From IMG/VR virus record IMGVR_UViG_3300020190_004843, positions 85,093 to 149,092 of that record: a stretch of DNA of 64,000 bases; one strand, given 5' to 3'. Position numbers and translations under genes: made by a program. The notes below the pieces were generated by a model. It worked only from the letters and a program-made list of their open reading frames with translations. It ran no database searches and was not told where the DNA came from. Below, in pieces: positions 1-64,000 of the stretch; position 1 is the first letter of the stretch, and every line of letters starts with the position of its first letter. Source of the DNA: a virus.

Positions 1-2
1 AA

Positions 3-155
3 ACTGACAGATATAAAGACAAAACTCAAAGTGGGCTTTGGGATGCAATTCAAAAAATGAGAAATATGAATAAAGTTGGTGTATTCATTTTTGAAGACAG
101 TGATATTGTGAGAAATCCATTAATAACCCACATTCTAAAAAGATATGAAGAATGA
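3..155 (+). CDS. C-terminal end of an unidentified protein (cut by window edge)
   Basis: The frame is open from the window edge to a TGA at 153-155 and encodes about 50 residues ending in HILKRYEE. The stop overlaps the ATG of the next gene, the translational-coupling arrangement used repeatedly here. The visible part has a short hydrophobic strand (VGVFIFED) but no motif that identifies a family. Its place ahead of two glycosyltransferases suggests the same operon. Confidence 0.6.
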   Translation, partial: TDRYKDKTQSGLWDAIQKMRNMNKVGVFIFEDSDIVRNPLITHILKRYEE

Positions 156-748
156 GAATAGGAATAGAAATTAATGGAGTTTTACGAGACACTATTTTGA
201 AATTCAAACAACTTTATGTCAAGTTTCATATTGACCCTTTTTTGGAAACGACAGAGAAGCCGAATTTTGAATATAAAATAAAAGAACCAATTACTTCATT
301 GAACTTGATGGACCACTTTGCCTTTCAAAGTAAAGACGAATTTTACAGTTTTATGTACGAAGACCACCCGATGGAAATATTCGGACATTCCCCGTCTGTT
401 GAGTTATCTACTATGCATGATTTAAATGAATTTTATTACGATATGAGAGATAGTCATGATATAATAATAGTCTCAGATGAAATTGGTAAATCTAAACCAG
501 CCTCACTTTTTTTCTTATCCAAGTTTGGTTGTCTTTTAGAGAAAATAAATTTCTACTCAGAAATCACTATAAATTCGATGTGGGACGGGTTAGACATTTT
601 ACTTACTGCAAATCCTGAACTACTATTGAAGAAACCTGATAATAAATTTGTTATTAAGTTTGAGACTTACTACAATAAGGAAGTTTATAGTGAATACACA
701 ATTAAAAGTTTGAAAGAACTCAAAACGAAATTGGAGGAAATTTTATGA
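152..748 (+). CDS. HAD-like protein with a degenerate active site
   Basis: A 198-residue protein. The N-terminus GIEINGVLRD resembles the first HAD motif DxDGVLRD, but the two catalytic Asp positions read Glu and Asn. A second hydrophobic strand followed by S-D-E (IIIVSDE, about residue 105) lies where the HAD Thr/Ser motif would be. The family resemblance is inference. If correct, loss of the nucleophile Asp suggests a non-catalytic or altered-chemistry member. The start overlaps the previous stop and the end overlaps the next ATG. Confidence 0.5.
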   Translation: MRIGIEINGVLRDTILKFKQLYVKFHIDPFLETTEKPNFEYKIKEPITSLNLMDHFAFQSKDEFYSFMYEDHPMEIFGHSPSVELSTMHDLNEFYYDMRDSHDIIIVSDEIGKSKPASLFFLSKFGCLLEKINFYSEITINSMWDGLDILLTANPELLLKKPDNKFVIKFETYYNKEVYSEYTIKSLKELKTKLEEIL

Positions 749-1014
749 TAAATATACTCGGGGAAAACTACTTCATCGATTTGGATCAAATTGAGAGGTA
801 TGTTGATATGGGGAATGAAGAAATCACTGGAAGTTCAGAGAATAGAATCAATATTGTGAAATTCGAGTTAGTAAAAATGATGGTGGAAGTTGTTTTAGCA
901 GATGAGTTACCTGTTGAAGATAACTTAGGTTTGAAAAACAGAAAACAAACCTCCGTCCCATTCAGTATTGCATTCAATAGTCTCTTGAATAAAAAAATTA
1001 TCAAACATTATTAA
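745..1014 (+). CDS. Small protein of unknown function
   Basis: An 89-residue protein with no recognised domain; acidic first half, more basic end. It overlaps the upstream stop as ATGA. It has one of the very few clear Shine-Dalgarno-like sequences in the window (GGAGG about 9 nt before the ATG, inside the end of the previous gene). Together with the overlap this suggests re-initiation within the glycosyltransferase operon. Confidence 0.55.
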   Translation: MINILGENYFIDLDQIERYVDMGNEEITGSSENRINIVKFELVKMMVEVVLADELPVEDNLGLKNRKQTSVPFSIAFNSLLNKKIIKHY

Positions 1015-1015
1015 T

Positions 1016-2080
1016 ATGGAACAAAAAGTATTGAACTTGGATAAAGTACAAATTTCTATAAATCGACTGAAAGAAAAAAAAGCCAAAATTTATTTTTTTG
1101 TACAAGATACAAAGGGTAATGCAAAAGCATCAGTCAGATACGTCTATCAAATGGCAATGTCATTGAAAAACAATGGTTTCAATATAATTATTCTTCATGA
1201 AAAAAATGAATACGTTGGAGTTGGTAAATGGCTTGGTGAAAAATACATGTCTGAAATTAAACATCAATCGATTGAAAATCAAAATTTAGAAATTGCGCCC
1301 GAGGATTTAATTGTGATACCTGAAATTTTTGGATATGTTCTTTCACAAGTTAAAAACCTACCTGCTGGTAAAATTGTTCTATCTCAATCTTATTCGTCAA
1401 TACTTGAGACACTTCAACCAGGTGAAAGTTGGTCACAATTTGGGATCACCAAATGTATAACAACATCTACAAAACAAAAAGAGTATGTAAACAAGATAAT
1501 GAAGAATGTAACCTTCGATGTAATTACACCGGTAATTTCTGAATGTTTCGAAAAATCCAAATTTCCGGCAAAGACAATTGTTGGTATCCACACAAGAGAT
1601 CAAAGAGATACCATCAATCTTATTAAAACATTTTACTTAAAATATCCACAATACCGTTGGATAACTTTTAGAGATATGAGGGGTTTGTCGGAAACAGAAT
1701 TTGCAAATACCATGAAAGATTGTTGCTTGTCAGTTTGGATAGATAATGACAGTAGTTTTGGAACTTTTCCTTTGGAATCAATGAAATGTGGTGTTCCTGT
1801 ATTGGGTAAGGTTCCTGATATAATGCCAGAATGGATGTCTGAAGATAATGGGATCTGGATAGCAGACAAGAACATGATTGTAGATTTTGTTTCTGATTTT
1901 ATTCAAAATTGGTTGGAAGACAATCTGAATCCCGAGATGTTCATAAAAATGGAAGAAACAGTGAACAAGTATAGTGATTTTACTGAGTTCGAAAAACAAG
2001 TTTGCAAAATCTTCGAAGAGTATCAAATCAAGAGAGCAGAATCTTTCGAAAATCAACTACAAAAATTACAAAATAATTAA
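1016..2080 (+). CDS. Glycosyltransferase, GT-B fold (family 1/4-like)
   Basis: A 354-residue protein. The C-terminal half has the usual GT-B donor-site layout: a G-T-F-P-L-E-S-M-K-CG-V-P-V stretch (about residues 247-262), which corresponds to the E-x7-E / EAMACG-type motif of GT4-like enzymes. The N-terminal half would be the acceptor domain. Donor and acceptor cannot be read. It is followed 2 nt later by a GT-A enzyme, so the pair may decorate phage DNA, a virion protein or a host glycan. The ATG lacks a Shine-Dalgarno sequence. Confidence 0.7.
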   Translation: MEQKVLNLDKVQISINRLKEKKAKIYFFVQDTKGNAKASVRYVYQMAMSLKNNGFNIIILHEKNEYVGVGKWLGEKYMSEIKHQSIENQNLEIAPEDLIVIPEIFGYVLSQVKNLPAGKIVLSQSYSSILETLQPGESWSQFGITKCITTSTKQKEYVNKIMKNVTFDVITPVISECFEKSKFPAKTIVGIHTRDQRDTINLIKTFYLKYPQYRWITFRDMRGLSETEFANTMKDCCLSVWIDNDSSFGTFPLESMKCGVPVLGKVPDIMPEWMSEDNGIWIADKNMIVDFVSDFIQNWLEDNLNPEMFIKMEETVNKYSDFTEFEKQVCKIFEEYQIKRAESFENQLQKLQNN

Positions 2081-2082
2081 TT

Positions 2083-2889
2083 ATGTCAGAAAAATTAAAT
2101 GTTTCGATTATACTACCTATAAAGTCCGCAGTTGTTAGAGATTTCTCAGAATTTTTTGGTAAAGCAATTCAATCTCTAAAGAATCAACAATTACCTATAG
2201 ATGAGTTAATTATTGTTCACACTCAAGAGGAATCTCTTATAAAAGTATTAGATTCCTACGACTTTGGTGATCTCAACGTGAACAAATACGTATGGGAGAA
2301 AGAACCCAATTTTTGCTCTCAAGTAAATTATGGTGTAGAAAAAGCCAAGAACCCTTGGGTGTCTTTTTTTGAGTTCGATGATGAGTATTCCTCTATATGG
2401 TTCAAGAATGTTGCAAAATACATGAAGGCGTACCCTAATGTTGATGCATTTCTCCCAATCGTTGTAGATACGAATGATAAAGGAGTGTTCCAAGGATTTA
2501 CAAATGAAGCTTCTTTTGCGGCAAACTTCTCTCAAGAAATGGGGTATCTAACAAATGAAACACTCAATGATTACACAAACTTCCAAACATCAGGTATGGT
2601 TTTGAGAAAAAACTCAATTCAAGACTTTGGTGGATTCAAATCTTCAATAAAACTTACGTTTATCTATGAGTTCTTACTCAGAATGACATATAATTCGGTT
2701 ACAATTATGTCTATTCCAAGATTAGGATACAAGCACACAAACTTAAGAGAGGGTTCAATATTTTGGAATTATAAGAATGGAGAATCAATTCTTACAGATG
2801 ACGAAGTTAGATTTTGGCTACAAACCGCCAAAAAAGAATATTTCTTCGTTGACGATAGGTCAATAAAATACCAAACAACGAATGAATAA
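2083..2889 (+). CDS. Glycosyltransferase, GT-A fold (family 2-like)
   Basis: A 268-residue protein beginning NVSIILPIK, the classic first strand of GT2 enzymes. Near residue 98 is FFEFDDEYS, fitting the DxD metal-binding site (F-D-D). A TSGMVLRK segment near residue 170 resembles the acceptor-side strand of GT2 proteins. No membrane segment is present, so it is probably cytosolic. The last base of its stop overlaps the next ATG (TAATG), coupling it to the sigma-factor-like gene. Confidence 0.75.
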   Translation: MSEKLNVSIILPIKSAVVRDFSEFFGKAIQSLKNQQLPIDELIIVHTQEESLIKVLDSYDFGDLNVNKYVWEKEPNFCSQVNYGVEKAKNPWVSFFEFDDEYSSIWFKNVAKYMKAYPNVDAFLPIVVDTNDKGVFQGFTNEASFAANFSQEMGYLTNETLNDYTNFQTSGMVLRKNSIQDFGGFKSSIKLTFIYEFLLRMTYNSVTIMSIPRLGYKHTNLREGSIFWNYKNGESILTDDEVRFWLQTAKKEYFFVDDRSIKYQTTNE

Positions 2890-3635
2890 TGATCAAGATT
2901 CTTTCTGGTCAAACAGAAGAAACACTATCAAAAAAAAGAGGTAGAAAAACAGTCAAAGAAAATTATTTCGATGTAAGAGAAGAAACAGCGGTTCGAAATT
3001 TCCTCGTCGCTGAAACGTGGCAGGAAAAAAACAAAATTTACAACGAATACTTACGGGCTCCTCTCGATAAGATGATTTCGTCAATAATCAGACGATATAG
3101 ATTGTATCGTAAAGACATGGATTTTGTTGAAATCCATGTCGACACACATTCGTTTTTAATGACGAAAGTGGACAAATTCAAGCCCGCAAAAAACAAAAAG
3201 GCTTATTCTTATTTCGGTACGATATGTAAGAATTATCTAATGGGCCAAATAATCAAGGACCAAAAAGAAACTAATAGAAAGGTGAGTTATGAGGACATTT
3301 CCTCATCTCTTGAACAAAGACCAGATTTGATTTATAGAATCGATGACGACGTTTCAGACGTAGAGGGATTGATAAAAAAATATATCAATGATCTTAAATT
3401 GTTTATGGATTCAGAGTCTCTGAGTGATAACGAACAGAAACTCGGATATGCTTTGATAGATATATTTGAGAACTACGAATTGATTTTCTCAGGCGCTGAC
3501 AACAACAAATTTAATAAAAATGTGATATTACTATCACTCAGGGAAATGACAAATTTGAGTACAAAAGAGATTAGAAGTGCAATAAAACGATTTAAGAGAC
3601 TCTACCTTTTCACCCAATCTAAATTGAAAATTTAA
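2889..3635 (+). CDS. gp55-like late-transcription sigma factor
   Basis: A 248-residue protein. The segment FKPAKNKKAYSYFGTI (about 97-112), followed by basic helix residues, resembles sigma-70 region 2 as kept in T4 gp55-type factors (pattern F-x-P-x-K-x3-AF/Y-x-YF). The rest is helical and charged; no region 4 helix-turn-helix is evident, as in gp55. T4 gp55 directs host RNA polymerase to TATAAATA late promoters. Many genes in this window carry an octamer that is its reverse complement, which makes this the likely reader. The assignment is by motif only. Confidence 0.62.
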   Translation: MIKILSGQTEETLSKKRGRKTVKENYFDVREETAVRNFLVAETWQEKNKIYNEYLRAPLDKMISSIIRRYRLYRKDMDFVEIHVDTHSFLMTKVDKFKPAKNKKAYSYFGTICKNYLMGQIIKDQKETNRKVSYEDISSSLEQRPDLIYRIDDDVSDVEGLIKKYINDLKLFMDSESLSDNEQKLGYALIDIFENYELIFSGADNNKFNKNVILLSLREMTNLSTKEIRSAIKRFKRLYLFTQSKLKI

Positions 3636-3642
3636 CTGAAAG

Positions 3643-3650
3643 TATTTATA
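3643..3650 (+). promoter_or_regulatory. Late-type promoter box TATTTATA
   Basis: Exact octamer ending 4 nt before the ATG at 3655, in the 19-bp gap after the sigma-factor gene. The spacing would put the transcript start at or next to the start codon. Confidence 0.6.
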
Positions 3651-3654
3651 CAAT

Positions 3655-4017
3655 ATGCCTCGTCCACAACGAAAAGAAATAAATTTTACAAAAGAATCAC
3701 TTCTGTCTCTAATGCAGGAAATTTACAATGAACTTGTGGAACAAAGAAATACTGCAATAAGAGTTCAAAACAAAATGTTGTCTTTCATGAAAGATCCTGA
3801 GGATATGCAAACAATAGGACCTGTGATAGAAAAACAACAAAAGATTATTAATGATTGTGTTGAAAAAAAGTTAAGCCTTTCGAAACTTCAAGCTTCGATA
3901 TGGGAGAAGTCTAACAATCAGCAAGAGAGTTTTTCATTGTCTGACTTGGACGACGATTTAATTCAAAATTTAATTCAAAAAGAAGTGGATAGTGACGAGG
4001 GATCGTACAAACTGTAA
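3655..4017 (+). CDS. Putative virion/tail protein, helical
   Basis: A 120-residue, mostly helical, charged protein starting MPRPQRKEINFTKE. No family is recognised. It is the first gene behind a late-type box and begins the plus-strand baseplate block, so a structural or assembly role is inferred from position alone. The long middle helices (about 20-90) could form a coiled coil. Confidence 0.55.
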   Translation: MPRPQRKEINFTKESLLSLMQEIYNELVEQRNTAIRVQNKMLSFMKDPEDMQTIGPVIEKQQKIINDCVEKKLSLSKLQASIWEKSNNQQESFSLSDLDDDLIQNLIQKEVDSDEGSYKL

Positions 4018-4022
4018 CCTAA

Positions 4023-5951
4023 ATGCCCTCTTTAGATTTAAATAATTCCTACCAAAAAGCTCAAGAAAAAATCAAATCTCTGAAAACATTCAGAGAGGTT
4101 TCTGACGCAGCAAAAAATCTTGAAGCTTCAAATCAAAAAATACCGTTTGATCAATTTGATAATAACCTACTATCTCCACTAGAAAAACTCAAAGAACAAA
4201 AAAAAAGATATCAAAGACAAGGTCAGTCACAACTACAAAATCTTATGAGTCTTGCAAAAGAAAATGCTGGATCAGGGACAGGTTTTTTGGGTGATATAAA
4301 AAAGAAATTTTTAGAGGCATATACAAGATGTGAACCAAAAATTAAACAAATCATGGATAATGAGATGTTGAAAGCTGTGGGTTGTGCTCAAGAACAAAAA
4401 TACAATACATCTTCATCCATTTTCATTCCTGTTCAGGTAATTGATATATTTGGAAAATTAAAAACAGATCCTAACTCTAGTATAGGTAAACTTCTTTATG
4501 AAAAAAATACTCCCATTTTCGGAGAGTTCCCTTTTTCCATGAATAAAGAACTTTATAACAGAACTCAATCACCGGGTCAGACCTTTTCCTCATTTTTTGG
4601 AAATCCTTACTTAGGTTCATCACAACAGAAACTTTTTGACATAAGTTATGTTACTCAAAACGCTAGAGGGGTTACTGGTGATTTTTTCAAAGTCAAACTT
4701 GAACAAAGACAATCCCAAGGTAATGTCGGTGAGTTTCTTTCTGATTACATGTCCACAATTAGGATTATGGACTCTACTAATATCATGTCCGAAATTGTGA
4801 ACCTTTTGACAAACGCTGTGGATATTAAAGCAACAATCGGCTCCGGAGATATAGAATCAAAAACTAAATTTGGATTAATTGTCCAAAGAGTATTAGGTTT
4901 ATGTTTCGATAACAGAAAAGAAATTGATGTAAGTGGTATATCTAAAGTTGCTGAATTGGACGGAGTCGATGATTCATTTTTTGAGATGACTGATGTAGAT
5001 AGGGCATTTATTGAAAACAAAATTTCAAATATTCAATTACGGTCTTTAGAATTTGTTGAATGTAATAACTTAAAGGTAGAGGTAGATTACAATAACATTG
5101 TTAATCAAATGTTGGATGCTATCAACACGGAGAATATTGATGACCCGAAAGTTTTACAAGCCAACATCGAAAAAATTATCAATTCTACGTCCGATGATCC
5201 TTCTTGGAAATTAAAAATTCCGAACGATTTTAATGTAAAGTTGAAAATAGATGAAGACCTTTTATCAAAAATTCCTTTGGCAATCGTTGCAACGGTGTTG
5301 TCTCCAAAGGTACTACTACCAATTTTTATCATGGCAATATCGATTGGTAATGAATATGTGGCAGAATTAAAATCTTTGGAAGAATTTTTAATTAAATTCA
5401 AAAAATTCTTCATTTCTTTCGTATCGAAAGTTGGTTCCCTTTTTGTTGAGGAACTCTTCGAGATTATAAAAAGAGATTTATTAGTCCTCGTTCAATCTGT
5501 CTTAAGAGATATATCGAAATCTAAAGTTATGAAACAATATCAGATGATTGCTTCTCTTTTGGAAGTTGTTACTGCAATAGCTATTCTCATCGATGATTAC
5601 AGAAAATGTAAATCTCTGATTGATAATATTTTAAGTATACTTGGTATTATTCAAAGAGGATTGGGATTAAAAATACCATACCCACTGATGCTTTTATCTC
5701 CTCTTCTTGGTGGAACCACTCCTGAGGGTACAACCATAAATGTAATCGAACAATTACAGAAATTTGGTTTACCAACGGGTCCAAATGCTGATGGGACTCC
5801 TAATTTTGGGTTGATTGCTGAGTTGGCGAGACAGACAGGCCAAGAAATATCCGAAGCGTCCTCAGGATACGTACAAGTTGCAATACCCCCTGATATTATT
5901 CTACCATCAGGAAGACCAGGACAATTAACTATGAGCGGAAAAAAATTTTAA
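4023..5951 (+). CDS. Large putative baseplate or tail protein
   Basis: A 642-residue protein not assigned to a family. The N-terminal 85 residues are helical and Lys/Gln-rich. The middle (110-400) is mixed alpha/beta. About 415-450 and 510-560 are long hydrophobic stretches unusual for a soluble tail protein. The C-terminus is Gly/Pro-rich. It lies 5 nt after the previous gene and just before a tiny helical protein and the gp5-like hub, so a hub-associated or membrane-contacting role is plausible but unproven. Confidence 0.55.
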   Translation: MPSLDLNNSYQKAQEKIKSLKTFREVSDAAKNLEASNQKIPFDQFDNNLLSPLEKLKEQKKRYQRQGQSQLQNLMSLAKENAGSGTGFLGDIKKKFLEAYTRCEPKIKQIMDNEMLKAVGCAQEQKYNTSSSIFIPVQVIDIFGKLKTDPNSSIGKLLYEKNTPIFGEFPFSMNKELYNRTQSPGQTFSSFFGNPYLGSSQQKLFDISYVTQNARGVTGDFFKVKLEQRQSQGNVGEFLSDYMSTIRIMDSTNIMSEIVNLLTNAVDIKATIGSGDIESKTKFGLIVQRVLGLCFDNRKEIDVSGISKVAELDGVDDSFFEMTDVDRAFIENKISNIQLRSLEFVECNNLKVEVDYNNIVNQMLDAINTENIDDPKVLQANIEKIINSTSDDPSWKLKIPNDFNVKLKIDEDLLSKIPLAIVATVLSPKVLLPIFIMAISIGNEYVAELKSLEEFLIKFKKFFISFVSKVGSLFVEELFEIIKRDLLVLVQSVLRDISKSKVMKQYQMIASLLEVVTAIAILIDDYRKCKSLIDNILSILGIIQRGLGLKIPYPLMLLSPLLGGTTPEGTTINVIEQLQKFGLPTGPNADGTPNFGLIAELARQTGQEISEASSGYVQVAIPPDIILPSGRPGQLTMSGKKF

Positions 5952-5952
5952 T

Positions 5953-6147
5953 ATGAACTTTGAAGAAATTAGAGAAAGCATTAAGGATCTGAAAAATACG
6001 CCAAACAAAAAAATGGTTGATATGATGCAGCATCTTAGTTTAGAACATGAAAATATAAAAAAAGAAATTATAAATTTGACACACTATTTCGATAAGGTTG
6101 AGGAAACATATAATTTAATTTTGGAGGAATATGAAAAAAGAACGTGA
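5953..6147 (+). CDS. Small helical protein upstream of baseplate hub
   Basis: A 64-residue protein that is almost all predicted helix, with heptad-like hydrophobic spacing (IRESIKDLK, VDMMQHLSLEH, VEETYNLILEEYE). Likely a short coiled coil. The ATG follows the previous TAA by one base, and its TGA overlaps the next ATG (TGATGA), so the three genes are tightly coupled. A small chaperone or trimerisation partner for the adjacent tail proteins is a guess. Confidence 0.55.
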   Translation: MNFEEIRESIKDLKNTPNKKMVDMMQHLSLEHENIKKEIINLTHYFDKVEETYNLILEEYEKRT

Positions 6148-7619
6148 TGATTGACCCTAATTTGATATATTCAAAAATACTATTTCAAGCAAACGTCTTT
6201 GATGATCAAGACCCACTCATGCTTGGAAGGATCAGAGCATCAGCTCAAACAGATAATGTTCAAGCGATTTACAATGCAATTCCTGACTGGAATGAAATTA
6301 ATGATCCTTGGACCACAAAAGACCCATTTGTATTTTTACCTCTTTTACCATTCTTTATAAGCCAAACTCCGAAACCAACCGAGATGGTTCAGATTATTTA
6401 TCAGAATCCTCGTATTCAATACTCAAATCAATTTTACATTCAAGGTCCATACTCCTCACCCTTGCTTACATCAAGGCAGGATAACCAAGGGTCAAACAGT
6501 ATGCTTGGTACAGGTCTTCAATATGAACAATATCCATCTATAAAGGACAAATTCACAGGGACTTACAAAGATGACAAAAGTAAGGGTGTTTTTCCAGAAC
6601 CTGGCGACAACGCTATTCTCGGTAGAGGAACTGCTGACATGGTGTTGAAAAGTAATGAAGTACTCCTAAGAGCGGGAAAGACATTTAGCACAAACCCAAG
6701 GGAATTTCCTGTGGCATACAATAGACGAGCCTTTATACAATTATCACAATTCAACCAAACAAAAAGACAAAACGGATTCAAAAAATATAAAACACTTCTT
6801 GAAGTCATTCTACCTGTTAAATACTTGATAGAATATACGTTATACAATCCTGAAAACAAACAAAACGTTTTTAATGGGGAAATCAATATCTTCAAATTTC
6901 AAGGCGATGTTCTAACAAATGATGAATTCAGTTTATCGAAAGATTATAATAATACTGTTTTGTCGGAAGTCATCAGAATCGAGAGCTTATCCATGTCGGA
7001 TGTAATACTTAAAATTAACACAACACTTCAGGCATATAATAATAACAAGGATACACCTTTTTTCTTCAGACCTAGTATTACAATATCAAAATATCTATCA
7101 TCCACTGCTCCAACAACAGATGACACCTTGACCAACGTATCATTCTTGTATACACAAGTTTTACCGAACCCTACCGCTAGTGTTACTGGTTCAGGTTTAG
7201 TATTTTTTAAAAACGCTTATGGTCAACAATTCTCCCCCAAAAGGGTAGTAGAACCATTAATTGAATATACGTCAGATCCTCAGTCGATTTCCACTTTGGG
7301 CGGTGATATTTTGTATTTTTTGTCACACAAATCACAAATACCAGGAAAACCAATTATCAATCTTGATGGAACTTTATATGGTATTGATCAAAACAAATTT
7401 GTGGACGAGATAATAAATAGCACATCAAGTAGTGTTAGAGGTGAAGAGTTACTCAAGCTCCTAAGTTTGATTGTAAAATTTTTGGTTGGTCATTCACACC
7501 CTTATCATCAACTCCCCCCAACCACTATTGCCACAAATGGGACTTCAGTTCAAGATATCCTTCAAGAAATACAACAAGGGTCTCAAAAAATTCTCAACAG
7601 TAATATTAGAATCAATTGA
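6147..7619 (+). CDS. Baseplate hub protein with gp5-type OB domain
   Basis: A 490-residue protein. Its first 110 residues read as a gp5/VgrG N-terminal OB-fold: FDDQDPLMLGRIRA, then PW-TKDPFVFLPLLPFF, then EMVQIIYQNP and FYIQGPYSSP. In T4 this domain of gp5 joins the hub to the puncturing needle. No lysozyme domain follows, unlike T4 gp5. A His-rich stretch HSHPYHQLPP lies near the C-terminus. Two starts are possible: GTG at 6144 or ATG at 6147. The ATG overlapping the upstream TGA is preferred. Confidence 0.7.
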   Translation: MIDPNLIYSKILFQANVFDDQDPLMLGRIRASAQTDNVQAIYNAIPDWNEINDPWTTKDPFVFLPLLPFFISQTPKPTEMVQIIYQNPRIQYSNQFYIQGPYSSPLLTSRQDNQGSNSMLGTGLQYEQYPSIKDKFTGTYKDDKSKGVFPEPGDNAILGRGTADMVLKSNEVLLRAGKTFSTNPREFPVAYNRRAFIQLSQFNQTKRQNGFKKYKTLLEVILPVKYLIEYTLYNPENKQNVFNGEINIFKFQGDVLTNDEFSLSKDYNNTVLSEVIRIESLSMSDVILKINTTLQAYNNNKDTPFFFRPSITISKYLSSTAPTTDDTLTNVSFLYTQVLPNPTASVTGSGLVFFKNAYGQQFSPKRVVEPLIEYTSDPQSISTLGGDILYFLSHKSQIPGKPIINLDGTLYGIDQNKFVDEIINSTSSSVRGEELLKLLSLIVKFLVGHSHPYHQLPPTTIATNGTSVQDILQEIQQGSQKILNSNIRIN

Positions 7620-7627
7620 TATTTATT
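7620..7627 (+). promoter_or_regulatory. Late-type promoter box (TATTTATT variant)
   Basis: One mismatch from TATTTATA. It overlaps the stop of the hub gene and lies 11 nt before the ATG at 7639. Confidence 0.45.
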
Positions 7628-7638
7628 GATAAAGGTTG

Positions 7639-9165
7639 ATGTCAATTTTCAGATCATATTTTAGCAAGAACAATACAATTGTCCAAAATAATCTTGTGAA
7701 TACAGGAAGGAATCCTGTCATGCAATTAAATTTTGGAACAAGTCAACAAATTTTACCTCCTGCTGGTTTTTCAAGATTTATATTTGATTTAGATATAACT
7801 TCTTTGACTGAGAAAGTTCAGTCGGGGGAGATATCTACAGGATGTACTAGCGGATACACAGGAATCACTCATACCTTGACAATGACAAACACATCTTCAT
7901 TTGATGAGGAATTACTCAATGGTTTCATGTCAGATGGTGCACGAAGAGCTACATCATTCGATTTGATTCTTTTCAAAATTCCCAAATATTCAGGAAGCAC
8001 AGGATCCCCACAAAATTGGGACGAGGGTGTAGGCTATGATTTTTATCCTTTCGCAATGACACGAAACTCTGCAACAGGACAACTTTCACCGAACGTAGTT
8101 TTTACAGACAAAGCATTTTCAGAAAGACCTTCAAATTGGAGTGCGAGAACCACAATTGAAAATTGGTCATATCCTGGAATATATGACAATAGTAACTCAC
8201 AAATAGGATCACTATCGGGTCTAAATTATTCAGCTCTTACAATTATTGATATACAGCATTTCGAGTTCGGAGATGAAGATATCAATTTTGACATGACCAA
8301 TGAGATTAATTCTATTTTGAGTGGAGGAACAACTGGATCTACAGGTTGGGGTATTGCTTACGTGCCTCAAATTGAAAATATTACTGGCCTGACTGAAAAC
8401 TATAGTGTTGGGTTTTTTTCTAGACATACACAAACTTTCTACCAACCATATCTGTTGACAAACTATGATGATTTGATTGACGATGATAGAAATACATTTA
8501 CTAAAGGTAGGATCAACAAACTCTATCTTTACGTATATCAAAATGGTGACTTTGTTAATTTAGATGAACCTCCAACGGTTGATATTTTGGACGCAAATGG
8601 TGTGGTGGTACCTGATCTAAACGATCTTACCACTTGTTTGGTAACAAAAGGAGTATATGAAGTATCAGTACCAAACTCTTTGGGATCATACTCAACACCT
8701 TGTATATTCTACGACAATTGGTCAGAGATAATTCTCGACGGTGAAAACTTACCCGCAGTCAAAAATCAATTCGTTTTACAACCAATCCAAGCAAATATAA
8801 TAATTGGATCTCAATCACAGGATCCATCTCAGTTTGGTTTCAGTTTTTACGGTATCAATCAAAATGAAAAGATCCTAAACACAGACATTAGAAAAGTTGG
8901 TGTGGTGGTAAAAAAAGCATATACTTCCAACACTGTACTACAAAACGTTGAAGCTTACTATCGTATCTATGTCATGGAAGGTCAAACGGAAGTGCAAGTA
9001 CAAAACTGGACTAAGATTAACAGAACCCCTAATGAATTTTATTTCATATTTGATATGAGAGATAAAATACCAAATGAATATTTTGTTGACATAAGAGTGA
9101 ATACTAACGGAGAGAAAGATACTTATAAGAAACAATTACAATTTCAAATCGTAAATAAAAAATAA
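7639..9165 (+). CDS. Structural (baseplate/tail) protein
   Basis: A 508-residue protein, beta-rich with many Ser, Thr, Asn and Gly residues, typical of a tail or baseplate component. About residues 255-275 carry FFSRHTQTFYQPYL followed by a D-D-D-R turn, and an Ig-like region follows (PPTVDILDANG, about 310). No enzymatic motif is seen. The ATG at 7639 is preferred over an in-frame TTG three bases upstream. The last base of the stop is the first base of the next ATG. Confidence 0.6.
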   Translation: MSIFRSYFSKNNTIVQNNLVNTGRNPVMQLNFGTSQQILPPAGFSRFIFDLDITSLTEKVQSGEISTGCTSGYTGITHTLTMTNTSSFDEELLNGFMSDGARRATSFDLILFKIPKYSGSTGSPQNWDEGVGYDFYPFAMTRNSATGQLSPNVVFTDKAFSERPSNWSARTTIENWSYPGIYDNSNSQIGSLSGLNYSALTIIDIQHFEFGDEDINFDMTNEINSILSGGTTGSTGWGIAYVPQIENITGLTENYSVGFFSRHTQTFYQPYLLTNYDDLIDDDRNTFTKGRINKLYLYVYQNGDFVNLDEPPTVDILDANGVVVPDLNDLTTCLVTKGVYEVSVPNSLGSYSTPCIFYDNWSEIILDGENLPAVKNQFVLQPIQANIIIGSQSQDPSQFGFSFYGINQNEKILNTDIRKVGVVVKKAYTSNTVLQNVEAYYRIYVMEGQTEVQVQNWTKINRTPNEFYFIFDMRDKIPNEYFVDIRVNTNGEKDTYKKQLQFQIVNKK

Positions 9166-9632
9166 TGGCACAGAAAATAGTAAAAATATCAGAGTCACAA
9201 CTAAGTGATATAGTAAAAAAAGTCCTCCAAGAGAATAGAATGGAAAATTACATGACTTTTTCTAATTTGGAGCAAATTAAAAGACAAGCAGATATAATAT
9301 TGAGTATGGATCCTGACATGATTGATTCCATAATTCAAAAAGGTCATGATTGGGCTGATGACCATATTAGTGAAGCTAAAACAAATATGGATCAAGTTTT
9401 TGATTTTTTTATGAATCATATGAGAGTCGAGGATACGTACATCGAATACGAGGATCTTCAGGAGGGAAGGAAAAAAACAGGTACAAAACTTTGTGCCAGA
9501 GGTAAAGCGGCGGCAAAAGCAAAATTCAAAGTTTACCCTTCTGCTTACGCTAATGGGTATGCAGTGTCTGTTTGTAAAGGAAGAATAGCAGGTTTGGATG
9601 GTAATAAGCGTTGCTCAGGAGTCTATTGTTAA
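9165..9632 (+). CDS. Small virion-type protein with N-terminal helix and Cys/Lys-rich tail
   Basis: A 155-residue protein. Residues 1-25 (IVKISESQLSDIVKKVLQE) match a helical leader repeated in several proteins here and end in L-Q-E, a possible prohead-protease site. The C-terminal 50 residues (CARGKAAAKAKFKVYPSAYANG) are a short basic module I associate with phage proteins, with four cysteines. It may be a DNA-binding internal head protein; this is inferred from the leader and charge. Confidence 0.6.
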   Translation: MAQKIVKISESQLSDIVKKVLQENRMENYMTFSNLEQIKRQADIILSMDPDMIDSIIQKGHDWADDHISEAKTNMDQVFDFFMNHMRVEDTYIEYEDLQEGRKKTGTKLCARGKAAAKAKFKVYPSAYANGYAVSVCKGRIAGLDGNKRCSGVYC

Positions 9633-9655
9633 TGATTGAATCTTTCTTATATTTG
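9626..9655 (+). promoter_or_regulatory. Host-type promoter (TTG-N19-TATATTTG)
   Basis: TTG at 9626-9628 and TATATTTG at 9648-9655 match the Bacteroidota -33/-7 pattern. The -7 box ends 4 nt before the ATG at 9660, which predicts a leaderless message. Confidence 0.6.
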
Positions 9656-9659
9656 AATA

Positions 9660-10073
9660 ATGGAGAAAAATAAAGTTGTAGGTTTTTTACCGAGACTTTT
9701 GTATCGGATATTTTTAACTCTGAAGGATAAATTTGATCCCAAGCCACTGATTACTAGTGAGGAAGAATTCGCGTGCGAAATAAGTTTCAAGCTGATTACA
9801 CATCCAAGTTCAAAATTAAGTTTTTCTCCAATCTCTTCCAAAAGGATCATCAAAAACGAATCTTTGAGGATGTACATATTGATAGAGAACCATACGATAC
9901 ATATTATCAATCACACGTATAGTTATACTGTTTATGTACAAAGCACAGAAAACTTTCAAAAACTGAAATATTTGTTCGATGAAAATTTAGAAAAAACAAG
10001 AAACGAACTTGAAAATGAAATTAGGCAGAACATCCAATATTCTCTAAAAACTATACTATCGAGGTTGGATTGA
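9660..10073 (+). CDS. Unknown 137-residue protein
   Basis: No family recognised. It begins MEKNKVVGFLPRLLYRIFLTLKD with an amphipathic, partly hydrophobic N-terminus, then has a beta-rich middle (residues 40-95) and a charged C-terminal helix. It has its own host-type promoter, unlike the virion genes before it, and converges on the minus-strand gene with an 18-bp overlap. Early expression is inferred from the promoter. Confidence 0.55.
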   Translation: MEKNKVVGFLPRLLYRIFLTLKDKFDPKPLITSEEEFACEISFKLITHPSSKLSFSPISSKRIIKNESLRMYILIENHTIHIINHTYSYTVYVQSTENFQKLKYLFDENLEKTRNELENEIRQNIQYSLKTILSRLD

Positions 10074-10763
10074 TTCTCTCAAAACTTTTTTGATTATTTG
10101 TTCTAAACTCTCTTTCCTCGGTTTATACGAGGTCATTACAGGCTTCTGACCCCTACCTGTTTGAGTATCCTTCTTCTCCGCTCTTCTTTTTTGAGAACAT
10201 GCAGATTTTTTCTGTGAGTCAGACATTCTTCTTGCAACCCCCATGGCTCTACATTTTGGATAAGATTTGTCGTCAGCTTGAGGTCTACCACAGGGTGGAT
10301 GTTTACCATTTTTATCTCTACGGCAAATATTAACCCAAGGACCTTGTGGTTGTTTACTACCCTTTGATTTTTTTTTAGTTCCAAACCAAACGGCTAAATC
10401 TTCTTTGAGGATTTTTTCAATATCTTTTTCTTCTTTCATGTCAAACTTTTTTTTGTACTTTTTAACGGTTTCAGGATTATAACCATGAATATTATCACCT
10501 TTATCACTTTTACTATTAGAAACTTTTTTCAACATATTTTTAACCTTCTTATAAAACTTTTCGTCTGTATCTATTTGTTTTTGATTTTGACTCATATCCC
10601 CATCGTACGAATCGTGAGAATTTTTGGGGCTAACGTATTTGGAAACCGCGTTAGTAAATGGTTGAAGACTACTTTTCTTCCAATCTTCAGGACCCATAAT
10701 TATTGGTATCTCATATCTACCAGATCCCTTCGTCCTTGTTGTCTCATTTAGTTTTATAATCAT
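10056..10763 (-). CDS. Virion-type protein with WVNICRR / CGR / YPKCR module (DUF5872-like)
   Basis: A 235-residue basic protein. Residues 128-195 hold WFGTKKKSKGSKQPQGPWVN, then GKHPPCGR, YPKCRAMG and many Arg/Lys, a Cys-containing module I recall as DUF5872-like in phage proteins. The C-terminus ESLEQIIKKVLRES resembles the helical leaders seen elsewhere and contains L-R-E, a possible prohead-protease site. The late-type box 10 nt upstream and strong positive charge suggest a packaged internal protein. Function is unknown. Confidence 0.6.
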   Translation of the reverse strand: MIIKLNETTRTKGSGRYEIPIIMGPEDWKKSSLQPFTNAVSKYVSPKNSHDSYDGDMSQNQKQIDTDEKFYKKVKNMLKKVSNSKSDKGDNIHGYNPETVKKYKKKFDMKEEKDIEKILKEDLAVWFGTKKKSKGSKQPQGPWVNICRRDKNGKHPPCGRPQADDKSYPKCRAMGVARRMSDSQKKSACSQKRRAEKKDTQTGRGQKPVMTSYKPRKESLEQIIKKVLRESIQPR

Positions 10764-10773
10764 ACTCTTATAT

Positions 10774-10781
10774 TATAAATA
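10774..10781 (-). promoter_or_regulatory. Late-type promoter box TATTTATA (minus strand)
   Basis: Exact octamer on the minus strand, 10 nt before the ATG at 10763. Confidence 0.6.
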
Positions 10782-10797
10782 TTGAAATAAGAAGATT

Positions 10798-11007
10798 ATG
10801 ACAGGAACAACAGAATCATATTTTTTATTTGAGACCATTCAATACAAGGATAATAAGTCTTTGGGTATTTTTCTTGACAATCTAAAAAAAGAACAAGCAC
10901 TTATGATTGTGTCAGAAGCCCTGAGACACGGGTTTAGAAACGGTCTATTCGATTTGAATGAAAGTGAATCGATATCAAGATCATTGAGGATACTCGAACA
11001 AAATTAG
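10798..11007 (+). CDS. Small protein of unknown function
   Basis: A 69-residue, mostly helical protein (LGIFLDNLKKEQALMIVSEA, then a Ser-Glu-rich tail). No family recognised. It is divergent from the virion gene at 10763 and shares the 34-bp gap. No clear Shine-Dalgarno or TAnnTTTG box precedes it. Supported mainly by length, composition and position. Confidence 0.45.
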   Translation: MTGTTESYFLFETIQYKDNKSLGIFLDNLKKEQALMIVSEALRHGFRNGLFDLNESESISRSLRILEQN

Positions 11008-11023
11008 AAAGGGCTATTTTCAT

Positions 11024-11100
11024 AAATTCTGATACTTGTAGACAAACTGGTCTTGGAAACCAAAGTTGTGGGGTGTATCCGTTCGACTCCGACCACAGTT
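11024..11100 (+). tRNA. tRNA-like remnant (class II type, possibly Ser-GGA)
   Basis: The segment contains D-arm-like TTGTAGACAAACTGG, an anticodon-arm-like CTTGGAAACC and a T-loop-like GTTCGACTCC ending in ACCACAGTT. The spacing suggests a long variable arm. The acceptor and T stems do not pair well, so this is probably a decayed or heavily altered tRNA. The rest of the 11008-11306 gap shows no gene. Confidence 0.3.
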
Positions 11101-11306
11101 AATTGCAATTACATCCCTTTAGGACTATTATCTTTATCCTCTCAAGGTATATCACAAATTTATTATTAGTGTCTTAAAAAGGTTTAAAACCATATCTAAC
11201 TGTTTCTTATGACAATACCTGTATGATGAAACTGAAATACTCTTATATTTTTAGAGATTTTTTTTATTTTTGAGCAAATTTATTTAATATTGCACAAAAT
11301 AATCTT

Positions 11307-11723
11307 ATGAAAAAAATTATATTACTTTTATTTGTATGCCCTTTATTTTTCATAAATGTTGCTGCACAAATAAAAAAAGAAAATGCTCCAGTTCTAAAAT
11401 ACGTTGATTCAATTATCGGAAAGCACGTGACCTTTGTTTCTTGGTACAACAAAAAGGACACGATTAAGGTAACACAATTAAGAATTTTTGATTTTGAAAA
11501 AAAGATATATTTAGATTACTATGAAGATGATATCAAAAAATTGTATCCAATCTTATTCAGGGGTTTTACAATTAAGGTAGATACTCCACTTAGTAGTGCC
11601 GACTGGAGCTACATTATAAATCTTGATTTCATCCACGCCATCTATTTTTTGAATAGGACCTATCTTATGAACTCCTTTCCCCATTTCGGAAGTAAGGATA
11701 CCCCATGGGAAATATTCACCTAA
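11307..11723 (+). CDS. Secreted protein of unknown function, overlapping the antisense gene
   Basis: A 138-residue frame starting MKKIILLLFVCPLFFINVAAQ, a clear signal peptide with cleavage likely after Ala. The body has no recognised fold. A TATTTTTG box at about 11265-11275 matches TAnnTTTG upstream. The last 171 bp lie over the 3' end of the minus-strand gene ending at 11553, a large convergent overlap. The C-terminus may be an extension caused by a lost stop. Periplasmic or surface location is inferred from the signal. Confidence 0.55.
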   Translation: MKKIILLLFVCPLFFINVAAQIKKENAPVLKYVDSIIGKHVTFVSWYNKKDTIKVTQLRIFDFEKKIYLDYYEDDIKKLYPILFRGFTIKVDTPLSSADWSYIINLDFIHAIYFLNRTYLMNSFPHFGSKDTPWEIFT

Positions 11724-12779
11724 GTCTGACAATAATCTTTTCTTTTTACCCGACCTGTCAAATCTATTGAAAGCATCCATATATTGACTATTAGACAAAG
11801 AAGAGTTGGGTCCAAAAGTATTTCGGAAACTTTCAGATAGTCCCCATTTCTTCATTTCATCTAATGAATCAATTATTCTCGAATCATTTGAATTCAAACC
11901 TGTAATTTTATTATCACCCATTTGAGCAGGTAAATCAGCGTTACCAAATTTCGATCTCAAAGAGGTGCCCAAGAAAATCCTATAAGGATCAGTATTGAGA
12001 CCTCTAAATAATGTATCACCATAAATCTTACCATTGTATTCAAAATAAATGATATCAGGCATATTAATAGTTTCAATTGTAATATAAACAAGACCCTCTC
12101 CTCTATTCAACTTCCAAGGAACTATTTGAGTAAAATCTAAATCAGCCATCAAATACCCACCTTCATTTTTTAGCGGTTCCGTATTACACAAAAATTTTGT
12201 TTTCACTACTTCTGTAGTTTTAGAACCTGAACCCGTGATATCAAAATTTACAAACTGCTCTTCTCTGTATTTTCTCTTTTTATCGGGGTTGTTTTGGTCA
12301 CCTCTTTTATATGGTGTTTCCCCTATTTTTACATGATCAACATCGGGAGGTATAGAAATAACAAGTGTGCCTTTTTTTACAAAATAAGGGAATATTTCTT
12401 CAAAATATTTTTTTATGCTTCTGGCTCTTTCTAATGCCAAACTCCCTTTTTTTTCGAATCCTTTCGGATTTGTAACTTGGGACTCTCCCGCAGATACATT
12501 CACAATGAATTTATTAGCATCAGTTTTATCAATAAAATCTTCGATTTGAGGTTTTAATCTTTGAATCTCTGATTTTACAGAGGGTGAGTCATAAACCCCA
12601 TACTCGAATTTGTCTCCGAGCTTCTGTGTTGGAAAATATTTTTCTTCCGTTTTTTTGTCGATACCAATTACAACCTCTGTCTGTTCTCTCAGAATATAAT
12701 GATTTTTTGTTGCGATTTTATGTAAATTTAAAATCCTTAGAACTTCATTCGAATCAATATTCAAATTTTGTTTTATCAT
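11553..12779 (-). CDS. Putative virion protein with OmpA-like segment
   Basis: A 408-residue protein. The N-terminal 33 residues form a helical leader ending I-L-R-E, a possible prohead-protease site. About residues 84-130 (FIVNVSAGESQVT, then LALERARSIKKYFEE) resemble the OmpA-type peptidoglycan-binding pattern of a strand followed by N/L-x2-x-RA-x2-V-x2-Y/F. The remaining 280 residues are unassigned. It is transcribed from its own late-type box 3 nt before the ATG, after the capsid-gene terminator. A role in cell-wall contact is inferred. Confidence 0.55.
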   Translation of the reverse strand: MIKQNLNIDSNEVLRILNLHKIATKNHYILREQTEVVIGIDKKTEEKYFPTQKLGDKFEYGVYDSPSVKSEIQRLKPQIEDFIDKTDANKFIVNVSAGESQVTNPKGFEKKGSLALERARSIKKYFEEIFPYFVKKGTLVISIPPDVDHVKIGETPYKRGDQNNPDKKRKYREEQFVNFDITGSGSKTTEVVKTKFLCNTEPLKNEGGYLMADLDFTQIVPWKLNRGEGLVYITIETINMPDIIYFEYNGKIYGDTLFRGLNTDPYRIFLGTSLRSKFGNADLPAQMGDNKITGLNSNDSRIIDSLDEMKKWGLSESFRNTFGPNSSLSNSQYMDAFNRFDRSGKKKRLLSDLGEYFPWGILTSEMGKGVHKIGPIQKIDGVDEIKIYNVAPVGTTKWSIYLNCKTPE

Positions 12780-12782
12780 GTT

Positions 12783-12790
12783 TATAAATA
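12783..12790 (-). promoter_or_regulatory. Late-type promoter box TATTTATA (minus strand)
   Basis: Exact octamer ending 3 nt before the ATG at 12779, placed directly behind the gp23 terminator. A leaderless transcript is predicted. Confidence 0.65.
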
Positions 12791-12804
12791 TAAAAATAAA
12801 AAAA

Positions 12805-12826
12805 AAAGGGTCCCGAAGGACCCTTT
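12805..12826 (-). terminator. Rho-independent terminator after the capsid gene
   Basis: AAAGGGTCC-CGAA-GGACCCTTT hairpin. On the minus strand it is followed by a run of ten T, so it should end the gp23 transcript. Confidence 0.8.
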
Positions 12827-12846
12827 AATATTTTGGTTAGACCATA

Positions 12847-14649
12847 TTATCTTAACTCTCTCAAATCAAATGTTCTAACTCCATCAACTGTGATTCTACC
12901 ATAGAAACGGTTGTTAACCATTTTCTTAGCGTATCTAGTCATGATACCCTTGATAGGTGTGAAGTTGAATGGGTTATACATTGTTGGAGTAAGTTGTAAA
13001 GGTACATATGGTGCGTAGATATAACCTGTGTCAAGTAATGATGTTCCTTTATGACCCAATAACACTTGGTTTGCTGGGAAGTAAGGATCTCTATAAACTT
13101 GATATCTACCAGAAAGAGAACCAACTCTTTCAATACCCATGTTGTATTGATCTTGCTCAGGAGCCGCGTTTGATACGTGGAAATATTCCAAATCATCAAA
13201 AATTGCACTGATTTCAGAAGATACAACGATCCAGTTAGCACCACCTCTTAGAGTTGATTTGTGGATCTGAGCTGAAATTTGGTTGATTGCTGTGATAAGC
13301 GTCTGGTTCCAGTCCTTTTGTGTATAAGGTACTGCATTGCTACCCAATTGCTTCCATCCGTTATAGTTCCATCTTAAGTTCCAAGCTGCACCTTTTCTAA
13401 GGTCTCTTAGGATCTCTCTATCGATTTCAGCTGCAACTTGCTCTGATAATAGAGCAGTTAATTCAGCTTCAGCATCGATGTTGTGGAATGCCGCAACGTC
13501 TTGAGCCAATTCAGGTGACCATTGAGCTCTTAGTTTTCTTTCAGTTACAGATACTGTTACAGCCTGTAGATCGAAAGAAACCTCACCCAATCTGTCTTCG
13601 AATTCCATTTCTTTGTAAACTCTATACTTACACTTGAATGCTTGGTTGTAGTCTGTGTTCACTGTTGTAGTGAATCCAGAATAACCATCAAGTGAAGAAG
13701 AAGTTACTTCACAAGGAACTTGAAGATCAGCTTCAAGATAAATTACGCCATTAGCATCGCATATGTTGTTGTAAGATCCACCATTACCTGTTGAAGGGAA
13801 TGAAGTAGTTGCTTGTCCACCGTATTGTACAATACCTTGTCCGTAAACCTGAGTTACAACTCTGAATAATACTGGTGAGTTAACACCTGAGAATCCATTA
13901 GCGGTTGCATTAGTGATTGGAAGAACTTGTAAAGAAGATAAGAAAGCTTCAGTATCTTGTTCGTTACCGTCTGGTCCGATCAATTGACCTTGACCTGCAC
14001 TGTTGAAACCTGAGAGTGCCATGATTACTTTTCTGTAAGTACCTGCAACGTATCCTGATTGGATTAGAGCACTTCCTGCAGAATTCCATACTTGCGTAGA
14101 AGCTGTAATGGTCTCTGCCGAAAATGTACCTTTGGAATAATCGAATAGACCTGGGGGATCCAAATCTGGTTCGTTACCCTCATAGAAAAGATCATAAAGA
14201 TCTTTATCGTATTGGTTGTAACCAGCATTTTGTGATGACGGTCCGTTAGGTGCCCCAAACGGTGCATAGTGATCACCACCATTTGTAGGTAATAATTCAT
14301 CCGGAGACTGATATCTCTGAATGTGAGGTACGAAGTAGAACAACTTACCAATTGGTAGGTTCATAGCTTGTACTGAAACGATATCGTTAGCTAAAAGTTT
14401 AGAGAAAACTCTTCTAACGATTGGGAAAACTACAGTTTCGAAAGAACCTGATGAGTCAGTTGTAGCTGCTTCATTGATCAAATATGATGCTTGGTTTTCG
14501 AAAAGCTGAGCGATGTTTTCCTTTTGGTGACCTTTAAGACCCTCTAAGAATCCTAATTTGTCCCATTTGTTGATAGTGTCTTCCTTGATAACTTTAAGGT
14601 GCTTAAGACCGATGTTACCAACGAGACCTGATTCTAATAATGCTCCCAT
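12847..14649 (-). CDS. Major capsid protein, gp23-like
   Basis: A 600-residue protein of T4-type capsid length. The N-terminal prosequence has KENIAQLFENQ (43-53), matching the IFENQ region of T4 gp23. LINE-AATT at 57-64 is a good equivalent of the T4 maturation site (LTE-A), predicting cleavage after Glu60. After it come FPIVRRVFSKLLANDIVSVQ and PIGKLFYF, typical of the gp23 core start; T4-like WSPELAQD-type segments appear near 390. It lies downstream of the scaffold gene and ends at a strong terminator, consistent with very high expression. No TATTTATA box is immediately upstream, so it is likely read from the scaffold promoter. Confidence 0.9.
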   Translation of the reverse strand: MGALLESGLVGNIGLKHLKVIKEDTINKWDKLGFLEGLKGHQKENIAQLFENQASYLINEAATTDSSGSFETVVFPIVRRVFSKLLANDIVSVQAMNLPIGKLFYFVPHIQRYQSPDELLPTNGGDHYAPFGAPNGPSSQNAGYNQYDKDLYDLFYEGNEPDLDPPGLFDYSKGTFSAETITASTQVWNSAGSALIQSGYVAGTYRKVIMALSGFNSAGQGQLIGPDGNEQDTEAFLSSLQVLPITNATANGFSGVNSPVLFRVVTQVYGQGIVQYGGQATTSFPSTGNGGSYNNICDANGVIYLEADLQVPCEVTSSSLDGYSGFTTTVNTDYNQAFKCKYRVYKEMEFEDRLGEVSFDLQAVTVSVTERKLRAQWSPELAQDVAAFHNIDAEAELTALLSEQVAAEIDREILRDLRKGAAWNLRWNYNGWKQLGSNAVPYTQKDWNQTLITAINQISAQIHKSTLRGGANWIVVSSEISAIFDDLEYFHVSNAAPEQDQYNMGIERVGSLSGRYQVYRDPYFPANQVLLGHKGTSLLDTGYIYAPYVPLQLTPTMYNPFNFTPIKGIMTRYAKKMVNNRFYGRITVDGVRTFDLRELR

Positions 14650-14678
14650 TTTTTATTTTTTTTTGTTTTTATATTTTA

Positions 14679-16319
14679 TTATCCAATCTTATTCATAAGA
14701 TCCTTAATTCTTAAGAATTGAGGTGCTTCGTAAGTCTTGGTTTCTATTAGATTTGTTGCTGACCCAGTAGATACAACCTTTTCGATTTTACCAACTGATT
14801 CGTTGATAGATTTAGAAGGTGTTGTTTCAGTTTGTGACAACTCATCTTTTAGAGTTTTGTATAGGTTTTTAGATTCTTTCAATGATTCAACACTATCAAA
14901 TCTTCTAAGGATGTTAATTTTTTCCTTTTTAGTTGTAGTATGTTCTGTGAATAATCTAGTAGCGTAAGCTAAATTTGAATTGAAGATTGCAACTTCATTT
15001 AGTTTCGATCTGAAAATGTTAAGTGCTTTTCTGTACTCTTCATTTTTTTCTCTAAGTTGTTTCACTTCTACTTCAAGGGATTCGTATGTGAGGTTTCTGT
15101 TATTAGTAATACCTTTTCTTAGACCTCTCGAATTATCCGCTGATCCAAACCCGTAAGTTCTAGCAGCTTCTTTGGTTTCTCTTTTTTCGAAACCAGCATC
15201 ATCTCTACGAGCCTTAGTGGTTTTAAGGTTTTTCGAAGCAATTTTACCATGCTTCATTGATAACCTTTCATCCTCTTTGTCTTTGTATCCTTGACCTTCT
15301 TTTGTCTCTGCTTTAACAACTTTGGATTTTCCCTCCATATTTTCACCTTTCTTGTATTCAAATTTAGGTTTACCCATACCAACGCCTTTTGTTCCTTGCT
15401 TCATTTTCTTTGGTGATTTGTATTCAGTCTCACCGTCATATTTGAAGTCAGGTTTTCCGATGCCCTTACCTACTGGTTTTACGGCCATCTTAGCCTCTTT
15501 TACTCCGACCTTTTCATGGTCGTAAGATTCTTCAGTTGTGTCAATGTCGAATTGCATTTCTTCGTCTTCTTCTTCAATGTTATGATGCATTCCTTCATAG
15601 GTATCCTCTTCGATTTCTTCAATCTCTTCCTCTTCCTCAATATCATCATCTTCCTCAATATCATCATCTTCGTCAAGACTAATCTCATAAACAATTTCAT
15701 CAACTTCTTCGTCTTCGTTATCATCCTCTTCTAAAGAATGATCGGAATCGAAAAGTTTGTCAACGATCATGTCAATGTTTTCATCACTTACAGTATTCAT
15801 GTCGGGTCCATCAGAATCCACATCCATGTCCTCCTCCATGTCATCTTGTTCGACTGTTTCTTCTTTCATAGATTCTCCTAATTTAACAAGGTATTCAGCG
15901 TCCTGATTGTTATCAGTAATATGAATATCATTACCATCTTTTTTAACGATGATTCCATCTTCTTCGCCCATTGCTTTAAAAATTTTAAGAATTTCTTCGT
16001 CAGATGCTCCTGTTAAGTCTATAGGACTTTCAGAATCCATATCCATGTCCATCTCAATGTCCATGTCCATTTCATCTTCATTATCAACCTCAGTATCCAT
16101 TTCATCTTCATCAGAATCCATTTCATCATCAGTATCTACTTCTGAGTCTAAGTCAACCTCATCTTCATCGTCTTGCTCCGATAGAGATTCTTTTACTAAT
16201 TGCCCGATTTCTTCTTTCATTGTAGAACGAAGTATTCCTTTTGCATTCTCGGCGATTGCTTGTTCAACATTTTTCATTTGAATCAACGCCTCTTCAACAA
16301 TTGATTTATTTTCTTGCAT
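14679..16319 (-). CDS. Prohead core scaffold protein, gp22-like (very acidic)
   Basis: A 546-residue protein. Residues 50-260 are extraordinarily rich in Asp and Glu, including repeated D-E-M-D and D-M-D units, followed by a Lys/Gly-rich stretch (270-400) and a coiled-coil C-terminus (about 415-500). Position between protease and capsid genes matches T4 gene 22, the scaffold core protein degraded by the prohead protease. It is twice the length of T4 gp22 (about 269 residues). The identity is inferred from order and composition. The N-terminal helix ends ESLSEQ, a possible cleavage site. Confidence 0.7.
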   Translation of the reverse strand: MQENKSIVEEALIQMKNVEQAIAENAKGILRSTMKEEIGQLVKESLSEQDDEDEVDLDSEVDTDDEMDSDEDEMDTEVDNEDEMDMDIEMDMDMDSESPIDLTGASDEEILKIFKAMGEEDGIIVKKDGNDIHITDNNQDAEYLVKLGESMKEETVEQDDMEEDMDVDSDGPDMNTVSDENIDMIVDKLFDSDHSLEEDDNEDEEVDEIVYEISLDEDDDIEEDDDIEEEEEIEEIEEDTYEGMHHNIEEEDEEMQFDIDTTEESYDHEKVGVKEAKMAVKPVGKGIGKPDFKYDGETEYKSPKKMKQGTKGVGMGKPKFEYKKGENMEGKSKVVKAETKEGQGYKDKEDERLSMKHGKIASKNLKTTKARRDDAGFEKRETKEAARTYGFGSADNSRGLRKGITNNRNLTYESLEVEVKQLREKNEEYRKALNIFRSKLNEVAIFNSNLAYATRLFTEHTTTKKEKINILRRFDSVESLKESKNLYKTLKDELSQTETTPSKSINESVGKIEKVVSTGSATNLIETKTYEAPQFLRIKDLMNKIG

Positions 16320-16342
16320 AATAAATTGTTATTATTTTAACT

Positions 16343-16350
16343 TATAAATA
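16343..16350 (-). promoter_or_regulatory. Late-type promoter box TATTTATA (minus strand)
   Basis: Exact octamer 23 nt before the scaffold ATG. Probably drives the scaffold and capsid genes. Confidence 0.6.
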
Positions 16351-16375
16351 GTGTGTTAATTGAAAAAATTTCGTT

Positions 16376-16687
16376 TTACGCTAACACAATTTGAGTTTTT
16401 TGAAATCTCTGTATTGTTGCGTCAGGATAGTTTGAACTGACCCAACTCAAAACGTTAGATTCTGTTGTATCAAACACGATAAGACTTCTAAAAGAACCTG
16501 AATCATTTAGTTCCACAGTAAAACCTGAACCGGTTGGATCATTTTTCACTATTTCTACCTCGTACTTGATTAGATTATATTGTGCCAATCCAAGAGATTG
16601 TGCCAAATTTATACCATTTTGAATAGTACCGTTTTCAATCACTTTTTTTGGAGAATCTGATATAGGAGAAGTTAATAGGATATTCAT
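16376..16687 (-). CDS. Small unknown protein in the head cluster
   Basis: A 103-residue protein beginning MNILLTSPISDSPKK, with a beta-rich middle (ELNDSGSFRSLIVFD). No family recognised. It has its own late-type box 10 nt upstream and sits between the protease block and the scaffold gene, where T4 has its small head genes. A head-associated role is inferred from position. Confidence 0.55.
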   Translation of the reverse strand: MNILLTSPISDSPKKVIENGTIQNGINLAQSLGLAQYNLIKYEVEIVKNDPTGSGFTVELNDSGSFRSLIVFDTTESNVLSWVSSNYPDATIQRFQKTQIVLA

Positions 16688-16697
16688 AATTTTTTTT

Positions 16698-16705
16698 TAT
16701 AAATA
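16698..16705 (-). promoter_or_regulatory. Late-type promoter box TATTTATA (minus strand)
   Basis: Exact octamer 10 nt before the ATG at 16687, directly after the upstream terminator. Confidence 0.6.
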
Positions 16706-16719
16706 TCACCAAATAAAAA

Positions 16720-16740
16720 AAGTGGTCTCAAACCACTTTT
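16720..16740 (-). terminator. Rho-independent terminator
   Basis: AAAGTGGT-CTCA-ACCACTTT-type hairpin followed on the minus strand by T7. It overlaps the stop codon of the gene ending at 16739. Confidence 0.75.
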
Positions 16741-16948
16741 AATTAATTACTTCATCAATTTTACTTTCAGATACCGAGGTGATCCTCCATTCATTTGAGA
16801 AACCTTCGAATCTATTTGTAACTTTAGCTTCAACATCGGTTACCGAAAAACCTTTAACAAGTTTTTCTTCTTTGATTTTTTTAATTTTTCCTGTGTTTTC
16901 ATCAGGTAAATCATAAGTAATTTTTGCAACAAAAAATTTTTCGTTCAT
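16739..16948 (-). CDS. DUF4494-like small protein
   Basis: A 69-residue protein. The pattern FFVAKITYDLPDENTGK, then EEKLVKGFSVTDVEAKV, resembles DUF4494, a small family I associate with Bacteroidota and their phages; function is unknown. It follows the protease gene by 9 bp in the same direction and ends in a terminator, so it closes the protease transcript. Confidence 0.55.
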   Translation of the reverse strand: MNEKFFVAKITYDLPDENTGKIKKIKEEKLVKGFSVTDVEAKVTNRFEGFSNEWRITSVSESKIDEVIN

Positions 16949-16957
16949 GGTTTAGAA

Positions 16958-17671
16958 TTATCTATCTAAATAATCGGTGAGTTTTTTCATTAAATCAATA
17001 GACTTATTTCCTTCAATTTTTACCTCAGTAATTTTCTCCTCCTCTAAATTTTCTTCATATTTCATTCTATCTTCAACATTCGGGAATAAATATGCTCCTG
17101 GTGTTGACGGTGATGAAACAAGATCAAAACATATTAGTTCGAAGTCATCTTGTACTTCATTCCTCTCCCCTATTTTTTTCAAGGATCCAACGCCACGAGA
17201 TGATACTCCCATAGTGACTCCTTGTCTTAAAAGATTTGCTGCGATATCTCCTTTGGTGGACACAATGCCACTCTCATGAAAACCTGGAGATGTTAATAAT
17301 TTTAATTTACCCATTAAAATATTACCTTCCCACCATATGTCAGTAATTATGTGTGATACTCTGTCAAGATCAATTAACGAAGACTCAGGGTGATTTAATT
17401 CAGAAGTTGATAGTCCTTTTTTGATTGTGTTTTTATATTTTTCTGCCTCTCTCTTTAGTATGGTCTCGGGATAAAATCTTCCATTTCTGTTAGCTGTATT
17501 ATATTTTTGGAGTACAGCATAAAATTCGAATGGTTTTTTGTAGTCTCTATCTTGAGCTTCTTTCAAAATAGATTCATTCAACTTATCTAATGGAGATAGA
17601 TATCCAGCATCATCCTCAATCAAAATTCCTTTTCCTGTTTCATGTGGTCCAAGTATTTTATATTGTTTCAT
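16958..17671 (-). CDS. Prohead protease, gp21-like (S77-type serine protease)
   Basis: A 237-residue protein. STSELNHPESS (His94) and GVTMGVSSRGVGS (Ser157/158) match the His and Ser sites of the T4 gp21 / herpes-assemblin-fold proteases; NRNGRFYP (71-78) is also characteristic. It cleaves scaffold and capsid proteins inside the prohead, in T4 after (L/I)-x-E. Cluster order (portal, small gene, protease, scaffold, capsid) matches T4. The ATG at 17671 is preferred over an upstream in-frame TTG. A late-type box lies 12 nt upstream. Confidence 0.88.
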   Translation of the reverse strand: MKQYKILGPHETGKGILIEDDAGYLSPLDKLNESILKEAQDRDYKKPFEFYAVLQKYNTANRNGRFYPETILKREAEKYKNTIKKGLSTSELNHPESSLIDLDRVSHIITDIWWEGNILMGKLKLLTSPGFHESGIVSTKGDIAANLLRQGVTMGVSSRGVGSLKKIGERNEVQDDFELICFDLVSSPSTPGAYLFPNVEDRMKYEENLEEEKITEVKIEGNKSIDLMKKLTDYLDR

Positions 17672-17682
17672 CAAAACTTTTT

Positions 17683-18147
17683 CTATAAATATACTTCTGA
17701 CTTTGATTTTATAATATCTCCGTTTTTGGTTAGTGTAAAATCAAAATAATTATTACTTTTAAAGTTTTCTGAATTTATCAAGGATACTAATTTTTTTACT
17801 GAGTCTCTGATAATATTTGATTTGAAATCTATTTGTTGTAAAGTGAAAAGATTAATTTCCAAATTGAGGAATGATTTTTTTCCAAATACGATTCCCGAGG
17901 TCCTGAGATCCAAATCTACAATTAATTTGTCCTCGAAAATTTTTCTATCAAGTTGGTAATAAATTGTGTGTTTGATTTCTCGACTAAAATTACATACAAT
18001 TCTATTCCAATTATCAGATACGATTTTGGGATTGACCCATGATTGTATGTTTATGTAAATTGATTTTAATTTTTTTGAATCTACTGTCCCATAATTTACT
18101 TTGAGGGATTCGAAGTTATTAATTTTTGAGGTTTTTCCTTTCTTCAT
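17683..18147 (-). CDS. Unknown protein between protease and bS21
   Basis: A 154-residue basic protein (starts MKKGKTSKINNFESL). It has alternating beta strands (KLIVDLDLRTSG, KSFLNLEINL) but no recognised family. No TATTTATA box precedes it; a TAAACTTTG near 18167 may act as a host-type box. It lies where T4 has the small prohead core genes 67/68, but has no acidic composition like gp67. Confidence 0.5.
   Translation of the reverse strand: MKKGKTSKINNFESLKVNYGTVDSKKLKSIYINIQSWVNPKIVSDNWNRIVCNFSREIKHTIYYQLDRKIFEDKLIVDLDLRTSGIVFGKKSFLNLEINLFTLQQIDFKSNIIRDSVKKLVSLINSENFKSNNYFDFTLTKNGDIIKSKSEVYL
17684..17691 (-). promoter_or_regulatory. Late-type promoter box TATTTATA (minus strand)
   Basis: Exact octamer 12 nt before the protease ATG. 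It overlaps the last codons of the upstream gene. Confidence 0.6.
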
Positions 18148-18238
18148 TTTTTTTCATATACAAAGTTTATTTGTTTTTTAAAATATTATGAAAAAAGGTT
18201 ATAATTGTCAAAATTGACTTTTTGAAATATATGTTAGT

Positions 18239-18424
18239 ATGTTAATTATTGAAATCGGAAGAAACGATAATATTGAAAAAGCTCTCAAAAACTTGAAATC
18301 CAAGGTAATAAAAACAAAACAACAAAAAAAACTTTTTGAAAAAAAAGAATATGTTAAACCTTCAATCAAAAAAAGAGCACAAAAACTTAAGGCGATTTAC
18401 AAAGAAAAAATGATCAATAATTAG
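18239..18424 (+). CDS. rpsU: Phage-encoded ribosomal protein bS21
   Basis: A 61-residue basic protein, MLIIEIGRNDNIEKALKNLK, then KKEYVKPSIKKR, matching bS21 in length, N-terminal strand plus helix, and the Y/F-x-K-P-S/T-x3-R motif (bacteroidete bS21 reads similarly: MLIVPVKDGENIERALKKFK). bS21 sits on the 30S platform near the 16S 3' end. In Bacteroidota it helps mask the anti-Shine-Dalgarno sequence. The gene is alone on the plus strand inside the minus-strand head cluster and overlaps the next stop by 4 bp. No Shine-Dalgarno sequence precedes it. It could replace host bS21 on ribosomes during infection. Confidence 0.8.
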   Translation: MLIIEIGRNDNIEKALKNLKSKVIKTKQQKKLFEKKEYVKPSIKKRAQKLKAIYKEKMINN

Positions 18425-19119
18425 ATTGATTTTTCAAGTGATTTAATCCTAACAAAATTCATCTGATTGAACTCTTCATTCTTTAATCTATCTATTGTTT
18501 CTGAAATTTTTGTCTTAAGTTCAAACTCATTTTCGCCCTCCAACAGAGTTTGAAGTTTGTTTATAGCACTTTCTTTGATGGTTGTGAACTCTTTCTCCAA
18601 ATCATTTTGATTTGATTTGATTATTTTAAAGAAATCTTTTTTGGTAGATTCATCCATCGTTTCGATGTAACTTTTCAAAGTCTGATTGGCTACTGAAACC
18701 ATAGATGTTAATGGAAGATTGATTGATTCTTTAGAAACATTTGGAGATTTGGTCAAATTTGAAATTATATTATTTTTTGCTGAGACTCTTTCAGAGATAT
18801 CAAAATTTTTTGTGTAAACCAAAGTATCCAAATCTTTGTATTTATTTTGAATTTGTTTAGAGCTAGATTTTGGTAATTTTGCTCCTTTTAATATAGATCT
18901 TATCAGAGATATACCTTCCTCGATATATTCTCTCGCATCTTTTTCGGACAAAGACTTTTGAGAAGTCAGATCATCATACAAAGAGTACAGTTTTGATAGA
19001 GACTTATTAGTTAAGATATTAGTGTGGAATTCTTTCATCACACCTTTGAAATTTTCAGAATCTTTATAGGATTCAATCAAACTTTCTTCAATTATGGATT
19101 TAACCTCTCCAAAAGTCAT
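18421..19119 (-). CDS. Helical head-cluster protein with leader-type N-terminus
   Basis: A 232-residue protein, almost entirely predicted helix and rich in Lys, Glu and Ser. The start MTFGEVKSIIEESLIES resembles the leader helix of other virion proteins here and contains L-I-E, a possible prohead-protease site. No family recognised; a prohead core component is plausible from its place directly after the portal gene. The ATG at 19119 is preferred to an in-frame TTG at 19125. Confidence 0.55.
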   Translation of the reverse strand: MTFGEVKSIIEESLIESYKDSENFKGVMKEFHTNILTNKSLSKLYSLYDDLTSQKSLSEKDAREYIEEGISLIRSILKGAKLPKSSSKQIQNKYKDLDTLVYTKNFDISERVSAKNNIISNLTKSPNVSKESINLPLTSMVSVANQTLKSYIETMDESTKKDFFKIIKSNQNDLEKEFTTIKESAINKLQTLLEGENEFELKTKISETIDRLKNEEFNQMNFVRIKSLEKSI

Positions 19120-19132
19120 GGTCAATTTTTTT

Positions 19133-19140
19133 TATAAATA
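19133..19140 (-). promoter_or_regulatory. Late-type promoter box TATTTATA (minus strand)
   Basis: Exact octamer 13 nt before the ATG at 19119, abutting the portal stop codon. Confidence 0.6.
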
Positions 19141-20973
19141 TTAGGAATTTAGTAAGTCGTCTAACTCTTTTTCAATTTCTCCTAAATATTGTTGGCCATG
19201 ACTCAAGTCCAAAATTGTTTTACCCTTAATCATGTCCGAATCGACCAAAATATTCATATTGTCGAATCGTGATTCTGGTACTGTTGGTTCTACTTCAGGT
19301 CCTGTTACCTCAGGTGCTGCGACATCTTCAGTTGGAGGTGGTGTCGTTTCAGAAGGTAATGCCCCCAACGCAGGTTCTGATACCTCACCACTTGGGGTTG
19401 ATCCAGCAGTGTCGGTAGATCCAGTTGTTGATCCATATAATTTATCTATATTGTCAAATATTCCTGTTTTCTGTATTACTGTTGGTGTATTTTTTAATTC
19501 TTCACCAACTGCTTTTTCAATTCTTTGTTGTTGTAAGTCAAGTTTGATTTCATCGTCGGACATCCCCAAAATATGTTTTTTAGCCCATGTTGAAGATACG
19601 GGTTGAATACCGTTACCAGGATCGGACACCGCATCTTTATACAAAAGAATTTTTTCTTTCCAAACATCAATTTTCAGAAGATCAGCTTGAGTAGATGGAT
19701 TTGTTAAACCTAAAGTGAAATTGGCAATCTCTTCCTCAAATCCGTTTAGAAAAAGATGTATGATTGCTATCTTATTCAGCTCTTGTAACATACTCTTTTG
19801 AATTCTATTAATTGTGCGTGCGAAACGGATATCTTGTAATGAAAGGTTTTTACCGTCACCAACAACTTCTTCAAATCCTAAAAAGGCTTTCGGAACTCTA
19901 AGTGCCGTCAATAATTTCTTTTGAATATATTCAATGTCGGCTATCTCTGCGAGGTTCGCAGCACCGGGTAGAGTATCGATAGGTGAAGGAGCAGCCGGAT
20001 CTCTTACAGGTACAAAGTAGTCTTGGTCTACAGCCATCTGATTAAATCTGAGATCCACATTACCTGTCTTCTGATCTAAAACTTGGTCTCTTTTGAATTT
20101 ATTAGCAACACGTTGTACATATGCTTCAACGTCTTCGTCGTTCATATTTCCAACAAAAACTTTGAAAATTCTTCTTTCAGGCGCTCTTGATGTACGATAG
20201 ATTAACATCGCGTCTTCGGAAAGTAAAAGTTGTTTCCAAATTCTTCTTGCTTTTTCCAGCATGGAGGTACCATATGGAAGTTTCCGATCATCACCCAATA
20301 ATCTGAAGTGAGCGATTTCCCATGATTGGAATTCCATGTTCTTATTTTTCCACTTGAAATGTAATGCCCTTTGAGCTGTAGGATCCTCAAGTGATTGAGC
20401 TCTTTTTTCGTGCATTCCTGCCTCAACCCTTTCGATCTCAATATTAGGTAATTGTTGGACTCCGACAACCCCCTTTTCAGGATCTAATTTCAAATAGACA
20501 AAGTTATCACCATACTTACATGTATTTCTTGTCCACATAGGTAAGTTGGTGTTTATATCAAGTGTGTTATTGAATAAATCTGCTAAGACACTTTTGATTC
20601 TCTTTGACTCAGAATAAATTTGTAGAATAAATCCGTCTTCATTGGTGGTTGTAGATTCTTCAGCATATATGTCTAAAGCGGCTGATATCTCAGGAGTGTA
20701 CTCCATAGACTCGTAATCGTATACTGAGGCTAATCTAGTCGGTTCATAATACACAGCTTGAGAATACAAATTATTCTCAATTTTTGCCCATTGATTCGAT
20801 AAATAGAAAGTTTGTTGTGCTTGTAACTTTTCCTTCTCATATTGAGCCTTGTCTTGTGTTTTTAACAAAACTTCTTTGTCGAAATGAAAGGTCGGGTAAT
20901 CCTGATTAAGGAGTGCGTTAGGTCCAAATGCGGCGGAAAGTCGTTGCCATACCGTTAGGTTCTTATTATCCAT
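19141..20973 (-). CDS. Portal protein, gp20-like
   Basis: A 610-residue protein of T4 portal size. Characteristic gp20-family stretches are visible: YEPTRLASVYDYESMEYTPE (start of the clip/wing region), ALDIYAEESTTTNEDG, then GTSMLEKARRIWKQLLLSEDAMLIYRTSRAPERR cut into short motifs here as SMLEKARR and SRAPERRIF. The dodecameric portal forms the head vertex for DNA entry. The C-terminal 90 residues are Pro/Thr/Glu-rich and probably disordered. It follows the terminase gene and precedes the prohead genes, as in T4, but the sheath and tube genes found between 17 and 20 in T4 are absent here. Confidence 0.88.
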   Translation of the reverse strand: MDNKNLTVWQRLSAAFGPNALLNQDYPTFHFDKEVLLKTQDKAQYEKEKLQAQQTFYLSNQWAKIENNLYSQAVYYEPTRLASVYDYESMEYTPEISAALDIYAEESTTTNEDGFILQIYSESKRIKSVLADLFNNTLDINTNLPMWTRNTCKYGDNFVYLKLDPEKGVVGVQQLPNIEIERVEAGMHEKRAQSLEDPTAQRALHFKWKNKNMEFQSWEIAHFRLLGDDRKLPYGTSMLEKARRIWKQLLLSEDAMLIYRTSRAPERRIFKVFVGNMNDEDVEAYVQRVANKFKRDQVLDQKTGNVDLRFNQMAVDQDYFVPVRDPAAPSPIDTLPGAANLAEIADIEYIQKKLLTALRVPKAFLGFEEVVGDGKNLSLQDIRFARTINRIQKSMLQELNKIAIIHLFLNGFEEEIANFTLGLTNPSTQADLLKIDVWKEKILLYKDAVSDPGNGIQPVSSTWAKKHILGMSDDEIKLDLQQQRIEKAVGEELKNTPTVIQKTGIFDNIDKLYGSTTGSTDTAGSTPSGEVSEPALGALPSETTPPPTEDVAAPEVTGPEVEPTVPESRFDNMNILVDSDMIKGKTILDLSHGQQYLGEIEKELDDLLNS

Positions 20974-21001
20974 TTTACAATTTTACTTATTACATAGATA
21001 A

Positions 21002-21009
21002 TATAAATA
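21002..21009 (-). promoter_or_regulatory. Late-type promoter box TATTTATA (minus strand)
   Basis: Exact octamer 28 nt before the portal ATG, next to the terminase stop codon. Confidence 0.5.
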
Positions 21010-21010
21010 G

Positions 21011-22768
21011 TTATTTGGCTCCAAATAACCACCCGTATTTTCTGTAGTCTTCCCTCGACGCTTCGTTAATATATCTTGGATTTTGGTTGTTTGAAACAGG
21101 AATATGTGGATTAAAAAAATCAGATCTTATTTTGTTTTCACTACGCTCTGTATGCCATGAGTCTATCATAATTTTAGTTTGTTGTACAACTTTTTGTAAA
21201 TTTTGAAATGCTGTATCCCCAACATAGATTGCCATTGCTATGGACATTAATGCATCGTCATGATGACCCCTTTGATGGTCAGGTCTACCATTTACATAAA
21301 TAAATTTACCCATTTCATTTAGGAGTCTCTCTGACCTTATTTTAAATTCATGCCTCAACGCTTCCTCCAATGATGCTATTATCTGTACCCTCTTTGCATT
21401 GAAGTTGATACCTGGTATCTTTTCGTCTCTTTTCGGATCCCACTTGTATTTGTTTCTCTCTGTCAATCCTTCAACATAGAGATTTTTATATCCTAGTTCT
21501 TGTAGTTTTCTTGCTGTAGCAACACCCATCCCACCCGTCAAATCTGTGACTATCATGGCGTTATACATTTTTCCCCACTTATAAGCTATTTCTGCTAAAA
21601 CGTCAGGAGGAGTTTTACCTACATATTCAAATACTTGCTCTCTCGCATCAAAATCAATGATTTGTATACAAGAAAAATCCTCTGAGTCACCTCTTGAAAC
21701 GTCTACACCCATGATGTACCGGTGACTCATTTCAGGGTCTTTCCATATCCAAAGATTACCTGCCATCATTTTACCGTCGGGTTCTTTCACATCATTATCT
21801 TTTATTTTTGTTAAAAGATTGGAATCAAATACATTGTCGCCTGATCCAAGGAAGTTACACTCAAGTTCCTGAGCTACTTTTCTCTTGTCATATTTAAGTT
21901 TTTTTACCATTCCCTCAAACCATGATGAACAAGGTTTATAACCCTTTTTAATATAATCTTTTACTATATCATAATTCCTTTCATACGGATTATCTACTTC
22001 CAAATTAACAACTTCTGTGTTTTTGTAATTTTCACGGTTTAATAGATAGTCGGTAAGATCCTCACACTTCACCATTTGTAAATCCCTATTGTACCTTGGA
22101 TCTTTATACCAAAACAACTCAGTAATCTTGAAAGTATTCATGTTTCTCATTGATTGTTCATAAATTTCGTAATATATCGGGTCATACCCATTCGGAGTGG
22201 AAATTACAATCACTTTTCCTCCTGTTGAAAGTGAGGCCATACAAGCAGCCCAAAAATCATCATCGGCCTCAATATAAGCGGCTTCGTCAAATATTAATAT
22301 TGTTGGTGTATATCCGCGAAGAGCGTCTTTTGAAGTTGCAACAGCTTTTACTTCACAATTGTTTGTAAATTTGAAATGTCTTTGTGAGTTTTTTTCTATT
22401 GAAAATCCAACACCTACCCAAGCTGGCCATTGTTCTGAAAAGGATCTGACTTTGTTAGCAAACTCAACAGCAGTATCAAGTTTGTTTGCTATAATCAAGA
22501 TTTTCTCAGGGTTGTTTTTTTTCGCAAAAACTAACTTTTTTGAGGCCCAAGCTGCGGTCACGGTGGATACACCCGCTTGCCTATACTTCAATGCAATATT
22601 TTCGTTAAAGTTATCGTAGTCTTCAACCAAAGTTATTTGGTCAGGAAAAAGATCCAACGGAACAAACTTTTTAACCGTATTGTCAAAAGTTTGAAGATAG
22701 GTTCTCATCGCATACGGAGTGTTTTTCATACACTTCGTTACTTCAATAATTAATTGTTCTTTTGTCAC
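21011..22768 (-). CDS. Terminase large subunit, gp17-like
   Basis: A 585-residue DNA-packaging motor subunit. The ATPase has a Walker A-type RQAGVST (63-69) and Walker B ILIFDEAA (157-164). The C-terminal RNase H-like nuclease shows YIMGVDVSRGD, MIVTDLTGG and HHDDALMS, the three acidic positions. Size and motif spacing match T4 gp17. It starts with GTG at 22768, six bases after the upstream stop, so it is part of the operon 26652-21011. Confidence 0.92.
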   Translation of the reverse strand: MTKEQLIIEVTKCMKNTPYAMRTYLQTFDNTVKKFVPLDLFPDQITLVEDYDNFNENIALKYRQAGVSTVTAAWASKKLVFAKKNNPEKILIIANKLDTAVEFANKVRSFSEQWPAWVGVGFSIEKNSQRHFKFTNNCEVKAVATSKDALRGYTPTILIFDEAAYIEADDDFWAACMASLSTGGKVIVISTPNGYDPIYYEIYEQSMRNMNTFKITELFWYKDPRYNRDLQMVKCEDLTDYLLNRENYKNTEVVNLEVDNPYERNYDIVKDYIKKGYKPCSSWFEGMVKKLKYDKRKVAQELECNFLGSGDNVFDSNLLTKIKDNDVKEPDGKMMAGNLWIWKDPEMSHRYIMGVDVSRGDSEDFSCIQIIDFDAREQVFEYVGKTPPDVLAEIAYKWGKMYNAMIVTDLTGGMGVATARKLQELGYKNLYVEGLTERNKYKWDPKRDEKIPGINFNAKRVQIIASLEEALRHEFKIRSERLLNEMGKFIYVNGRPDHQRGHHDDALMSIAMAIYVGDTAFQNLQKVVQQTKIMIDSWHTERSENKIRSDFFNPHIPVSNNQNPRYINEASREDYRKYGWLFGAK

Positions 22769-22774
22769 TGAAAA

Positions 22775-24082
22775 TTATTTGGGTCTCGATATACCCAAAC
22801 TTCCTAAGAAATCGTCTAATCCGTCTTCATCATCCCCGTCCTCAGATTCAATATCATTGTCTTCTTTGTAATTTTCAAACTCTGATTTCATGTCCTGAGC
22901 CTCTTTCATGATTTTTTCGAACTTAGCGGTAGCTTTTTGGTTTTTGGATTTGTCCTGTGATATTGCGTCACCGATTATTTCCAAAAATTCTCTTGCTTCG
23001 ATTTGGTATAACAAGATGTGGAACCAATTTATTAATCCTTTATTAGATTCATCAAACATTTCATCGGGAAGTGAAAAACGAATTTTTTCTACAATTTCTG
23101 GCCCAATTCGAAGTTGCATTGGTTCATTTGCTAAGGTATCAACTTGTTGTTGTACCTTTGTACGCATTTCAGGTTCCTTTGGTAAACCATGTCTTCCTTT
23201 GGATTCTTCGATACCTTTTATGATTTCATGGCATAAAATTGGGAATATCAATCCTTGTGCTTTAATTACGGTATCAATTTGAGATTCTCCATCATCTTCT
23301 TCACCTTCCTCACCGCCATCCTCATCATCGGGATCTAATTCAACTTTTCCAGCAACACCAGTTCCTGTTTGGCTCATCATTTCAATCATACTCTCTGAGG
23401 TAAAATACATGAAATCGTTTACCGCCATGATTGCCAAGTAGAGTGAAAACAATTGTGGGTTGATGCGATCTAGGGCTCTTTTAACTGAGGGTTTTTGGAA
23501 AATATAATGTCCCTTTTTTGCAGATCCTTGAATTATAGCATTGATGATGTTTCTCTTGTGTTTTTCCAACTCTAATTGTTCGGTATCCGTTAGATCTTCA
23601 ATATCAAAAGATTGAAACTTTGGTTTTTCTTTTTCTTCTTCTTCATCTTCTTCATCTTCTTCATCTTCAGGTTCGTATCTAAAGTTTGATGTGTCTATGG
23701 GCGTACCTAATTGAGCATCTATCTTAACCCAATCTTCAGGAATTTCCGTTTCCTCCATAGAAGCTTTCTTGGCTAACTCAATCAGGGCATCACGGTTAGC
23801 CGCTTCAATTTGCATGATTCTTGGAACACTGTTCATCATTTGCATGTAGAAAGCCTGAACTACTCTTGGACTAAGATTCCTAAGACCTGGTACAGATTTT
23901 AATTTATCTGCCACTTTGATGAATCTTGAACTTACAAGTCTTTGAACGTCTTTGGTCCCTTTTCTCATAGCAGGATTTTGAGCGAATAACCCTTGTGGGT
24001 CCGCTAACTTTCTTTCCAATGCAGGGTCCATTCTTTCAGGTCTATCACCGTAATTTAACTGTTCTATCAGTTTCTTTGCCAT
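22775..24082 (-). CDS. Putative structural protein with acidic segments
   Basis: A 435-residue protein of unknown family. Two acidic low-complexity stretches (about 138-152, mostly Glu/Asp, and 253-266) and an acidic C-terminus interrupt otherwise helical regions (NLSPRVVQAFYMQMMNSVPR, AIMAVNDFMYF). The acidic tracts are encoded by GAA/GAT triplet runs. It sits directly upstream of terminase, where a neck or packaging-accessory protein might be expected. Confidence 0.6.
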   Translation of the reverse strand: MAKKLIEQLNYGDRPERMDPALERKLADPQGLFAQNPAMRKGTKDVQRLVSSRFIKVADKLKSVPGLRNLSPRVVQAFYMQMMNSVPRIMQIEAANRDALIELAKKASMEETEIPEDWVKIDAQLGTPIDTSNFRYEPEDEEDEEDEEEEKEKPKFQSFDIEDLTDTEQLELEKHKRNIINAIIQGSAKKGHYIFQKPSVKRALDRINPQLFSLYLAIMAVNDFMYFTSESMIEMMSQTGTGVAGKVELDPDDEDGGEEGEEDDGESQIDTVIKAQGLIFPILCHEIIKGIEESKGRHGLPKEPEMRTKVQQQVDTLANEPMQLRIGPEIVEKIRFSLPDEMFDESNKGLINWFHILLYQIEAREFLEIIGDAISQDKSKNQKATAKFEKIMKEAQDMKSEFENYKEDNDIESEDGDDEDGLDDFLGSLGISRPK

Positions 24083-24084
24083 GA

Positions 24085-24891
24085 TTATTTATCTAGTATG
24101 TTCTTTATTAAGTTTAATACTTCTGATTTAGCTTTTTCGTACTCGGCCTTGGGAGCGGGTTTTTCTCCAGGATTAGGGTTTTTGAGTGGGTGACTCGGCT
24201 TTTTTGGTTTTGTACCAGGTTTTGGTTTTGTTGTAGGTCTTGTCTCAGGTTTTGAAGGCGCCACCGCAGGTCCATCTTCAACCAAGTGTTTCATCAATTC
24301 ACCCTTTGTCATTCTTGGAGGTATGTGTTTTGATACTAATTCCATGATCTTTGCTTCAATGAATAAAGATAAAGGATTATTCCCCTCTTGTATGGATTTT
24401 TTTACCTGTTTAACACATCTTTCAAATTTTTTTGTCTTTTTTGGTCCAAGTTGTGCATGACATATTGCATATGGATTAGACTTATTTTCTTTTTTCTCAG
24501 AGATTTCTTTTTCCTTATCAATTTGCTTATCACCTAAATCACCCATACCATCCGGTCCTTGTACTTGTACAGGATCTTGTGTTGTTCCACCTGCCGTTTT
24601 ATCCATTGTGGATATATCAGTGTCAGGTTGTTCTGTCATTTCTATTTCAGTGGTGACCATTACTTCTTTTTTGTTAGGGTCTAACGAGAGAGTCATATTT
24701 CCAATCTTTCCACCTTGTGGTCCAACTTTGTAAGTTGTTTTACCAGGAACCTCTGTGACTTGTTCGGATGTGACTTGTTCGGATATCATTTTCGAATGAA
24801 GAATGTTTATTTGAGATTCTGACATTTTTGCCACTGTGTCAGGTTTCAATCCTACTTCAACAAGATCCAAGGCTTTTTTATTAATTTTCAT
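24085..24891 (-). CDS. Putative virion protein with leader helix and Pro/Lys-rich tail
   Basis: A 268-residue protein. The first 40 residues are helical and end HSKMISEQ, a possible (I)-x-E protease site. The middle is low in complexity; the last 70 residues are Pro/Lys-rich (KPETRPTTKPKPGTKPKKP) and probably disordered. The ATG at 24891 overlaps the upstream gene by 11 bp; an in-frame TTG at 24909 is less likely. No family recognised. Confidence 0.55.
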   Translation of the reverse strand: MKINKKALDLVEVGLKPDTVAKMSESQINILHSKMISEQVTSEQVTEVPGKTTYKVGPQGGKIGNMTLSLDPNKKEVMVTTEIEMTEQPDTDISTMDKTAGGTTQDPVQVQGPDGMGDLGDKQIDKEKEISEKKENKSNPYAICHAQLGPKKTKKFERCVKQVKKSIQEGNNPLSLFIEAKIMELVSKHIPPRMTKGELMKHLVEDGPAVAPSKPETRPTTKPKPGTKPKKPSHPLKNPNPGEKPAPKAEYEKAKSEVLNLIKNILDK

Positions 24892-25270
24892 AAGATTCCT
24901 TTTTTTCAATCTTGAGAATCAAATCTTTTGAATATAAAATGTCAGTAATCTCATCCTCACTTTGTCCAAATCTGAATACCATCCTATTTTCAATTTCATC
25001 GTTTTCCCAGGCTAATGCAATAACTCCGTCTACCGCATCTATCATACTGAAATAATCAGAGTTCTGAATTAAATCCAACTTTATATCGGTATTTTTCAGA
25101 ACTCCAATTTTTTTCACATATTTCAAATCGGGTGGTTGAGGGTAACCATTTGATGGTTTACTATCCCAATTTTCACCCCAAACATCTTTCTCGTCCGAGA
25201 ATATGAACTCATACAAATTATCACCTCTAAAGTTAGGACCAAGTCCATTAACGTAGATTAGATAGCTCAT
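24881..25270 (-). CDS. Unknown 129-residue protein in the head operon
   Basis: The start MSYLIYVNGLGPNFRGDNLYEFIF and the following Trp/Asn-rich region look like a compact alpha/beta domain; no family recognised. Start overlaps the upstream stop (ATGA) and the end overlaps the next gene, so translation is probably coupled. No leader helix is present, unlike its neighbours. Confidence 0.55.
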   Translation of the reverse strand: MSYLIYVNGLGPNFRGDNLYEFIFSDEKDVWGENWDSKPSNGYPQPPDLKYVKKIGVLKNTDIKLDLIQNSDYFSMIDAVDGVIALAWENDEIENRMVFRFGQSEDEITDILYSKDLILKIEKKESYEN

Positions 25271-26652
25271 AAAACCAAGCCTTCAGGTGAAATTTTAGTT
25301 TGTTTATTGTTCTTTTCAAAAACTAAATTTTTCTTATTAGTTTTACCAACTAAAGAGAATCCAAAGTTTTCTTCTAAAAATTTTTCAGAAGCAAGCTCTT
25401 GTTCAATTGACTCAGCTAGTTTTCTTACTGAACTCATATTCTTTTCAACAACGTGTTTTTTTTGAATTTTTTTTGTTGCTAATTTTTCCTGTACCATTCT
25501 TTTTTCAGAATCTTTGACTTCAAAATATTTTGAAAGAACTTTGTCAACCTTAGATTCTGAAAATAAATGATCCATTAAACTCATTTCCATCTTTCCTCCT
25601 TCCTCCTCCTCAATTTCTTCCTCACTTGTGAACATATCAGAAATTTTGTCTGCCGCTTTATCCGCCACAAACGACATAGCTAATCTTTCAATTGCCGGTC
25701 CAATTGCAGCTTGAATTTGTTCTCCCGCCTCAATCTTACCGAATCCCTCGGGTTGTGCTCCTGCGTCAACCATATCAGCGTCGTTCTCAATATCCATATA
25801 GTTTTGAATGTCTTCAACCTCAGTATCATCAGTGATATCTGTACCGTCTTTATCATCTCCACCGTCAATAACAGCGTCAGCCTCATCAGATTCAAACTTA
25901 TTAACAATTTCATCTTTATCCTCGGTAGATAAACTAGCTAGATCCACAGAAGAAAGAACCATGTTGATTACATATTTGATATTTTCGGAAGACATTTCAT
26001 TTTCTGATGAGAATTGTCTTATTTTTTGAGTAAGTTTTCCTGTTAGTTTTTGAATTACTTTAAATGAAACAGGCTCAGAGTCCATTGTTTCGGAACCTGC
26101 CTCCACTTCCATATTTTCACCTGTTGGTACGTCTTCAACAGGAGTTTCCTCAGGTGCAGGAGTTTCCTCAGGTGCAGGAGTTTCCTCAGCCGCTGGGAGT
26201 TCTGGTTCAGGTAGAGTTGGAGCCATAGGTTCTTCAGGTGCTACCGGAGCTTCTGGAGCTTCTGGAGCTGGTTGAGGACTTTTCAGAACGAATTTTTTTT
26301 GTTCTCCAAATAAAGAAACTTGTTCATCATTACCAATAACTGAATTATTTTCTTTGATCATCAAGTTCAATTTCTTTAATGCTTGTGAGTAACTCGAAAA
26401 ATATTTTCTGTTCTGCATCGGTTCGATGTAGTCACCTTGGCCCTCGGAAACCATTTTCTTGATAATGTAACCTTGTTTTTCTTTTACAATACCGTACTGA
26501 TTTCCGTCAGCAAATGTTATGTTGTAATGAGTGGAAGAATTTTCATTGATAGATTCGGTTGCAGTATCTTTGTACTTAGCAATCTCCATGATCCTTTTGA
26601 TCTTGTCCAAACCGTCTAATCTTTCACTACCTAATGGTTTGATGTCCGCCAT
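25267..26652 (-). CDS. Large acidic virion or scaffold-type protein with Pro-Glu repeats
   Basis: A 461-residue, strongly acidic protein. Residues 124-176 are a Pro/Glu/Ala segment with tandem EETPAP units, and 240-300 is rich in Asp. The N-terminus has helical, leader-like character with SINE near residue 40 (I-N-E, a possible protease site). The C-terminal 150 residues are helical and charged. No family recognised; a scaffold or internal protein role is inferred. It starts the operon running through terminase. Confidence 0.55.
   Translation of the reverse strand: MADIKPLGSERLDGLDKIKRIMEIAKYKDTATESINENSSTHYNITFADGNQYGIVKEKQGYIIKKMVSEGQGDYIEPMQNRKYFSSYSQALKKLNLMIKENNSVIGNDEQVSLFGEQKKFVLKSPQPAPEAPEAPVAPEEPMAPTLPEPELPAAEETPAPEETPAPEETPVEDVPTGENMEVEAGSETMDSEPVSFKVIQKLTGKLTQKIRQFSSENEMSSENIKYVINMVLSSVDLASLSTEDKDEIVNKFESDEADAVIDGGDDKDGTDITDDTEVEDIQNYMDIENDADMVDAGAQPEGFGKIEAGEQIQAAIGPAIERLAMSFVADKAADKISDMFTSEEEIEEEEGGKMEMSLMDHLFSESKVDKVLSKYFEVKDSEKRMVQEKLATKKIQKKHVVEKNMSSVRKLAESIEQELASEKFLEENFGFSLVGKTNKKNLVFEKNNKQTKISPEGLVL
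26141..26189. repeat. 18-bp tandem repeat inside the acidic protein gene
   Basis: Two and two-thirds copies of GGAGTTTCCTCAGGTGCA, encoding the EETPAP repeats on the minus strand. Copy number could vary by slippage. Confidence 0.85.
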
Positions 26653-26676
26653 GATTTTTATTTTTAACTGTTTTTT

Positions 26677-26862
26677 TTAATTATTTAGTCCGTCAAATCC
26701 ACCTAATGTCACAGCACTTAAATCTACAATTGAATTGTCTCCCTCTGCCGTTGTTGCGACAGGATGTGGTACAACTGAACCCGCAGGTGCTGTCCCTCCA
26801 CTAAAGGAACCTAACATTCCAATTGTGTATTCATAAAAAGTATTTGCTGAAATAGTTGGCAT
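26677..26862 (-). CDS. Small Gly/Ala-rich virion-type protein
   Basis: A 61-residue protein (starts MPTISANTFYEYTIGMLGSF), low in charged residues and rich in Gly, Ala, Ser and Thr, resembling small capsid-decoration or tail proteins in composition only. It has its own exact late-type box 10 nt upstream and is the first gene of the head-block transcript. Confidence 0.55.
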   Translation of the reverse strand: MPTISANTFYEYTIGMLGSFSGGTAPAGSVVPHPVATTAEGDNSIVDLSAVTLGGFDGLNN

Positions 26863-26872
26863 TTTTTTTCTT

Positions 26873-26880
26873 TATAAATA
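26873..26880 (-). promoter_or_regulatory. Late-type promoter box TATTTATA (minus strand)
   Basis: Exact octamer 10 nt before the ATG at 26862. Confidence 0.62.
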
Positions 26881-26904
26881 TACGTCGGGCGTAAATAATT
26901 TAAA

Positions 26905-28911
26905 TTATGCTAGATCCTTAATTTTCGGAGAAGCCCCTCTCTCATAGGAGTTTACCACTTTAGCAACTAAGTCCCCCGTCCCCCAAGTTTCTAAAGACGG
27001 ACATTTGGATATCTCTGAAGCACCACTATCATTTTTTAACCCTTGAACAATACAAGAGTATCTTCCATTTCTTAAAGTTTTTAGCGTTGCAACCATACCG
27101 TCCTCTTTCGAAAGATAATTTTGTACCCCTACTTTGTTCATGTTTGTAGAACCTGGTAATTTCCAAGTTGTATTGAATGGGTTATTTCTTCCTCCTTTAC
27201 CTTCCGCTTGTCTCCACGCGTATAAAAATTTTAGATTTTCACTTGTAACAGGTGCATCTAATTCTTGTAACAATCTCTCATAGAAATTTTTATCTGTAAT
27301 ATTTCCTGTATCTATTTCTTTTTTTGTTTGGATTTTTGAGAGATCATTTTCTGAAAAATTTCTTATCACCAACATGGCTGCGAGATATCTTAAATCAAAT
27401 CCATCGATTTTTCCATCTGATGAAATGGAAACTGATTTTTGAAATTCTTTGGTTGCATTTTCTGTTTCAGGACCGAACTTTCCATCAACTCCCCATTTTG
27501 GTAAGGAAAATCCTAAAAATTGTAATGCGGTTTGAATTGCTTCAACTTCTTTCTCGTATTTTATATTTTTCGGATAGTACTGAAAAGACTTATTTGTTTC
27601 AGCAAGCTTAATCAATTCCTGTATAAAGTTTGATTTTCCAACAATGTTAGATATTTCTTCATCCTCACTGAATTTTTTACCATACTTACCCAACTTCTGT
27701 CCTTGAGCACATTTTAAACTTCCATCATCATTCAAAAATTCTCTTATATTGTGCCCCCATTCTATTCCAATGTGAACATGATCATATGAACTATTTGGGA
27801 AATCCATCACGTATCCTAACAATTGACCACATTCTACTTTACTACCCTTTCTAATTTGTACTCCTTTTAAATGAGTGTAGTATATGTCAGGAAGACCATT
27901 ATCGCTATCAATTGTGAAGCTTTGACCATATAATTTTTTTCCCTTTGTTTTAATTACATCATCACCATAATCGGTAAATGTTTTTAACGTACCCCCCGCC
28001 AGAGCAAAAACAGGATCTCCGACAGATGCTTTAACATCCCATGCGTTTGCTGAAGCCCATCCACTTTGACCGGCATGTGCCCCATCCTTTGGTATACTCA
28101 TATTCTCACCTCCAAGTAAATGTCCACTTGAAGGTGCTTCTTGTAAAAATTTAATTATACTTTCTTTCAAAGATTGTTCTATTGATAATTCTTGATCTAC
28201 GTAATTGTTGTATGTATTAAATAATTTTTCAATCATTCCGTTTCTTCTTAGAAATTTGAAAGTAAGATTTTCATAAGAAAGTTCACCCTCTTTTTCCAGT
28301 CCTGATTTTCTATATTCTTTGAGTTTGTCTTTTAAATCCCCAATCATCTTTTTCCCTTTTTCCAAATCATCTTTATCAAGTGACTCTAAAGCATTTTCGA
28401 TTTTTTCATTCCAGTTCTTCACTTTATCTTCTATGACAGACTTATCAATTTTATTTTTCATCTTTTCAGGTCTATTAATCCACTCATCATCCATAACTGA
28501 ATAAACTCCTGAACTATCATGTTTCTCATCGTCACCCTGAGCATATAACTCTACATCATATCCGAAGATTTTGATGTCGTGTTTTTCGTTAAAAAGTTGT
28601 TTTTTTAAATTAAATAACTCTTTGTAAGTTTCCTCATGTTTACCAAATTTTTTCAAATCTACAATAACATGAAGATCAAAGTCTGAATATTCTGACCAGT
28701 TGAAGTTTGATAAAGATCCTGTTAGAGTAATATCTTCAACAAAAGCATCTTCACCCAAATAATCAATGAATTGGTTAGCGATCTTCATCAAACCCTTTCT
28801 GACTTTGGGTTTCATTTTAGATTTTTTTGGATCATCAGAATTCTCCCAAATTTTTGGGTTAAGGGTGTCCCTCAGTGTAAAACTGTCAAGTATTTTTTGG
28901 AAATTACTCAT
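26905..28911 (-). CDS. Fusion: nucleotidyltransferase, M23 endopeptidase, peptidoglycan-binding and lysozyme-like domains
   Basis: A 668-residue protein. Residues 45-125 are a Pol-beta-type nucleotidyltransferase: TGSLSNF (Gly65-Ser66), D77-x-D79 and a third acid near FGYDVEL. After a helical linker ending KFLQEAPSS (256-262), about 265-400 form an M23 metallopeptidase with AWDVKA and the HVHIGIEWG zinc motif. About 455-515 form a PG_binding_1-type repeat (VDGKFGPETENATKEFQ). Residues 545-668 resemble a lysozyme-type domain (AWRQAEGKGGRNNPFNTT, then VGVQNY). A late-type box 4 nt upstream and virion-gene context suggest a particle-borne wall-degrading protein. The LQE-A linker fits a prohead-protease site. 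Confidence 0.75.
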   Translation of the reverse strand: MSNFQKILDSFTLRDTLNPKIWENSDDPKKSKMKPKVRKGLMKIANQFIDYLGEDAFVEDITLTGSLSNFNWSEYSDFDLHVIVDLKKFGKHEETYKELFNLKKQLFNEKHDIKIFGYDVELYAQGDDEKHDSSGVYSVMDDEWINRPEKMKNKIDKSVIEDKVKNWNEKIENALESLDKDDLEKGKKMIGDLKDKLKEYRKSGLEKEGELSYENLTFKFLRRNGMIEKLFNTYNNYVDQELSIEQSLKESIIKFLQEAPSSGHLLGGENMSIPKDGAHAGQSGWASANAWDVKASVGDPVFALAGGTLKTFTDYGDDVIKTKGKKLYGQSFTIDSDNGLPDIYYTHLKGVQIRKGSKVECGQLLGYVMDFPNSSYDHVHIGIEWGHNIREFLNDDGSLKCAQGQKLGKYGKKFSEDEEISNIVGKSNFIQELIKLAETNKSFQYYPKNIKYEKEVEAIQTALQFLGFSLPKWGVDGKFGPETENATKEFQKSVSISSDGKIDGFDLRYLAAMLVIRNFSENDLSKIQTKKEIDTGNITDKNFYERLLQELDAPVTSENLKFLYAWRQAEGKGGRNNPFNTTWKLPGSTNMNKVGVQNYLSKEDGMVATLKTLRNGRYSCIVQGLKNDSGASEISKCPSLETWGTGDLVAKVVNSYERGASPKIKDLA

Positions 28912-28915
28912 CTGA

Positions 28916-28923
28916 TATAAATA
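28916..28923 (-). promoter_or_regulatory. Late-type promoter box TATTTATA (minus strand)
   Basis: Exact octamer ending 4 nt before the ATG at 28911; leaderless transcript predicted. Confidence 0.65.
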
Positions 28924-28932
28924 CTCAGTGAG

Positions 28933-29175
28933 CTAGAGTTTTTTGTAAGAAAACTTTTTAGCTATTTCACTCATAAAAAACTTACCCTGAGATTCAGCCA
29001 TTCTGAATTTGGTGTAAGTTGAGTGAGGTACATCGCTATATTCGTAAATCAATCCGTTATTGAATTCACAAACTAGTGATTTTAGTTCTGTGTCGTATGT
29101 TGTTTTACTAATATTTGATGACACAATCTCGTTAATAATTTTAAATCCGTCAATCGTCTCTTTTTTTACTGCCAT
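28933..29175 (-). CDS. KTSC-domain protein
   Basis: An 80-residue protein that matches the KTSC pattern: SNISKTTYD, then LVCEFNNGLIYEYSDVPHSTY and AESQGKFFMSEIAKKFSYKKL in order (short motifs only quoted). KTSC is a small domain of unknown role, common in phages and sometimes fused to lysyl-tRNA synthetase-like proteins. It overlaps the gene upstream by 26 bp. Confidence 0.7.
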   Translation of the reverse strand: MAVKKETIDGFKIINEIVSSNISKTTYDTELKSLVCEFNNGLIYEYSDVPHSTYTKFRMAESQGKFFMSEIAKKFSYKKL

Positions 29176-29464
29176 TTTCTAAAGGGGTTATAAGATTAAT
29201 TTTATTCATTATTGACTGTAAATAAAGCCGAAAATCCTCATCCCGTACTTCGAAACCAAAGGCTCGAAGTTGTTTTTTTAATTCACTGATAAGCATCCCT
29301 ATTTCATTTCCGATTTCAAAAATTCTTTCGGGACCAGAACTTATATTTTTTAATTGTTCCTCAGTGTATCCCAACTCTTGGAACATAATTCTTAACTCAA
29401 GATATTTTTGTAATATCTCTTGAGCCGATAAAGTATCTTCAACAAATTTTTTCCAATTATCCAT
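29150..29464 (-). CDS. Helical protein of unknown function
   Basis: A 104-residue helical protein starting MDNWKKFVEDTLSAQE. The chosen ATG at 29464 is preceded by TATTTACA three bases upstream; a longer frame would start inside the preceding terminator hairpin and is rejected. No family recognised. It shares its transcript with the KTSC gene. Confidence 0.55.
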   Translation of the reverse strand: MDNWKKFVEDTLSAQEILQKYLELRIMFQELGYTEEQLKNISSGPERIFEIGNEIGMLISELKKQLRAFGFEVRDEDFRLYLQSIMNKINLITPLENGSKKRDD

Positions 29465-29467
29465 CAA

Positions 29468-29475
29468 TGTAAATA
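29468..29475 (-). promoter_or_regulatory. Late-type promoter box (TATTTACA variant)
   Basis: One mismatch from TATTTATA, ending 3 nt before the ATG at 29464 and just after a hairpin. Confidence 0.45.
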
Positions 29476-29477
29476 CA

Positions 29478-29504
29478 AATCCCCCACTTTTTAGGTAGGG
29501 GATT
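29478..29504 (-). terminator. Hairpin after the Hsp20 gene
   Basis: AATCCCC and GGGGATT arms around a 13-nt loop. The T tract is weak, so termination may be partial. Confidence 0.5.
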
Positions 29505-29524
29505 CGATCTTGAATGAGCATTTA

Positions 29525-29920
29525 TTATAAAATCGAAATTTTCTTTTTCTCTTGTTTTTTAAATCCTGGAATAAATACAGTCAATAAACCGTCTTCGATT
29601 GTTGCTTCGATTAATTCTAGATTATGGTCTGTACCGAGTTTGAATTGTTTGTTTATGGATTTGTAAATTTCTTCCCCGTTCATCTTATATTTTCTTTTCC
29701 CTTGAATTGCCATAACACCGTCCTCGATTTCAACTTTTAAGTTTTCTTTGTTAAATCCTGGCGCTTCGAATAATAGGTAAGCTCCATCTTTAGTTTGATT
29801 AACCTCGTAATTGTTTTCGCTATCTGTTTTAGAGATTACAGAGGTTTTTGAGTACGTGTTAGGATTTTGGTTGAATAATCTTTCGAAGATTTCATTCAAA
29901 TCGTTTGGTCCGTAAATCAT
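29525..29920 (-). CDS. Small heat-shock protein (Hsp20 / alpha-crystallin)
   Basis: A 131-residue protein. The alpha-crystallin domain covers about 40-125: YLLFEAPGFNKENLKVEIED and then ATIEDGLLTVFIPG, which holds the conserved A-x-x-x-n-G-L-L/V-x-V/I motif. A short C-terminal K-K-I-S-I provides the I-x-I-type tail. sHsps hold unfolding proteins for refolding by Clp/Hsp70. It is divergently paired with a ClpC-like unfoldase gene across a 194-bp control region, strongly suggesting a joint role. Confidence 0.85.
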   Translation of the reverse strand: MIYGPNDLNEIFERLFNQNPNTYSKTSVISKTDSENNYEVNQTKDGAYLLFEAPGFNKENLKVEIEDGVMAIQGKRKYKMNGEEIYKSINKQFKLGTDHNLELIEATIEDGLLTVFIPGFKKQEKKKISIL

Positions 29921-29988
29921 AGTAGTTTTTTTTTAAATTTATTATTTATTTAATAAATTATCAATATTGATGCCGTCTTATTTGTGAT

Positions 29989-30060
29989 GACAATTTGATT
30001 GTTTAAAATTAATCAATAAGACAAATTGACAGAAAAAAAAATAATTAAAGACAATTTGTC
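29989..30060. promoter_or_regulatory. Three GACAAWTTG repeats in the Hsp20/Clp divergent control region
   Basis: GACAATTTG (29989-29997), GACAAATTGAC (30020-30030) and GACAATTTGTC (30050-30060) are spaced 31 and 30 bp apart, about three helical turns. The last is a palindrome about a central T. A further inverted repeat TTGATT...AATCAA lies at about 29995-30016. The layout suggests a cooperative operator for both genes. Confidence 0.55.
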
Positions 30061-30114
30061 AAAATAATTGTTTATGTCCAGATTTTGATACATCTTTGAA
30101 AAAAAATATCAAAT

Positions 30115-32124
30115 ATGAATGATCTTATTGATGACGAAGAAAAAATGATGAGTAAGAAAAAACAGACCTCTGATAGTCTAACACCTGTATTAGATAATTT
30201 TAGTAGAGACCTAATCAAATTGGCAGAACAGGGAAAACTGGATCCTGTTATCGGAAGGGATAAAGAAATTATGAGAATTGCTCAAATTCTATCCCGTAGA
30301 AAAAAAAATAACCCAATAATTGTTGGTGAGCCTGGTTGTGGTAAAACTGCAATTGTAGAAGGTCTCGCTATGAAAATTTATAATGGTGAATGTCCGAAGA
30401 ATTTGATTGACAAAAGAATTGTGAACCTCGATATCAACTCAATTGTTGCTGGCACAAAGTATCGTGGGCAATTCGAAGAAAGATTGAAGGTAATCATTGA
30501 AGAGCTTCAAGCTAATCCAAATGTGGTTGTTTTTATAGACGAAATCCACACTATTGTAGGTGCTGGTAACGCATCGGGTTCATTGGATGCATCTAACATC
30601 TTCAAACCTGCTCTTTCTCGTGGTGAGATTCAGTGTATTGGTGCGACAACTTTGGATGAGTACAGAACCAATTTTGAAAAAGACGGAGCACTTGAAAGAA
30701 GATTTCAAAAAATTACGGTGGAGGGTGCTACAAAAGAAGAAACATTACTTATTTTAAAAAACTCGAAAGACAAATACGAGTCTTTTCACAAAGTAATATA
30801 TCCCGATGGAGTGTTAGAAGCTTGTGTTAAATTAGCTGACCGTTATATTACTGATCGTGAGTTTCCCGACAAAGCTTTCGACATTCTTGATGAAGTAGGT
30901 GCTCGAACTCAACTTGAAATGAAAATTCCAGTGGCTATTGAGGAGTTGAAACAAAAGGCTTCTGAGATCAAACAACTCAAAATGGACGTTGTTAAAAAAC
31001 AGAATTACGAACAAGCTGCAGAACTACGTGACAAAGAAAGAAAGATTATTGTCAAACTTGAAGACGCTAAGAGAAAGTTTGAAGAAGAATTGTCTCAATC
31101 GAAAAAAGAAATTTCTTTGGAGTTGGTTTATGAAGTTGTTTCCTCAATGACTAAAATCCCTGTCTCAAAAATGTCAATTGACGATACTAAAGCTCTTGTC
31201 AATTTAGATTCTGTTCTAAAAGACAGAGTCATCGGCCAAGACGCCGCAGTTCTAAAAATTGTAAAATCAATTCGCAGAAACAGACTTGGTATCAAAGATC
31301 CAAATCGGCCTATCGGTTCTTTCATTTTCTTGGGGTCTACAGGTGTAGGTAAAACACATTTGGCTAAACAACTCGCAAAAGAAATCTTCGGTACGGAGGA
31401 CTCTCTAATCCGTGTTGACATGAGCGAATATCAAGAAAAACATACAATCTCAAAATTAGTTGGTGCCCCCCCTGGTTACGTAGGTTACGATGAAGGTGGT
31501 CAACTCACTGAACAAGTCAAGAACAAACCCTACTCCGTAATTCTTTTCGATGAGATTGAAAAAGCTCACAAGGACATCTTCTCAGTTCTTTTACAAATAC
31601 TAGACGATGGTCATGTCACTGATAGTTTAGGAAGAAAGATAAATTTTAGAAATACCTTAATCATCATGACCTCAAATTTAGGTGTGAAAAAACTACAAGA
31701 TTTTGGAACTGGTATTGGATTCAATTCTTCAAAATACGGTTCTGATGAGCAGAAAAAGGAAATTCTTATAAAAGAAATGAAAAATTTTTTCTCTCCTGAG
31801 TTTTTGAACCGTGTTGATGATATTATCACATTCAACGCATTGAAAGAAGATGATATTAGAAAAATAACTGAGATTGAAATCAAGAAATTAATTGTTCGGC
31901 TCCATGAAATGAACTACAAAATATCATACGATCAATCTTTAGTGGATTACATCTCCAAAGTTGGGTATGATGAACTCTATGGGGCGAGACCTCTAAAAAG
32001 AGCAATCCAAGACAAAGTAGAGGATTTGGTTTCCGAGGAGGTACTCAAAGGTAATGTAAAGGAAGGGACACAATACAAAGTTATCGTGGACTGTGAAGAA
32101 ATAAAACTAAAGAAAGGAAAATAA
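30115..32124 (+). CDS. ClpC/ClpA-like AAA+ unfoldase lacking the N-terminal domain
   Basis: A 669-residue protein with two AAA+ modules. D1 has Walker A GEPGCGKT (71-78) and Walker B VVVFIDE (137-143). D2 has Walker A GSTGVGKT (407-414) and VILFDE (475-480). A UVR-like helix ([17 protein letters not shown], about 293-309) marks it as ClpC-type. The loop GTGIGFN (IGF at 534-536) matches the ClpP-docking tripeptide. The double Clp_N repeat is missing; only about 45 residues precede D1. It likely feeds host ClpP or works alone as a disaggregase with the adjacent Hsp20. Confidence 0.88.
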
Positions 32125-32150
32125 AAAAGGGGGTCTAAACCCCCTTTTTT
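32124..32150. terminator. Bidirectional terminator between Clp and peptidase genes
   Basis: AAAAAGGGGG-TCTAAA-CCCCCTTTTT hairpin with A and T runs on both sides, so it can stop both convergent genes. Confidence 0.85.
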
Positions 32151-32990
32151 TTAATCCCATAATCTACCAATTTTTTGTGTGGGTACACTTTTCTTATAGT
32201 GTAACTTGTATCCTAAATTCTCAATCATTTTTCTACCCATATTGATTCCATTGAAAACATCTTCAACAACGACATATTCATTTTGTGAATGATAGTCGTA
32301 ATAACCAATAGAGAAATTGATACAAGAAAAATTGAATTTAGATCTAAGAGCCCATACGTCTGTATATGGGTGGGTCATATAATCCATGTCAGCATTTACC
32401 ATACCTTCAGTCAATACTTGATCACACACTTTGAAAAATTCTGAATCTCTGTCAAACAGTTGTTGTCCAAAACATCTTTCTGTAATCATCCAATTTTCGG
32501 GTGCGTCAAATTGAATGACATACCCCACATCTTCGAAAAAACTATCATTAGCTTTTTGTGACCCGTGACAACCAGTTTCTTCAGAAGCGAAAAATCCTGC
32601 TTTGAGAAATGGCATCTCTTTAAGTAAAGTTAAACAGGCAAAAACACCAGCTTTATTATCACCACCTATTCCAATCGGTAGACCCTGATTACTGTATGCT
32701 TTATAGGCTAATTTTATTTCTCCTTGTGCATTTGGAAGTTTTTCTTCACGAACATTGATTGTGTCTATGTTATGTACTGTGTCAGTGTGAGCAACAACAC
32801 AAGGGTAATAAAATCCTTTAGGAACCTCACCTGTTTTTTTTGTAACGTAAACGTTGTGACTTTTATCTACTTGGTAATCTAAACCCTCCTTTTTACACCA
32901 ATTGATGAGATATTTGACCATCTCACCTTCTTGATAGGTTTTGGTTGGGACACTCAAGACAGATTTTAATAACTGTAAATCTTGATTCAT
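32151..32990 (-). CDS. M20-type (peptidase T-like) metallopeptidase
   Basis: A 279-residue protein. Zinc-site motifs of the M20/M28 clan appear in order: VVAHTDTV (about 67-74), GIGGDNKAGVFA (about 107-118), FASEETGCHGS (about 134-144) and a late HSQNEY (about 244-249). Family members are peptidases or amidohydrolases; here it could finish degrading peptides released by a Clp machine. It is shorter than cellular peptidase T (about 400), lacking most of the dimerisation lid. It lies between the Clp gene and tmRNA. Confidence 0.75.
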   Translation of the reverse strand: MNQDLQLLKSVLSVPTKTYQEGEMVKYLINWCKKEGLDYQVDKSHNVYVTKKTGEVPKGFYYPCVVAHTDTVHNIDTINVREEKLPNAQGEIKLAYKAYSNQGLPIGIGGDNKAGVFACLTLLKEMPFLKAGFFASEETGCHGSQKANDSFFEDVGYVIQFDAPENWMITERCFGQQLFDRDSEFFKVCDQVLTEGMVNADMDYMTHPYTDVWALRSKFNFSCINFSIGYYDYHSQNEYVVVEDVFNGINMGRKMIENLGYKLHYKKSVPTQKIGRLWD

Positions 32991-33023
32991 TAGTAAAAAT
33001 TTACTACAAAGGTAGGTAAAGTT

Positions 33024-34067
33024 TTACACATCACCAAAAGGTGAACCAAATAATTCTGGTTGATAGAGTAATTTGTAAAAATTCTCCTCAGAAACTTTTC
33101 TTGATATTGATTTCAAACCCTTTCTTAGAATCACTTCAATTTTCATATCATCTTTATCAAAGTCCTTAATTCTAAATGTTGCCCCTTTTAAATTGGGTAA
33201 TTCATATACAACACCAACCTTGAACTTCTTGGTAATTCTATCGTAAAGTTGTACAAACTCAATTATCCTGTCATCTTCCTCAACTCTATCTTTCATTTTA
33301 TCAATCTGCCATGAAGCTTCTCTGTTAAAACTCTCTTTGTCAAAATTTGAATTGTAAGCCCATTCGTAACTCTCTTCAGACCAATTCCATCCGTGGTCCT
33401 CATCGTCAAAAATCGATTCGAATAAATCTTTGAAATTCAACCATATCTTACCATTTTTCACGTATAACATTATCAATTGGCCAACTGTGGTAGAAATTGT
33501 ATCCCAACTACGAACAACCTTGAATTCGTTTTTTTCCAAGACTTCAGATAACTCTTCATCAATTACACTTTTTGCTTTTTCTGCTGCCGATCTTTCGATT
33601 TCCGAGCTGTAATCACCAACTATATTGGTCGTTTCTCTTGTGAATACCTTCATCATTATTTCTGCAGCTCTTTTATTTGTCGGTTCCTCAGAGCCGAGCT
33701 CTTCGTAGTTAAATGCGGGATCAACATTTTTCAAAATGTATATTAGTGTATCGAGATTTTCATCGGATAGAACATTAAAAATATTATACCCTTCTAAGAA
33801 ATCATTAATAACTTGAGACTCATCCAAAAAACCCCAATTTTGATTTGGTGAGAAAATATTGTTCACGAAGTAGATATCGTCATGTGAAACTCCCAATCTT
33901 TTCAAAAGATCATCGTCCCTTTGAAACTCGAATTGTATTTCAGTCAGTCCCTTAACTGAATTTTCAACAACTCTGTACACCATAGGATCGGCTCTTTCAA
34001 TATCGTACTTATCTGCCTGTCCTCTGACGTATTTCCTTAATGTTTGAAATAATTCACTTGATGCCAA
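33024..34067 (-). CDS. Unknown 347-residue protein with late-type promoter
   Basis: No family recognised. It has an acidic, helical N-terminal half, a Trp/Glu/Ser-rich middle (HGWNWSEESYEWAYNS) and a beta-rich end. No ATG is available: the start is TTG at 34067, with an in-frame ATT six bases upstream as an alternative. A TATTTATA box lies 14 nt upstream, so late expression is likely. Possibly a virion or assembly protein. Confidence 0.5.
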   Translation of the reverse strand: MASSELFQTLRKYVRGQADKYDIERADPMVYRVVENSVKGLTEIQFEFQRDDDLLKRLGVSHDDIYFVNNIFSPNQNWGFLDESQVINDFLEGYNIFNVLSDENLDTLIYILKNVDPAFNYEELGSEEPTNKRAAEIMMKVFTRETTNIVGDYSSEIERSAAEKAKSVIDEELSEVLEKNEFKVVRSWDTISTTVGQLIMLYVKNGKIWLNFKDLFESIFDDEDHGWNWSEESYEWAYNSNFDKESFNREASWQIDKMKDRVEEDDRIIEFVQLYDRITKKFKVGVVYELPNLKGATFRIKDFDKDDMKIEVILRKGLKSISRKVSEENFYKLLYQPELFGSPFGDV

Positions 34068-34081
34068 AACAATGATTTTAT

Positions 34082-34089
34082 TATAAATA
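34082..34089 (-). promoter_or_regulatory. Late-type promoter box TATTTATA (minus strand)
   Basis: Exact octamer 14 nt before the TTG at 34067. Confidence 0.55.
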
Positions 34090-34098
34090 TAAATTTCG

Positions 34099-34130
34099 TT
34101 TGGATTAGAAACTATTTATTCTTACCTTTA
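34099..34130 (+). promoter_or_regulatory. Host-type promoter for the tmRNA (TTTG-N20-TACCTTTA)
   Basis: TTTG at 34099-34102 and TACCTTTA at 34123-34130, one mismatch from TAnnTTTG. It lies about 20 nt before the mature 5' end at 34151. Confidence 0.55.
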
Positions 34131-34150
34131 AAAAAGTTATTTGAAATTAT

Positions 34151-34570
34151 GGGGATGAATGGAATTGATTGGTGTGTGTAGTTATAAGTGGCACGTAGGA
34201 GCTGAATTAACTCCTTAAAAACTAATTTGAAACGTAAATGGCGAAACTTTCGCTAAACTTTCTGCTATCGGTCTTATCCGTGAGGAAAGTGTTGTTGCAG
34301 CTTAATAGTTGAGAACAACGTCGGGTCGGCAAGGACATATAACCTAGGAACAGAAGTCCATGAGGTCTGACAAATACCACGTGATTAAGTTCAGAAAATT
34401 TGTCAGGAGGTGTTTTCGGTTCAATCCGACTTAATAGGAACCGACCACATTTGTAAGTTTTGATGGAAAAATAAGAACTTTCTATTTGTTGATTGAGAAC
34501 CAATCAAATAAACGTGTAGTCACTTATAGGTATCGCAAACAAGACGCGGGTTCGAATCCCGCCATCTCCA
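34151..34570 (+). ncRNA. ssrA: Transfer-messenger RNA (tmRNA)
   Basis: The 5' end GGGGATG pairs with CATCTCC at 34563-34569 to form the acceptor stem, and the T-arm GCGGGTTCGAATCCCGC precedes it. The 5' half carries the D-like loop after GAATGGAATTGATT. The tag frame begins at GGC 34240 and runs 21 codons, starting G-E-T-F-A-K and ending E-S-V-V-A-A, then TAA TAG (34303-34308). The A-A end fits a Clp/Lon degron, and the G-E-T start matches Bacteroidota tags, though those are usually shorter. CCA is not encoded. tmRNA with SmpB frees stalled ribosomes and tags the product for proteolysis; a Clp unfoldase gene lies 2 kb away. Confidence 0.9.
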
Positions 34571-34582
34571 CAAAAAAATTTT

Positions 34583-34763
34583 CAATGTTTATCAGAGTGT
34601 TATATTCTGTTAAACATTTCTTAACATAGATGTTTGACAACTTGGAGGATTAAGGTTATACTTATTGGAGTATTGAATAGGAGAGATAGTTTGTGAAACA
34701 TTATTTTTACCAATCCCATATAGAAATTAAACAAGTCCCGTTGACCTCGTGTCGCGGGATTTC
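34583..34763 (+). other. Non-coding gap between tmRNA and TonB receptor, with two hairpins
   Basis: AATGTTTA...TAAACATT arms (34583-34619) could end the tmRNA precursor. A second hairpin with TCCCG and CGGGA arms (34733-34763), followed by TTTCTT, is terminator-like. No open frame of note lies between them. Confidence 0.45.
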
Positions 34764-34764
34764 T

Positions 34765-34772
34765 TATTTATA
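34765..34772 (+). promoter_or_regulatory. Late-type promoter box TATTTATA before the TonB receptor
   Basis: Exact octamer 21 nt before the ATG at 34794, directly behind a terminator-like hairpin. It implies that the phage late programme reads the receptor gene. Confidence 0.6.
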
Positions 34773-34793
34773 AACCAATAAACAAAAAAAAAC

Positions 34794-37700
34794 ATGAAAA
34801 AAACAATCATGATGTCACTTTTATCCTTGTTCGTGACTCTCACATCTTTCGGGCAAATCACAACTTCTGCCCTGTCTGGTGTGGTGAAAAATGAAAAAGG
34901 AGATGCTTTAGTGGGAGCGTCAGTACACGTAGTTCACCAACCAACTGGTTCTGAATATCGTGCTACTACAAACAAAGTGGGTATCTTCACCCTTCCTGCT
35001 GTGCGTCCTGGTGGTCCTTATGTGGTTCACGTCTCGAACGTGGGTTATAAAAAGGAAGAACTTATCGATATCAACACAAACCTTGGTATTACAACTACCT
35101 TGAATATTGTGTTGATTGAAGATGCTAAGGTCTTGTCCGAAGTAGTTGTTAGTACAAACAGAAACAACGTTTTCAGTAAGGACAGAACAGGTTCGTCTCA
35201 GCAGTTTGGTAGAAGGGAACTTACTTCTGTTCCCATCACTGGTGCGAGAACAATTGACGGAATCACAAAGTACAACCCGATGGGTGACGGTCGTTCATTC
35301 GGAGCTGCTGATAGCAGACTGAACAATTTCACTATTGACGGTTCTCAGTTCAACAATGGCTTCGGTCTTGGTTCTTCAGCTCAGGCTGGTGGTAGAACCG
35401 GTTCGACTGCAATCTCTTTGGATGCGATTGACCAACTTCAAATCAACGTAGCTCCATTTGACATTCGTCAGAGTGGTTTTGTTGGTGCGGGTATCAACGC
35501 TGTAACAAGAAGTGGTACTAACAAAGTTGAAGGTTCTTATTATCAGTTCAACAGAGACAACCAACGTTATGTTGGTAACAACGCAAAAGGAACGACTGTA
35601 ACAGCTTCCAAGTTCGAAGAAACAACAAGAGGTTTTAGATTGGGTGCTCCAATTATCAAAAACAAATTATTCATTTTTGGTAACTACGAAACACTAGAAA
35701 AAACTGAACCTGGTACAACTTGGATTTCACAAGGTTCACCTTTGGCTGGTTCTCAAATCTCAAGAGTTTTGTATTCTGATATGAAAACTCTTTCAGATTT
35801 TATGAGAACAAATTTTAATTATGAGACGGGTCCTTGGGAAGGGTACAACAACTCAAATAAGTCTGAGAAATTTCTCGTGAGAGCAGATTGGAACATCAAC
35901 GACAAACACAAATTGACAGCTCGTTATGTGTGGCACAACTCTGATGCGGAAATCAACATTTCCAATTCTCAGTCAGCAGGTGCTGGTAACAGAACCACAC
36001 AATTTAACGCGATGTCTTTCAAGAATAGTGGTTATATCATAATGGATAACACACGTTCAAGTGTCTTGGAGTTGAATTCAAAGTTCTCCAACACTGTTCA
36101 CAACAATTTGATTGTTGGTTATGACAAACAAATTGAAAATAGAGCATATTTGGCAAAGATGTTTCCAACTATTGACATAATGAACGGTACCGCGACCTAC
36201 ACTTCGGTAGGTTTCGACCCATTCACACCAAGTAACAAGTTGGATTACAACACTTTCCACATTACAAATAACTTGACCAAGTTTATGGACAAGCATACAT
36301 TTGTGGCTGGTGTAAATTTTGAAAAATATCGTTCTAATAACTTATTCTATCCCGCTTCAAACGGTGTGTATATCTTCAATTCTCTTGCAGATTTTTACAC
36401 AGCTGCTAATCAATCATTAGCAAACGGTGGTAGACCTTCAACTCTTGCTCCTGCAAGATTCCAACTTCGCTATTCAGCACTTCCTGGTGGAATCGAACCA
36501 TTGCAAGTTTTGAAAACATCTCGACTTGACCTTTATGTTCAGGATGAGTATCAGTACAACGCTAACTTGAAACTTACTGGTGGTTTGAGAGTAGCTGTTA
36601 TTGGGTTCGAAAACACAGCACTCGAAAACAAAGCTGTTACAGCAATGACTTTCGCTGGTGGTGAGAAATTCAATACAAGTGTATTACCAAAAACTCAGGT
36701 TCTTTTCGAACCAAGATTTGGTTTTAACTACAATCACAAAGGTCAGAATGATTTACAAGTAAGAGGTGGTTCAGGTGTATTCACAGGAAGACCTCCTTAT
36801 GTATTTGTATCTAATCAAGTGGGTAATAATGGTGTTTTGACAGGATTTATTGATGTATCAGGTCCGGCAGCTGCAAACTACGGTTTCACAGCTAACCCTA
36901 ACCAATACTTTATCCCCTCTACACCAACGCTTCCTTCTACTTTTGACTTAGCTTTTACTGATCCTAACTACAAGTTCCCTCAAGTATGGAAATCCAACCT
37001 TGCTGCAGACAAGAAGTTACCATACGGATTTATTGGAACCGTAGAACTTATGTACAACAGATTTGTAAACGCTGTTCATTACTACAATGCTAACTTGGAT
37101 GTTCCTGTGGGAGTATTCAATGGTCCTGACAAAAGACCCGTATTCGCAAGAAACGATGCTGGCGTAAGAGTAAATGACAACGTATCAATGGGTGCAGTTT
37201 TAACAAACAGAAACGGAGCGTTTAACACATCCGCAACTGTGGAGTTAAAATACCCTGTACAGAAAGGTCTTTGGGGTTCACTCGCTTGGACTACATCACT
37301 TTCAAAAGATTACATGAGTGCTGGTTCAATTGCTTCTGGTTCTTGGCAGTCAGCAAGAGCTATCAACGGAAACAATGACCTTCCTTTAGCTTTCTCTGAT
37401 AACTGGATTCCTAACAGAGTTGTTGGTCTTCTTGGTTATAAATTGGAGAATGGTGCAAAGAAAGGCGCTGGCGCTACAACAATCACATTAGGTTATGTAG
37501 GACAACAAGGTAACCCATTCAGCTACTTCGTAGCGGGTGACCTAAACGGTGATAGAGTAAATAACAATGAACTTATCTTTGTTCCAAACAAAGCTACGGA
37601 CATCAAATTTGCTCCATTCACATCAGGTGGTGTATCGTTCACTGAAGCTCAACAACAAGCTGCATTTGACGCATACATCGACCAAGACAAGTATCTCTCT

Positions 37701-38081
37701 ACAAGAAGAGGTCAATACGCTGAGAGAAACGCTCTCACAATCCCAATTTTACAAAGATTTGATATCTCTGTACAACAAGATTTCTTTATTGACATCAAAG
37801 GTAGCAGAAATACATTCCAACTCAGATTGGATATCTTAAACTTCGGAAATATGTTAAACAAAGATTGGGGCGTATCTCAAAGAGCTACAAACCCTGCAAT
37901 CCTTAGCTATTCATCAACTAACACAGCTGGTGAACCTGTCTATAGATTGTCAACTCAACCAATCCTCAACGCAAACGGTACAACTTCTGTAGGTCTCATA
38001 AGAGACACATATCAGTGGAATACTTCAGTGTTTGATGTATGGCAAGGTCAACTCGGTTTAAGATATATCTTCGGAAGATAA
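34794..38081 (+). CDS. TonB-dependent outer-membrane receptor (Oar-like)
   Basis: A complete 1095-residue protein. Residues 1-20 are a signal peptide (MKKTIMMSLLSLFVTLTSFG). About 25-110 form a carboxypeptidase-regulatory-like domain (SGVVKNEKGDALVGASV). About 115-270 form the plug (LNNFTIDGSQFNNGFGL). The rest is a 22-strand-type barrel with alternating aromatic residues, ending LGLRYIFGR as expected for outer-membrane insertion. Without a SusD partner it resembles Oar-type receptors. No TonB box was identified. By eye the gene is less AT-rich than its neighbours and prefers AAC over AAT, suggesting acquisition from a host. The function in a phage is unknown: nutrient uptake, receptor swapping or superinfection exclusion are candidates. 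Confidence 0.85.
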   Translation: MKKTIMMSLLSLFVTLTSFGQITTSALSGVVKNEKGDALVGASVHVVHQPTGSEYRATTNKVGIFTLPAVRPGGPYVVHVSNVGYKKEELIDINTNLGITTTLNIVLIEDAKVLSEVVVSTNRNNVFSKDRTGSSQQFGRRELTSVPITGARTIDGITKYNPMGDGRSFGAADSRLNNFTIDGSQFNNGFGLGSSAQAGGRTGSTAISLDAIDQLQINVAPFDIRQSGFVGAGINAVTRSGTNKVEGSYYQFNRDNQRYVGNNAKGTTVTASKFEETTRGFRLGAPIIKNKLFIFGNYETLEKTEPGTTWISQGSPLAGSQISRVLYSDMKTLSDFMRTNFNYETGPWEGYNNSNKSEKFLVRADWNINDKHKLTARYVWHNSDAEINISNSQSAGAGNRTTQFNAMSFKNSGYIIMDNTRSSVLELNSKFSNTVHNNLIVGYDKQIENRAYLAKMFPTIDIMNGTATYTSVGFDPFTPSNKLDYNTFHITNNLTKFMDKHTFVAGVNFEKYRSNNLFYPASNGVYIFNSLADFYTAANQSLANGGRPSTLAPARFQLRYSALPGGIEPLQVLKTSRLDLYVQDEYQYNANLKLTGGLRVAVIGFENTALENKAVTAMTFAGGEKFNTSVLPKTQVLFEPRFGFNYNHKGQNDLQVRGGSGVFTGRPPYVFVSNQVGNNGVLTGFIDVSGPAAANYGFTANPNQYFIPSTPTLPSTFDLAFTDPNYKFPQVWKSNLAADKKLPYGFIGTVELMYNRFVNAVHYYNANLDVPVGVFNGPDKRPVFARNDAGVRVNDNVSMGAVLTNRNGAFNTSATVELKYPVQKGLWGSLAWTTSLSKDYMSAGSIASGSWQSARAINGNNDLPLAFSDNWIPNRVVGLLGYKLENGAKKGAGATTITLGYVGQQGNPFSYFVAGDLNGDRVNNNELIFVPNKATDIKFAPFTSGGVSFTEAQQQAAFDAYIDQDKYLSTRRGQYAERNALTIPILQRFDISVQQDFFIDIKGSRNTFQLRLDILNFGNMLNKDWGVSQRATNPAILSYSSTNTAGEPVYRLSTQPILNANGTTSVGLIRDTYQWNTSVFDVWQGQLGLRYIFGR

Positions 38082-38103
38082 TATCTTTTTGAATTATTTA
38101 TAG

Positions 38104-38132
38104 AACCCTCACCCTAAAGGTGGGGGTTTTTT
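38104..38132 (+). terminator. Rho-independent terminator of the TonB receptor gene
   Basis: AACCCTCACC-CTAAA-GGTGGGGGTT hairpin followed by T6. Confidence 0.85.
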
Positions 38133-38133
38133 A

Positions 38134-38212
38134 GTAACAAATAATAATGAAAATATGTTACGAACAATCACAGAATTTATTATCTCAAATAAACCCCATA
38201 AGGGGTTTTTTT
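38134..38212 (+). ncRNA. Possible short RNA or terminator pair
   Basis: A second hairpin, AAACCCC-ATA-AGGGGTTTTTTT (38191-38212), stands only 60 nt after the receptor terminator with no gene between. It could be a back-up terminator or end a small RNA of about 60-70 nt. No promoter is evident inside. Confidence 0.35.
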
Positions 38213-38227
38213 GTAACAATAATTTCC

Positions 38228-38235
38228 TATATTTG
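38228..38235 (+). promoter_or_regulatory. Host-type -7 box TATATTTG
   Basis: Exact TAnnTTTG, 16 nt before the ATG at 38252. The nearest upstream TTG is 14 bp away, shorter than usual. Confidence 0.5.
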
Positions 38236-38251
38236 TGACAAAACTACTACC

Positions 38252-38467
38252 ATGTTTATCGACTACGAATCACCAAAGACAACCTCTAAAACTGTATGGT
38301 TCAACGGTGAAACCGAAAAAGGAAAAAAATTTACAATTGTTGCTAATTGGGACGAATGGGATGATTGGACAGCAGATTCATCCGATCTTATGTGGGATGG
38401 AGAAGAGGGAACTGAAGAAGAGTGTCAAGAAATAATTCATGAGTTCCTCAACGAAATAAATGGTTAA
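38252..38467 (+). CDS. Small acidic protein
   Basis: A 71-residue acidic protein rich in Trp, Glu and Asp (WDEWDDWTADSSDLMWDGEE). No family recognised. The start at 38252 is chosen because the longer in-frame reading would run through a terminator hairpin and precede the promoter box. It has its own promoter and terminator, so it is a single-gene early unit. The charge pattern is reminiscent of small inhibitor or DNA-mimic proteins, but that is speculation. Confidence 0.6.
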   Translation: MFIDYESPKTTSKTVWFNGETEKGKKFTIVANWDEWDDWTADSSDLMWDGEEGTEEECQEIIHEFLNEING

Positions 38468-38470
38468 CCC

Positions 38471-38494
38471 AAACCCTCATACGAGGGTTTTTTT
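38471..38494 (+). terminator. Rho-independent terminator
   Basis: AAACCCTC-ATAC-GAGGGTTTTTTT hairpin with T tract. Confidence 0.85.
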
Positions 38495-38500
38495 CAAAAT

Positions 38501-38851
38501 ATGAATAAGGTATATTCTATAATATTTATTCTTTCTGTTTATCTGATTTCTCAAGCATTTACATTTTATCAACTTCAAGGTCACCTATGGAGTAATTGGA
38601 TTAAACGTAATCCTTTTTTAATGGCTCTTATTGGTTTACCAATTGGTTATTTCGTGATTCTCGCTAGTAGAGAGATGGTAAATTTGTATAATGGTGAAAC
38701 TTGGCCGAACAGAATTATCGGGTTCTCGATTGGTGTTATTGTATTCAGTGTTATGGCTTGGTTCATTCTAAAAGAACCGTTGACAACTAAAACTATGGTT
38801 TGTCTATTTTTAAGTTTTGTTATACTTTTGATTCAACTTTTTTGGAAATAA
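38501..38851 (+). CDS. Small membrane protein with four predicted helices
   Basis: A 116-residue protein with hydrophobic segments at about 5-25, 38-56, 71-90 and 95-114, the last pair (AWFILKEPLTTKTMVCLFL) resembling half of a DMT/EamA-type transporter. It starts 6 bp after a terminator with no clear promoter box, so the promoter may lie in or before the hairpin. An inner-membrane role such as holin or transporter cannot be decided. Confidence 0.55.
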   Translation: MNKVYSIIFILSVYLISQAFTFYQLQGHLWSNWIKRNPFLMALIGLPIGYFVILASREMVNLYNGETWPNRIIGFSIGVIVFSVMAWFILKEPLTTKTMVCLFLSFVILLIQLFWK

Positions 38852-38852
38852 T

Positions 38853-38927
38853 GGTCCCGTAGTTAAATGGATATAACTACTGCCTTCTAAGCAGTAATCC
38901 GTGGTTCGATTCCACGCGGGACTACCA
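38853..38927 (+). tRNA. tRNA-Arg (anticodon TCT)
   Basis: Acceptor GGTCCCG pairs with CGGGACT; D-arm, CTTCTAA anticodon loop and GTGGTTCGATTCCAC T-arm are complete, and CCA is encoded. It reads AGA, a common Arg codon in these genes. Confidence 0.92.
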
Positions 38928-38932
38928 TAATA

Positions 38933-38954
38933 AAGGGAGATATCAATCTCCCTT
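38933..38954 (+). terminator. Hairpin after tRNA-Arg
   Basis: AAGGGAGA-TATCAA-TCTCCCTT, followed by a short T-rich stretch. Confidence 0.7.
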
Positions 38955-38960
38955 CCTTTA

Positions 38961-38968
38961 TATTTATA
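38961..38968 (+). promoter_or_regulatory. Late-type promoter box TATTTATA
   Basis: Exact octamer ending 4 nt before the ATG at 38973; leaderless transcript predicted. Confidence 0.65.
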
Positions 38969-38972
38969 CCAT

Positions 38973-40466
38973 ATGAAGTTCATATCAATTTTATTGGGTG
39001 AAGGTAGAAAAGAAGATTTGAGAGCAAAGTATGTCAAATCTATGGACCCTGAAATTTTAGATTGGATTCTTGGCATAAGTGACCTTCAAGATTTTAATCA
39101 CAAATACACTGATTTCGTTTTAAAAACTTTAAACAAGGACAGCGAAGATTTAGATGATGATATTGATGCTGTGATTACAATGTTGAAGTATTTTGACAAA
39201 CATAATTCACAACTCGAAAAAAAAGATATAAATCAATATCAAAGCACATCCGAACTTTTTAAGGTTATCAGACCACTTCAAGAAAAAGAACATCAAAAAG
39301 TTATGGAGTCAAAAGTTGATAGAGTCTACGAGGATGACCAATTTGTTGTTGTAATTCCAAAATCTGAAGAAGCTTCATGTAAGTACGGTGCAGGTACAAG
39401 ATGGTGTACAACATCGAAAAAATCGGGTCACTTTGGTAGATACACATCAGGATCACAACTTTTATTCTACATTATCAATAAAAAAAATTCAAAAAATGGT
39501 AACTACGACAAAGTTGCCGTACATTACGATGATTCAGGTAAAGAGAGTTGGTGGGACACTCAGGATAAATCAATGAATGAAAGAGAAATTGATGTATTCA
39601 AATTTGCATTCTCAGAAATGGTTGATGCAATTCAGGACTACAAAAAGACCCATACAGAAAACACCAAGAACCAATTAATTTATCAAGTTTTTAGCAATTA
39701 CAGAAGATATGACAAACTTGATAGATTCCTTAAAGCTGATACAAAACTAGGTATTTCAATTGATGGGTTTGAAAATATCGAAGGGATGAAAGGACACGCG
39801 ATGGGTGAACTTACGATCTATCTGAAAAAGAATGATGATACGAAGGTTATTGATTCATACTCAATTATGATAGTATATGGGGATTTAATTAACGATCAAA
39901 GATTCCAAAGAAATGTATTCAAAATTGACGTTGGTTTTTCGGGAAACGATCCATCAGAGGAAAATGACTACTTAGACTTGGGAGTGGAGAATTTAGACCT
40001 TAATACTACCATTACTTTAGGCACTGTTGAAAATACCGCAGACAGTATAAGAAAATGGTTGAGTTACAGTGTTAAAAATAAAGTTGAACAGAACCCTGAA
40101 CTACAAAAAAAAGTATCAGGAGGACTTACAGTTTTCACTTCGAGTTATGGATATACTTTTGGAAAAAACAAAGGTTTGATATCAAAACTAGTAAAGTATC
40201 TTGATGCGGGTAAAATTGGGACAAAATTAGATTTCCTCACAGATATTGGTTACCTAAAGAAGGTTGATAGTGATGGTAAAACAAAATACACAAGGGGCGA
40301 TTCCCGATTTGAATCATCTAGAGAACTCAGAGGTCAGCACTCATCGTTTTTTGCTGCTGCGAAGCGAGCAGGTATTTTGAATTATAGAAAAGTTGGAAAA
40401 GAGTTCTTTCTAATCAAAGGACCAAATTTTGAAGATTTCAAATCTGGTAAACTTACAGCACTTTAG
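38973..40466 (+). CDS. Large protein with KYGAGTRWCTT motif, putative virion protein
   Basis: A 497-residue protein. Residues 137-170 hold KYGAGTRWCTTSKKSGHFGR then LLFYIINKK, a Trp-Cys-containing module I associate with uncharacterised large-phage proteins. The N-terminal 100 residues are helical and acidic; the C-terminal 120 include a possible winged-helix-like end. No catalytic assignment is possible. The exact late-type box 4 nt upstream points to late, virion-associated expression. Confidence 0.55.
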   Translation: MKFISILLGEGRKEDLRAKYVKSMDPEILDWILGISDLQDFNHKYTDFVLKTLNKDSEDLDDDIDAVITMLKYFDKHNSQLEKKDINQYQSTSELFKVIRPLQEKEHQKVMESKVDRVYEDDQFVVVIPKSEEASCKYGAGTRWCTTSKKSGHFGRYTSGSQLLFYIINKKNSKNGNYDKVAVHYDDSGKESWWDTQDKSMNEREIDVFKFAFSEMVDAIQDYKKTHTENTKNQLIYQVFSNYRRYDKLDRFLKADTKLGISIDGFENIEGMKGHAMGELTIYLKKNDDTKVIDSYSIMIVYGDLINDQRFQRNVFKIDVGFSGNDPSEENDYLDLGVENLDLNTTITLGTVENTADSIRKWLSYSVKNKVEQNPELQKKVSGGLTVFTSSYGYTFGKNKGLISKLVKYLDAGKIGTKLDFLTDIGYLKKVDSDGKTKYTRGDSRFESSRELRGQHSSFFAAAKRAGILNYRKVGKEFFLIKGPNFEDFKSGKLTAL

Positions 40467-40677
40467 ATAATTTTCGAAAGTAGATATACAGCCCAAAAAA
40501 TAATCCCGCAATACAATACAAAATGAAGTTCGCTTTCCATAAACTTCCTGTCAGTAATATTAGGGAATACTGAACGGCATCGAATCCAAATGGATTGAAA
40601 AACAGTGCCAACATTAAAAATATTTGAGACAGATTCTCTTGAAGAGTTTTCTGCCAAGTGCCCCTGTTTATTTGCAT
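40453..40677 (-). CDS. Small two-helix membrane protein
   Basis: A 74-residue protein with hydrophobic helices at about 18-45 (IFLMLALFFNPFGF) and 50-68 (FILYCIAGLFFGLYIYF). It overlaps the convergent gene end by 14 bp. Family unknown; size and two helices would suit a holin or a small exclusion protein. The frame shift of +1 start at 40684 gives a frame without membrane helices and is rejected. Confidence 0.5.
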   Translation of the reverse strand: MQINRGTWQKTLQENLSQIFLMLALFFNPFGFDAVQYSLILLTGSLWKANFILYCIAGLFFGLYIYFRKLSKVL

Positions 40678-40766
40678 CGTCCATAAATTTTTTGTTTAAA
40701 AGTTATGTCCTCGAACTATATTCTAATATAAATATGGTAAAGGAAAATTATAACAATTAAATTTTC

Positions 40767-40774
40767 TAAATTTG
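40767..40774 (+). promoter_or_regulatory. Host-type -7 box TAAATTTG, 4 nt from ATG
   Basis: Exact TAnnTTTG ending 4 nt before the ATG at 40779. No good -33 box is seen. Confidence 0.5.
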
Positions 40775-40778
40775 CACC

Positions 40779-40970
40779 ATGATAGATATAAAAAAAATTC
40801 TTGATGAACGCGGCTCAGTTCTCAAGTTCGAAGGTGTTGCACCTGAAGGATTTGTTTTAGTTCATGAAAATACTCTTGAACAATTAAAAAATATGGATAT
40901 TTGGCTTGATTGGAAAACTGGAAAAAAAACTATTTTAGATTTAAACAAAAAAAATTTGGATTTGGAATAA
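40779..40970 (+). CDS. Small protein of unknown function
   Basis: A 63-residue protein (MIDIKKILDERGSVLKFEG; then LDWKTGKKTILDLNKK). No family recognised. It has an exact host-type -7 box placed for a leaderless message. It lies just before a tRNA and may share its transcript. Confidence 0.5.
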   Translation: MIDIKKILDERGSVLKFEGVAPEGFVLVHENTLEQLKNMDIWLDWKTGKKTILDLNKKNLDLE

Positions 40971-41002
40971 AAAATTTTATTTTTGCTGTAATTAAAATGA
41001 AC

Positions 41003-41075
41003 GCCCAAGTAGCTCAGCAGGCAGAGCAACTGATTTGTAATCAGTAGGTCGCAGGTTCGATTCCTGTCTTTGGCT
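41003..41075 (+). tRNA. tRNA-Thr (anticodon TGT)
   Basis: GCCCAAG acceptor pairs with CTTTGGC with one mismatch; TTTGTAA anticodon loop and GCAGGTTCGATTCCTGT T-arm are standard. CCA is not encoded. Confidence 0.9.
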
Positions 41076-41094
41076 CACAAAACCCGTTTTTTTT

Positions 41095-41187
41095 ATGATT
41101 TATAACTACAGTATCGAGGTAGAACTTGATCCAAAAGATGTTGACTCAGATGATTGGGATCAACCAAGTGATAATATCACATTTTAA
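41095..41187 (+). CDS. Very small acidic protein
   Basis: A 30-codon frame, MIYNYSIEVELDPKDVDSDD and onward, between a tRNA and a structured RNA. It follows an AACCCGTTTTTTTT stretch. The composition looks protein-like (alternating strand then acidic turn), but no homology can be claimed. Confidence 0.4.
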   Translation: MIYNYSIEVELDPKDVDSDDWDQPSDNITF

Positions 41188-41193
41188 CGGATG

Positions 41194-41273
41194 GTGAACA
41201 TGTTGGTGTAACTGACTGCAGCAGTGAAAGGGAGTCGACCCCGAGGTACTGAATCCCACCAACCACTGTTCAC
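41194..41273 (+). ncRNA. Structured RNA, possibly an atypical tRNA (Cys-like)
   Basis: GTGAACA (41194-41200) pairs perfectly with TGTTCAC (41267-41273), and GTTGGTG pairs with CACCAAC just inside. The interior holds ACTG-ACTGCAG-CAGT, which could be an anticodon arm containing GCA, and GGTACTGAATCCCACC, a T-arm-like segment. It lies in a tRNA cluster but does not fold as a normal cloverleaf. Confidence 0.45.
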
Positions 41274-41311
41274 TTGACATATTTAATTTTTAAATTTATT
41301 TTAAACCTTAA

Positions 41312-41384
41312 GCGGAGGTAGCTCATTTGGTAGAGAGATATCCTTCCAAGGAATATATGACCGGTACGATATTGGTCTCCCGCT
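41312..41384 (+). tRNA. tRNA-Gly (anticodon TCC), with altered acceptor stem
   Basis: D-arm GTAGCTCATTTGGTAGAG, anticodon loop CTTCCAA and T-arm ACCGG-TACGATA-TTGGT are recognisable. The 5' acceptor strand GCGGAG is one base short of its partner CTCCCGC, leaving a bulge; the anticodon stem has one mismatch. It may be decaying, and a second tRNA-Gly(TCC) lies at 49860. Confidence 0.65.
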
Positions 41385-41398
41385 CTAAAATTAAATTT

Positions 41399-41923
41399 AT
41401 GCACAAATTTACCATCATCTTACAAGGACGTGGATCCGAAATAAATCAACACAGAATTAATCCTCAAGAAAGGTCAAAATTAGAACACTTGAATTTACAC
41501 GAGTGTATTTTGGAAGATGTCGCAGATATATTAGATGTTGAAACAGATCAGCTGATTTCTGGCGAATCCCCAATAATTGGTGCTATTCCCGAAAACTCTG
41601 AAATTACAGTATTTGATGAACAAAACGGAACCATATACAAAGAGGAAGTACAGAATATATTGTTTCAAGAATTAAATCATCCTGACTCAGAAATGTTCGA
41701 AATTTATAATCACGATACGGTTTATGCTGAGGACCATGTAAAAGGACAATTTTTCGAAATTGATGTCGCCGATCAGGAACCTTTTAATATTTCAAATCTA
41801 AAAATAAACATTACCGATATTGAAGGTGAGGACTACGTAACGTCGATTCAATATAAAAATTTCGATTTTTCGTTTGGTGATTACCGAAGTAAGGGGGTAC
41901 ATTTTTTCTTGAGCAATGAGTAA
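41399..41923 (+). CDS. Unknown 174-residue protein
   Basis: Starts MHKFTIILQGRGSEINQHRI. The start at 41399 is chosen because an upstream in-frame start would lie inside the tRNA-Gly gene. The protein is acidic and beta-rich with no recognised family. Its stop overlaps the start of the HAD gene by 8 bp, so the two are probably co-translated. Confidence 0.55.
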   Translation: MHKFTIILQGRGSEINQHRINPQERSKLEHLNLHECILEDVADILDVETDQLISGESPIIGAIPENSEITVFDEQNGTIYKEEVQNILFQELNHPDSEMFEIYNHDTVYAEDHVKGQFFEIDVADQEPFNISNLKINITDIEGEDYVTSIQYKNFDFSFGDYRSKGVHFFLSNE

Positions 41924-42308
41924 AACAATTAAAAATCCAACGTTATTTGTCGACATTGATGGTACATTAGTTCAATATCGTAAGTTTAGTGAACTTTCAA
42001 CAGCTGTATTAACACCAATTCAAGAAGTCATTGACACAGTAAACAATTATTATGATGAAGGTGCTGTTGTTGTTATCACCACTGCTCGTCCAAGTACTTA
42101 TGAACTATTTACAAAACAAGAGTTGGAAAAACTTGGTGTAAAGTATCATCAACTTGTGATGAACTTGGGAAGGGGTACAAGAGTAATCTTAAACGATAAG
42201 GATCCAGAAAATCCTGAACTTCCGAGAGCCCTTGGTATAAATTTGAACAGGGATCGGGGGTGGGAGGGACTTGATATATCTGAATTAGTAAATTCCTACG
42301 AAGTTTAA
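41916..42308 (+). CDS. HAD-superfamily phosphatase
   Basis: A 130-residue protein. LFVDIDGTLVQY (about 10-21) is the DxDGT catalytic motif; ITTARPSTYE (about 53-62) supplies the Thr motif, and RGTRVILNDKDP (about 85-96) supplies the distal Asp pair. Small phage HADs of this type resemble the phosphatase half of polynucleotide kinase or 5'-nucleotidases. The substrate is unknown. The stop overlaps the next ATG by one base. Confidence 0.75.
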   Translation: MSKTIKNPTLFVDIDGTLVQYRKFSELSTAVLTPIQEVIDTVNNYYDEGAVVVITTARPSTYELFTKQELEKLGVKYHQLVMNLGRGTRVILNDKDPENPELPRALGINLNRDRGWEGLDISELVNSYEV

Positions 42309-42529
42309 TGGTACAGAGTAGAAGACACGTTGCAAAAACTATAAGTTATCGTATAATCAGCACGTTAATAGGATTTATCATAATGTGGTTTGCAACAGGA
42401 TCTGTCAAAGTTGGTGCAGCATTCAGCGTCATAGAGTTACTTTATAAACCAATCCAATATTACATACACGAACGGGTTTGGTACAAATACATCAAATATG
42501 GTTTGGATAAAAAGAATGAGGCCGAATAA
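42308..42529 (+). CDS. DUF2061 membrane protein
   Basis: A 73-residue protein. RHVAKTISYRIISTLIGFII (about 6-25), then TGSVKVGA and YYIHERVW, match DUF2061, a small predicted inner-membrane family whose role is unknown. Two hydrophobic helices (about 15-30 and 34-50). Translation is coupled to the HAD gene by stop/start overlap. Confidence 0.75.
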   Translation: MVQSRRHVAKTISYRIISTLIGFIIMWFATGSVKVGAAFSVIELLYKPIQYYIHERVWYKYIKYGLDKKNEAE

Positions 42530-42554
42530 TAAGTAGGTTTTTTCTTTTAATGGG

Positions 42555-42562
42555 TATTTATG
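42555..42562 (+). promoter_or_regulatory. Late-type promoter box (TATTTATG variant)
   Basis: One mismatch from TATTTATA, ending 4 nt before the ATG at 42567. Confidence 0.55.
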
Positions 42563-42566
42563 GTAT

Positions 42567-43772
42567 ATGAAAAAGGTTATAAATGAGGTTGTACTTTCCT
42601 CACCCCTTGATAACACATCTGTAAATTCAAAGTTTGGACCAAGATGGGGTAGAAACCATAATGGTGTTGACTTAGCGGCTAATGCAGCAAACGTTAAATC
42701 TCCTCTTGATGGTGTTGTAGAGGTTGGAGAAATTAGAAACGATAGTTGTGGTGGTACAATTATTATAACTCATCCTGATGGATTCAAAACAGGATATTGT
42801 CACATGCAAAAAATAAATGTTAGACAAGGACAAAAAGTTAGAAAGGGTGATATCATTGGGGTAAGTGGTGGTGGTGCGAATGATCCAGGTAGAGGTAGAA
42901 GTGATGGCCGACATTTACATTTCTCACTAAAAAAAGATGGTAAATTCGTTGACCCAATGCAATATATCGATAAGGTAAATGTAAGTTCTTCTGATATTTC
43001 ATTATCAGGTGCGACGCCATCTGACGATAGTGGTAAAACAAATTGGGATGATTTTTTCAGTGGAAAATTTTCTAACAGAAATATCAAAGATATATCACAA
43101 AGGGATAAAGATCCAATATTACAAGGCATATTAGAGCCTTTAAAAAACGCCACCATTTTACAATTCGAACATAGAGATTTTATAACACCGATCAATGAAG
43201 ATTATGAACTTTCAAACGGAAGATATATTTCTAGTTTGGAGTATACAATTTCCCAAGGAAAAAAGGTGTTAAACCCCGATATCGGTAAAGTGGTCGATAT
43301 CAGTGATAAAAATAATTGCAAAAATTCAATAACTGTTCAACATGCAATCGATAAGAAAACCTATTATACTGAGTTTTGTTCTGTAGAAAATATCAAAGTA
43401 AGGGCGGGTCAAAATATACCAAAAAATAAAGTTTTGGGTATTGCTGGACAAAATACTATTGTCAGAATTTTGGATAGATCTAAAACAATAATGAGCTTTA
43501 AACAGTTTGAAGATGAGTCGAAGGAAAAAGATCCTAATAAACCAAAAGATAAACCAAGTTTAGATTCTAGAAAGGACCCTATTTTGGATTTGTTAACTAA
43601 CCCACTTAGATCATTAGATTTTGATTCAAAAAATACGAAAACCGTATCAATGAATGATAAGGTTAAAAGTTACGGTTGGGTTGATTGGTTGAGTAAGAAT
43701 ACTGTTAGTAAAAATGAATCGATTCAAGAAAATATTTCACGATTCAAAAGTTTGATGGGTATTATAACTTAA
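42567..43772 (+). CDS. M23 peptidoglycan endopeptidase
   Basis: A 401-residue protein. FGPRWGRNHNGVDLA (about 23-37) and GRHLHFSLKK (about 112-121) give the M23 zinc ligands H-x3-D and H-x-H. A second, degenerate M23-like lobe covers about 205-300 (EYTISQGKKVLNPDIGKVVD) without the metal ligands. The C-terminus ESIQENISRFKSLMG matches a tail motif common in phage virion proteins. No signal peptide, so export would need a holin or virion delivery. Late-type box 4 nt upstream. Confidence 0.78.
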   Translation: MKKVINEVVLSSPLDNTSVNSKFGPRWGRNHNGVDLAANAANVKSPLDGVVEVGEIRNDSCGGTIIITHPDGFKTGYCHMQKINVRQGQKVRKGDIIGVSGGGANDPGRGRSDGRHLHFSLKKDGKFVDPMQYIDKVNVSSSDISLSGATPSDDSGKTNWDDFFSGKFSNRNIKDISQRDKDPILQGILEPLKNATILQFEHRDFITPINEDYELSNGRYISSLEYTISQGKKVLNPDIGKVVDISDKNNCKNSITVQHAIDKKTYYTEFCSVENIKVRAGQNIPKNKVLGIAGQNTIVRILDRSKTIMSFKQFEDESKEKDPNKPKDKPSLDSRKDPILDLLTNPLRSLDFDSKNTKTVSMNDKVKSYGWVDWLSKNTVSKNESIQENISRFKSLMGIIT

Positions 43773-43809
43773 CGAAAGTTTTTTTAATCCCAAAACAACT
43801 CGCAAAAAC

Positions 43810-44058
43810 CTATAAAGAGTTATTACCATCAGAATTTCTTCGTCTGGCTTCCTCAGCTTCCTTGTAGTATTTTATCCAAGTCAAAAAAAAGTCAATTGGG
43901 GCAATTACCCAACCCAAAATTAATACCATAATTGCATCCAAAGCTGGTGTTATATTCAATGCACCAGCCGTTGATTCTTTCTTATATGTTATAAAAAGTT
44001 TAATTTCACAGTAGATAACAGAAATAACATAATAAGTCCAAAATAGTTTCATAATCAA
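43810..44058 (-). CDS. Small membrane protein
   Basis: An 82-residue protein with two hydrophobic helices (about 4-23 and 39-62, AIMVLILGWVIAPIDFFL) and a charged C-terminal tail (AEEARRRNSDG). Family unknown. It converges on the M23 gene with a 37-bp gap. A holin-like or exclusion role is possible. Confidence 0.5.
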   Translation of the reverse strand: MIMKLFWTYYVISVIYCEIKLFITYKKESTAGALNITPALDAIMVLILGWVIAPIDFFLTWIKYYKEAEEARRRNSDGNNSL

Positions 44059-44122
44059 TTGTAATAATATTTTATTTGAATGTCAAATCCGCTCTATTCA
44101 TTTTCATAACACAAAGATATGT

Positions 44123-44647
44123 TTATTTTTCCAATTTTTTGATACATTCATCAATTTTATCTCTTAATCTACCACCTTTACCCCAATCACCATCTACCTG
44201 TACGTGTCTCCACATTGGAACTCTTGGTTTCATCCATTTGTATTGCCCATCAAGTTTCATGTCATCAATTGAAATCCAATTGGAGATTTTGTTGTCTTTC
44301 ACCCACTTTGTGATTTCAGATGCTCTTTCCCATTCGATTGCTGGTCTGCTCATCTTATTCCATAAGTCTTGATGAGTTGTAATATCTACAATCGGAGCGG
44401 TTATACCGTAGTATTGGAAGATTCTTTTCAGTTGTATAAAACTGAAATGCTTTTTCCAATCTGAACTTACAACGAGTGATGCATTTGTTTCATCACAAAT
44501 CTTTTGTAAAGCTTGACAATCCTCCTCAACCCAAGGGTATGGAATTGTGAAGGTCTTGCTTGCTTCGTTGAGCGTAACTCTCCCGTCACCCCAAGTGCCC
44601 CATGCCAGTGGTCCATCTACATCAATAAAGATAATTTTACGTCTCAT
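44123..44647 (-). CDS. HAD-family hydrolase (HAD_SAK-like)
   Basis: A 174-residue protein. KIIFIDVDGPLAWG (about 4-17) is the nucleophile motif DxDG. LVVSSDWKKHF (about 57-67) is the S-S-D/N-W motif typical of HAD domains in swiss-army-knife RNA repair proteins, and NWISIDDMKL (about 123-132) supplies the acidic pair. Could act on RNA or nucleotide phosphates; its position beside a tRNA cluster makes RNA repair attractive but unproven. Confidence 0.7.
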   Translation of the reverse strand: MRRKIIFIDVDGPLAWGTWGDGRVTLNEASKTFTIPYPWVEEDCQALQKICDETNASLVVSSDWKKHFSFIQLKRIFQYYGITAPIVDITTHQDLWNKMSRPAIEWERASEITKWVKDNKISNWISIDDMKLDGQYKWMKPRVPMWRHVQVDGDWGKGGRLRDKIDECIKKLEK

Positions 44648-44661
44648 AACATTTTATTTGT

Positions 44662-44733
44662 TGGAATGGGCGGGCTCGAACCGCCGACAACTATCGTATC
44701 AGAATAGTACTCTACCAGCTGAGCTACATTCCA
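44662..44733 (-). tRNA. tRNA-Ile (anticodon GAT)
   Basis: Acceptor TGGAATG pairs with CATTCCA over 7 bp; anticodon arm CTATT-CTGATAC-GATAG; T-arm GGCGGTTCGAGCCCGCC. CCA is not encoded. Confidence 0.88.
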
Positions 44734-44739
44734 TTATTG

Positions 44740-44811
44740 AGGTCAGAACAGGAATCGAACCTGTGTAGAAGGTTTTGCAGACCTCCGCCTAAACCACTCG
44801 GCCACCCGACC
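44740..44811 (-). tRNA. tRNA-Cys (anticodon GCA)
   Basis: Acceptor GGTCGGG/TCTGACC, loop CTGCAAA, T-arm ACAGGTTCGATTCCTGT. Confidence 0.88.
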
Positions 44812-44866
44812 TTATTTATTATTGCTCAAATTTAAGACAATTTATTGCTCGAATTTAAGACTTTTG

Positions 44867-44938
44867 TAGCCCCGCACGGATTCGAACCGAAATATCCACC
44901 GTGAAAGGGTGGTGTCCTAACCATTAGACGACGGGGCC
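44867..44938 (-). tRNA. tRNA-Glu (anticodon TTC)
   Basis: Acceptor GGCCCCG/CGGGGCT, anticodon arm CCACC-CTTTCAC-GGTGG. The T stem has one mismatch. Confidence 0.88.
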
Positions 44939-44946
44939 AATCAACA

Positions 44947-44954
44947 CAAAGATA
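44947..44954 (-). promoter_or_regulatory. Host-type -7 box TATCTTTG for the Glu-Cys-Ile tRNA cluster
   Basis: Exact TAnnTTTG on the minus strand, 8 bp upstream of tRNA-Glu. No strong -33 box. Confidence 0.5.
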
Positions 44955-44976
44955 TAGGATATTCCTTAAATAAAAA

Positions 44977-45009
44977 AACCCCAAACTTCATTTCTGTCGC
45001 TTAGGGTTT
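44977..45009 (-). terminator. Terminator hairpin on the minus strand
   Basis: AACCC and GGGTT arms around a long loop, followed on the minus strand by T7. It would end the transcript of the gene at 45132-45842. The rest of the gap 44939-45131 shows nothing else. Confidence 0.6.
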
Positions 45010-45131
45010 GTATATTGCTATACATCAGGATATTATCAAGTATGAACTACATGAATTTGTTGGTGTAGACCAAATTAAACGTTGTAGCTCTCTCTTTTTT
45101 TATAATTATTAAATAATATAGTAAACTTTTT

Positions 45132-45842
45132 TTATTTGTCAAACTTTTCTTCGTAAATTGTATCCATTTCACTATTTTCATTATACCAACCGAAGTCCAA
45201 GATTACTTCTTTCTGTCTTACATAGAATTTAAATGATCCGCTCGAACCTTCGTTTATTTCCCATCCACCATAATTACTTTCTAATTGATTGTAACACCAT
45301 TCTTCAATTGCTGCTGATAAGTTTCTTTCAATTCCATTTTCATCCCTGGCTTCCTCGATTTGTCCACTATCACCCCCTCCATTAAAATAGACAGTTAAAG
45401 TTTGTAAGCTAGACTCAGACAATTCATCCATAATTTTCGATAAATTTTCGTCATCTTTGATTTCTTCCTTATCCCAACTCATTGGCGCATCTTCTTTTGT
45501 TTGATAACTGTAACAAAATTGGACCTCAATACTATTGTTATAACTGTTAATTATAAAATTTGCCCAAGTTTCGGATATGTCATCACTTTCGTAGCTTGGC
45601 TCATAACTGGCTAAAGATTCAGAAATTCTATTTAAAATTGGTCCAATTCTCTCGGGTATTTCAAGATAGTAATTTTCTTCAGAATTCAATTTACCAACAA
45701 TTTTTCTGTAATCAGGTGTCCAATCATATATCCGAAAAGTGGTTTCATCTTCGCCATATGATTTAATATATTTCGCATAAAACCTAAGATATTTTTTTTC
45801 CTCAGGTGTCAAAATATTCTCCATATCATTAAATATAATCAA
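45132..45842 (-). CDS. Unknown acidic protein with NGGGDSGQIEE motif
   Basis: A 236-residue acidic protein. VYFNGGGDSGQIEEARDENG (about 151-170) followed by WCYNQLESNYGGWEINEG-type residues resembles uncharacterised phage/bacterial proteins near DUF6878; the family name is from memory. N-terminal half is helical. Ends at a terminator, so it is a single-gene unit. Confidence 0.5.
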   Translation of the reverse strand: MIIFNDMENILTPEEKKYLRFYAKYIKSYGEDETTFRIYDWTPDYRKIVGKLNSEENYYLEIPERIGPILNRISESLASYEPSYESDDISETWANFIINSYNNSIEVQFCYSYQTKEDAPMSWDKEEIKDDENLSKIMDELSESSLQTLTVYFNGGGDSGQIEEARDENGIERNLSAAIEEWCYNQLESNYGGWEINEGSSGSFKFYVRQKEVILDFGWYNENSEMDTIYEEKFDK

Positions 45843-45879
45843 AGTTTACAATTCAATAAAGTCGTTATATCTTTTGACT

Positions 45880-46524
45880 GTGAATTACGTTTACAGATAT
45901 GACATAATAAATGAAGTAATTAATCGTTATAATTTCAGAAATTATTTGGAAATAGGTGTTTGTGATCCATCAGATTGTTTTGATTTAATAAGTTGTGAAA
46001 ATAAAATGGGTGTAGATCCAGGTCTTGAATTTGTCAATAACACCGTAAAATATCAAATGACCTCCGATGAATTTTTCAGTGGATTAGAAAATGGCTATTT
46101 GGACTTAGATTCAGGATTTCGATGGGATGTTATCTTCATAGATGGATTACATATTTCTACACAAGTCATGAGAGACGTTAAAAACTCTTTATATCACCTA
46201 AATCCTAACGGCTTTATTTTCCTTCATGACAGTAATCCAGAGTCATATTTCATGCAACGTGAAGATTATTATGTTGATGGACAACAACAACCTTGGAATG
46301 GTACGGTTTGGAAAGTAATCTATAATCTCAGATCACACAGAGAAGATCTTGTTGTAAATACAATCAACACAGATTGGGGTGTTGGAGTAATTAGAAGAGG
46401 ATCTTCCAATCCTATTAAATTCACCAATCCTTTCTATGAGTACAATCAGATGGCAGACAATAGATATCGAGACTTAGGTCTTATAGAGATGTCGGAGTTT
46501 CGGAATCTGTACTATTCATTTTGA
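45880..46524 (+). CDS. Class I SAM-dependent methyltransferase
   Basis: A 214-residue protein. NYLEIGVCDP (about 20-29) is the glycine-containing SAM-binding loop; WDVIFIDGLHIS (about 87-98) and GFIFLHDSNP (about 116-125) give strands 4 and 5, as in Methyltransf_24/TylF-like enzymes. The GTG start at 45880 is favoured over TTG at 45874 because a TATATCTTTTG box ends 3 nt before it. The substrate may be a glycan or small molecule. Its end overlaps the convergent gene by 44 bp. Confidence 0.68.
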   Translation: MNYVYRYDIINEVINRYNFRNYLEIGVCDPSDCFDLISCENKMGVDPGLEFVNNTVKYQMTSDEFFSGLENGYLDLDSGFRWDVIFIDGLHISTQVMRDVKNSLYHLNPNGFIFLHDSNPESYFMQREDYYVDGQQQPWNGTVWKVIYNLRSHREDLVVNTINTDWGVGVIRRGSSNPIKFTNPFYEYNQMADNRYRDLGLIEMSEFRNLYYSF

Positions 46525-46855
46525 GGGTTCTGAGCATCCACTGAGGTTTGTTCTTGTTTTGGATGTTCATCAACCATTCTTTCGCTGAGGGAATATATCC
46601 AAAACAATCCTCTTTTACATGTTGTTCTCCCACGTATCTTGTGTATACAGTTTTATTGTCGGAATTTTGAAACTCACTACCGAACTTTTTTTCCATTTCG
46701 AATATACCTTCAGCATGATGTCTGAACATCCTGTGAAGTGAATCACCAATCCAACCCTTAGTTTCATCCAACCATTCGTGTAAATGGATGTAGTCTTGAG
46801 GTTTACCACCAAATTTTTTTGCCGAAGATTCGGCATGTAAGTTAGGATGTGCCAT
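46481..46855 (-). CDS. DUF6915-like protein
   Basis: A 124-residue protein. SSAKKFGGKPQDYIHLHEWL (about 10-29), then a DSLHRMFRHHAEGIFEMEKKFG-type helix, match a His-rich family I recall as DUF6915, seen in phages and plasmids. The conserved His and Asp could bind metal. Function unknown. Confidence 0.65.
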   Translation of the reverse strand: MAHPNLHAESSAKKFGGKPQDYIHLHEWLDETKGWIGDSLHRMFRHHAEGIFEMEKKFGSEFQNSDNKTVYTRYVGEQHVKEDCFGYIPSAKEWLMNIQNKNKPQWMLRTLKMNSTDSETPTSL

Positions 46856-46897
46856 TATTTACAATAATTCAAATATTAAAACTTATAATTTTTTACG

Positions 46898-46969
46898 CGT
46901 CCCCTCAAGGTTTCGAACCTTGGGCCCTCTCGTTAACAGCGAGATGCTCTACCACTGAGCTAAGGAGAC
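46898..46969 (-). tRNA. tRNA-Asn (anticodon GTT)
   Basis: Acceptor GTCTCCT/AGGGGAC, anticodon arm TCTCG-CTGTTAA-CGAGA, T-arm CAAGGTTCGAAACCTTG. Confidence 0.9.
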
Positions 46970-47001
46970 TTATTTTTTTTATACAAAGATCTAACGTAAT
47001 G

Positions 47002-47075
47002 TTGGGAAGACAGGATTCGAACCTGTGACCCTTCGCGTATCAGACGAAAGCTCTTACCAACTGAGCTACTTTCCA
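47002..47075 (-). tRNA. tRNA-Ile (anticodon GAT), second copy
   Basis: Acceptor TGGAAAG/CTTCCCA with one mismatch, anticodon arm TTCGT-CTGATAC-GCGAA, T-arm ACAGGTTCGAATCCTGT. A different sequence from the tRNA-Ile at 44662. Confidence 0.85.
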
Positions 47076-47083
47076 ATGTAATA

Positions 47084-47091
47084 CAAATATA
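47084..47091 (-). promoter_or_regulatory. Host-type -7 box TATATTTG for the Ile-Asn tRNA pair
   Basis: Exact TAnnTTTG on the minus strand, 8 bp upstream of tRNA-Ile. Confidence 0.5.
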
Positions 47092-47093
47092 AT

Positions 47094-47129
47094 AATAAAC
47101 CCCGAACTTTTTAGTGTTCAGGGTTTATT
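47094..47129 (-). terminator. Terminator hairpin at the end of the secreted-protein operon
   Basis: AATAAACCC-(C)-GAAC and GTTC-(A)-GGGTTTATT arms, a long near-perfect stem lying downstream of the gene ending at 47174. Confidence 0.7.
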
Positions 47130-47173
47130 GTGATGTAATAATTTGTATTTCTTTTGTTTTGATTATAAAAATC

Positions 47174-47302
47174 TTATAATATATTATTTAATAACACTGT
47201 AAGTAGAACCATAGTAATTATAGCCCACACAATAGCTTTATAAAAACCATTTTTGGTGTGGTAATCTGAGAAATTCAAAATAAAGTCTAAAAATTTATAC
47301 AT
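47174..47302 (-). CDS. Tiny single-helix membrane protein
   Basis: A 42-residue protein starting MYKFLDFILNFSDYHTKNGF with a hydrophobic C-terminal helix (AIVWAIITMVLLTVLL). Its ATG directly abuts the stop of the thaumatin-like gene. Family unknown; could be a small inner-membrane partner of the secreted proteins. Confidence 0.5.
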   Translation of the reverse strand: MYKFLDFILNFSDYHTKNGFYKAIVWAIITMVLLTVLLNNIL

Positions 47303-48022
47303 TTATTTAGCGGGTTCAATATATCCTTTGAATGTTATTCTTATTTTACCACCTTTTTGGTCTGTACCTCTTGTTGGAGTACAAATTGGTTCAGTATTTG
47401 GTGTTTCGTTAGGTGTTTGACAGGCGGCTTTTCCGTCTGTGTTTGTACAACCTGGACATCCATAAGGGAAAACACCGGGAATACCAGTATTACCTCCAAT
47501 AAATTTATTTTCTATTGTTCGAACACTTATAGTATCTGCAATCCAATCAGGTCCATCAATCAAATCTATGTGCATTATACAGTTAACACCATCAACACAA
47601 CTTAAATCAAGCCCTTCATTAGCACCTTTGGGGACATTTGTGCTCCATTCGAATATATTAACACCTGTAGGCCAACTTTCTGTTGGACATTGTGCAGGAG
47701 TAGTTCCGAACGATACATTACCTGAAAATTGTAATGTAGGTGTATAAGACAAAGTATCGTTTGGTTGCAACCATACAGACCCTTGTAATCCTGAACCTGC
47801 TGGAATACCAAAAATGCCGTCAACAGATTGAACCCAAGTGGAATCTGCTGGTGAGTTTATTGTCAGAAACATTTGAACGCTGTCTTCAGTTGAATTTACA
47901 ACTTCAAATCCTGTGTTTCCAAAAGTAGGGTCAACAGGATGAGTTGTTGAACAAGTCTTCCATACGATTGCTCCTGCTATTACAAGACCAATTCCGATTA
48001 AAATTTTTGTGATTTTTTTCAT
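47303..48022 (-). CDS. Exported thaumatin-like protein
   Basis: A 239-residue protein. Residues 1-24 (MKKITKILIGIGLVIAGAIV) are a signal or anchor. The body resembles thaumatin-like folds: GNVSFGTTPAQCP, then FEWSTNVPKG and GLDLSCVDGVNC (about 130-150), with many cysteines suited to disulphides and therefore a periplasmic or surface site. The role in a phage is unknown. It is in an operon with a lipoprotein and an HMA-domain protein. Confidence 0.58.
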   Translation of the reverse strand: MKKITKILIGIGLVIAGAIVWKTCSTTHPVDPTFGNTGFEVVNSTEDSVQMFLTINSPADSTWVQSVDGIFGIPAGSGLQGSVWLQPNDTLSYTPTLQFSGNVSFGTTPAQCPTESWPTGVNIFEWSTNVPKGANEGLDLSCVDGVNCIMHIDLIDGPDWIADTISVRTIENKFIGGNTGIPGVFPYGCPGCTNTDGKAACQTPNETPNTEPICTPTRGTDQKGGKIRITFKGYIEPAK

Positions 48023-48037
48023 AATTTTTATTTTTTT

Positions 48038-48937
48038 TTATGGTAAAGTTATTGTTCTAATATTACCATTTATGTTTAATGATGCTTGATTATCGCATCT
48101 GCCATCTCCGAAATTAAGAATACCAATCCAAGGACTAGGGTTAGAAAGATTTCTTCTTACAGTTTTAATTTGCCCTTTTACTATCCATCTACATGTGTTC
48201 TTTTTTATGAGTGGTTCGATTATTTCTGAAGACCAACTTGTCGCTCTAAGTCCTCTTACAGATTGACCACTTGAATTACCAGTTTTCTTAAATATATCAT
48301 CACGAAGTATAGGTGTATGAGAACCTTCAATTTGTTCAATTGTTTTTGTTGAGTTCCATTCTACCACATCACCATTAGGATAACCTAATCTTCCACCAAC
48401 AACTGTTACCAACCATTTATGATTGTATTGTGGAGGGAATATCATAATTTGTACCGGATCAACTATATTTTTAATTTTGTACGTTCCTCCAACTGTGACG
48501 GAATCAACACTATAATTAAGGAAATTTGTGACTGATTCTGCACCAGGAATCATCAATCTACATCCGTAAACAGTTTTTATTTGTCCCCTTCTCACCCTTC
48601 CGTCAGGACCCATACAACCTGATTGTGGGAATGTAATTGTTACAATCATTGGAAATGCTTGAGGTGCCAATGGGCGTTCTATTCTAACTGTAAAACATCT
48701 CTGTGCTGTGTCTAGACCATATTCTCTTCCAAAAATGCCTGAACCCATAACTCCTACCTCATCACTCATCCCCATCACATCATCAAAGACATGACTGAAA
48801 GATTGCTCTGAAAAGGCATCACCCTCAGAAGCAACTTGAGACAGTTCAATCTCTTTTTGTTCAACTATGTTTGTGTTTTCTTTTTTACAAGAAAAAAGTA
48901 TTAGAGTAAAACCTAATAATAATAATAGTTTTTTCAT
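48038..48937 (-). CDS. Lipoprotein of unknown function
   Basis: A 299-residue protein starting MKKLLLLLGFTLILFSCKKE, a type II signal with lipobox LFSC; charged residues right after Cys suggest surface export in Bacteroidota. The body is beta-rich with scattered Cys and no recognised family. The ATG at 48937 is chosen over an in-frame start 39 nt upstream because it begins the signal peptide. Likely an outer-membrane lipoprotein. Confidence 0.65.
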   Translation of the reverse strand: MKKLLLLLGFTLILFSCKKENTNIVEQKEIELSQVASEGDAFSEQSFSHVFDDVMGMSDEVGVMGSGIFGREYGLDTAQRCFTVRIERPLAPQAFPMIVTITFPQSGCMGPDGRVRRGQIKTVYGCRLMIPGAESVTNFLNYSVDSVTVGGTYKIKNIVDPVQIMIFPPQYNHKWLVTVVGGRLGYPNGDVVEWNSTKTIEQIEGSHTPILRDDIFKKTGNSSGQSVRGLRATSWSSEIIEPLIKKNTCRWIVKGQIKTVRRNLSNPSPWIGILNFGDGRCDNQASLNINGNIRTITLP

Positions 48938-48947
48938 AGTTTTGATT

Positions 48948-49271
48948 TTAATTTTTTTTGTTTCTGTCGTTTCCAAAAATCAATTTTCCGTTAAAATATA
49001 AGGTAATAATACTGAAACCAGCATCGTCAACTCTTTTTTTTAGGTTTTTAAATTGAAATTCGTCCTTTTTGTATTCCAAATCCCATTCTTGTGTCTTAAG
49101 ATTCGGTTTTATTTTTTGAATGAATTTATCATTAGAAAGTGATTCGTGAATTGCTCTCGAACACATTGAACAAGTAACTCCACCTGTAGTGAATTTAATT
49201 TTATCTTGTCCAAAAGTAATAAATGGTAGTAAAAAAAATAAAAAAATTACTGCGGTTATAAATTTTTTCAC
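48948..49271 (-). CDS. Exported heavy-metal-associated (HMA)-domain protein
   Basis: A 107-residue protein with a signal peptide (MKKFITAVIFLFFLLPFITFG) and an HMA ferredoxin-like fold: GGVTCSMCSRAIHESL holds the CxxC metal site (about 32-36), with VDDAGFS near residue 85 as the second conserved loop. It probably binds a soft metal in the periplasm. Very similar architecture to host copper-binding proteins. Confidence 0.72.
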   Translation of the reverse strand: MKKFITAVIFLFFLLPFITFGQDKIKFTTGGVTCSMCSRAIHESLSNDKFIQKIKPNLKTQEWDLEYKKDEFQFKNLKKRVDDAGFSIITLYFNGKLIFGNDRNKKN

Positions 49272-49290
49272 TGTTTTATTTTTTTTATCA

Positions 49291-49527
49291 TTAATTTTTA
49301 TTTATTATGAATCTGAAAGAACGAAGTGGGTAGTGATTTAATTCTCGTTCAATACATTTACGATTACTTGTAATGTAATTACGATTTACCATCTCAACCG
49401 AATCCCAAAATTGGTTTATAAAAATTGGCGATGATAGTATCCGAGATGCATAATTCCCAATTTGAATTTTTTGTAAATCTAATTTGGGAGTTTTACGGAC
49501 GAGTGTAATGCTTTTAGATTTAGTCAC
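49291..49527 (-). CDS. Small basic protein in the secreted-protein operon
   Basis: A 78-residue basic protein with a GTG start (MTKSKSITLVRKTPKLDLQK). No signal peptide and no family recognised. It stands 19 bp before the HMA gene and 3 bp after a tiny frame, so it is operonic. Confidence 0.45.
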   Translation of the reverse strand: MTKSKSITLVRKTPKLDLQKIQIGNYASRILSSPIFINQFWDSVEMVNRNYITSNRKCIERELNHYPLRSFRFIINKN

Positions 49528-49530
49528 AAT

Positions 49531-49602
49531 TTATTTTTTACACCAACCAAAACATACTTTTCCAAAAGTAAGTTTGTTGATTAGATTACAGATGTGTTTC
49601 AT
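49531..49602 (-). CDS. Tiny Cys-containing peptide
   Basis: A 23-codon frame, MKHICNLINKLTFGKVCFGW and three more residues. First frame after a late-type box and directly before the GTG-started gene. Basic, with three cysteines. Coding status is unproven. Confidence 0.35.
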   Translation of the reverse strand: MKHICNLINKLTFGKVCFGWCKK

Positions 49603-49615
49603 AGCTTAATATTAA

Positions 49616-49623
49616 TATAAATA
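49616..49623 (-). promoter_or_regulatory. Late-type promoter box TATTTATA for the secreted-protein operon
   Basis: Exact octamer on the minus strand, 13 nt before the ATG at 49602. It suggests late expression of the whole secreted block 49602-47174. Confidence 0.55.
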
Positions 49624-49640
49624 TATCAAAAATAAATTAA

Positions 49641-49717
49641 TGGTGGACCAAGATGGATTCGAACCATCGACCTTCACATTATGAGTGTGCTGCTCTAACC
49701 TTCTGAGCTAATGGTCC
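49641..49717 (-). tRNA. tRNA-Met (anticodon CAT)
   Basis: Acceptor GGACCAT/TTGGTCC with encoded CCA, anticodon arm CACA-CTCATAA-TGTG, T-arm GATGGTTCGAATCCATC. An elongator-type acceptor; an Ile(k2C)-type identity is possible. Confidence 0.88.
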
Positions 49718-49859
49718 GTTTAGGAAAGGAGAAGATGGTTGCGTGGACATCTCCTTTTACGATTGGCATTACTCAGAGGTATTTACCCCAACTCAGATGA
49801 TACTGACTGATATACAATCTCTTGTCATCAGAATCACCATTCCCCAATCAACCTATCTG
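49718..49859 (-). ncRNA. Structured spacer between two tRNAs
   Basis: Contains a strong hairpin (49725-49757) with AAGGAGA-AGATG and CATCTCCTT arms and no open frame. It may be a processing element in a tRNA precursor or a separate small RNA. Confidence 0.35.
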
Positions 49860-49932
49860 CACGTACGGTAGGATTTGAACCCACAACTCCTGGGTTTGGA
49901 AGCCAGTACTCTACCAATTGAGCTACGCACGC
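49860..49932 (-). tRNA. tRNA-Gly (anticodon TCC)
   Basis: Acceptor GCGTGCG/CGTACGT with wobble pairs, loop CTTCCAA, T-arm GTGGGTTCAAATCCTAC. Well-formed, unlike the tRNA-Gly at 41312. Confidence 0.88.
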
Positions 49933-49989
49933 TTGACAAATATAGGAAATACTTTTACAAAAATACAATTAGTAATAATATTTATGACT

Positions 49990-50094
49990 ATGAGTATAAG
50001 ACAAGATATATTGTGTCTTTTGGAGACAACATGTTTATATGAGAATTTGGTTGCAATGAGACGTGGAAAATCTCGAACCATAAACTATTTCTAA
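49990..50094 (+). CDS. Small helical peptide
   Basis: A 34-codon frame from ATG 49990 (MSIRQDILCLLETTCLYENL and more), with an alternative ATG at 49984. A TATTTATG octamer ends 3 nt before 49990, the same spacing as in other late genes, and a terminator follows. Homology unknown. Confidence 0.4.
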   Translation: MSIRQDILCLLETTCLYENLVAMRRGKSRTINYF

Positions 50095-50107
50095 ATTGTG
50101 ATATACC

Positions 50108-50137
50108 AAAAGGGTCGAATAAAATTGACCCTTTTTT
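50108..50137 (+). terminator. Rho-independent terminator
   Basis: AAAGGGTC and GACCCTTT arms around a 10-nt loop, then T6. Confidence 0.85.
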
Positions 50138-50178
50138 GTTTTTCAAAAATAAATAATATAATATTGTAAAAATTTGGA

Positions 50179-50667
50179 ATGAACGGAGTATTAGTGTTGA
50201 ATTTTGACTACACCCCGTTGAATGTAACAACCATTCGACGAGGATTTGTTTTGGTAGATAAAGGGAAAGCAGAGATTGTCAAGTCTGACAAATCCCCAAT
50301 TGTTACAGGTTTTAAAACATATGTTCGTCCTTTGATTATTAGATTACTAAAATATATTAAACATTTCAGGAAAAACCTTCGCCCCAACAGAAATAGAATT
50401 TATAAGAGGGATAACCATCAATGTGTTTATTGTGGTTCAAGTAAACATCTAACCTTGGATCACGTAATTCCCAAATCACGAGGTGGAAAAAATGATTGGC
50501 AAAACCTTGTTACCTCTTGTTTCAAATGTAACCTCAAAAAAGCTGATATGACTCCTGAAGAAGCAAAAATGTCTATGAGACACAAACCATTCGCCCCAAC
50601 TTTGCTTGGTGAAAACGTGATTGTAAACAAGGTTTGGGATGACTTCCAAAAATCATTCATTTATTAA
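50179..50667 (+). CDS. HNH endonuclease
   Basis: A 162-residue protein. CVYCGSSKHLTLDHVIPKSR (about 82-101) with a following CFKCN supplies the HNH core (D-H, N, H/K) and two CxxC zinc pairs; the N-terminal NFDYTPLNVTTIRRG is typical of the bacterial HNH family that includes 5-methylcytosine-type and house-keeping members. It could be a homing or DNA-processing nuclease. Only 2 bp separate its upstream TTTG element from the ATG. Confidence 0.82.
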   Translation: MNGVLVLNFDYTPLNVTTIRRGFVLVDKGKAEIVKSDKSPIVTGFKTYVRPLIIRLLKYIKHFRKNLRPNRNRIYKRDNHQCVYCGSSKHLTLDHVIPKSRGGKNDWQNLVTSCFKCNLKKADMTPEEAKMSMRHKPFAPTLLGENVIVNKVWDDFQKSFIY

Positions 50668-50684
50668 CAAATAAAATTATAATT

Positions 50685-50999
50685 ATGAAAATGACCAGCA
50701 ACACTAAAATAACAATTGGTTTTACAATATTGACCTTATTATTTTTGTGGGCTTACGTTGACCTAAAACGTGAAAAGGATTTAAACGAAAACACTCGTAT
50801 TGAAGTTTTGGGTGGCGGAGATATTACTAAAGCAAATACAATTGATTCACTACAAAAGCTAATCGACTCCTTACACGCAGATTGTTTCCCTTGTCAAATC
50901 GAACTTGGAAGATATCAGGTGGCGTATGAAATTTTCATGAAAAGGAATCCTAAAGCCGCGTCTCAATACGGGACCATTATATCTGAAGAAACAGAATGA
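50685..50999 (+). CDS. Single-pass membrane protein with extracytoplasmic domain
   Basis: A 104-residue protein: a helix at about 8-25 (ITIGFTILTLLFLWAYVDL), then a charged periplasmic region of about 75 residues with C-F-P-C. The layout is like an inner-membrane spanin (Rz type), but the tail is short and not clearly coiled. It lies 17 bp behind the HNH gene and ends 6 bp before a tRNA. Confidence 0.5.
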   Translation: MKMTSNTKITIGFTILTLLFLWAYVDLKREKDLNENTRIEVLGGGDITKANTIDSLQKLIDSLHADCFPCQIELGRYQVAYEIFMKRNPKAASQYGTIISEETE

Positions 51000-51005
51000 C
51001 TTAAT

Positions 51006-51092
51006 ACCTTGGTGGCGAAATAGGTATACGCGCAAGACTTAAAATCTTGTGGACCGAAAAAGTCCGTGCGGGTTCGACCCCCGCCCAAGGTA
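51006..51092 (+). tRNA. tRNA-Leu (anticodon TAA)
   Basis: Acceptor ACCTTGG/CCAAGGT over 7 bp, loop CTTAAAA, a class II variable arm GGACC-GAAAAA-GTCC, T-arm GCGGGTTCGACCCCCGC. It reads the AT-rich codons TTA/TTG. Confidence 0.92.
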
Positions 51093-51153
51093 CTGAGTTT
51101 CCTCGAAGTCATGTCTGATCGTTAAGTACATTTATTTTGTAACACTATTTTAT

Positions 51154-51161
51154 TATATTTC
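51154..51161 (+). promoter_or_regulatory. Host-type -7 box TATATTTC, 4 nt from ATG
   Basis: One mismatch from TAnnTTTG, ending 4 nt before the ATG at 51166. A TTTG stands 14 bp upstream, closer than usual. Confidence 0.45.
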
Positions 51162-51165
51162 ACCT

Positions 51166-52857
51166 ATGATTGTAATGGGAATGTCCGCCGGACACGATAG
51201 AGGGGCTGTATTAATTAAAGATGGAAAAATCTTGATTGGTATTACTCAATCTAGATTATCAAGAATTAAAAATGATGGTGGAAAATTTAGAAATGGTGGA
51301 GAGGGTTTGCCCTTACTGTGTATTGAGTATTGTCTCAACCACTATGGTTTAAATTATAACGACGTAGACCTATACGTCTATTCCTCTACTGAATTTTTTT
51401 CTAATATGGAGGATCAATTTGAACAACATTTGGGTCAATCTATCGAAAAACTCAAATTTATACCTCATCATTTAGCTCATGCTTTTTCATCTTTTTATTC
51501 TTCAGGTTTTAAAAAAAGTGCTGTAGTTGTTGCTGATGCAATGGGTAACACTATTGAGGAAACTAATTCATTTGGTCGAAGAAAAGAAAACTGGTATCCT
51601 AATGAAAACTTGCCAATTTTGCCCGAAGGTCATACATGGGGTGAGTCTGTCAGCATTTATAATTTTACAATGGACGGATATAAAGAAGTTTTCAAAAAGT
51701 GGCAACCATTTCCACATCCTTTTAACACTGAAGGACAAGGATCACTTGGCACAATGTATGGAATGGGTACATATCAATTAGTTTATGACAAAGAAAAGAA
51801 TTGGTGGTCGGCGGGAAAACTTATGGGATTAGCATCATACGCTGATAAAAAATTTGTAGATGAGCATCAACTTTCAGTTCAGGAACTTGACAACGATATT
51901 TCAATAAAATTAATAGAATTCTATTCAGAGGTCAGATATTATAGTGATTTTTATCAAAGAGCTAACGTGGCTGGTCTGTACCAAAGGGAACAAGAACAAT
52001 CTTCTTTGATTCTCGGAAGAATGGCAAAAAAACTCACAGGATCGGATAATATTTGTCTAGCTGGAGGATCGTTTCTAAATTGCAACTCCAATGAATTGAT
52101 TATAAAATCAGAACTTTATAAGGATTGTTATTTTGTACCACCAGCAGATGACTCAGGTATTCCATTAGGTTGTGCTTGGTATGGTTATCAAAGCTTAGTA
52201 AAAATGGACAAGACAACATTTTTGAGTCCATATTTGGGGAAGACATACTCTAAGGGAGAAATAATAGCCGAGATATTAAAATTTGAAGATTGTAAATATG
52301 AATATTTTGAGGATTTTGATAAATTGACTGAAGTCGTATCCAATTATCTGTCAGAAAACAAAGTTGTTGGGTGGATGCAAGGGGGTTCTGAAATCGGTCC
52401 AAGAGCTTTGGGTAATAGGTCCATCTTAGCATCACCCCAAAAACCGTGGATGGAAAAAAATATCAATTTTCTAAAAGGTAGAGAGTGGTATAGACCTTTT
52501 GCTCCTGCGGTTCTTTATGATCATCAGTCAGACATATTTGAATCTGATGTCTTCTCACCATACATGCTTGTAACGACCACTGTAAAAGAAGAATGGAGAG
52601 ACAAAATACCTGCGGTAACGCACATTGATTACTCGTCAAGACACCAATCAGTTACACCCAAAACTAATCAAAGGTTTTATAAATTGTTACAAAAATTCTT
52701 TGATAAAACAGGTGTACCCGTTCTTTTAAATACAAGTTTTAATGGTCCTGATGAACCAATTATTGAAACTCCATCCGATGCATTGAAAACTTTCCTCGAT
52801 AGAAAATTAGATATCTTGGTGATTGGAGACTATTTGATTACAAGGAAAATTTTTTGA
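51166..52857 (+). CDS. Carbamoyltransferase (NodU/TobZ/CmcH type)
   Basis: A 563-residue protein. The Kae1-like N-terminal half has GMSAGHDRGAVLI and PHHLAHAFSSFYSSGF (about 107-122) with the metal His residues. The YrdC-like C-terminal half has IGPRALGNRSILASP (about 412-426) and WYRPFAPAVL. Enzymes of this family O-carbamoylate sugars or, in some phages, 5-hydroxymethylcytosine in DNA. No dCMP hydroxymethylase is present in the window (thyA here keeps the dUMP Asn), so the substrate may be a sugar attached by the nearby glycosyltransferases. Single-gene unit with terminator. Confidence 0.85.
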   Translation: MIVMGMSAGHDRGAVLIKDGKILIGITQSRLSRIKNDGGKFRNGGEGLPLLCIEYCLNHYGLNYNDVDLYVYSSTEFFSNMEDQFEQHLGQSIEKLKFIPHHLAHAFSSFYSSGFKKSAVVVADAMGNTIEETNSFGRRKENWYPNENLPILPEGHTWGESVSIYNFTMDGYKEVFKKWQPFPHPFNTEGQGSLGTMYGMGTYQLVYDKEKNWWSAGKLMGLASYADKKFVDEHQLSVQELDNDISIKLIEFYSEVRYYSDFYQRANVAGLYQREQEQSSLILGRMAKKLTGSDNICLAGGSFLNCNSNELIIKSELYKDCYFVPPADDSGIPLGCAWYGYQSLVKMDKTTFLSPYLGKTYSKGEIIAEILKFEDCKYEYFEDFDKLTEVVSNYLSENKVVGWMQGGSEIGPRALGNRSILASPQKPWMEKNINFLKGREWYRPFAPAVLYDHQSDIFESDVFSPYMLVTTTVKEEWRDKIPAVTHIDYSSRHQSVTPKTNQRFYKLLQKFFDKTGVPVLLNTSFNGPDEPIIETPSDALKTFLDRKLDILVIGDYLITRKIF

Positions 52858-52879
52858 AATAGTTTTTTTACAAAAAAAA

Positions 52880-52898
52880 GAGGGTGATTAACACCCTC
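52880..52898 (+). terminator. Rho-independent terminator
   Basis: GAGGGTG-ATTAA-CACCCTC hairpin between A-rich and T-containing flanks, after the carbamoyltransferase gene and converging on the gene at 52965. Confidence 0.7.
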
Positions 52899-52964
52899 CT
52901 TAAGATCAAAAATACCTCCCTTAATTTTCACCCATTTATAATCAAAGGTCGTTAACCTGTGATA

Positions 52965-53657
52965 TCAACTTGTGGCTACTGCTGGTTTCGGTGGTGTTTG
53001 ATTAATTGCATTTAATATTTGTGTTCCTTTTGAAGTTGCGCTCGAGAAAAATCCACAGATTAAACCTGAGAATTGGTCACCTAGTTTTTTTCCAAAATCA
53101 CTATTTTCCATTGTCTCAAACAAGGCATTTCTTACAAAGTCCATTGCTGTTCCCGTCACACCATATTGCCTCTGTAATTTTACAAGGATTGCTTCTAATA
53201 CAGCCTGTCCCATGTTTGCGGCGAGAGCTTTACAATCTGAGAACGATTCCAAAACCTTTTTGGGGTTCCTCACAAAGAAAAATGTTATTGCATCAGCTAT
53301 GAATCCTGAAGCACCCATTTTCTTCAAGAAAGATGAGATCATCGCTTCGAATATAGTCTCAAATCCTGAGGAAAAAGTGGTTCCGAATATTTTACCTAAA
53401 AGATTTGAAAGACTTTGTTCGTTAATCAAGTTATCATCTACTCCAAGTTTCTTGAGATAATATACTTCTTGCATAAATGGAACACCTATCTCCCATTGTC
53501 TTTCGAATGTTAAATTTTTAAAGTTTCCAAAATCGGGTGTAGATTCTAAAAGAGTTATTAATCTTGATTGAACAATTTTTGATTCAATTAATCTATTCTC
53601 TTTTTGTTTTTTTGCCTCTAAAAGAGACTTTCTAATATCTTTTTTTAAATTTTTCAT
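52965..53657 (-). CDS. Putative virion protein with leader helices
   Basis: A 230-residue protein. The first 45 residues are helical and hold RLIES (L-I-E) and LLEST (L-L-E), possible prohead-protease sites. About 85-190 is Gly/Phe/Ala-rich with amphipathic helices (FSSGFETIFEAMISSFLKK). No family recognised. Last gene of a three-gene minus operon with a late-type promoter. Confidence 0.5.
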   Translation of the reverse strand: MKNLKKDIRKSLLEAKKQKENRLIESKIVQSRLITLLESTPDFGNFKNLTFERQWEIGVPFMQEVYYLKKLGVDDNLINEQSLSNLLGKIFGTTFSSGFETIFEAMISSFLKKMGASGFIADAITFFFVRNPKKVLESFSDCKALAANMGQAVLEAILVKLQRQYGVTGTAMDFVRNALFETMENSDFGKKLGDQFSGLICGFFSSATSKGTQILNAINQTPPKPAVATS

Positions 53658-53660
53658 ATC

Positions 53661-54611
53661 TTAAAATGATGGTAATTGATCGAGTCTGTAAACTCTCCTT
53701 TCATTATCTTGTCTTATATTTCCAATCTGCTTGAACTTTTTCATACCAAGTATGTTTTTAGCGTTTTCTTCATTTCCGCTAAGCCATCTCAATTGGTCTT
53801 TACTGTTGGGACTCAGATTTCTCATGTTTTTTCTATAACATCCGTAGATAGTTTTTTTAATTTCATCTAACTCTTTTGGATCTTGTGTTTTTGCAAATTG
53901 TGCCATTTCGAAATATGAGTTAATCAGTCCTTCACAAGCAACTTTATTAAAATCAGTTTTAGCCCTTTCCAACTGATCCTTCAATCCTTGACTTAGAGTT
54001 GAGGGTGTTGGATCGGCTTGATTGGTTGTTTTTGTGGTTGTTGTTGTGGTTGCAGTTACTTGAGAAGTTGGTACTTTAGGTATGTTTCCACCTTTCCTAT
54101 AAACAAAAAAATTATCATCAGTAAACCCAGTAAACCATTTACTATATTTCAATAAACTTGTTTGTCCTGAAGTCGGGTTCTTTAGATCTTCTCTAGTGAA
54201 AGTTCCGTCTTCAATTTCTACTTCTGAGGGTACAGGTTTTGTAAACCAACCACCGTTTTCAGGCTTACCAATAATTTTCAATACGTCTAATTGGTATCTA
54301 TCCAATGGTGTTTCAGGTACAACATTCATAGCATCACATACCCAAGGATGTGATTTACCACTTTTAAGATTCTTAAGAGTTCCATCGGCGTAAAAAAGGA
54401 ACACAGTTCCATCTTTGGTGCCCTTTCCCGCTACGACATCTTTACCTGTAGCCGTTTCTTTTCTCAATGATGGGTATTTTTGGTCCTTTCCACCTGTCAA
54501 TGGAACGAACCACTTGTATTTTGCAATACATCCAGCATCAATTGCCCTTTTCAATTTATCTAAATCAGTACCTGTATTAGGTTGAGGTTGTTCAAATATG
54601 TTCTTTTTCAT
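53661..54611 (-). CDS. Putative virion protein with Thr-rich linker
   Basis: A 316-residue protein starting MKKNIFEQPQPNTGT. IFEQ at residues 5-8 is a short version of the repeated leader with an I-F-E site. The first half is mixed alpha/beta with paired Trp residues; 185-205 is a Thr-rich linker (TATTTTTTKTT). The C-terminal third is helical and basic. No family recognised. Confidence 0.5.
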   Translation of the reverse strand: MKKNIFEQPQPNTGTDLDKLKRAIDAGCIAKYKWFVPLTGGKDQKYPSLRKETATGKDVVAGKGTKDGTVFLFYADGTLKNLKSGKSHPWVCDAMNVVPETPLDRYQLDVLKIIGKPENGGWFTKPVPSEVEIEDGTFTREDLKNPTSGQTSLLKYSKWFTGFTDDNFFVYRKGGNIPKVPTSQVTATTTTTTKTTNQADPTPSTLSQGLKDQLERAKTDFNKVACEGLINSYFEMAQFAKTQDPKELDEIKKTIYGCYRKNMRNLSPNSKDQLRWLSGNEENAKNILGMKKFKQIGNIRQDNERRVYRLDQLPSF

Positions 54612-54616
54612 ATAAA

Positions 54617-55330
54617 TTAATCCGGTTGTTCTTCTGTTGATCCTCCACCACCACCTTCTAATCCCTCTTCACCCGTTGCTGTCGAGTTTCCACCTAAATA
54701 TTCATTTTTATATTGATTCCAAGCCTTAGAAGTTCTTGGACCGAATTTACCATATCCTGATCCACGATTCAACTTCCCTTCTTTGAATCCTGTAGCCCAT
54801 CCAGCTTTATTTGTATCGGCCCAATCTTGGAATTTTTTTACTCCTTCGATGTCTTTGAGTTCTGTTGGTATAGAAGGTTGTGTGCCTTTAGACTCTCCTG
54901 ATTTTTCACCTGAACCTACACTTGAAAATTTCCACTCCCAGTATCTGCCGTTAGTTCCAGGAATACTGCCGGCCTCGGCATTCATACCAAGATTTTTGGC
55001 CCAGTCTTTCAAGTCCTGAGACTCTTTTGGATCATTCGCATTGATCATATCATAAAGAGCTTGACCAATCCCTACATTATATTTTTCTTTATATGCCTTT
55101 GCTAATTTATCAAAGTTGGCTTTTGTTTTATAGTTTTGTAAGATTTTAATAACATTTGTTTCATTCGAGTTAAATTTTTTGACCTCATCGTTAATGTCTC
55201 TGATGTGGCCACTTATATCAATTTGCTCAACAATTTTAATATTCTCATTAAGGGTTTTCTTCGAATCATAATTCATTCTGAGTTTGATCAATTTCAAAGA
55301 TTCTTCGGGTGTAAGTTTTTTATGATACAT
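54617..55330 (-). CDS. Putative virion protein with peptidoglycan-binding-like segment
   Basis: A 237-residue protein. The leader MYHKKLTPEESLKLIKLRMN ends KKTLNE (L-N-E), a possible prohead-protease site. About 168-210 (KKFQDWADTNKAGW, then GYGKFGPRTSKAWNQY) resembles a PG_binding-type repeat (GxFGPxT). The end is Gly/Glu-rich. Late-type box 14 nt upstream. Probably a particle-borne wall-contact protein. Confidence 0.58.
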   Translation of the reverse strand: MYHKKLTPEESLKLIKLRMNYDSKKTLNENIKIVEQIDISGHIRDINDEVKKFNSNETNVIKILQNYKTKANFDKLAKAYKEKYNVGIGQALYDMINANDPKESQDLKDWAKNLGMNAEAGSIPGTNGRYWEWKFSSVGSGEKSGESKGTQPSIPTELKDIEGVKKFQDWADTNKAGWATGFKEGKLNRGSGYGKFGPRTSKAWNQYKNEYLGGNSTATGEEGLEGGGGGSTEEQPD

Positions 55331-55344
55331 CGTAAAATTTTTAT

Positions 55345-55352
55345 TATAAATA
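55345..55352 (-). promoter_or_regulatory. Late-type promoter box TATTTATA (minus strand)
   Basis: Exact octamer 14 nt before the ATG at 55330. Confidence 0.58.
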
Positions 55353-55354
55353 TC

Positions 55355-55648
55355 TCAAGGAACTGGATTTGCATGTCCTCTACTTGCTCCTGAGTCCCAT
55401 TTATATTTTGGATCGTTCATATATGTTTTTCCAAAATTTCGATCACTACTCCATTTATATTTAGGATCGTTCATATAACTTTTGCCGAATTTTCTACCTG
55501 ATTCCCATTTTTTCATTGGAGATGCTGATGAAGTTGATCCACCTTGATCCGACCCTCCTGTTTTAGCATCTTGCTCTATCAACTCATCGTTTTGATTCAT
55601 TGAAAATTTGTTCAGAAAGTTAATTATGATATCAATATCCAAAACCAT
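55355..55648 (-). CDS. Small protein with tandem FGKxYMNDPKYKW repeats
   Basis: A 97-residue protein. Two near-identical 17-residue units (GRKFGKSYMNDPKYKW and DRNFGKTYMNDPKYKW), followed by DSGASRGHANPVP. The corresponding DNA at about 55390-55500 is a 51-bp tandem repeat. The N-terminal 25 residues are hydrophobic-amphipathic. No family recognised; late-type box variant 4 nt upstream. Confidence 0.5.
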   Translation of the reverse strand: MVLDIDIIINFLNKFSMNQNDELIEQDAKTGGSDQGGSTSSASPMKKWESGRKFGKSYMNDPKYKWSSDRNFGKTYMNDPKYKWDSGASRGHANPVP

Positions 55649-55652
55649 GTAA

Positions 55653-55660
55653 ATAAATAT
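55653..55660 (-). promoter_or_regulatory. Late-type promoter box (TATTTATT variant, minus strand)
   Basis: One mismatch from TATTTATA, ending 4 nt before the ATG at 55648. Confidence 0.5.
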
Positions 55661-55695
55661 TTGTTGTTATGGAAAATGTTTCATATCTTCGAATT

Positions 55696-56238
55696 ATGAA
55701 AATTAAGATATTGTTTTTACTAGCCCTCGTATCATTATTTTTCGTCAGTTGTGAGAAATATGTTGCGGGAACAACTGTAACCCTGAGTGGAAAATATATG
55801 ATCAACAGGATAACAATGAAATCTGTTGATCAAAACACCACCACTGATTCAACCTACAGAATTGGTGATGTTTATATCGATACGAGTAGGAATGCTCCGG
55901 TGCCTTTCGATCGAATCCGAGTTGGGTATACATTTTTACACTTCGGGTATGATCTCATAAATTTAAGATATTTGGGTGTGAGTCAAACAGGTTCAGACCT
56001 GTGGGATTTTAGATATCAAACATCTTATTGGATTTGGGGTAACAATCAATGGCAATCAGGTTATTTACAATTCTCTTACACCGATGTTTTAAAAACAAAT
56101 GCTAGACACACCCTCACTTTTCAAATAACAGAGGACAAATTGGAAAGTTTGGAACTCACAAGTAGTGGAATTTGGCCATCATATAAATTTGGTGAGAAAA
56201 AAATAATGATTATCAATCTAACAAGAGTTGGTCCTTAA
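55696..56238 (+). CDS. Lipoprotein of unknown function
   Basis: A 180-residue protein. MKIKILFLLALVSLFFVSCE is a type II signal with lipobox FVSC followed by Glu-Lys, suggesting export to the cell surface in Bacteroidota. The body is beta-rich and aromatic (YQTSYWIWGNNQWQSGYLQF), like small lipocalin-type or adhesin lipoproteins. An in-frame ATG nine codons upstream (55669) is less likely. The end overlaps the convergent gene by 4 bp. Confidence 0.62.
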   Translation: MKIKILFLLALVSLFFVSCEKYVAGTTVTLSGKYMINRITMKSVDQNTTTDSTYRIGDVYIDTSRNAPVPFDRIRVGYTFLHFGYDLINLRYLGVSQTGSDLWDFRYQTSYWIWGNNQWQSGYLQFSYTDVLKTNARHTLTFQITEDKLESLELTSSGIWPSYKFGEKKIMIINLTRVGP

Positions 56239-56537
56239 AAAATTATCGCTTCAGGTAGTCTGTTGGGATTTACTAAAAAATACTCATTCAAGAAACTCAC
56301 AAGCTCCTCCTCTTCCAATTCCACGTAATCCGATACATCGTTTCCTAAATCTTCTTCCTCATCAAAAAAGAAATCTATTGACTCAGTTTCTAACTCAAAA
56401 CCATAGTCGGCGACCTCACTATACTCTATCACTACATTCCTAATATGCTCGTCAGTATCATCTATTGTCCTAAATGCAACCTCCAAAATGTTCGCTGAAG
56501 GCAATACCGAATAAGATACAATCTCCTTTATTTCCAT
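56235..56537 (-). CDS. Small acidic protein
   Basis: A 100-residue, highly acidic protein (start MEIKEIVSYSVLPS; IDFFFDEEEDLG and VELEEEELVSF further on). No family recognised. The start at 56537 is used because the longer upstream frame lies antisense to another gene and has no initiation signals. Could be a DNA mimic or anti-defence protein by charge alone, which is speculative. Confidence 0.5.
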   Translation of the reverse strand: MEIKEIVSYSVLPSANILEVAFRTIDDTDEHIRNVVIEYSEVADYGFELETESIDFFFDEEEDLGNDVSDYVELEEEELVSFLNEYFLVNPNRLPEAIIF

Positions 56538-56621
56538 AAACTTTTTATAAGAAATATTACAATATAATGTAAAAGTGTATTTCAAAAAAAAATTTTTACT
56601 ATTATATTTTAAAAAAAAAGT

Positions 56622-57197
56622 ATGAAGATCAATTCGATTACAGTAGATGACTTCTACACAAATCCTTGGCAAGTAAGGGACTTTGCCCTCAAACAAGAAT
56701 TTGCTGTTAGAGGAAACTATCCAGGACAGAGGACAATTTCTTTCATGAATGATAGCCTTAGAAATACAATACAGTCGATTGTTGGACCTCACGCTGGAAA
56801 AGTAACCTTTTGGGGTGAAGATCAATATACAGGATCTTATCAATACACGATTGCAACCGACCGATCTTGGATTCATGCAGATTCTACGACCGATTGGGCA
56901 GGTGTTTGTTATTTAACACCAGATGCCCCTCTGTCTTCAGGAACAGGATTATTTAGACACAAAGAAACTGGTAGAAGATCATATGATTACAAAACTGAAA
57001 AACCTGAGGAAGCACAAGAAGCTTGGGATGAGTGTCAAGACATGACAAAATGGGAAATGGTAGATCGTGTTGGAAATATATTTAACCGACTAATCCTATA
57101 CAGAGCAGATAACTTCCACGTCTCTTTAGACTATTTTGGGAAAAACATTTATGATGGAAGATTGTTTCAAGTTTTCTTTTTCAATACGGAATATTAA
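56622..57197 (+). CDS. 2OG-Fe(II) oxygenase-like protein (DUF6445-like)
   Basis: A 191-residue protein. RSWIHADSTTDWAGVCYLTP (about 81-100) contains an H-x-D on a strand followed by a W/Y-rich strand, and LILYRADNFHVSLDYFG (about 153-169) supplies the distal His, the usual facial triad layout of a double-stranded beta-helix dioxygenase. I recall the family as DUF6445. Substrate unknown. It faces the gene at 57194 convergently. Confidence 0.6.
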   Translation: MKINSITVDDFYTNPWQVRDFALKQEFAVRGNYPGQRTISFMNDSLRNTIQSIVGPHAGKVTFWGEDQYTGSYQYTIATDRSWIHADSTTDWAGVCYLTPDAPLSSGTGLFRHKETGRRSYDYKTEKPEEAQEAWDECQDMTKWEMVDRVGNIFNRLILYRADNFHVSLDYFGKNIYDGRLFQVFFFNTEY

Positions 57198-57652
57198 TCA
57201 GGGACTAATACTAAGTCAGGGTTCAGTCTTAACAAACCCTCAATAATTGACTCAAAACAATAACAATTATTTTGTGTATTGTGGAAGACTTTTCCTTGAT
57301 GTATTATCATCATTGTAGGAAGGAAAGAAATTCGCGGTATGCCCTTGACAAAATCTGTTCTGAAAATGTTTCTATTGTCGTACCCAAAATCCAACATAAT
57401 ATCCACAGCATCTTTCATTTCTATTTCATAATAGTTTAAATTAACAAATTTCAACCATATCTCGAAAGGATCCGCATCGATTCCAGTAGATTCCTTTCTT
57501 TTTTCAATTGAGTTTATTGAAATAAATGTTGTCTGTAAATTTTGTATGTCGTCAATCAGGTGTAAAAGAAAAGTTTCATTTTCACGAATAATTTTCTTAA
57601 AGTCTTTGGATGAAATAACTTGTCTTATCTTAGTGGAGGTCCCGCTATCCAT
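57194..57652 (-). CDS. Unknown protein with thioredoxin-like C-terminal half
   Basis: A 152-residue protein. GIPRISFLPTMMIIHQGKVF (about 103-122) looks like the cis-Pro strand of a thioredoxin fold (P-T-x3-x-x-G-K), but no CxxC active site is present. The N-terminal half is helical. It overlaps the oxygenase gene upstream by 28 bp, so the two are co-expressed. Confidence 0.45.
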   Translation of the reverse strand: MDSGTSTKIRQVISSKDFKKIIRENETFLLHLIDDIQNLQTTFISINSIEKRKESTGIDADPFEIWLKFVNLNYYEIEMKDAVDIMLDFGYDNRNIFRTDFVKGIPRISFLPTMMIIHQGKVFHNTQNNCYCFESIIEGLLRLNPDLVLVPD

Positions 57653-58218
57653 GTTACTAAAGATTTTCTAATTCCTGTCAAAACAGGTGTGACTCTATGT
57701 AGTACAAACGATGGAAAAATTATTACAGTGTTTTTTTCTTTAGGGCATTCTATCATTCCGTTACCTCCGTTGAGATTGAGTACTCCTCCTGTATATTCTG
57801 ATGGATCAGACAATTGAACTACAACTGAAATCTTTCTGTTTGCCATACCAGGCCCTACGTCGGTGTGCCAATCATAGTGACCACCTCCCCCATAATATGT
57901 GGTGTATTGTAAACTATCATTGTATCCTAATAGATCAAAATTCCACATCGCATCATTTCCCTCAAAAACCAAAGTGGTCAATTTATTAAAAAGCCACATC
58001 GATTCTGAATCGGGCATAATCCAACCAATCTCACTTATTCTAGTATCTGAAATCTTACCTTCTTCTGTAACACCCCCCTTTTCTTTTTTAGTTTTTTCGC
58101 CAAGTAAATTTAGGTCCAAAAGTTCTACGGGGGTAAAAACGTTTGTAAAATAATAGTAGTTACTGTAATTTATATTGGAGTTTCTATGTCTTGAGATGAA
58201 TGGGGTTGATTCATGCAT
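57625..58218 (-). CDS. 2OG-Fe(II) oxygenase, prolyl-4-hydroxylase-like
   Basis: A 197-residue protein. HYDWHTDVGPG (about 115-125) supplies the H-x-D pair, ISVVVQLSDPSEYTGGVLNL the core strands, and IIFPSFVLHRVTPV with R-K-S-L-V-T-W the distal His and 2OG-binding Arg/Lys. This matches PKHD-type hydroxylases found in marine T4-like phages. The substrate may be a protein. Coupled to the thioredoxin-like gene and adjacent to a GT17 enzyme. Confidence 0.75.
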   Translation of the reverse strand: MHESTPFISRHRNSNINYSNYYYFTNVFTPVELLDLNLLGEKTKKEKGGVTEEGKISDTRISEIGWIMPDSESMWLFNKLTTLVFEGNDAMWNFDLLGYNDSLQYTTYYGGGGHYDWHTDVGPGMANRKISVVVQLSDPSEYTGGVLNLNGGNGMIECPKEKNTVIIFPSFVLHRVTPVLTGIRKSLVTWIAGPPLR

Positions 58219-58278
58219 AATATTAATGTTTAATATCGAAAATATAATATTATTATTTTCAATAAGAAATATCTCACT

Positions 58279-59487
58279 ATGAAAAAAAGGATATTCGAAA
58301 TAGATTTATTGTCAAATTTTGAAAAAAACCCGTTGAGAAAATTCAATGAGTCAATCGAAACACTTTTTATAACTGATCAAGAAAATTTTACGAATAAAAT
58401 AAACGAATCAATTTTTTATTTCGATAAAAAATATAATTTGACTCCTACGGATATTTTTATTGTTTCCAAACATACCGAGCCCTTTAGAATGAAAATGGAA
58501 AATTGGTATGTTGATCTTCTTTCAAACCCGTGTTTGTTAGTGTCTAATGATCATGGTTACTTTGAATGTGTTGGATACGTTTTTACATTTTCACATTTCC
58601 TCAGTAAAAAAAACCTCTTGGAGTGGGTAATCTCTGAATCAAAAAAAATTAATTCTATCAATATATCTCTTACTGAAACCGTAAGAGAAAAAACAAATGT
58701 AAAATTTATAGAACCAAAAGTTTATGATTGTTTTGTGTTCAACGATGAATTTAATATTTTAGATTTGAGATTAGAACTTCTTAATGACAAAGTAGATAAG
58801 TTTATAATTGTAGAATCGAAACAAACTCACTCAGGGAAATTCAAGCCAGCATTTTTCGACCTCAACAAACATTTATATGAAAAATATTCAGATAAAATAT
58901 CCCACATTGTTATTGAAAAATTCCCCGAGAAGATTCTTTATCAACCAAGTGAAATAGATGTTCCCGAAGATCTTCACATACATTGGTTTAGAGAGAATTT
59001 TCAGAGAAATGAAATCTTGAGGTCTCTCCATAGATTTAATTTGAATCCTGATGATATGATTCTGATTTCAGACTTGGACGAGATTCCTGATCCACAAAAA
59101 CTTGATATGTTCCTAAATTCAATACCTCAGGATGATTATGGGTTTCAATTACAAAAATGGTGTATTTGGGATTTTGATAGATATCATAATGGTTATTGGC
59201 CAGGTACCGCAGCCGTTAGATGGAAGACGTTGTTAAAAACAACTCCACAAGAAATAAGAAAAAATCGATATTCTTTAGATAAATTTCACAGTGATAATTT
59301 ATGCGGATGGCATTGCTCTTGGTTCGGGGGTATCGATGTTGTAATGAATAAGTTGAGTTCCTTTGCTCATCAAGAACTCAGAGATATGGTAAGAGAGGAT
59401 GTGGAAAATAAAATGACCATGAATTTAGATATCCATGGTCATAAATTAATTTATGATAAAGAAGGTTATAGACCTTTTATTAAATAA
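58279..59487 (+). CDS. Glycosyltransferase family 17-like
   Basis: A 402-residue protein. Residues about 150-390 match GT17: KVYDCFVFNDEFNILDLRLE, FIIVESKQTHSGK, LISDLDEIPDP (DxD region, about 260-270) and WCIWDFDRYHNGYWPGT in short motifs, then GWHCSWFGG. GT17 enzymes add GlcNAc to N-glycan mannose in eukaryotes; bacterial and phage members have unknown acceptors. The N-terminal 140 residues are a separate domain of unknown family. No signal peptide. Confidence 0.75.
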   Translation: MKKRIFEIDLLSNFEKNPLRKFNESIETLFITDQENFTNKINESIFYFDKKYNLTPTDIFIVSKHTEPFRMKMENWYVDLLSNPCLLVSNDHGYFECVGYVFTFSHFLSKKNLLEWVISESKKINSINISLTETVREKTNVKFIEPKVYDCFVFNDEFNILDLRLELLNDKVDKFIIVESKQTHSGKFKPAFFDLNKHLYEKYSDKISHIVIEKFPEKILYQPSEIDVPEDLHIHWFRENFQRNEILRSLHRFNLNPDDMILISDLDEIPDPQKLDMFLNSIPQDDYGFQLQKWCIWDFDRYHNGYWPGTAAVRWKTLLKTTPQEIRKNRYSLDKFHSDNLCGWHCSWFGGIDVVMNKLSSFAHQELRDMVREDVENKMTMNLDIHGHKLIYDKEGYRPFIK

Positions 59488-59935
59488 CTTTCATTCTTTG
59501 GAACATTTCCATAATTGTCGTCCTTTCTAACTCTAGTGATTCAGAAATTTCTTCATCCATACCCTCGTAAGTGTCGGTTTCATTGTCCGCGCCTCCAACA
59601 TAATCAAATTCAGCGGAGGGATTTAAATCCTCAACATCATCCAAATCCTCTTCTTGTGATGTTAGTTCTTCCAAATTCTCCATTTCATTTCCACATTGTT
59701 CACACTTTTCTTGTTCTTCAATTTGTTCGTGTATTTTGGTGTTAGTGTATTCTTTAACCTCACCCTTGCTATTGATAGTAACACCCATTTTATCATTTGC
59801 AAAATCTTGAACGTATAATGTTTGAGGATTCTTAGATTCCCAACCCATAGTTCTAAGTCCGTCATACGGTTTTTTATGTTGATCCAAAATGTTCTGTCTT
59901 TCGGAGTCTGTAACATTGAAAAAATATGCTGGCAT
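59480..59935 (-). CDS. Putative virion protein with Cys pair
   Basis: A 151-residue acidic protein. MPAYFFNVTDSERQNILDQH resembles the VTxxERxxIL leader helix of other virion proteins; the centre has a CEQCGNE pair (about 78-84) and a Asp/Glu-rich region. The C-terminus ESLELERTTIMEMFQRMKVI ends like the F-x-x-MM/LMG tails of phage virion proteins. Late-type box 13 nt upstream. Confidence 0.5.
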   Translation of the reverse strand: MPAYFFNVTDSERQNILDQHKKPYDGLRTMGWESKNPQTLYVQDFANDKMGVTINSKGEVKEYTNTKIHEQIEEQEKCEQCGNEMENLEELTSQEEDLDDVEDLNPSAEFDYVGGADNETDTYEGMDEEISESLELERTTIMEMFQRMKVI

Positions 59936-59948
59936 ATATTATTTTTTT

Positions 59949-59956
59949 TATAAATA
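59949..59956 (-). promoter_or_regulatory. Late-type promoter box TATTTATA (minus strand)
   Basis: Exact octamer 13 nt before the ATG at 59935. Confidence 0.58.
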
Positions 59957-60061
59957 GTTTGTATTTGAAAAATAAATAATTTTTTTCCACCCACATTCTT
60001 GATTTACTAGATGAATTTCGGTATCAAGTATCTCAAGCTGGTAAAAATAATTTGAAATTCT

Positions 60062-60093
60062 TTTGACCTTACGAATGAAGTAGATTAAATTTG
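60062..60093 (+). promoter_or_regulatory. Host-type promoter TTTG-N20-TAAATTTG
   Basis: TTTG 60062-60065 and TAAATTTG 60086-60093 match the Bacteroidota pattern; the -7 box ends 4 nt before the ATG at 60098. Confidence 0.65.
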
Positions 60094-60097
60094 TAAC

Positions 60098-60409
60098 ATG
60101 TTACAATCATCATTAGATGTAAAAACAAGAACCACTGGTTTTGCTTCTCCTGCTGAAACTTATGTATCAAAAAGATTAGATCTCAACGAATTAATAGTAG
60201 AGGACGTTTACTCAACCTTCTACCTAAAATATAAAGGTCCCTCCACTCTCGGTATTACGACTGATAGTATCTTGGTAGTTTCTAAAGCCGATGATCCTGA
60301 AGTGGGGGATCTTTGTGTTTTAACAGAATCCAACCATTTCAAGGTTAGGAAGTTTTCAGGACAATCAAACGTCTTTGGAAAAATTACATGGGTTCTGTCT
60401 CCTAAATAA
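60098..60409 (+). CDS. UmuD'-like peptidase S24 protein
   Basis: A 103-residue protein. GFASPAETYVSKRLDLNELI (14-33) is almost the UmuD start of the mature domain, followed by FYLKYKGPSTLGI, where UmuD has the catalytic G-D-S-M; Ser49 is kept but its Asp neighbour is Pro. Lys85 in FKVRKF lies at the general-base position. Only 14 residues precede the GF, so the self-cleaved arm is short or missing, as in UmuD' or phage HumD. No UmuC is in the window. It may modulate a host translesion polymerase. Confidence 0.72.
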   Translation: MLQSSLDVKTRTTGFASPAETYVSKRLDLNELIVEDVYSTFYLKYKGPSTLGITTDSILVVSKADDPEVGDLCVLTESNHFKVRKFSGQSNVFGKITWVLSPK

Positions 60410-60420
60410 ATTTTTTTTAT

Positions 60421-60428
60421 TACCTTTG
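60421..60428 (+). promoter_or_regulatory. Host-type -7 box TACCTTTG
   Basis: Exact TAnnTTTG ending 5 nt before the ATG at 60434; no clear -33. Confidence 0.5.
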
Positions 60429-60433
60429 TTGTG

Positions 60434-61087
60434 ATGATAAAAATAGACTACGATACAAACGTATGGGTCACCTCCGACACGCATTACCATCACAAAAACA
60501 TATGTCGTGGTGTAACGAACTGGAGAACGATTGAAGGTAAAATTCCTGTCAACCAAACCCGCGATTTCCCTGACCTTGACAGAATGGATGCAACAATTGT
60601 CAATAACCTGAACAAAGTTGTTGGTCAAGATGATATTCTAATACATTTAGGTGATTGGTCATTTGGTGGATTTGAAAAAATACTTGAGTTCTCGGGTAGA
60701 TTAGTTTGTAAAAATATTCACTTGATCCTCGGAAACCACGACAATCACATCGAAAAAAACCGCGAGGGATGTCAGGGATTATTCATGAGCACTAGTAACT
60801 ATAATACACTCGAGTACGGACAATTTAAATTACGCTTGATGCACTACCCAATATCATCTTGGGATGGTTTAGCAAAGGGTGTAATGCACTTACACGGTCA
60901 CTGTCACCTTAAAACACAATTTCGTTTTGGTATGGGACAAAGAATGGATGTTGGTATGGATGGTCATCCTGAATTTAGGCCCTATAATTTAAAAACTGAA
61001 GTGATACCTATGTTACGGCATAGAGAAAAACTATCTGAGATGCAAAAAGATCATCACATTGAACAACTTCTAAAAATAGACCAATGA
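60434..61087 (+). CDS. Metallophosphoesterase
   Basis: A 217-residue protein. VWVTSDTHYHHKNIC (about 10-24) is the D-x-H motif; LIHLGDWSFGG (about 69-79) gives the GD, HLILGNHDNHIE (about 95-106) the GNHD and MHLHGHCHLK (about 151-160) the GHxH motif. All metal ligands of the calcineurin-like fold are present. Phage members are often 2',3'-cyclic or RNA/DNA phosphodiesterases. ATG 60434 is favoured over GTG 60431. It overlaps the kinase-like gene by 4 bp. Confidence 0.82.
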   Translation: MIKIDYDTNVWVTSDTHYHHKNICRGVTNWRTIEGKIPVNQTRDFPDLDRMDATIVNNLNKVVGQDDILIHLGDWSFGGFEKILEFSGRLVCKNIHLILGNHDNHIEKNREGCQGLFMSTSNYNTLEYGQFKLRLMHYPISSWDGLAKGVMHLHGHCHLKTQFRFGMGQRMDVGMDGHPEFRPYNLKTEVIPMLRHREKLSEMQKDHHIEQLLKIDQ

Positions 61088-61491
61088 AAAATCTTTACTT
61101 AGTAAGGGGTTTACCAGGCCCTGATAAATCTACCGTTGCCAGATCTTTAGGTAAACCATGGCAAATTTTTGAAGTAGACCAATTTTTTATTAAAGACAAA
61201 ACCCATAATTTAGATCCTACAAAATTACAGGAGGCTCACAATTTGTGTAAAAGAAAAATTGCACATTGGATGCATCCGAGTATTTTTGGATGGATTTTTT
61301 TTCGTAATATTATCGTGTCAAATACTTTTATACAAGACTCTGAAATGAGATTTTATCGAATAGTGGCAAAAAAATATGGATACAAAATACACACGATAAT
61401 CGTAGAAAGTCCTAATGTAGAACAAAATGTTCATGGTACATCTGAGGAAAAGATAGACCTGACCAAAAACAGATTTCAAATTAAACTTTAA
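61084..61491 (+). CDS. AAA_33-type kinase-like protein with altered P-loop
   Basis: A 135-residue protein. YLVRGLPGPDKSTVARSL (about 5-22) is a Walker A-like loop of the polynucleotide-kinase type, but reads G-P-D-K-S where G-S-G-K-S is expected. EVDQFFIKD (about 29-37) resembles the acidic catalytic strand, and VESPNVEQNVHGTSEE (about 113-128) the lid R-N-x-H-x2-P region with changed residues. It may have weak or no kinase activity. It is coupled to the phosphoesterase, suggesting an end-processing pair. Confidence 0.6.
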   Translation: MKNLYLVRGLPGPDKSTVARSLGKPWQIFEVDQFFIKDKTHNLDPTKLQEAHNLCKRKIAHWMHPSIFGWIFFRNIIVSNTFIQDSEMRFYRIVAKKYGYKIHTIIVESPNVEQNVHGTSEEKIDLTKNRFQIKL

Positions 61492-61501
61492 AATACAAAA
61501 A

Positions 61502-61714
61502 ATGCAAACACTACTTTTCAACACAACAACAAAATCAGTTAAACTCTATGATGGACCATCTGCGAGTGGGACTATACTATTAGAATTAGAAAATACACCA
61601 ACAGTGAAAATTCTTGATGGTTATTATGAAGTTATGCAAAGAGATCAATTCGAAAAACAACTACCTGTATTGAGATTAGGTATTCAATCCACCAATATGA
61701 TTATTAAAAAATAG
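61502..61714 (+). CDS. Small protein of unknown function
   Basis: A 70-residue beta-rich protein (MQTLLFNTTTKSVKLYDGPS; then LLELENTPTVKILDGYYEVM). SH3-like strand spacing but no family recognised. It lies 10 bp after the kinase-like gene in the same operon. Confidence 0.5.
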   Translation: MQTLLFNTTTKSVKLYDGPSASGTILLELENTPTVKILDGYYEVMQRDQFEKQLPVLRLGIQSTNMIIKK

Positions 61715-61788
61715 TATCAGTATCATAATACATGTTATGTGTTAATGTAACTCGGTATTTTTAAAACATTATGTAAAAAACGAAAATC

Positions 61789-61989
61789 ATGAAAATAGAG
61801 CTTGAAAAAATAATTGAAAATAATATTGTTCATCACATACTTTTAGACAGACAATCGGTTGAAAAATGTGTTGAGGAATCTTATAATTTAGGTGTTAACG
61901 ATGTGTTGGGTTGGTTATCTAAAATGGATTATCTTTGCAACAACATAGGGTACATTATCGAAGAATGGAACAATAAACATTTGTCATGA
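61789..61989 (+). CDS. Small helical protein
   Basis: A 66-residue protein (MKIELEKIIENNIVHHILLD; then LGVNDVLGWLSKMDYL). No family recognised. TGA overlaps the next ATG, so it is coupled to the following small gene and thyA. The 74-bp gap before it shows no clear promoter box. Confidence 0.5.
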   Translation: MKIELEKIIENNIVHHILLDRQSVEKCVEESYNLGVNDVLGWLSKMDYLCNNIGYIIEEWNNKHLS

Positions 61990-62153
61990 CAAACGAAGAA
62001 ATTATAGATGAGTTGTTGCACCAAGCTTATGAGTTGAAAATTCGTGATCAGGTATTAGATCTTTCAAGACTTTTGAGAGAAAAAAATAATAAAATGACGA
62101 TGTTAGAATCACTCGAATTAGCAATGGAACACATAAAATCAAGTTATGAATAA
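61986..62153 (+). CDS. Small helical protein upstream of thyA
   Basis: A 55-residue protein (MTNEEIIDELLHQAYELKIR and further helices). Overlaps the previous stop by 4 bp and the thyA start by 8 bp. This tight packing is good evidence that it is translated. Function unknown. Confidence 0.55.
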   Translation: MTNEEIIDELLHQAYELKIRDQVLDLSRLLREKNNKMTMLESLELAMEHIKSSYE

Positions 62154-63252
62154 TTTAGATTCAAGTTATCAAGCCTTATTGAAAGATATTCTCAGTACAG
62201 GTGTGGAAAAAAAAGATAGGACTGGAACTGGTACCATATCAGTTTTTGGTAGACAAATTCGTCACAAGATGAGTGAAGGGTTTCCATTACTCACAACAAA
62301 AAAGATGCATTGGAAATCGATTGTAACAGAACTCCTATGGTTTTTAAGAGGTGATACAAACATTAAATACTTAGTTGATAATAATTGCCATATTTGGGAT
62401 GGAGACGCTTATAAAAACTGGGTATTAAAAAATTCAGAACCTGACCCATATTGTTTGACACAAGAAGAATTCATCAACAAAATTAAAACCGATGATGAGT
62501 TTGCTAAGAAATGGGGTGAATTGGGACCAATCTACGGTAAGCAATGGAGGAGTTGGAAAGGATTTCATGAAGGACAACATGACATATTAAAAGTAATTGA
62601 GGGTATTGAAAAACATAAAGATTACTTAGAAGGTACAGACCAAATTTTTAATCTAATCTATAATCTTAAAACAAATCCAGACTCAAGACGATTAATGGTA
62701 TCAGCTTGGAATGTAGGTGAATTAGACCAAATGGTTCTTCCACCTTGTCATTATGGATTTCAAGTTTATACAAGAGAATTGAGTGGCGAGGAGAGATGGA
62801 AACTATTGGAACAAAAAATGGGTACAGAAAAATTCAAATCTACAGTCGATGATCTAATACCATTCGGTGGTGGGTTGAGTGAAGAATTGCAATTATACAA
62901 TATACCAAAACGAACAATCTCTTTAATGTGGAATCAACGTTCAGTAGATACATTTTTAGGATTACCATTTAACATTGCTTCCTATGGATTACTACTTGAA
63001 ATAATTGCTAAGGAAGTGAACATGATACCTGAAGAATTGATTGGAAACCTCGGTGATACCCATTTATATTCGAATCATATCGAACAAGCAAAGGAACAAA
63101 TTGTTAGAACACCATTTGAGTTACCTACAATCAAGATAGAAGATGAAGTAGTATGGACAGAATATAATTGTTTACCATCCTATAAAATCGATGACTTTAC
63201 TCTAAAAAACTACAAATCACACCTAACAATTAAAGCACCATTGTCAAATTAA
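62146..63252 (+). CDS. thyA: Thymidylate synthase
   Basis: A 368-residue protein. RTGTGTISVFGRQ (24-36) binds phosphate; the catalytic Cys lies in VLPPCHYGFQVY (about 192-203); WNQRSVDTFLGLPFNIASY (about 258-276) holds the N that selects dUMP over dCMP, so it is a true thymidylate synthase and not a dCMP hydroxymethylase. It makes dTMP with methylene-THF. It is about 100 residues longer than E. coli ThyA because of insertions after residue 90 and after the active site (about 205-245), as in many Bacteroidota and eukaryotic forms. Confidence 0.93.
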   Translation: MNNLDSSYQALLKDILSTGVEKKDRTGTGTISVFGRQIRHKMSEGFPLLTTKKMHWKSIVTELLWFLRGDTNIKYLVDNNCHIWDGDAYKNWVLKNSEPDPYCLTQEEFINKIKTDDEFAKKWGELGPIYGKQWRSWKGFHEGQHDILKVIEGIEKHKDYLEGTDQIFNLIYNLKTNPDSRRLMVSAWNVGELDQMVLPPCHYGFQVYTRELSGEERWKLLEQKMGTEKFKSTVDDLIPFGGGLSEELQLYNIPKRTISLMWNQRSVDTFLGLPFNIASYGLLLEIIAKEVNMIPEELIGNLGDTHLYSNHIEQAKEQIVRTPFELPTIKIEDEVVWTEYNCLPSYKIDDFTLKNYKSHLTIKAPLSN

Positions 63253-63257
63253 AAAAT

Positions 63258-64000
63258 ATGAAAAAAACAGTTATAACACTGACCTTATTAGCAATCACTT
63301 TTTGCCTATTTTTCTACATGTGTTCAAATAGAAATTTAGGAGAAACTAAATTTAATTTTTCTATTGTAGAAAATAAAGATTTTAAAAATCTTCCTGCATT
63401 ACAATCTTTTGCATTTGCCACGCATAAAGATTATTGGATTATTTTAGGAGGAAGAACAAATGGATTTCACGGTTTTCCAAATCAACCAACTCCCGCTTTT
63501 CCTTATTCAAAAGCTAATAAGTACATATATGTCTATGATACAAAAACACATATTCTTGATAGTATGAGTGTTTATGAATTGCCACAAACAATTCAAAATC
63601 AGTATGCAACCACAAATATGCAACAAACCCAATATAGAGATTTTCTTTATTTGTGTGGTGGATATGGTAAAGCTGGTTCATCTTCTTCATCAAAATTCAT
63701 AACAGATAGTACTATCTCGAGAATAAATTTACCTGCGTTAATAGAAAGAGTTTCTCTTAAACGAAAAAATATAATGCTTGAAACAATATTCGCTTTTGAT
63801 TCAAATCCGAACCTTCATGTTTGTGCTACTGGCGGGGAATTAATAAGACTTGAAAATGGTAGTTTCTATCTTTGTGTTGGACATAGATATTATGGAGAAT
63901 ATGTAGATACTTTGCCGGCTCCAATACAAAAATATAGAAACAATGTTACGGTTTTTGATTTAATAGAAAAATCAAATTCTATTTCTATAAATCCATCTAC
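63258..64000 (+). CDS. Kelch-type lipoprotein (cut by window end)
   Basis: The open frame continues past 64000; at least 247 residues. MKKTVITLTLLAITFCLFFY with M-C at 21-22 is a lipoprotein or single-pass signal (lipobox FYMC). Kelch-like GG turns occur at about 68 (ILGGRTNGFHG) and 132 (LYLCGGYGKAG), typical of a beta-propeller. It starts 5 bp after thyA without its own promoter, so it is in the thyA operon. Likely exported to the outer membrane or surface; role unknown. Confidence 0.6.
   Translation, partial: MKKTVITLTLLAITFCLFFYMCSNRNLGETKFNFSIVENKDFKNLPALQSFAFATHKDYWIILGGRTNGFHGFPNQPTPAFPYSKANKYIYVYDTKTHILDSMSVYELPQTIQNQYATTNMQQTQYRDFLYLCGGYGKAGSSSSSKFITDSTISRINLPALIERVSLKRKNIMLETIFAFDSNPNLHVCATGGELIRLENGSFYLCVGHRYYGEYVDTLPAPIQKYRNNVTVFDLIEKSNSISINPS

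Follow-up and report, generated by a model that had tools for sequence, protein, structure and literature searches.

The operon described here belongs to a large virus of Bacteroidota bacteria, represented by an IMG/VR virus record of 149,092 bases. Positions 85093-149092 of this record, a stretch of 64,000 nucleotides, are referred to below as the window and provide the coordinates. Genes for a portal protein, the large subunit of the terminase, a major head protein and a head protease were recognized in the phage genome with PHROG profiles, and the phage also carries a tmRNA and 11 tRNAs. The operon is a single minus-strand unit that extends from a TATTTATA box to an intrinsic terminator hairpin (Table 1). 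Its intergenic gaps measure 0-19 nt, and none of 200 shuffled sequences was as stable as the hairpin. The unit is flanked by genes for tRNA-Met/Trp and tRNA-Ile/Asn.

A re-check of the sequence confirmed the box, the gene order, the strand and the domain calls given in a preliminary description of this DNA. That description also had the encoded proteins acting outside the inner membrane. Export or membrane signals are indeed present in the HMA protein, the lipoprotein, the thaumatin-like protein and the 42-aa peptide, but two of the six operon products (23 and 78 aa) lack an export signal. Among the loci checked, an identical copy of the 78-aa ORF was found only in one contig (L009), and no relatives of the 42-aa membrane peptide were found. 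Directly beyond the tRNA pair that flanks the operon on the left is a gene for a DUF6915 protein (46481-46855; E = 1.3e-38). Just to the right of the operon, a NodU-type carbamoyltransferase (51166-52857; PHROG 1601, E = 2.5e-104) is possibly another gene for surface or small-molecule modification.

Table 1. Positions of the operon features, the receptor gene and a second lipoprotein gene in the window.
Feature	Position	Strand	Basis or remark
Operon TATTTATA box (promoter-like, late-type)	49616..49623	-	13 nt before ATG of the 23-aa ORF
23-aa candidate ORF (MKHICNLINKLTFGKVCFGWCKK), first in the operon	49531..49602	-	read from sequence
78-aa ORF without export signal	49291..49527	-	ORF list
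HMA protein, 107 aa	48948..49271	-	Pfam PF00403, signal peptide
299-aa lipoprotein, ATG at 48937	48038..48937	-	lipobox LFSC, then KKEN
239-aa thaumatin-fold protein, N-terminal membrane anchor	47303..48022	-	fold match
42-aa single-span membrane (TM) peptide	47174..47302	-	ORF list
Intrinsic terminator hairpin closing the operon	47094..47129	-	14 bp, U-rich tail, -19.2 kcal/mol, z -6.8
TATTTATA box of the TonB receptor gene	34765..34772	+	conserved in 22/37 relatives
Phage TonB-dependent (Oar-like) receptor, 1095 aa	34794..38081	+	signal peptide, CarboxypepD_reg, OMP_b-brl_4 barrel
Second lipoprotein	55669..56238	+	lipobox FVSC

The TATTTATA box

The octamer occurs 18 times in the window (6.3 copies expected), at sites spanning 3643-59956. 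Its distribution is not a matter of chance: across the whole 149-kb genome, no other octamer is as enriched near gene starts (binomial P-value = 7e-39), with 27 of the 32 copies located no more than 50 nt 5' of a start on the same strand. Copies lie 5' of the genes for the portal (19141-20973), the head protease (16958-17674) and the TonB receptor, as well as of an endolysin-like gene (26905-28911). Where the receptor box is conserved (22 relatives), it is mostly situated 27-30 nt before the gene, and in one partial locus it is 38 nt from the start of the match; the relatives in which it is missing are mostly those of at most 72 per cent identity. Inspection by eye revealed no conserved -35 element with the box.

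It is a fair reading of this distribution that TATTTATA represents a genome-wide late-type promoter element. The term 'late-type', which the preliminary description had applied to the operon, is supported by a box that the portal, head protease and TonB receptor genes have in common, and the operon would thus carry the same promoter signal as the head genes. We also considered the box as a reversed T4-type TATAAATA element and rejected this possibility, as only 4 of the 32 copies lie this close to a start in the reverse orientation, versus 27 of 32 in the forward orientation. No T4 gp55-like sigma factor was found among ten candidate proteins scanned.

Exported proteins of the operon and their origins

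The HMA protein consists of a signal peptide that ends in FGQ and one CopZ-like domain with the motif TCSMC. Consistent with the earlier call of a signal-peptide HMA protein with CxxC, the domain scores above the Pfam PF00403 cutoff (25.7 bits versus 24.8) and retains the CxxC metal site. Its relative on contig L006, which, like contig L007, comes from another metagenome than the window, falls just below this cutoff (23.6). The best PDB matches are copper ATPase domains (3.6e-13), with ATP7 among the matches, and CopZ is matched in NCBIfam under the cutoff. The bacterial relatives found are distant and weak, and the earlier view of this protein as host-derived is not supported. The nearest of them adjoin HYC_CC_PP proteins and other exported genes, and this neighborhood suggests copper. 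We predict that the HMA protein is a periplasmic metallochaperone of the copper type. Its dN/dS ratio, relative to the L006 protein, is 0.26.

The operon lipoprotein has a lipobox, MKKLLLLLGFTLILFSC followed by KKEN, in which the cysteine comes after the h-region; this motif is kept in L006 and L007. The surface-export signal of Bacteroidota lipoproteins (LES) consists of acidic residues just after the +1 cysteine, where the operon lipoprotein (CKKEN) has a single acidic residue. The protein is 73 per cent identical to the product of a gene in a Bacteroidota metagenome-assembled genome (MAG L066), and of 150 genomes from the order to which that MAG belongs, 78 have a member of its family. In four bacterial genomes, the gene order is TatD, lipoprotein, polysaccharide deacetylase and GltX, with small variations. 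By this kinship, the lipoprotein is host-derived, from a bacterial chromosomal family. In an AU test of whether the phage lipoproteins group together to the exclusion of the MAG gene, the P-value was 0.155, and dN/dS between the window and other phages is 0.09-0.14. Sequence searches of Pfam, PHROG, NCBIfam and PDB returned nothing usable, and no relative was found in 50,697 phage records. With no PHROG match below an E-value of 0.15, kinship with Llp or Cor is not supported. The structure model (pLDDT 47.5) was too poor for a fold search.

For the 239-aa protein, there was likewise no usable sequence match in Pfam, PHROG, NCBIfam or PDB, and none of 11 members of its family matched the PF00314 profile at E-values up to 1. 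In a Foldseek comparison of its AlphaFold model (pLDDT 70), the top 24 PDB hits were all thaumatin-like (E-values down to 1.1e-5; the best 22 with a probability of 1.00; query-normalised TM 0.33-0.42), followed by weak matches to pore-formers (actinoporins and ostreolysin). Among viral models, the best fold matches were thaumatins of eukaryotic giant viruses, and no phage protein passed 0.001. Hallmarks of the thaumatin family are 16 conserved cysteines and the PROSITE-type signature C-x-T-[GA]-D-C. In our reading of the alignment of the phage proteins (A4), only two cysteine columns are invariant and the signature is absent. Because the fold comparison points to thaumatins and the sequence comparison does not, we use 'thaumatin-fold' rather than 'thaumatin family member'; the label 'thaumatin-like' in the preliminary description holds for the fold and fails in Pfam and PDB sequence searches.

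Relatives of this protein are encoded at 14 viral loci, on contigs of up to 318 kb, with dN/dS of 0.05-0.35. None was found in the 50,697 phage records or in the 150 bacterial genomes of the MAG L066 order, the latter being an empty answer that by itself shows little. The assertion that all of the operon's proteins look host-derived is thus upheld for the lipoprotein but not for the thaumatin-fold family, which was seen only in phage relatives. The N-terminus is a hydrophobic anchor with no consistent cleavage or lipobox motif, and therefore the domain probably sits on the periplasmic side of the inner membrane and not at the cell surface.

Other genes for exported proteins had been listed elsewhere in the window. 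The second lipoprotein is real and is unique to this phage among the loci checked. At 63258-64000, a Kelch-like exported protein runs off the contig end; its lipobox is weak and the designation 'lipoprotein' is doubtful for this truncated gene. A signal-peptide ORF at 11307-11723 overlaps an opposite-strand gene (11553-12779) by 171 nt, and its coding status is uncertain.

The TonB-dependent receptor and its accessory genes

The TonB receptor named in the preliminary description is real by its signal peptide and domain profiles (PF13620, 60.5 bits; PF25183, 162 bits). The plug profile PF07715 gave no hit at 0.1, and residues 151-250 are the most conserved with bacterial homologs. We found the receptor in 39 further viral contigs (L015-L053) of up to 287 kb, at 68-98 per cent identity. 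A portal gene is present in all five receptor-bearing records of at least 198 kb, which identifies them as phages. Two faecal contigs, in one of which the receptor is 30 per cent identical over most of its length, are the only exceptions to its absence from the 50,697 phage records. The nearest sampled bacterial relatives are 53 per cent identical, and in a quick tree with six bacterial rows, the phage copies group in a single clade (SH-aLRT of 99). The dN/dS ratios of 0.04-0.14 indicate strong purifying selection. The phage receptors share one length and a conserved putative plug region, and none of their segments resembles a hypervariable loop for phage binding; a functional transporter would be expected to look this way. 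In close relatives, the position of the receptor gene is conserved, with Clp-protease-like, Hsp20-like and tmRNA genes as neighbors. A GroEL-like gene is found near the receptor gene at seven loci, mostly on large phage contigs (L032, L033, L034, L041, L042, L046 and L049).

In the window, the operon is approximately 11 kb from the receptor gene and on the opposite strand. The proposed link between the two is supported by relatives, where HMA and lipoprotein genes (L006) or thaumatin-like and lipoprotein genes (L007) lie downstream of the receptor. Specifically, the order in L006 is TonB receptor, HMA, lipoprotein, second TonB receptor, second lipoprotein, 202-aa exported protein and PspC, and the order in L007 is TonB receptor, 202-aa protein, thaumatin-like protein, lipoprotein, 124-aa protein and PspC. 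Such accessory genes are patchily distributed among 44 related records (lipoprotein in five, thaumatin-like protein in five and HMA protein in three), so most receptor-bearing phages manage without them. All tested genes have dN/dS well below 1, indicating that all are maintained. The PspC-like protein of 67 aa is encoded near the receptor in L006 (6281-6484), L007 (7347-7550), L023, L024, L029, L041, L019 and L050, and perhaps answers envelope stress from the export of outer-membrane proteins.

The second receptor and lipoprotein genes of L006 (2129-5604) overlap by 4 nt, and genes of this type are adjacent in nearly all of 16 bacterial loci examined. In six of these loci (L113, L114, L122, L123, L125 and L126), PiT/PhoU-like or PhoB/PhoR-like genes, named by reading translations and not from profile hits, lie within a few kilobases. 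The cassette of L006 therefore includes an apparently complete pair of genes for phosphate-linked uptake. This pair makes the provisioning of uptake likelier than pure receptor blocking, as indirect evidence where the operon in the window is concerned.

Function of the operon and comparison with known systems

We favor the explanation, with a probability of approximately 0.45, that the operon provides for uptake and the envelope late in infection, as an accessory to a TonB-dependent receptor of the phage core. Upon a switch to late transcription, suggested by the box in common with the head genes, the phage would insert its own TonB receptor into the outer membrane. The operon would contribute a periplasmic copper-binding HMA protein, a lipoprotein of host lineage and a membrane-tethered thaumatin-fold domain, and uptake and metal handling would be kept or retuned across the envelope while host synthesis is taken over. 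Gene order, the common box, export signals, purifying selection, the linkage with the receptor gene in relatives and the bacterial source of the lipoprotein can be seen in the sequences themselves, whereas expression, timing, location and transport function are inferred from them, and so is the earlier proposal that the phage may rebuild the cell surface, although the linkage in relatives lends this proposal weight. Several observations count against provisioning, namely the absence of the phosphate-linked pair from the phage in the window, the distance of the operon from the receptor gene and its opposite strand, the patchy distribution of the accessory genes and the two products that lack an export signal.

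The main rival is superinfection exclusion, which we regard as somewhat unlikely. In this case, the lipoprotein would bind outer-membrane TonB receptors from the periplasm, perhaps together with the HMA or thaumatin-fold protein, or the phage receptor would displace that of the host. Neither further phages nor newly released progeny would then attach to infected cells or debris, comparable to the case of T5 Llp and FhuA. The precedent is the phage T5 lipoprotein Llp, which jams the TonB-dependent transporter FhuA (PMC9586334), and the phage set studied here also combines a lipoprotein with a TonB receptor, close together in the L006 gene string. Late expression would fit protection from adsorption to debris, yet exclusion proteins are usually expressed early (PMC9586334) and the operon has its box in common with head genes. 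The lipoprotein, moreover, is large, and its family is an ordinary one of bacterial chromosomes, found in about half of the sampled genomes of one order, and the receptor exhibits neither loop diversification nor loop loss.

We consider it improbable that the thaumatin-fold protein, the 42-aa peptide and the lipoprotein make the envelope permeable or break up the outer membrane late in infection, in a spanin- or holin-like manner. The late-type box, the small single-span peptide and the weak fold matches to pore-formers agree with a role in lysis, but endolysin-like genes are located elsewhere (26905-28911 and 42567-43772), the lipoprotein gene comes from a bacterial housekeeping locus, the HMA protein does not fit, and the cassette is absent from most relatives. 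A chance pickup of host genes as passive cargo, or a chimeric assembly, is very improbable, for despite the clearly bacterial origin of the lipoprotein and the position of the cassette between tRNA genes, a usual site of cargo, the same genes stand beside phage genes in independent contigs of other metagenomes (which speaks against an assembly artefact), their dN/dS ratios are low, the operon is delimited by a box of phage type and a terminator, and the thaumatin-fold family was found in phages but not in the bacteria sampled from the MAG L066 order.

Provisioning and exclusion alike are covered by the statement that these phages probably alter the infected cell's nutrient uptake or its visibility to other phages. 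More tentatively, we propose that a lineage of large Bacteroidota phages runs a virus-installed uptake system in the infected cell, with a core late TonB transporter and interchangeable exported helpers, namely the copper-type HMA protein, the lipoprotein, the phage-specific thaumatin-fold protein and, in one relative, the phosphate-linked receptor pair. Receptor blocking and genes for nutrient acquisition are both known from phages; if the proposal is true, some large phages rebuild outer-membrane transport during infection. The genes described here are testable candidates for takeover of Bacteroidota cells at the level of the envelope, and they include a phage-specific thaumatin-fold family that escapes Pfam and PHROG profiles.

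Several known systems resemble parts of this arrangement. T4 late promoters (TATAAATA, with no -35 element) likewise consist of one TATA-like octamer located directly upstream of late genes, but the core is TATTTATA here. The 239-aa protein has a predicted fold in common with thaumatin-like proteins (PF00314/PR-5), from which it differs in lacking a profile match and the signature, in having few of the 16 cysteines, in its membrane anchor and in its phage source. The HMA protein shares the HMA domain and TCxxC with CopZ and other HMA metallochaperones, and matches CopZ and copper ATPase domains, but it is encoded by a phage and has a signal peptide, pointing to the periplasm, and no adjoining ATPase or efflux gene. 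The exclusion lipoproteins Llp of phage T5 and Cor of the T1 type are also phage-encoded lipoproteins in the setting of a TonB-dependent transporter. However, T5 Llp is small, early and directed at a host receptor, whereas the lipoprotein described here is 299 aa long, late-type and a member of a family from bacterial chromosomes, and the phage itself encodes the receptor.

Phage lipoproteins with an action on TonB transporters are thus already known, as is a putative TonB receptor encoded by a megaphage (PMC9723777); the open-access papers searched contained neither a conserved phage clade of Oar-like receptors linked to exported helpers nor a phage family with the thaumatin fold. The megaphage in question, the marine Mar_Mega_1, is also a large phage with a gene for a TonB-dependent receptor, a putative SusC-type protein proposed to aid uptake during infection (PMC9723777). 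That receptor was noted as a single gene, whereas the Oar-like family described here extends over approximately 40 contigs, forms one clade and is accompanied by a conserved late-type box and exported accessory genes.
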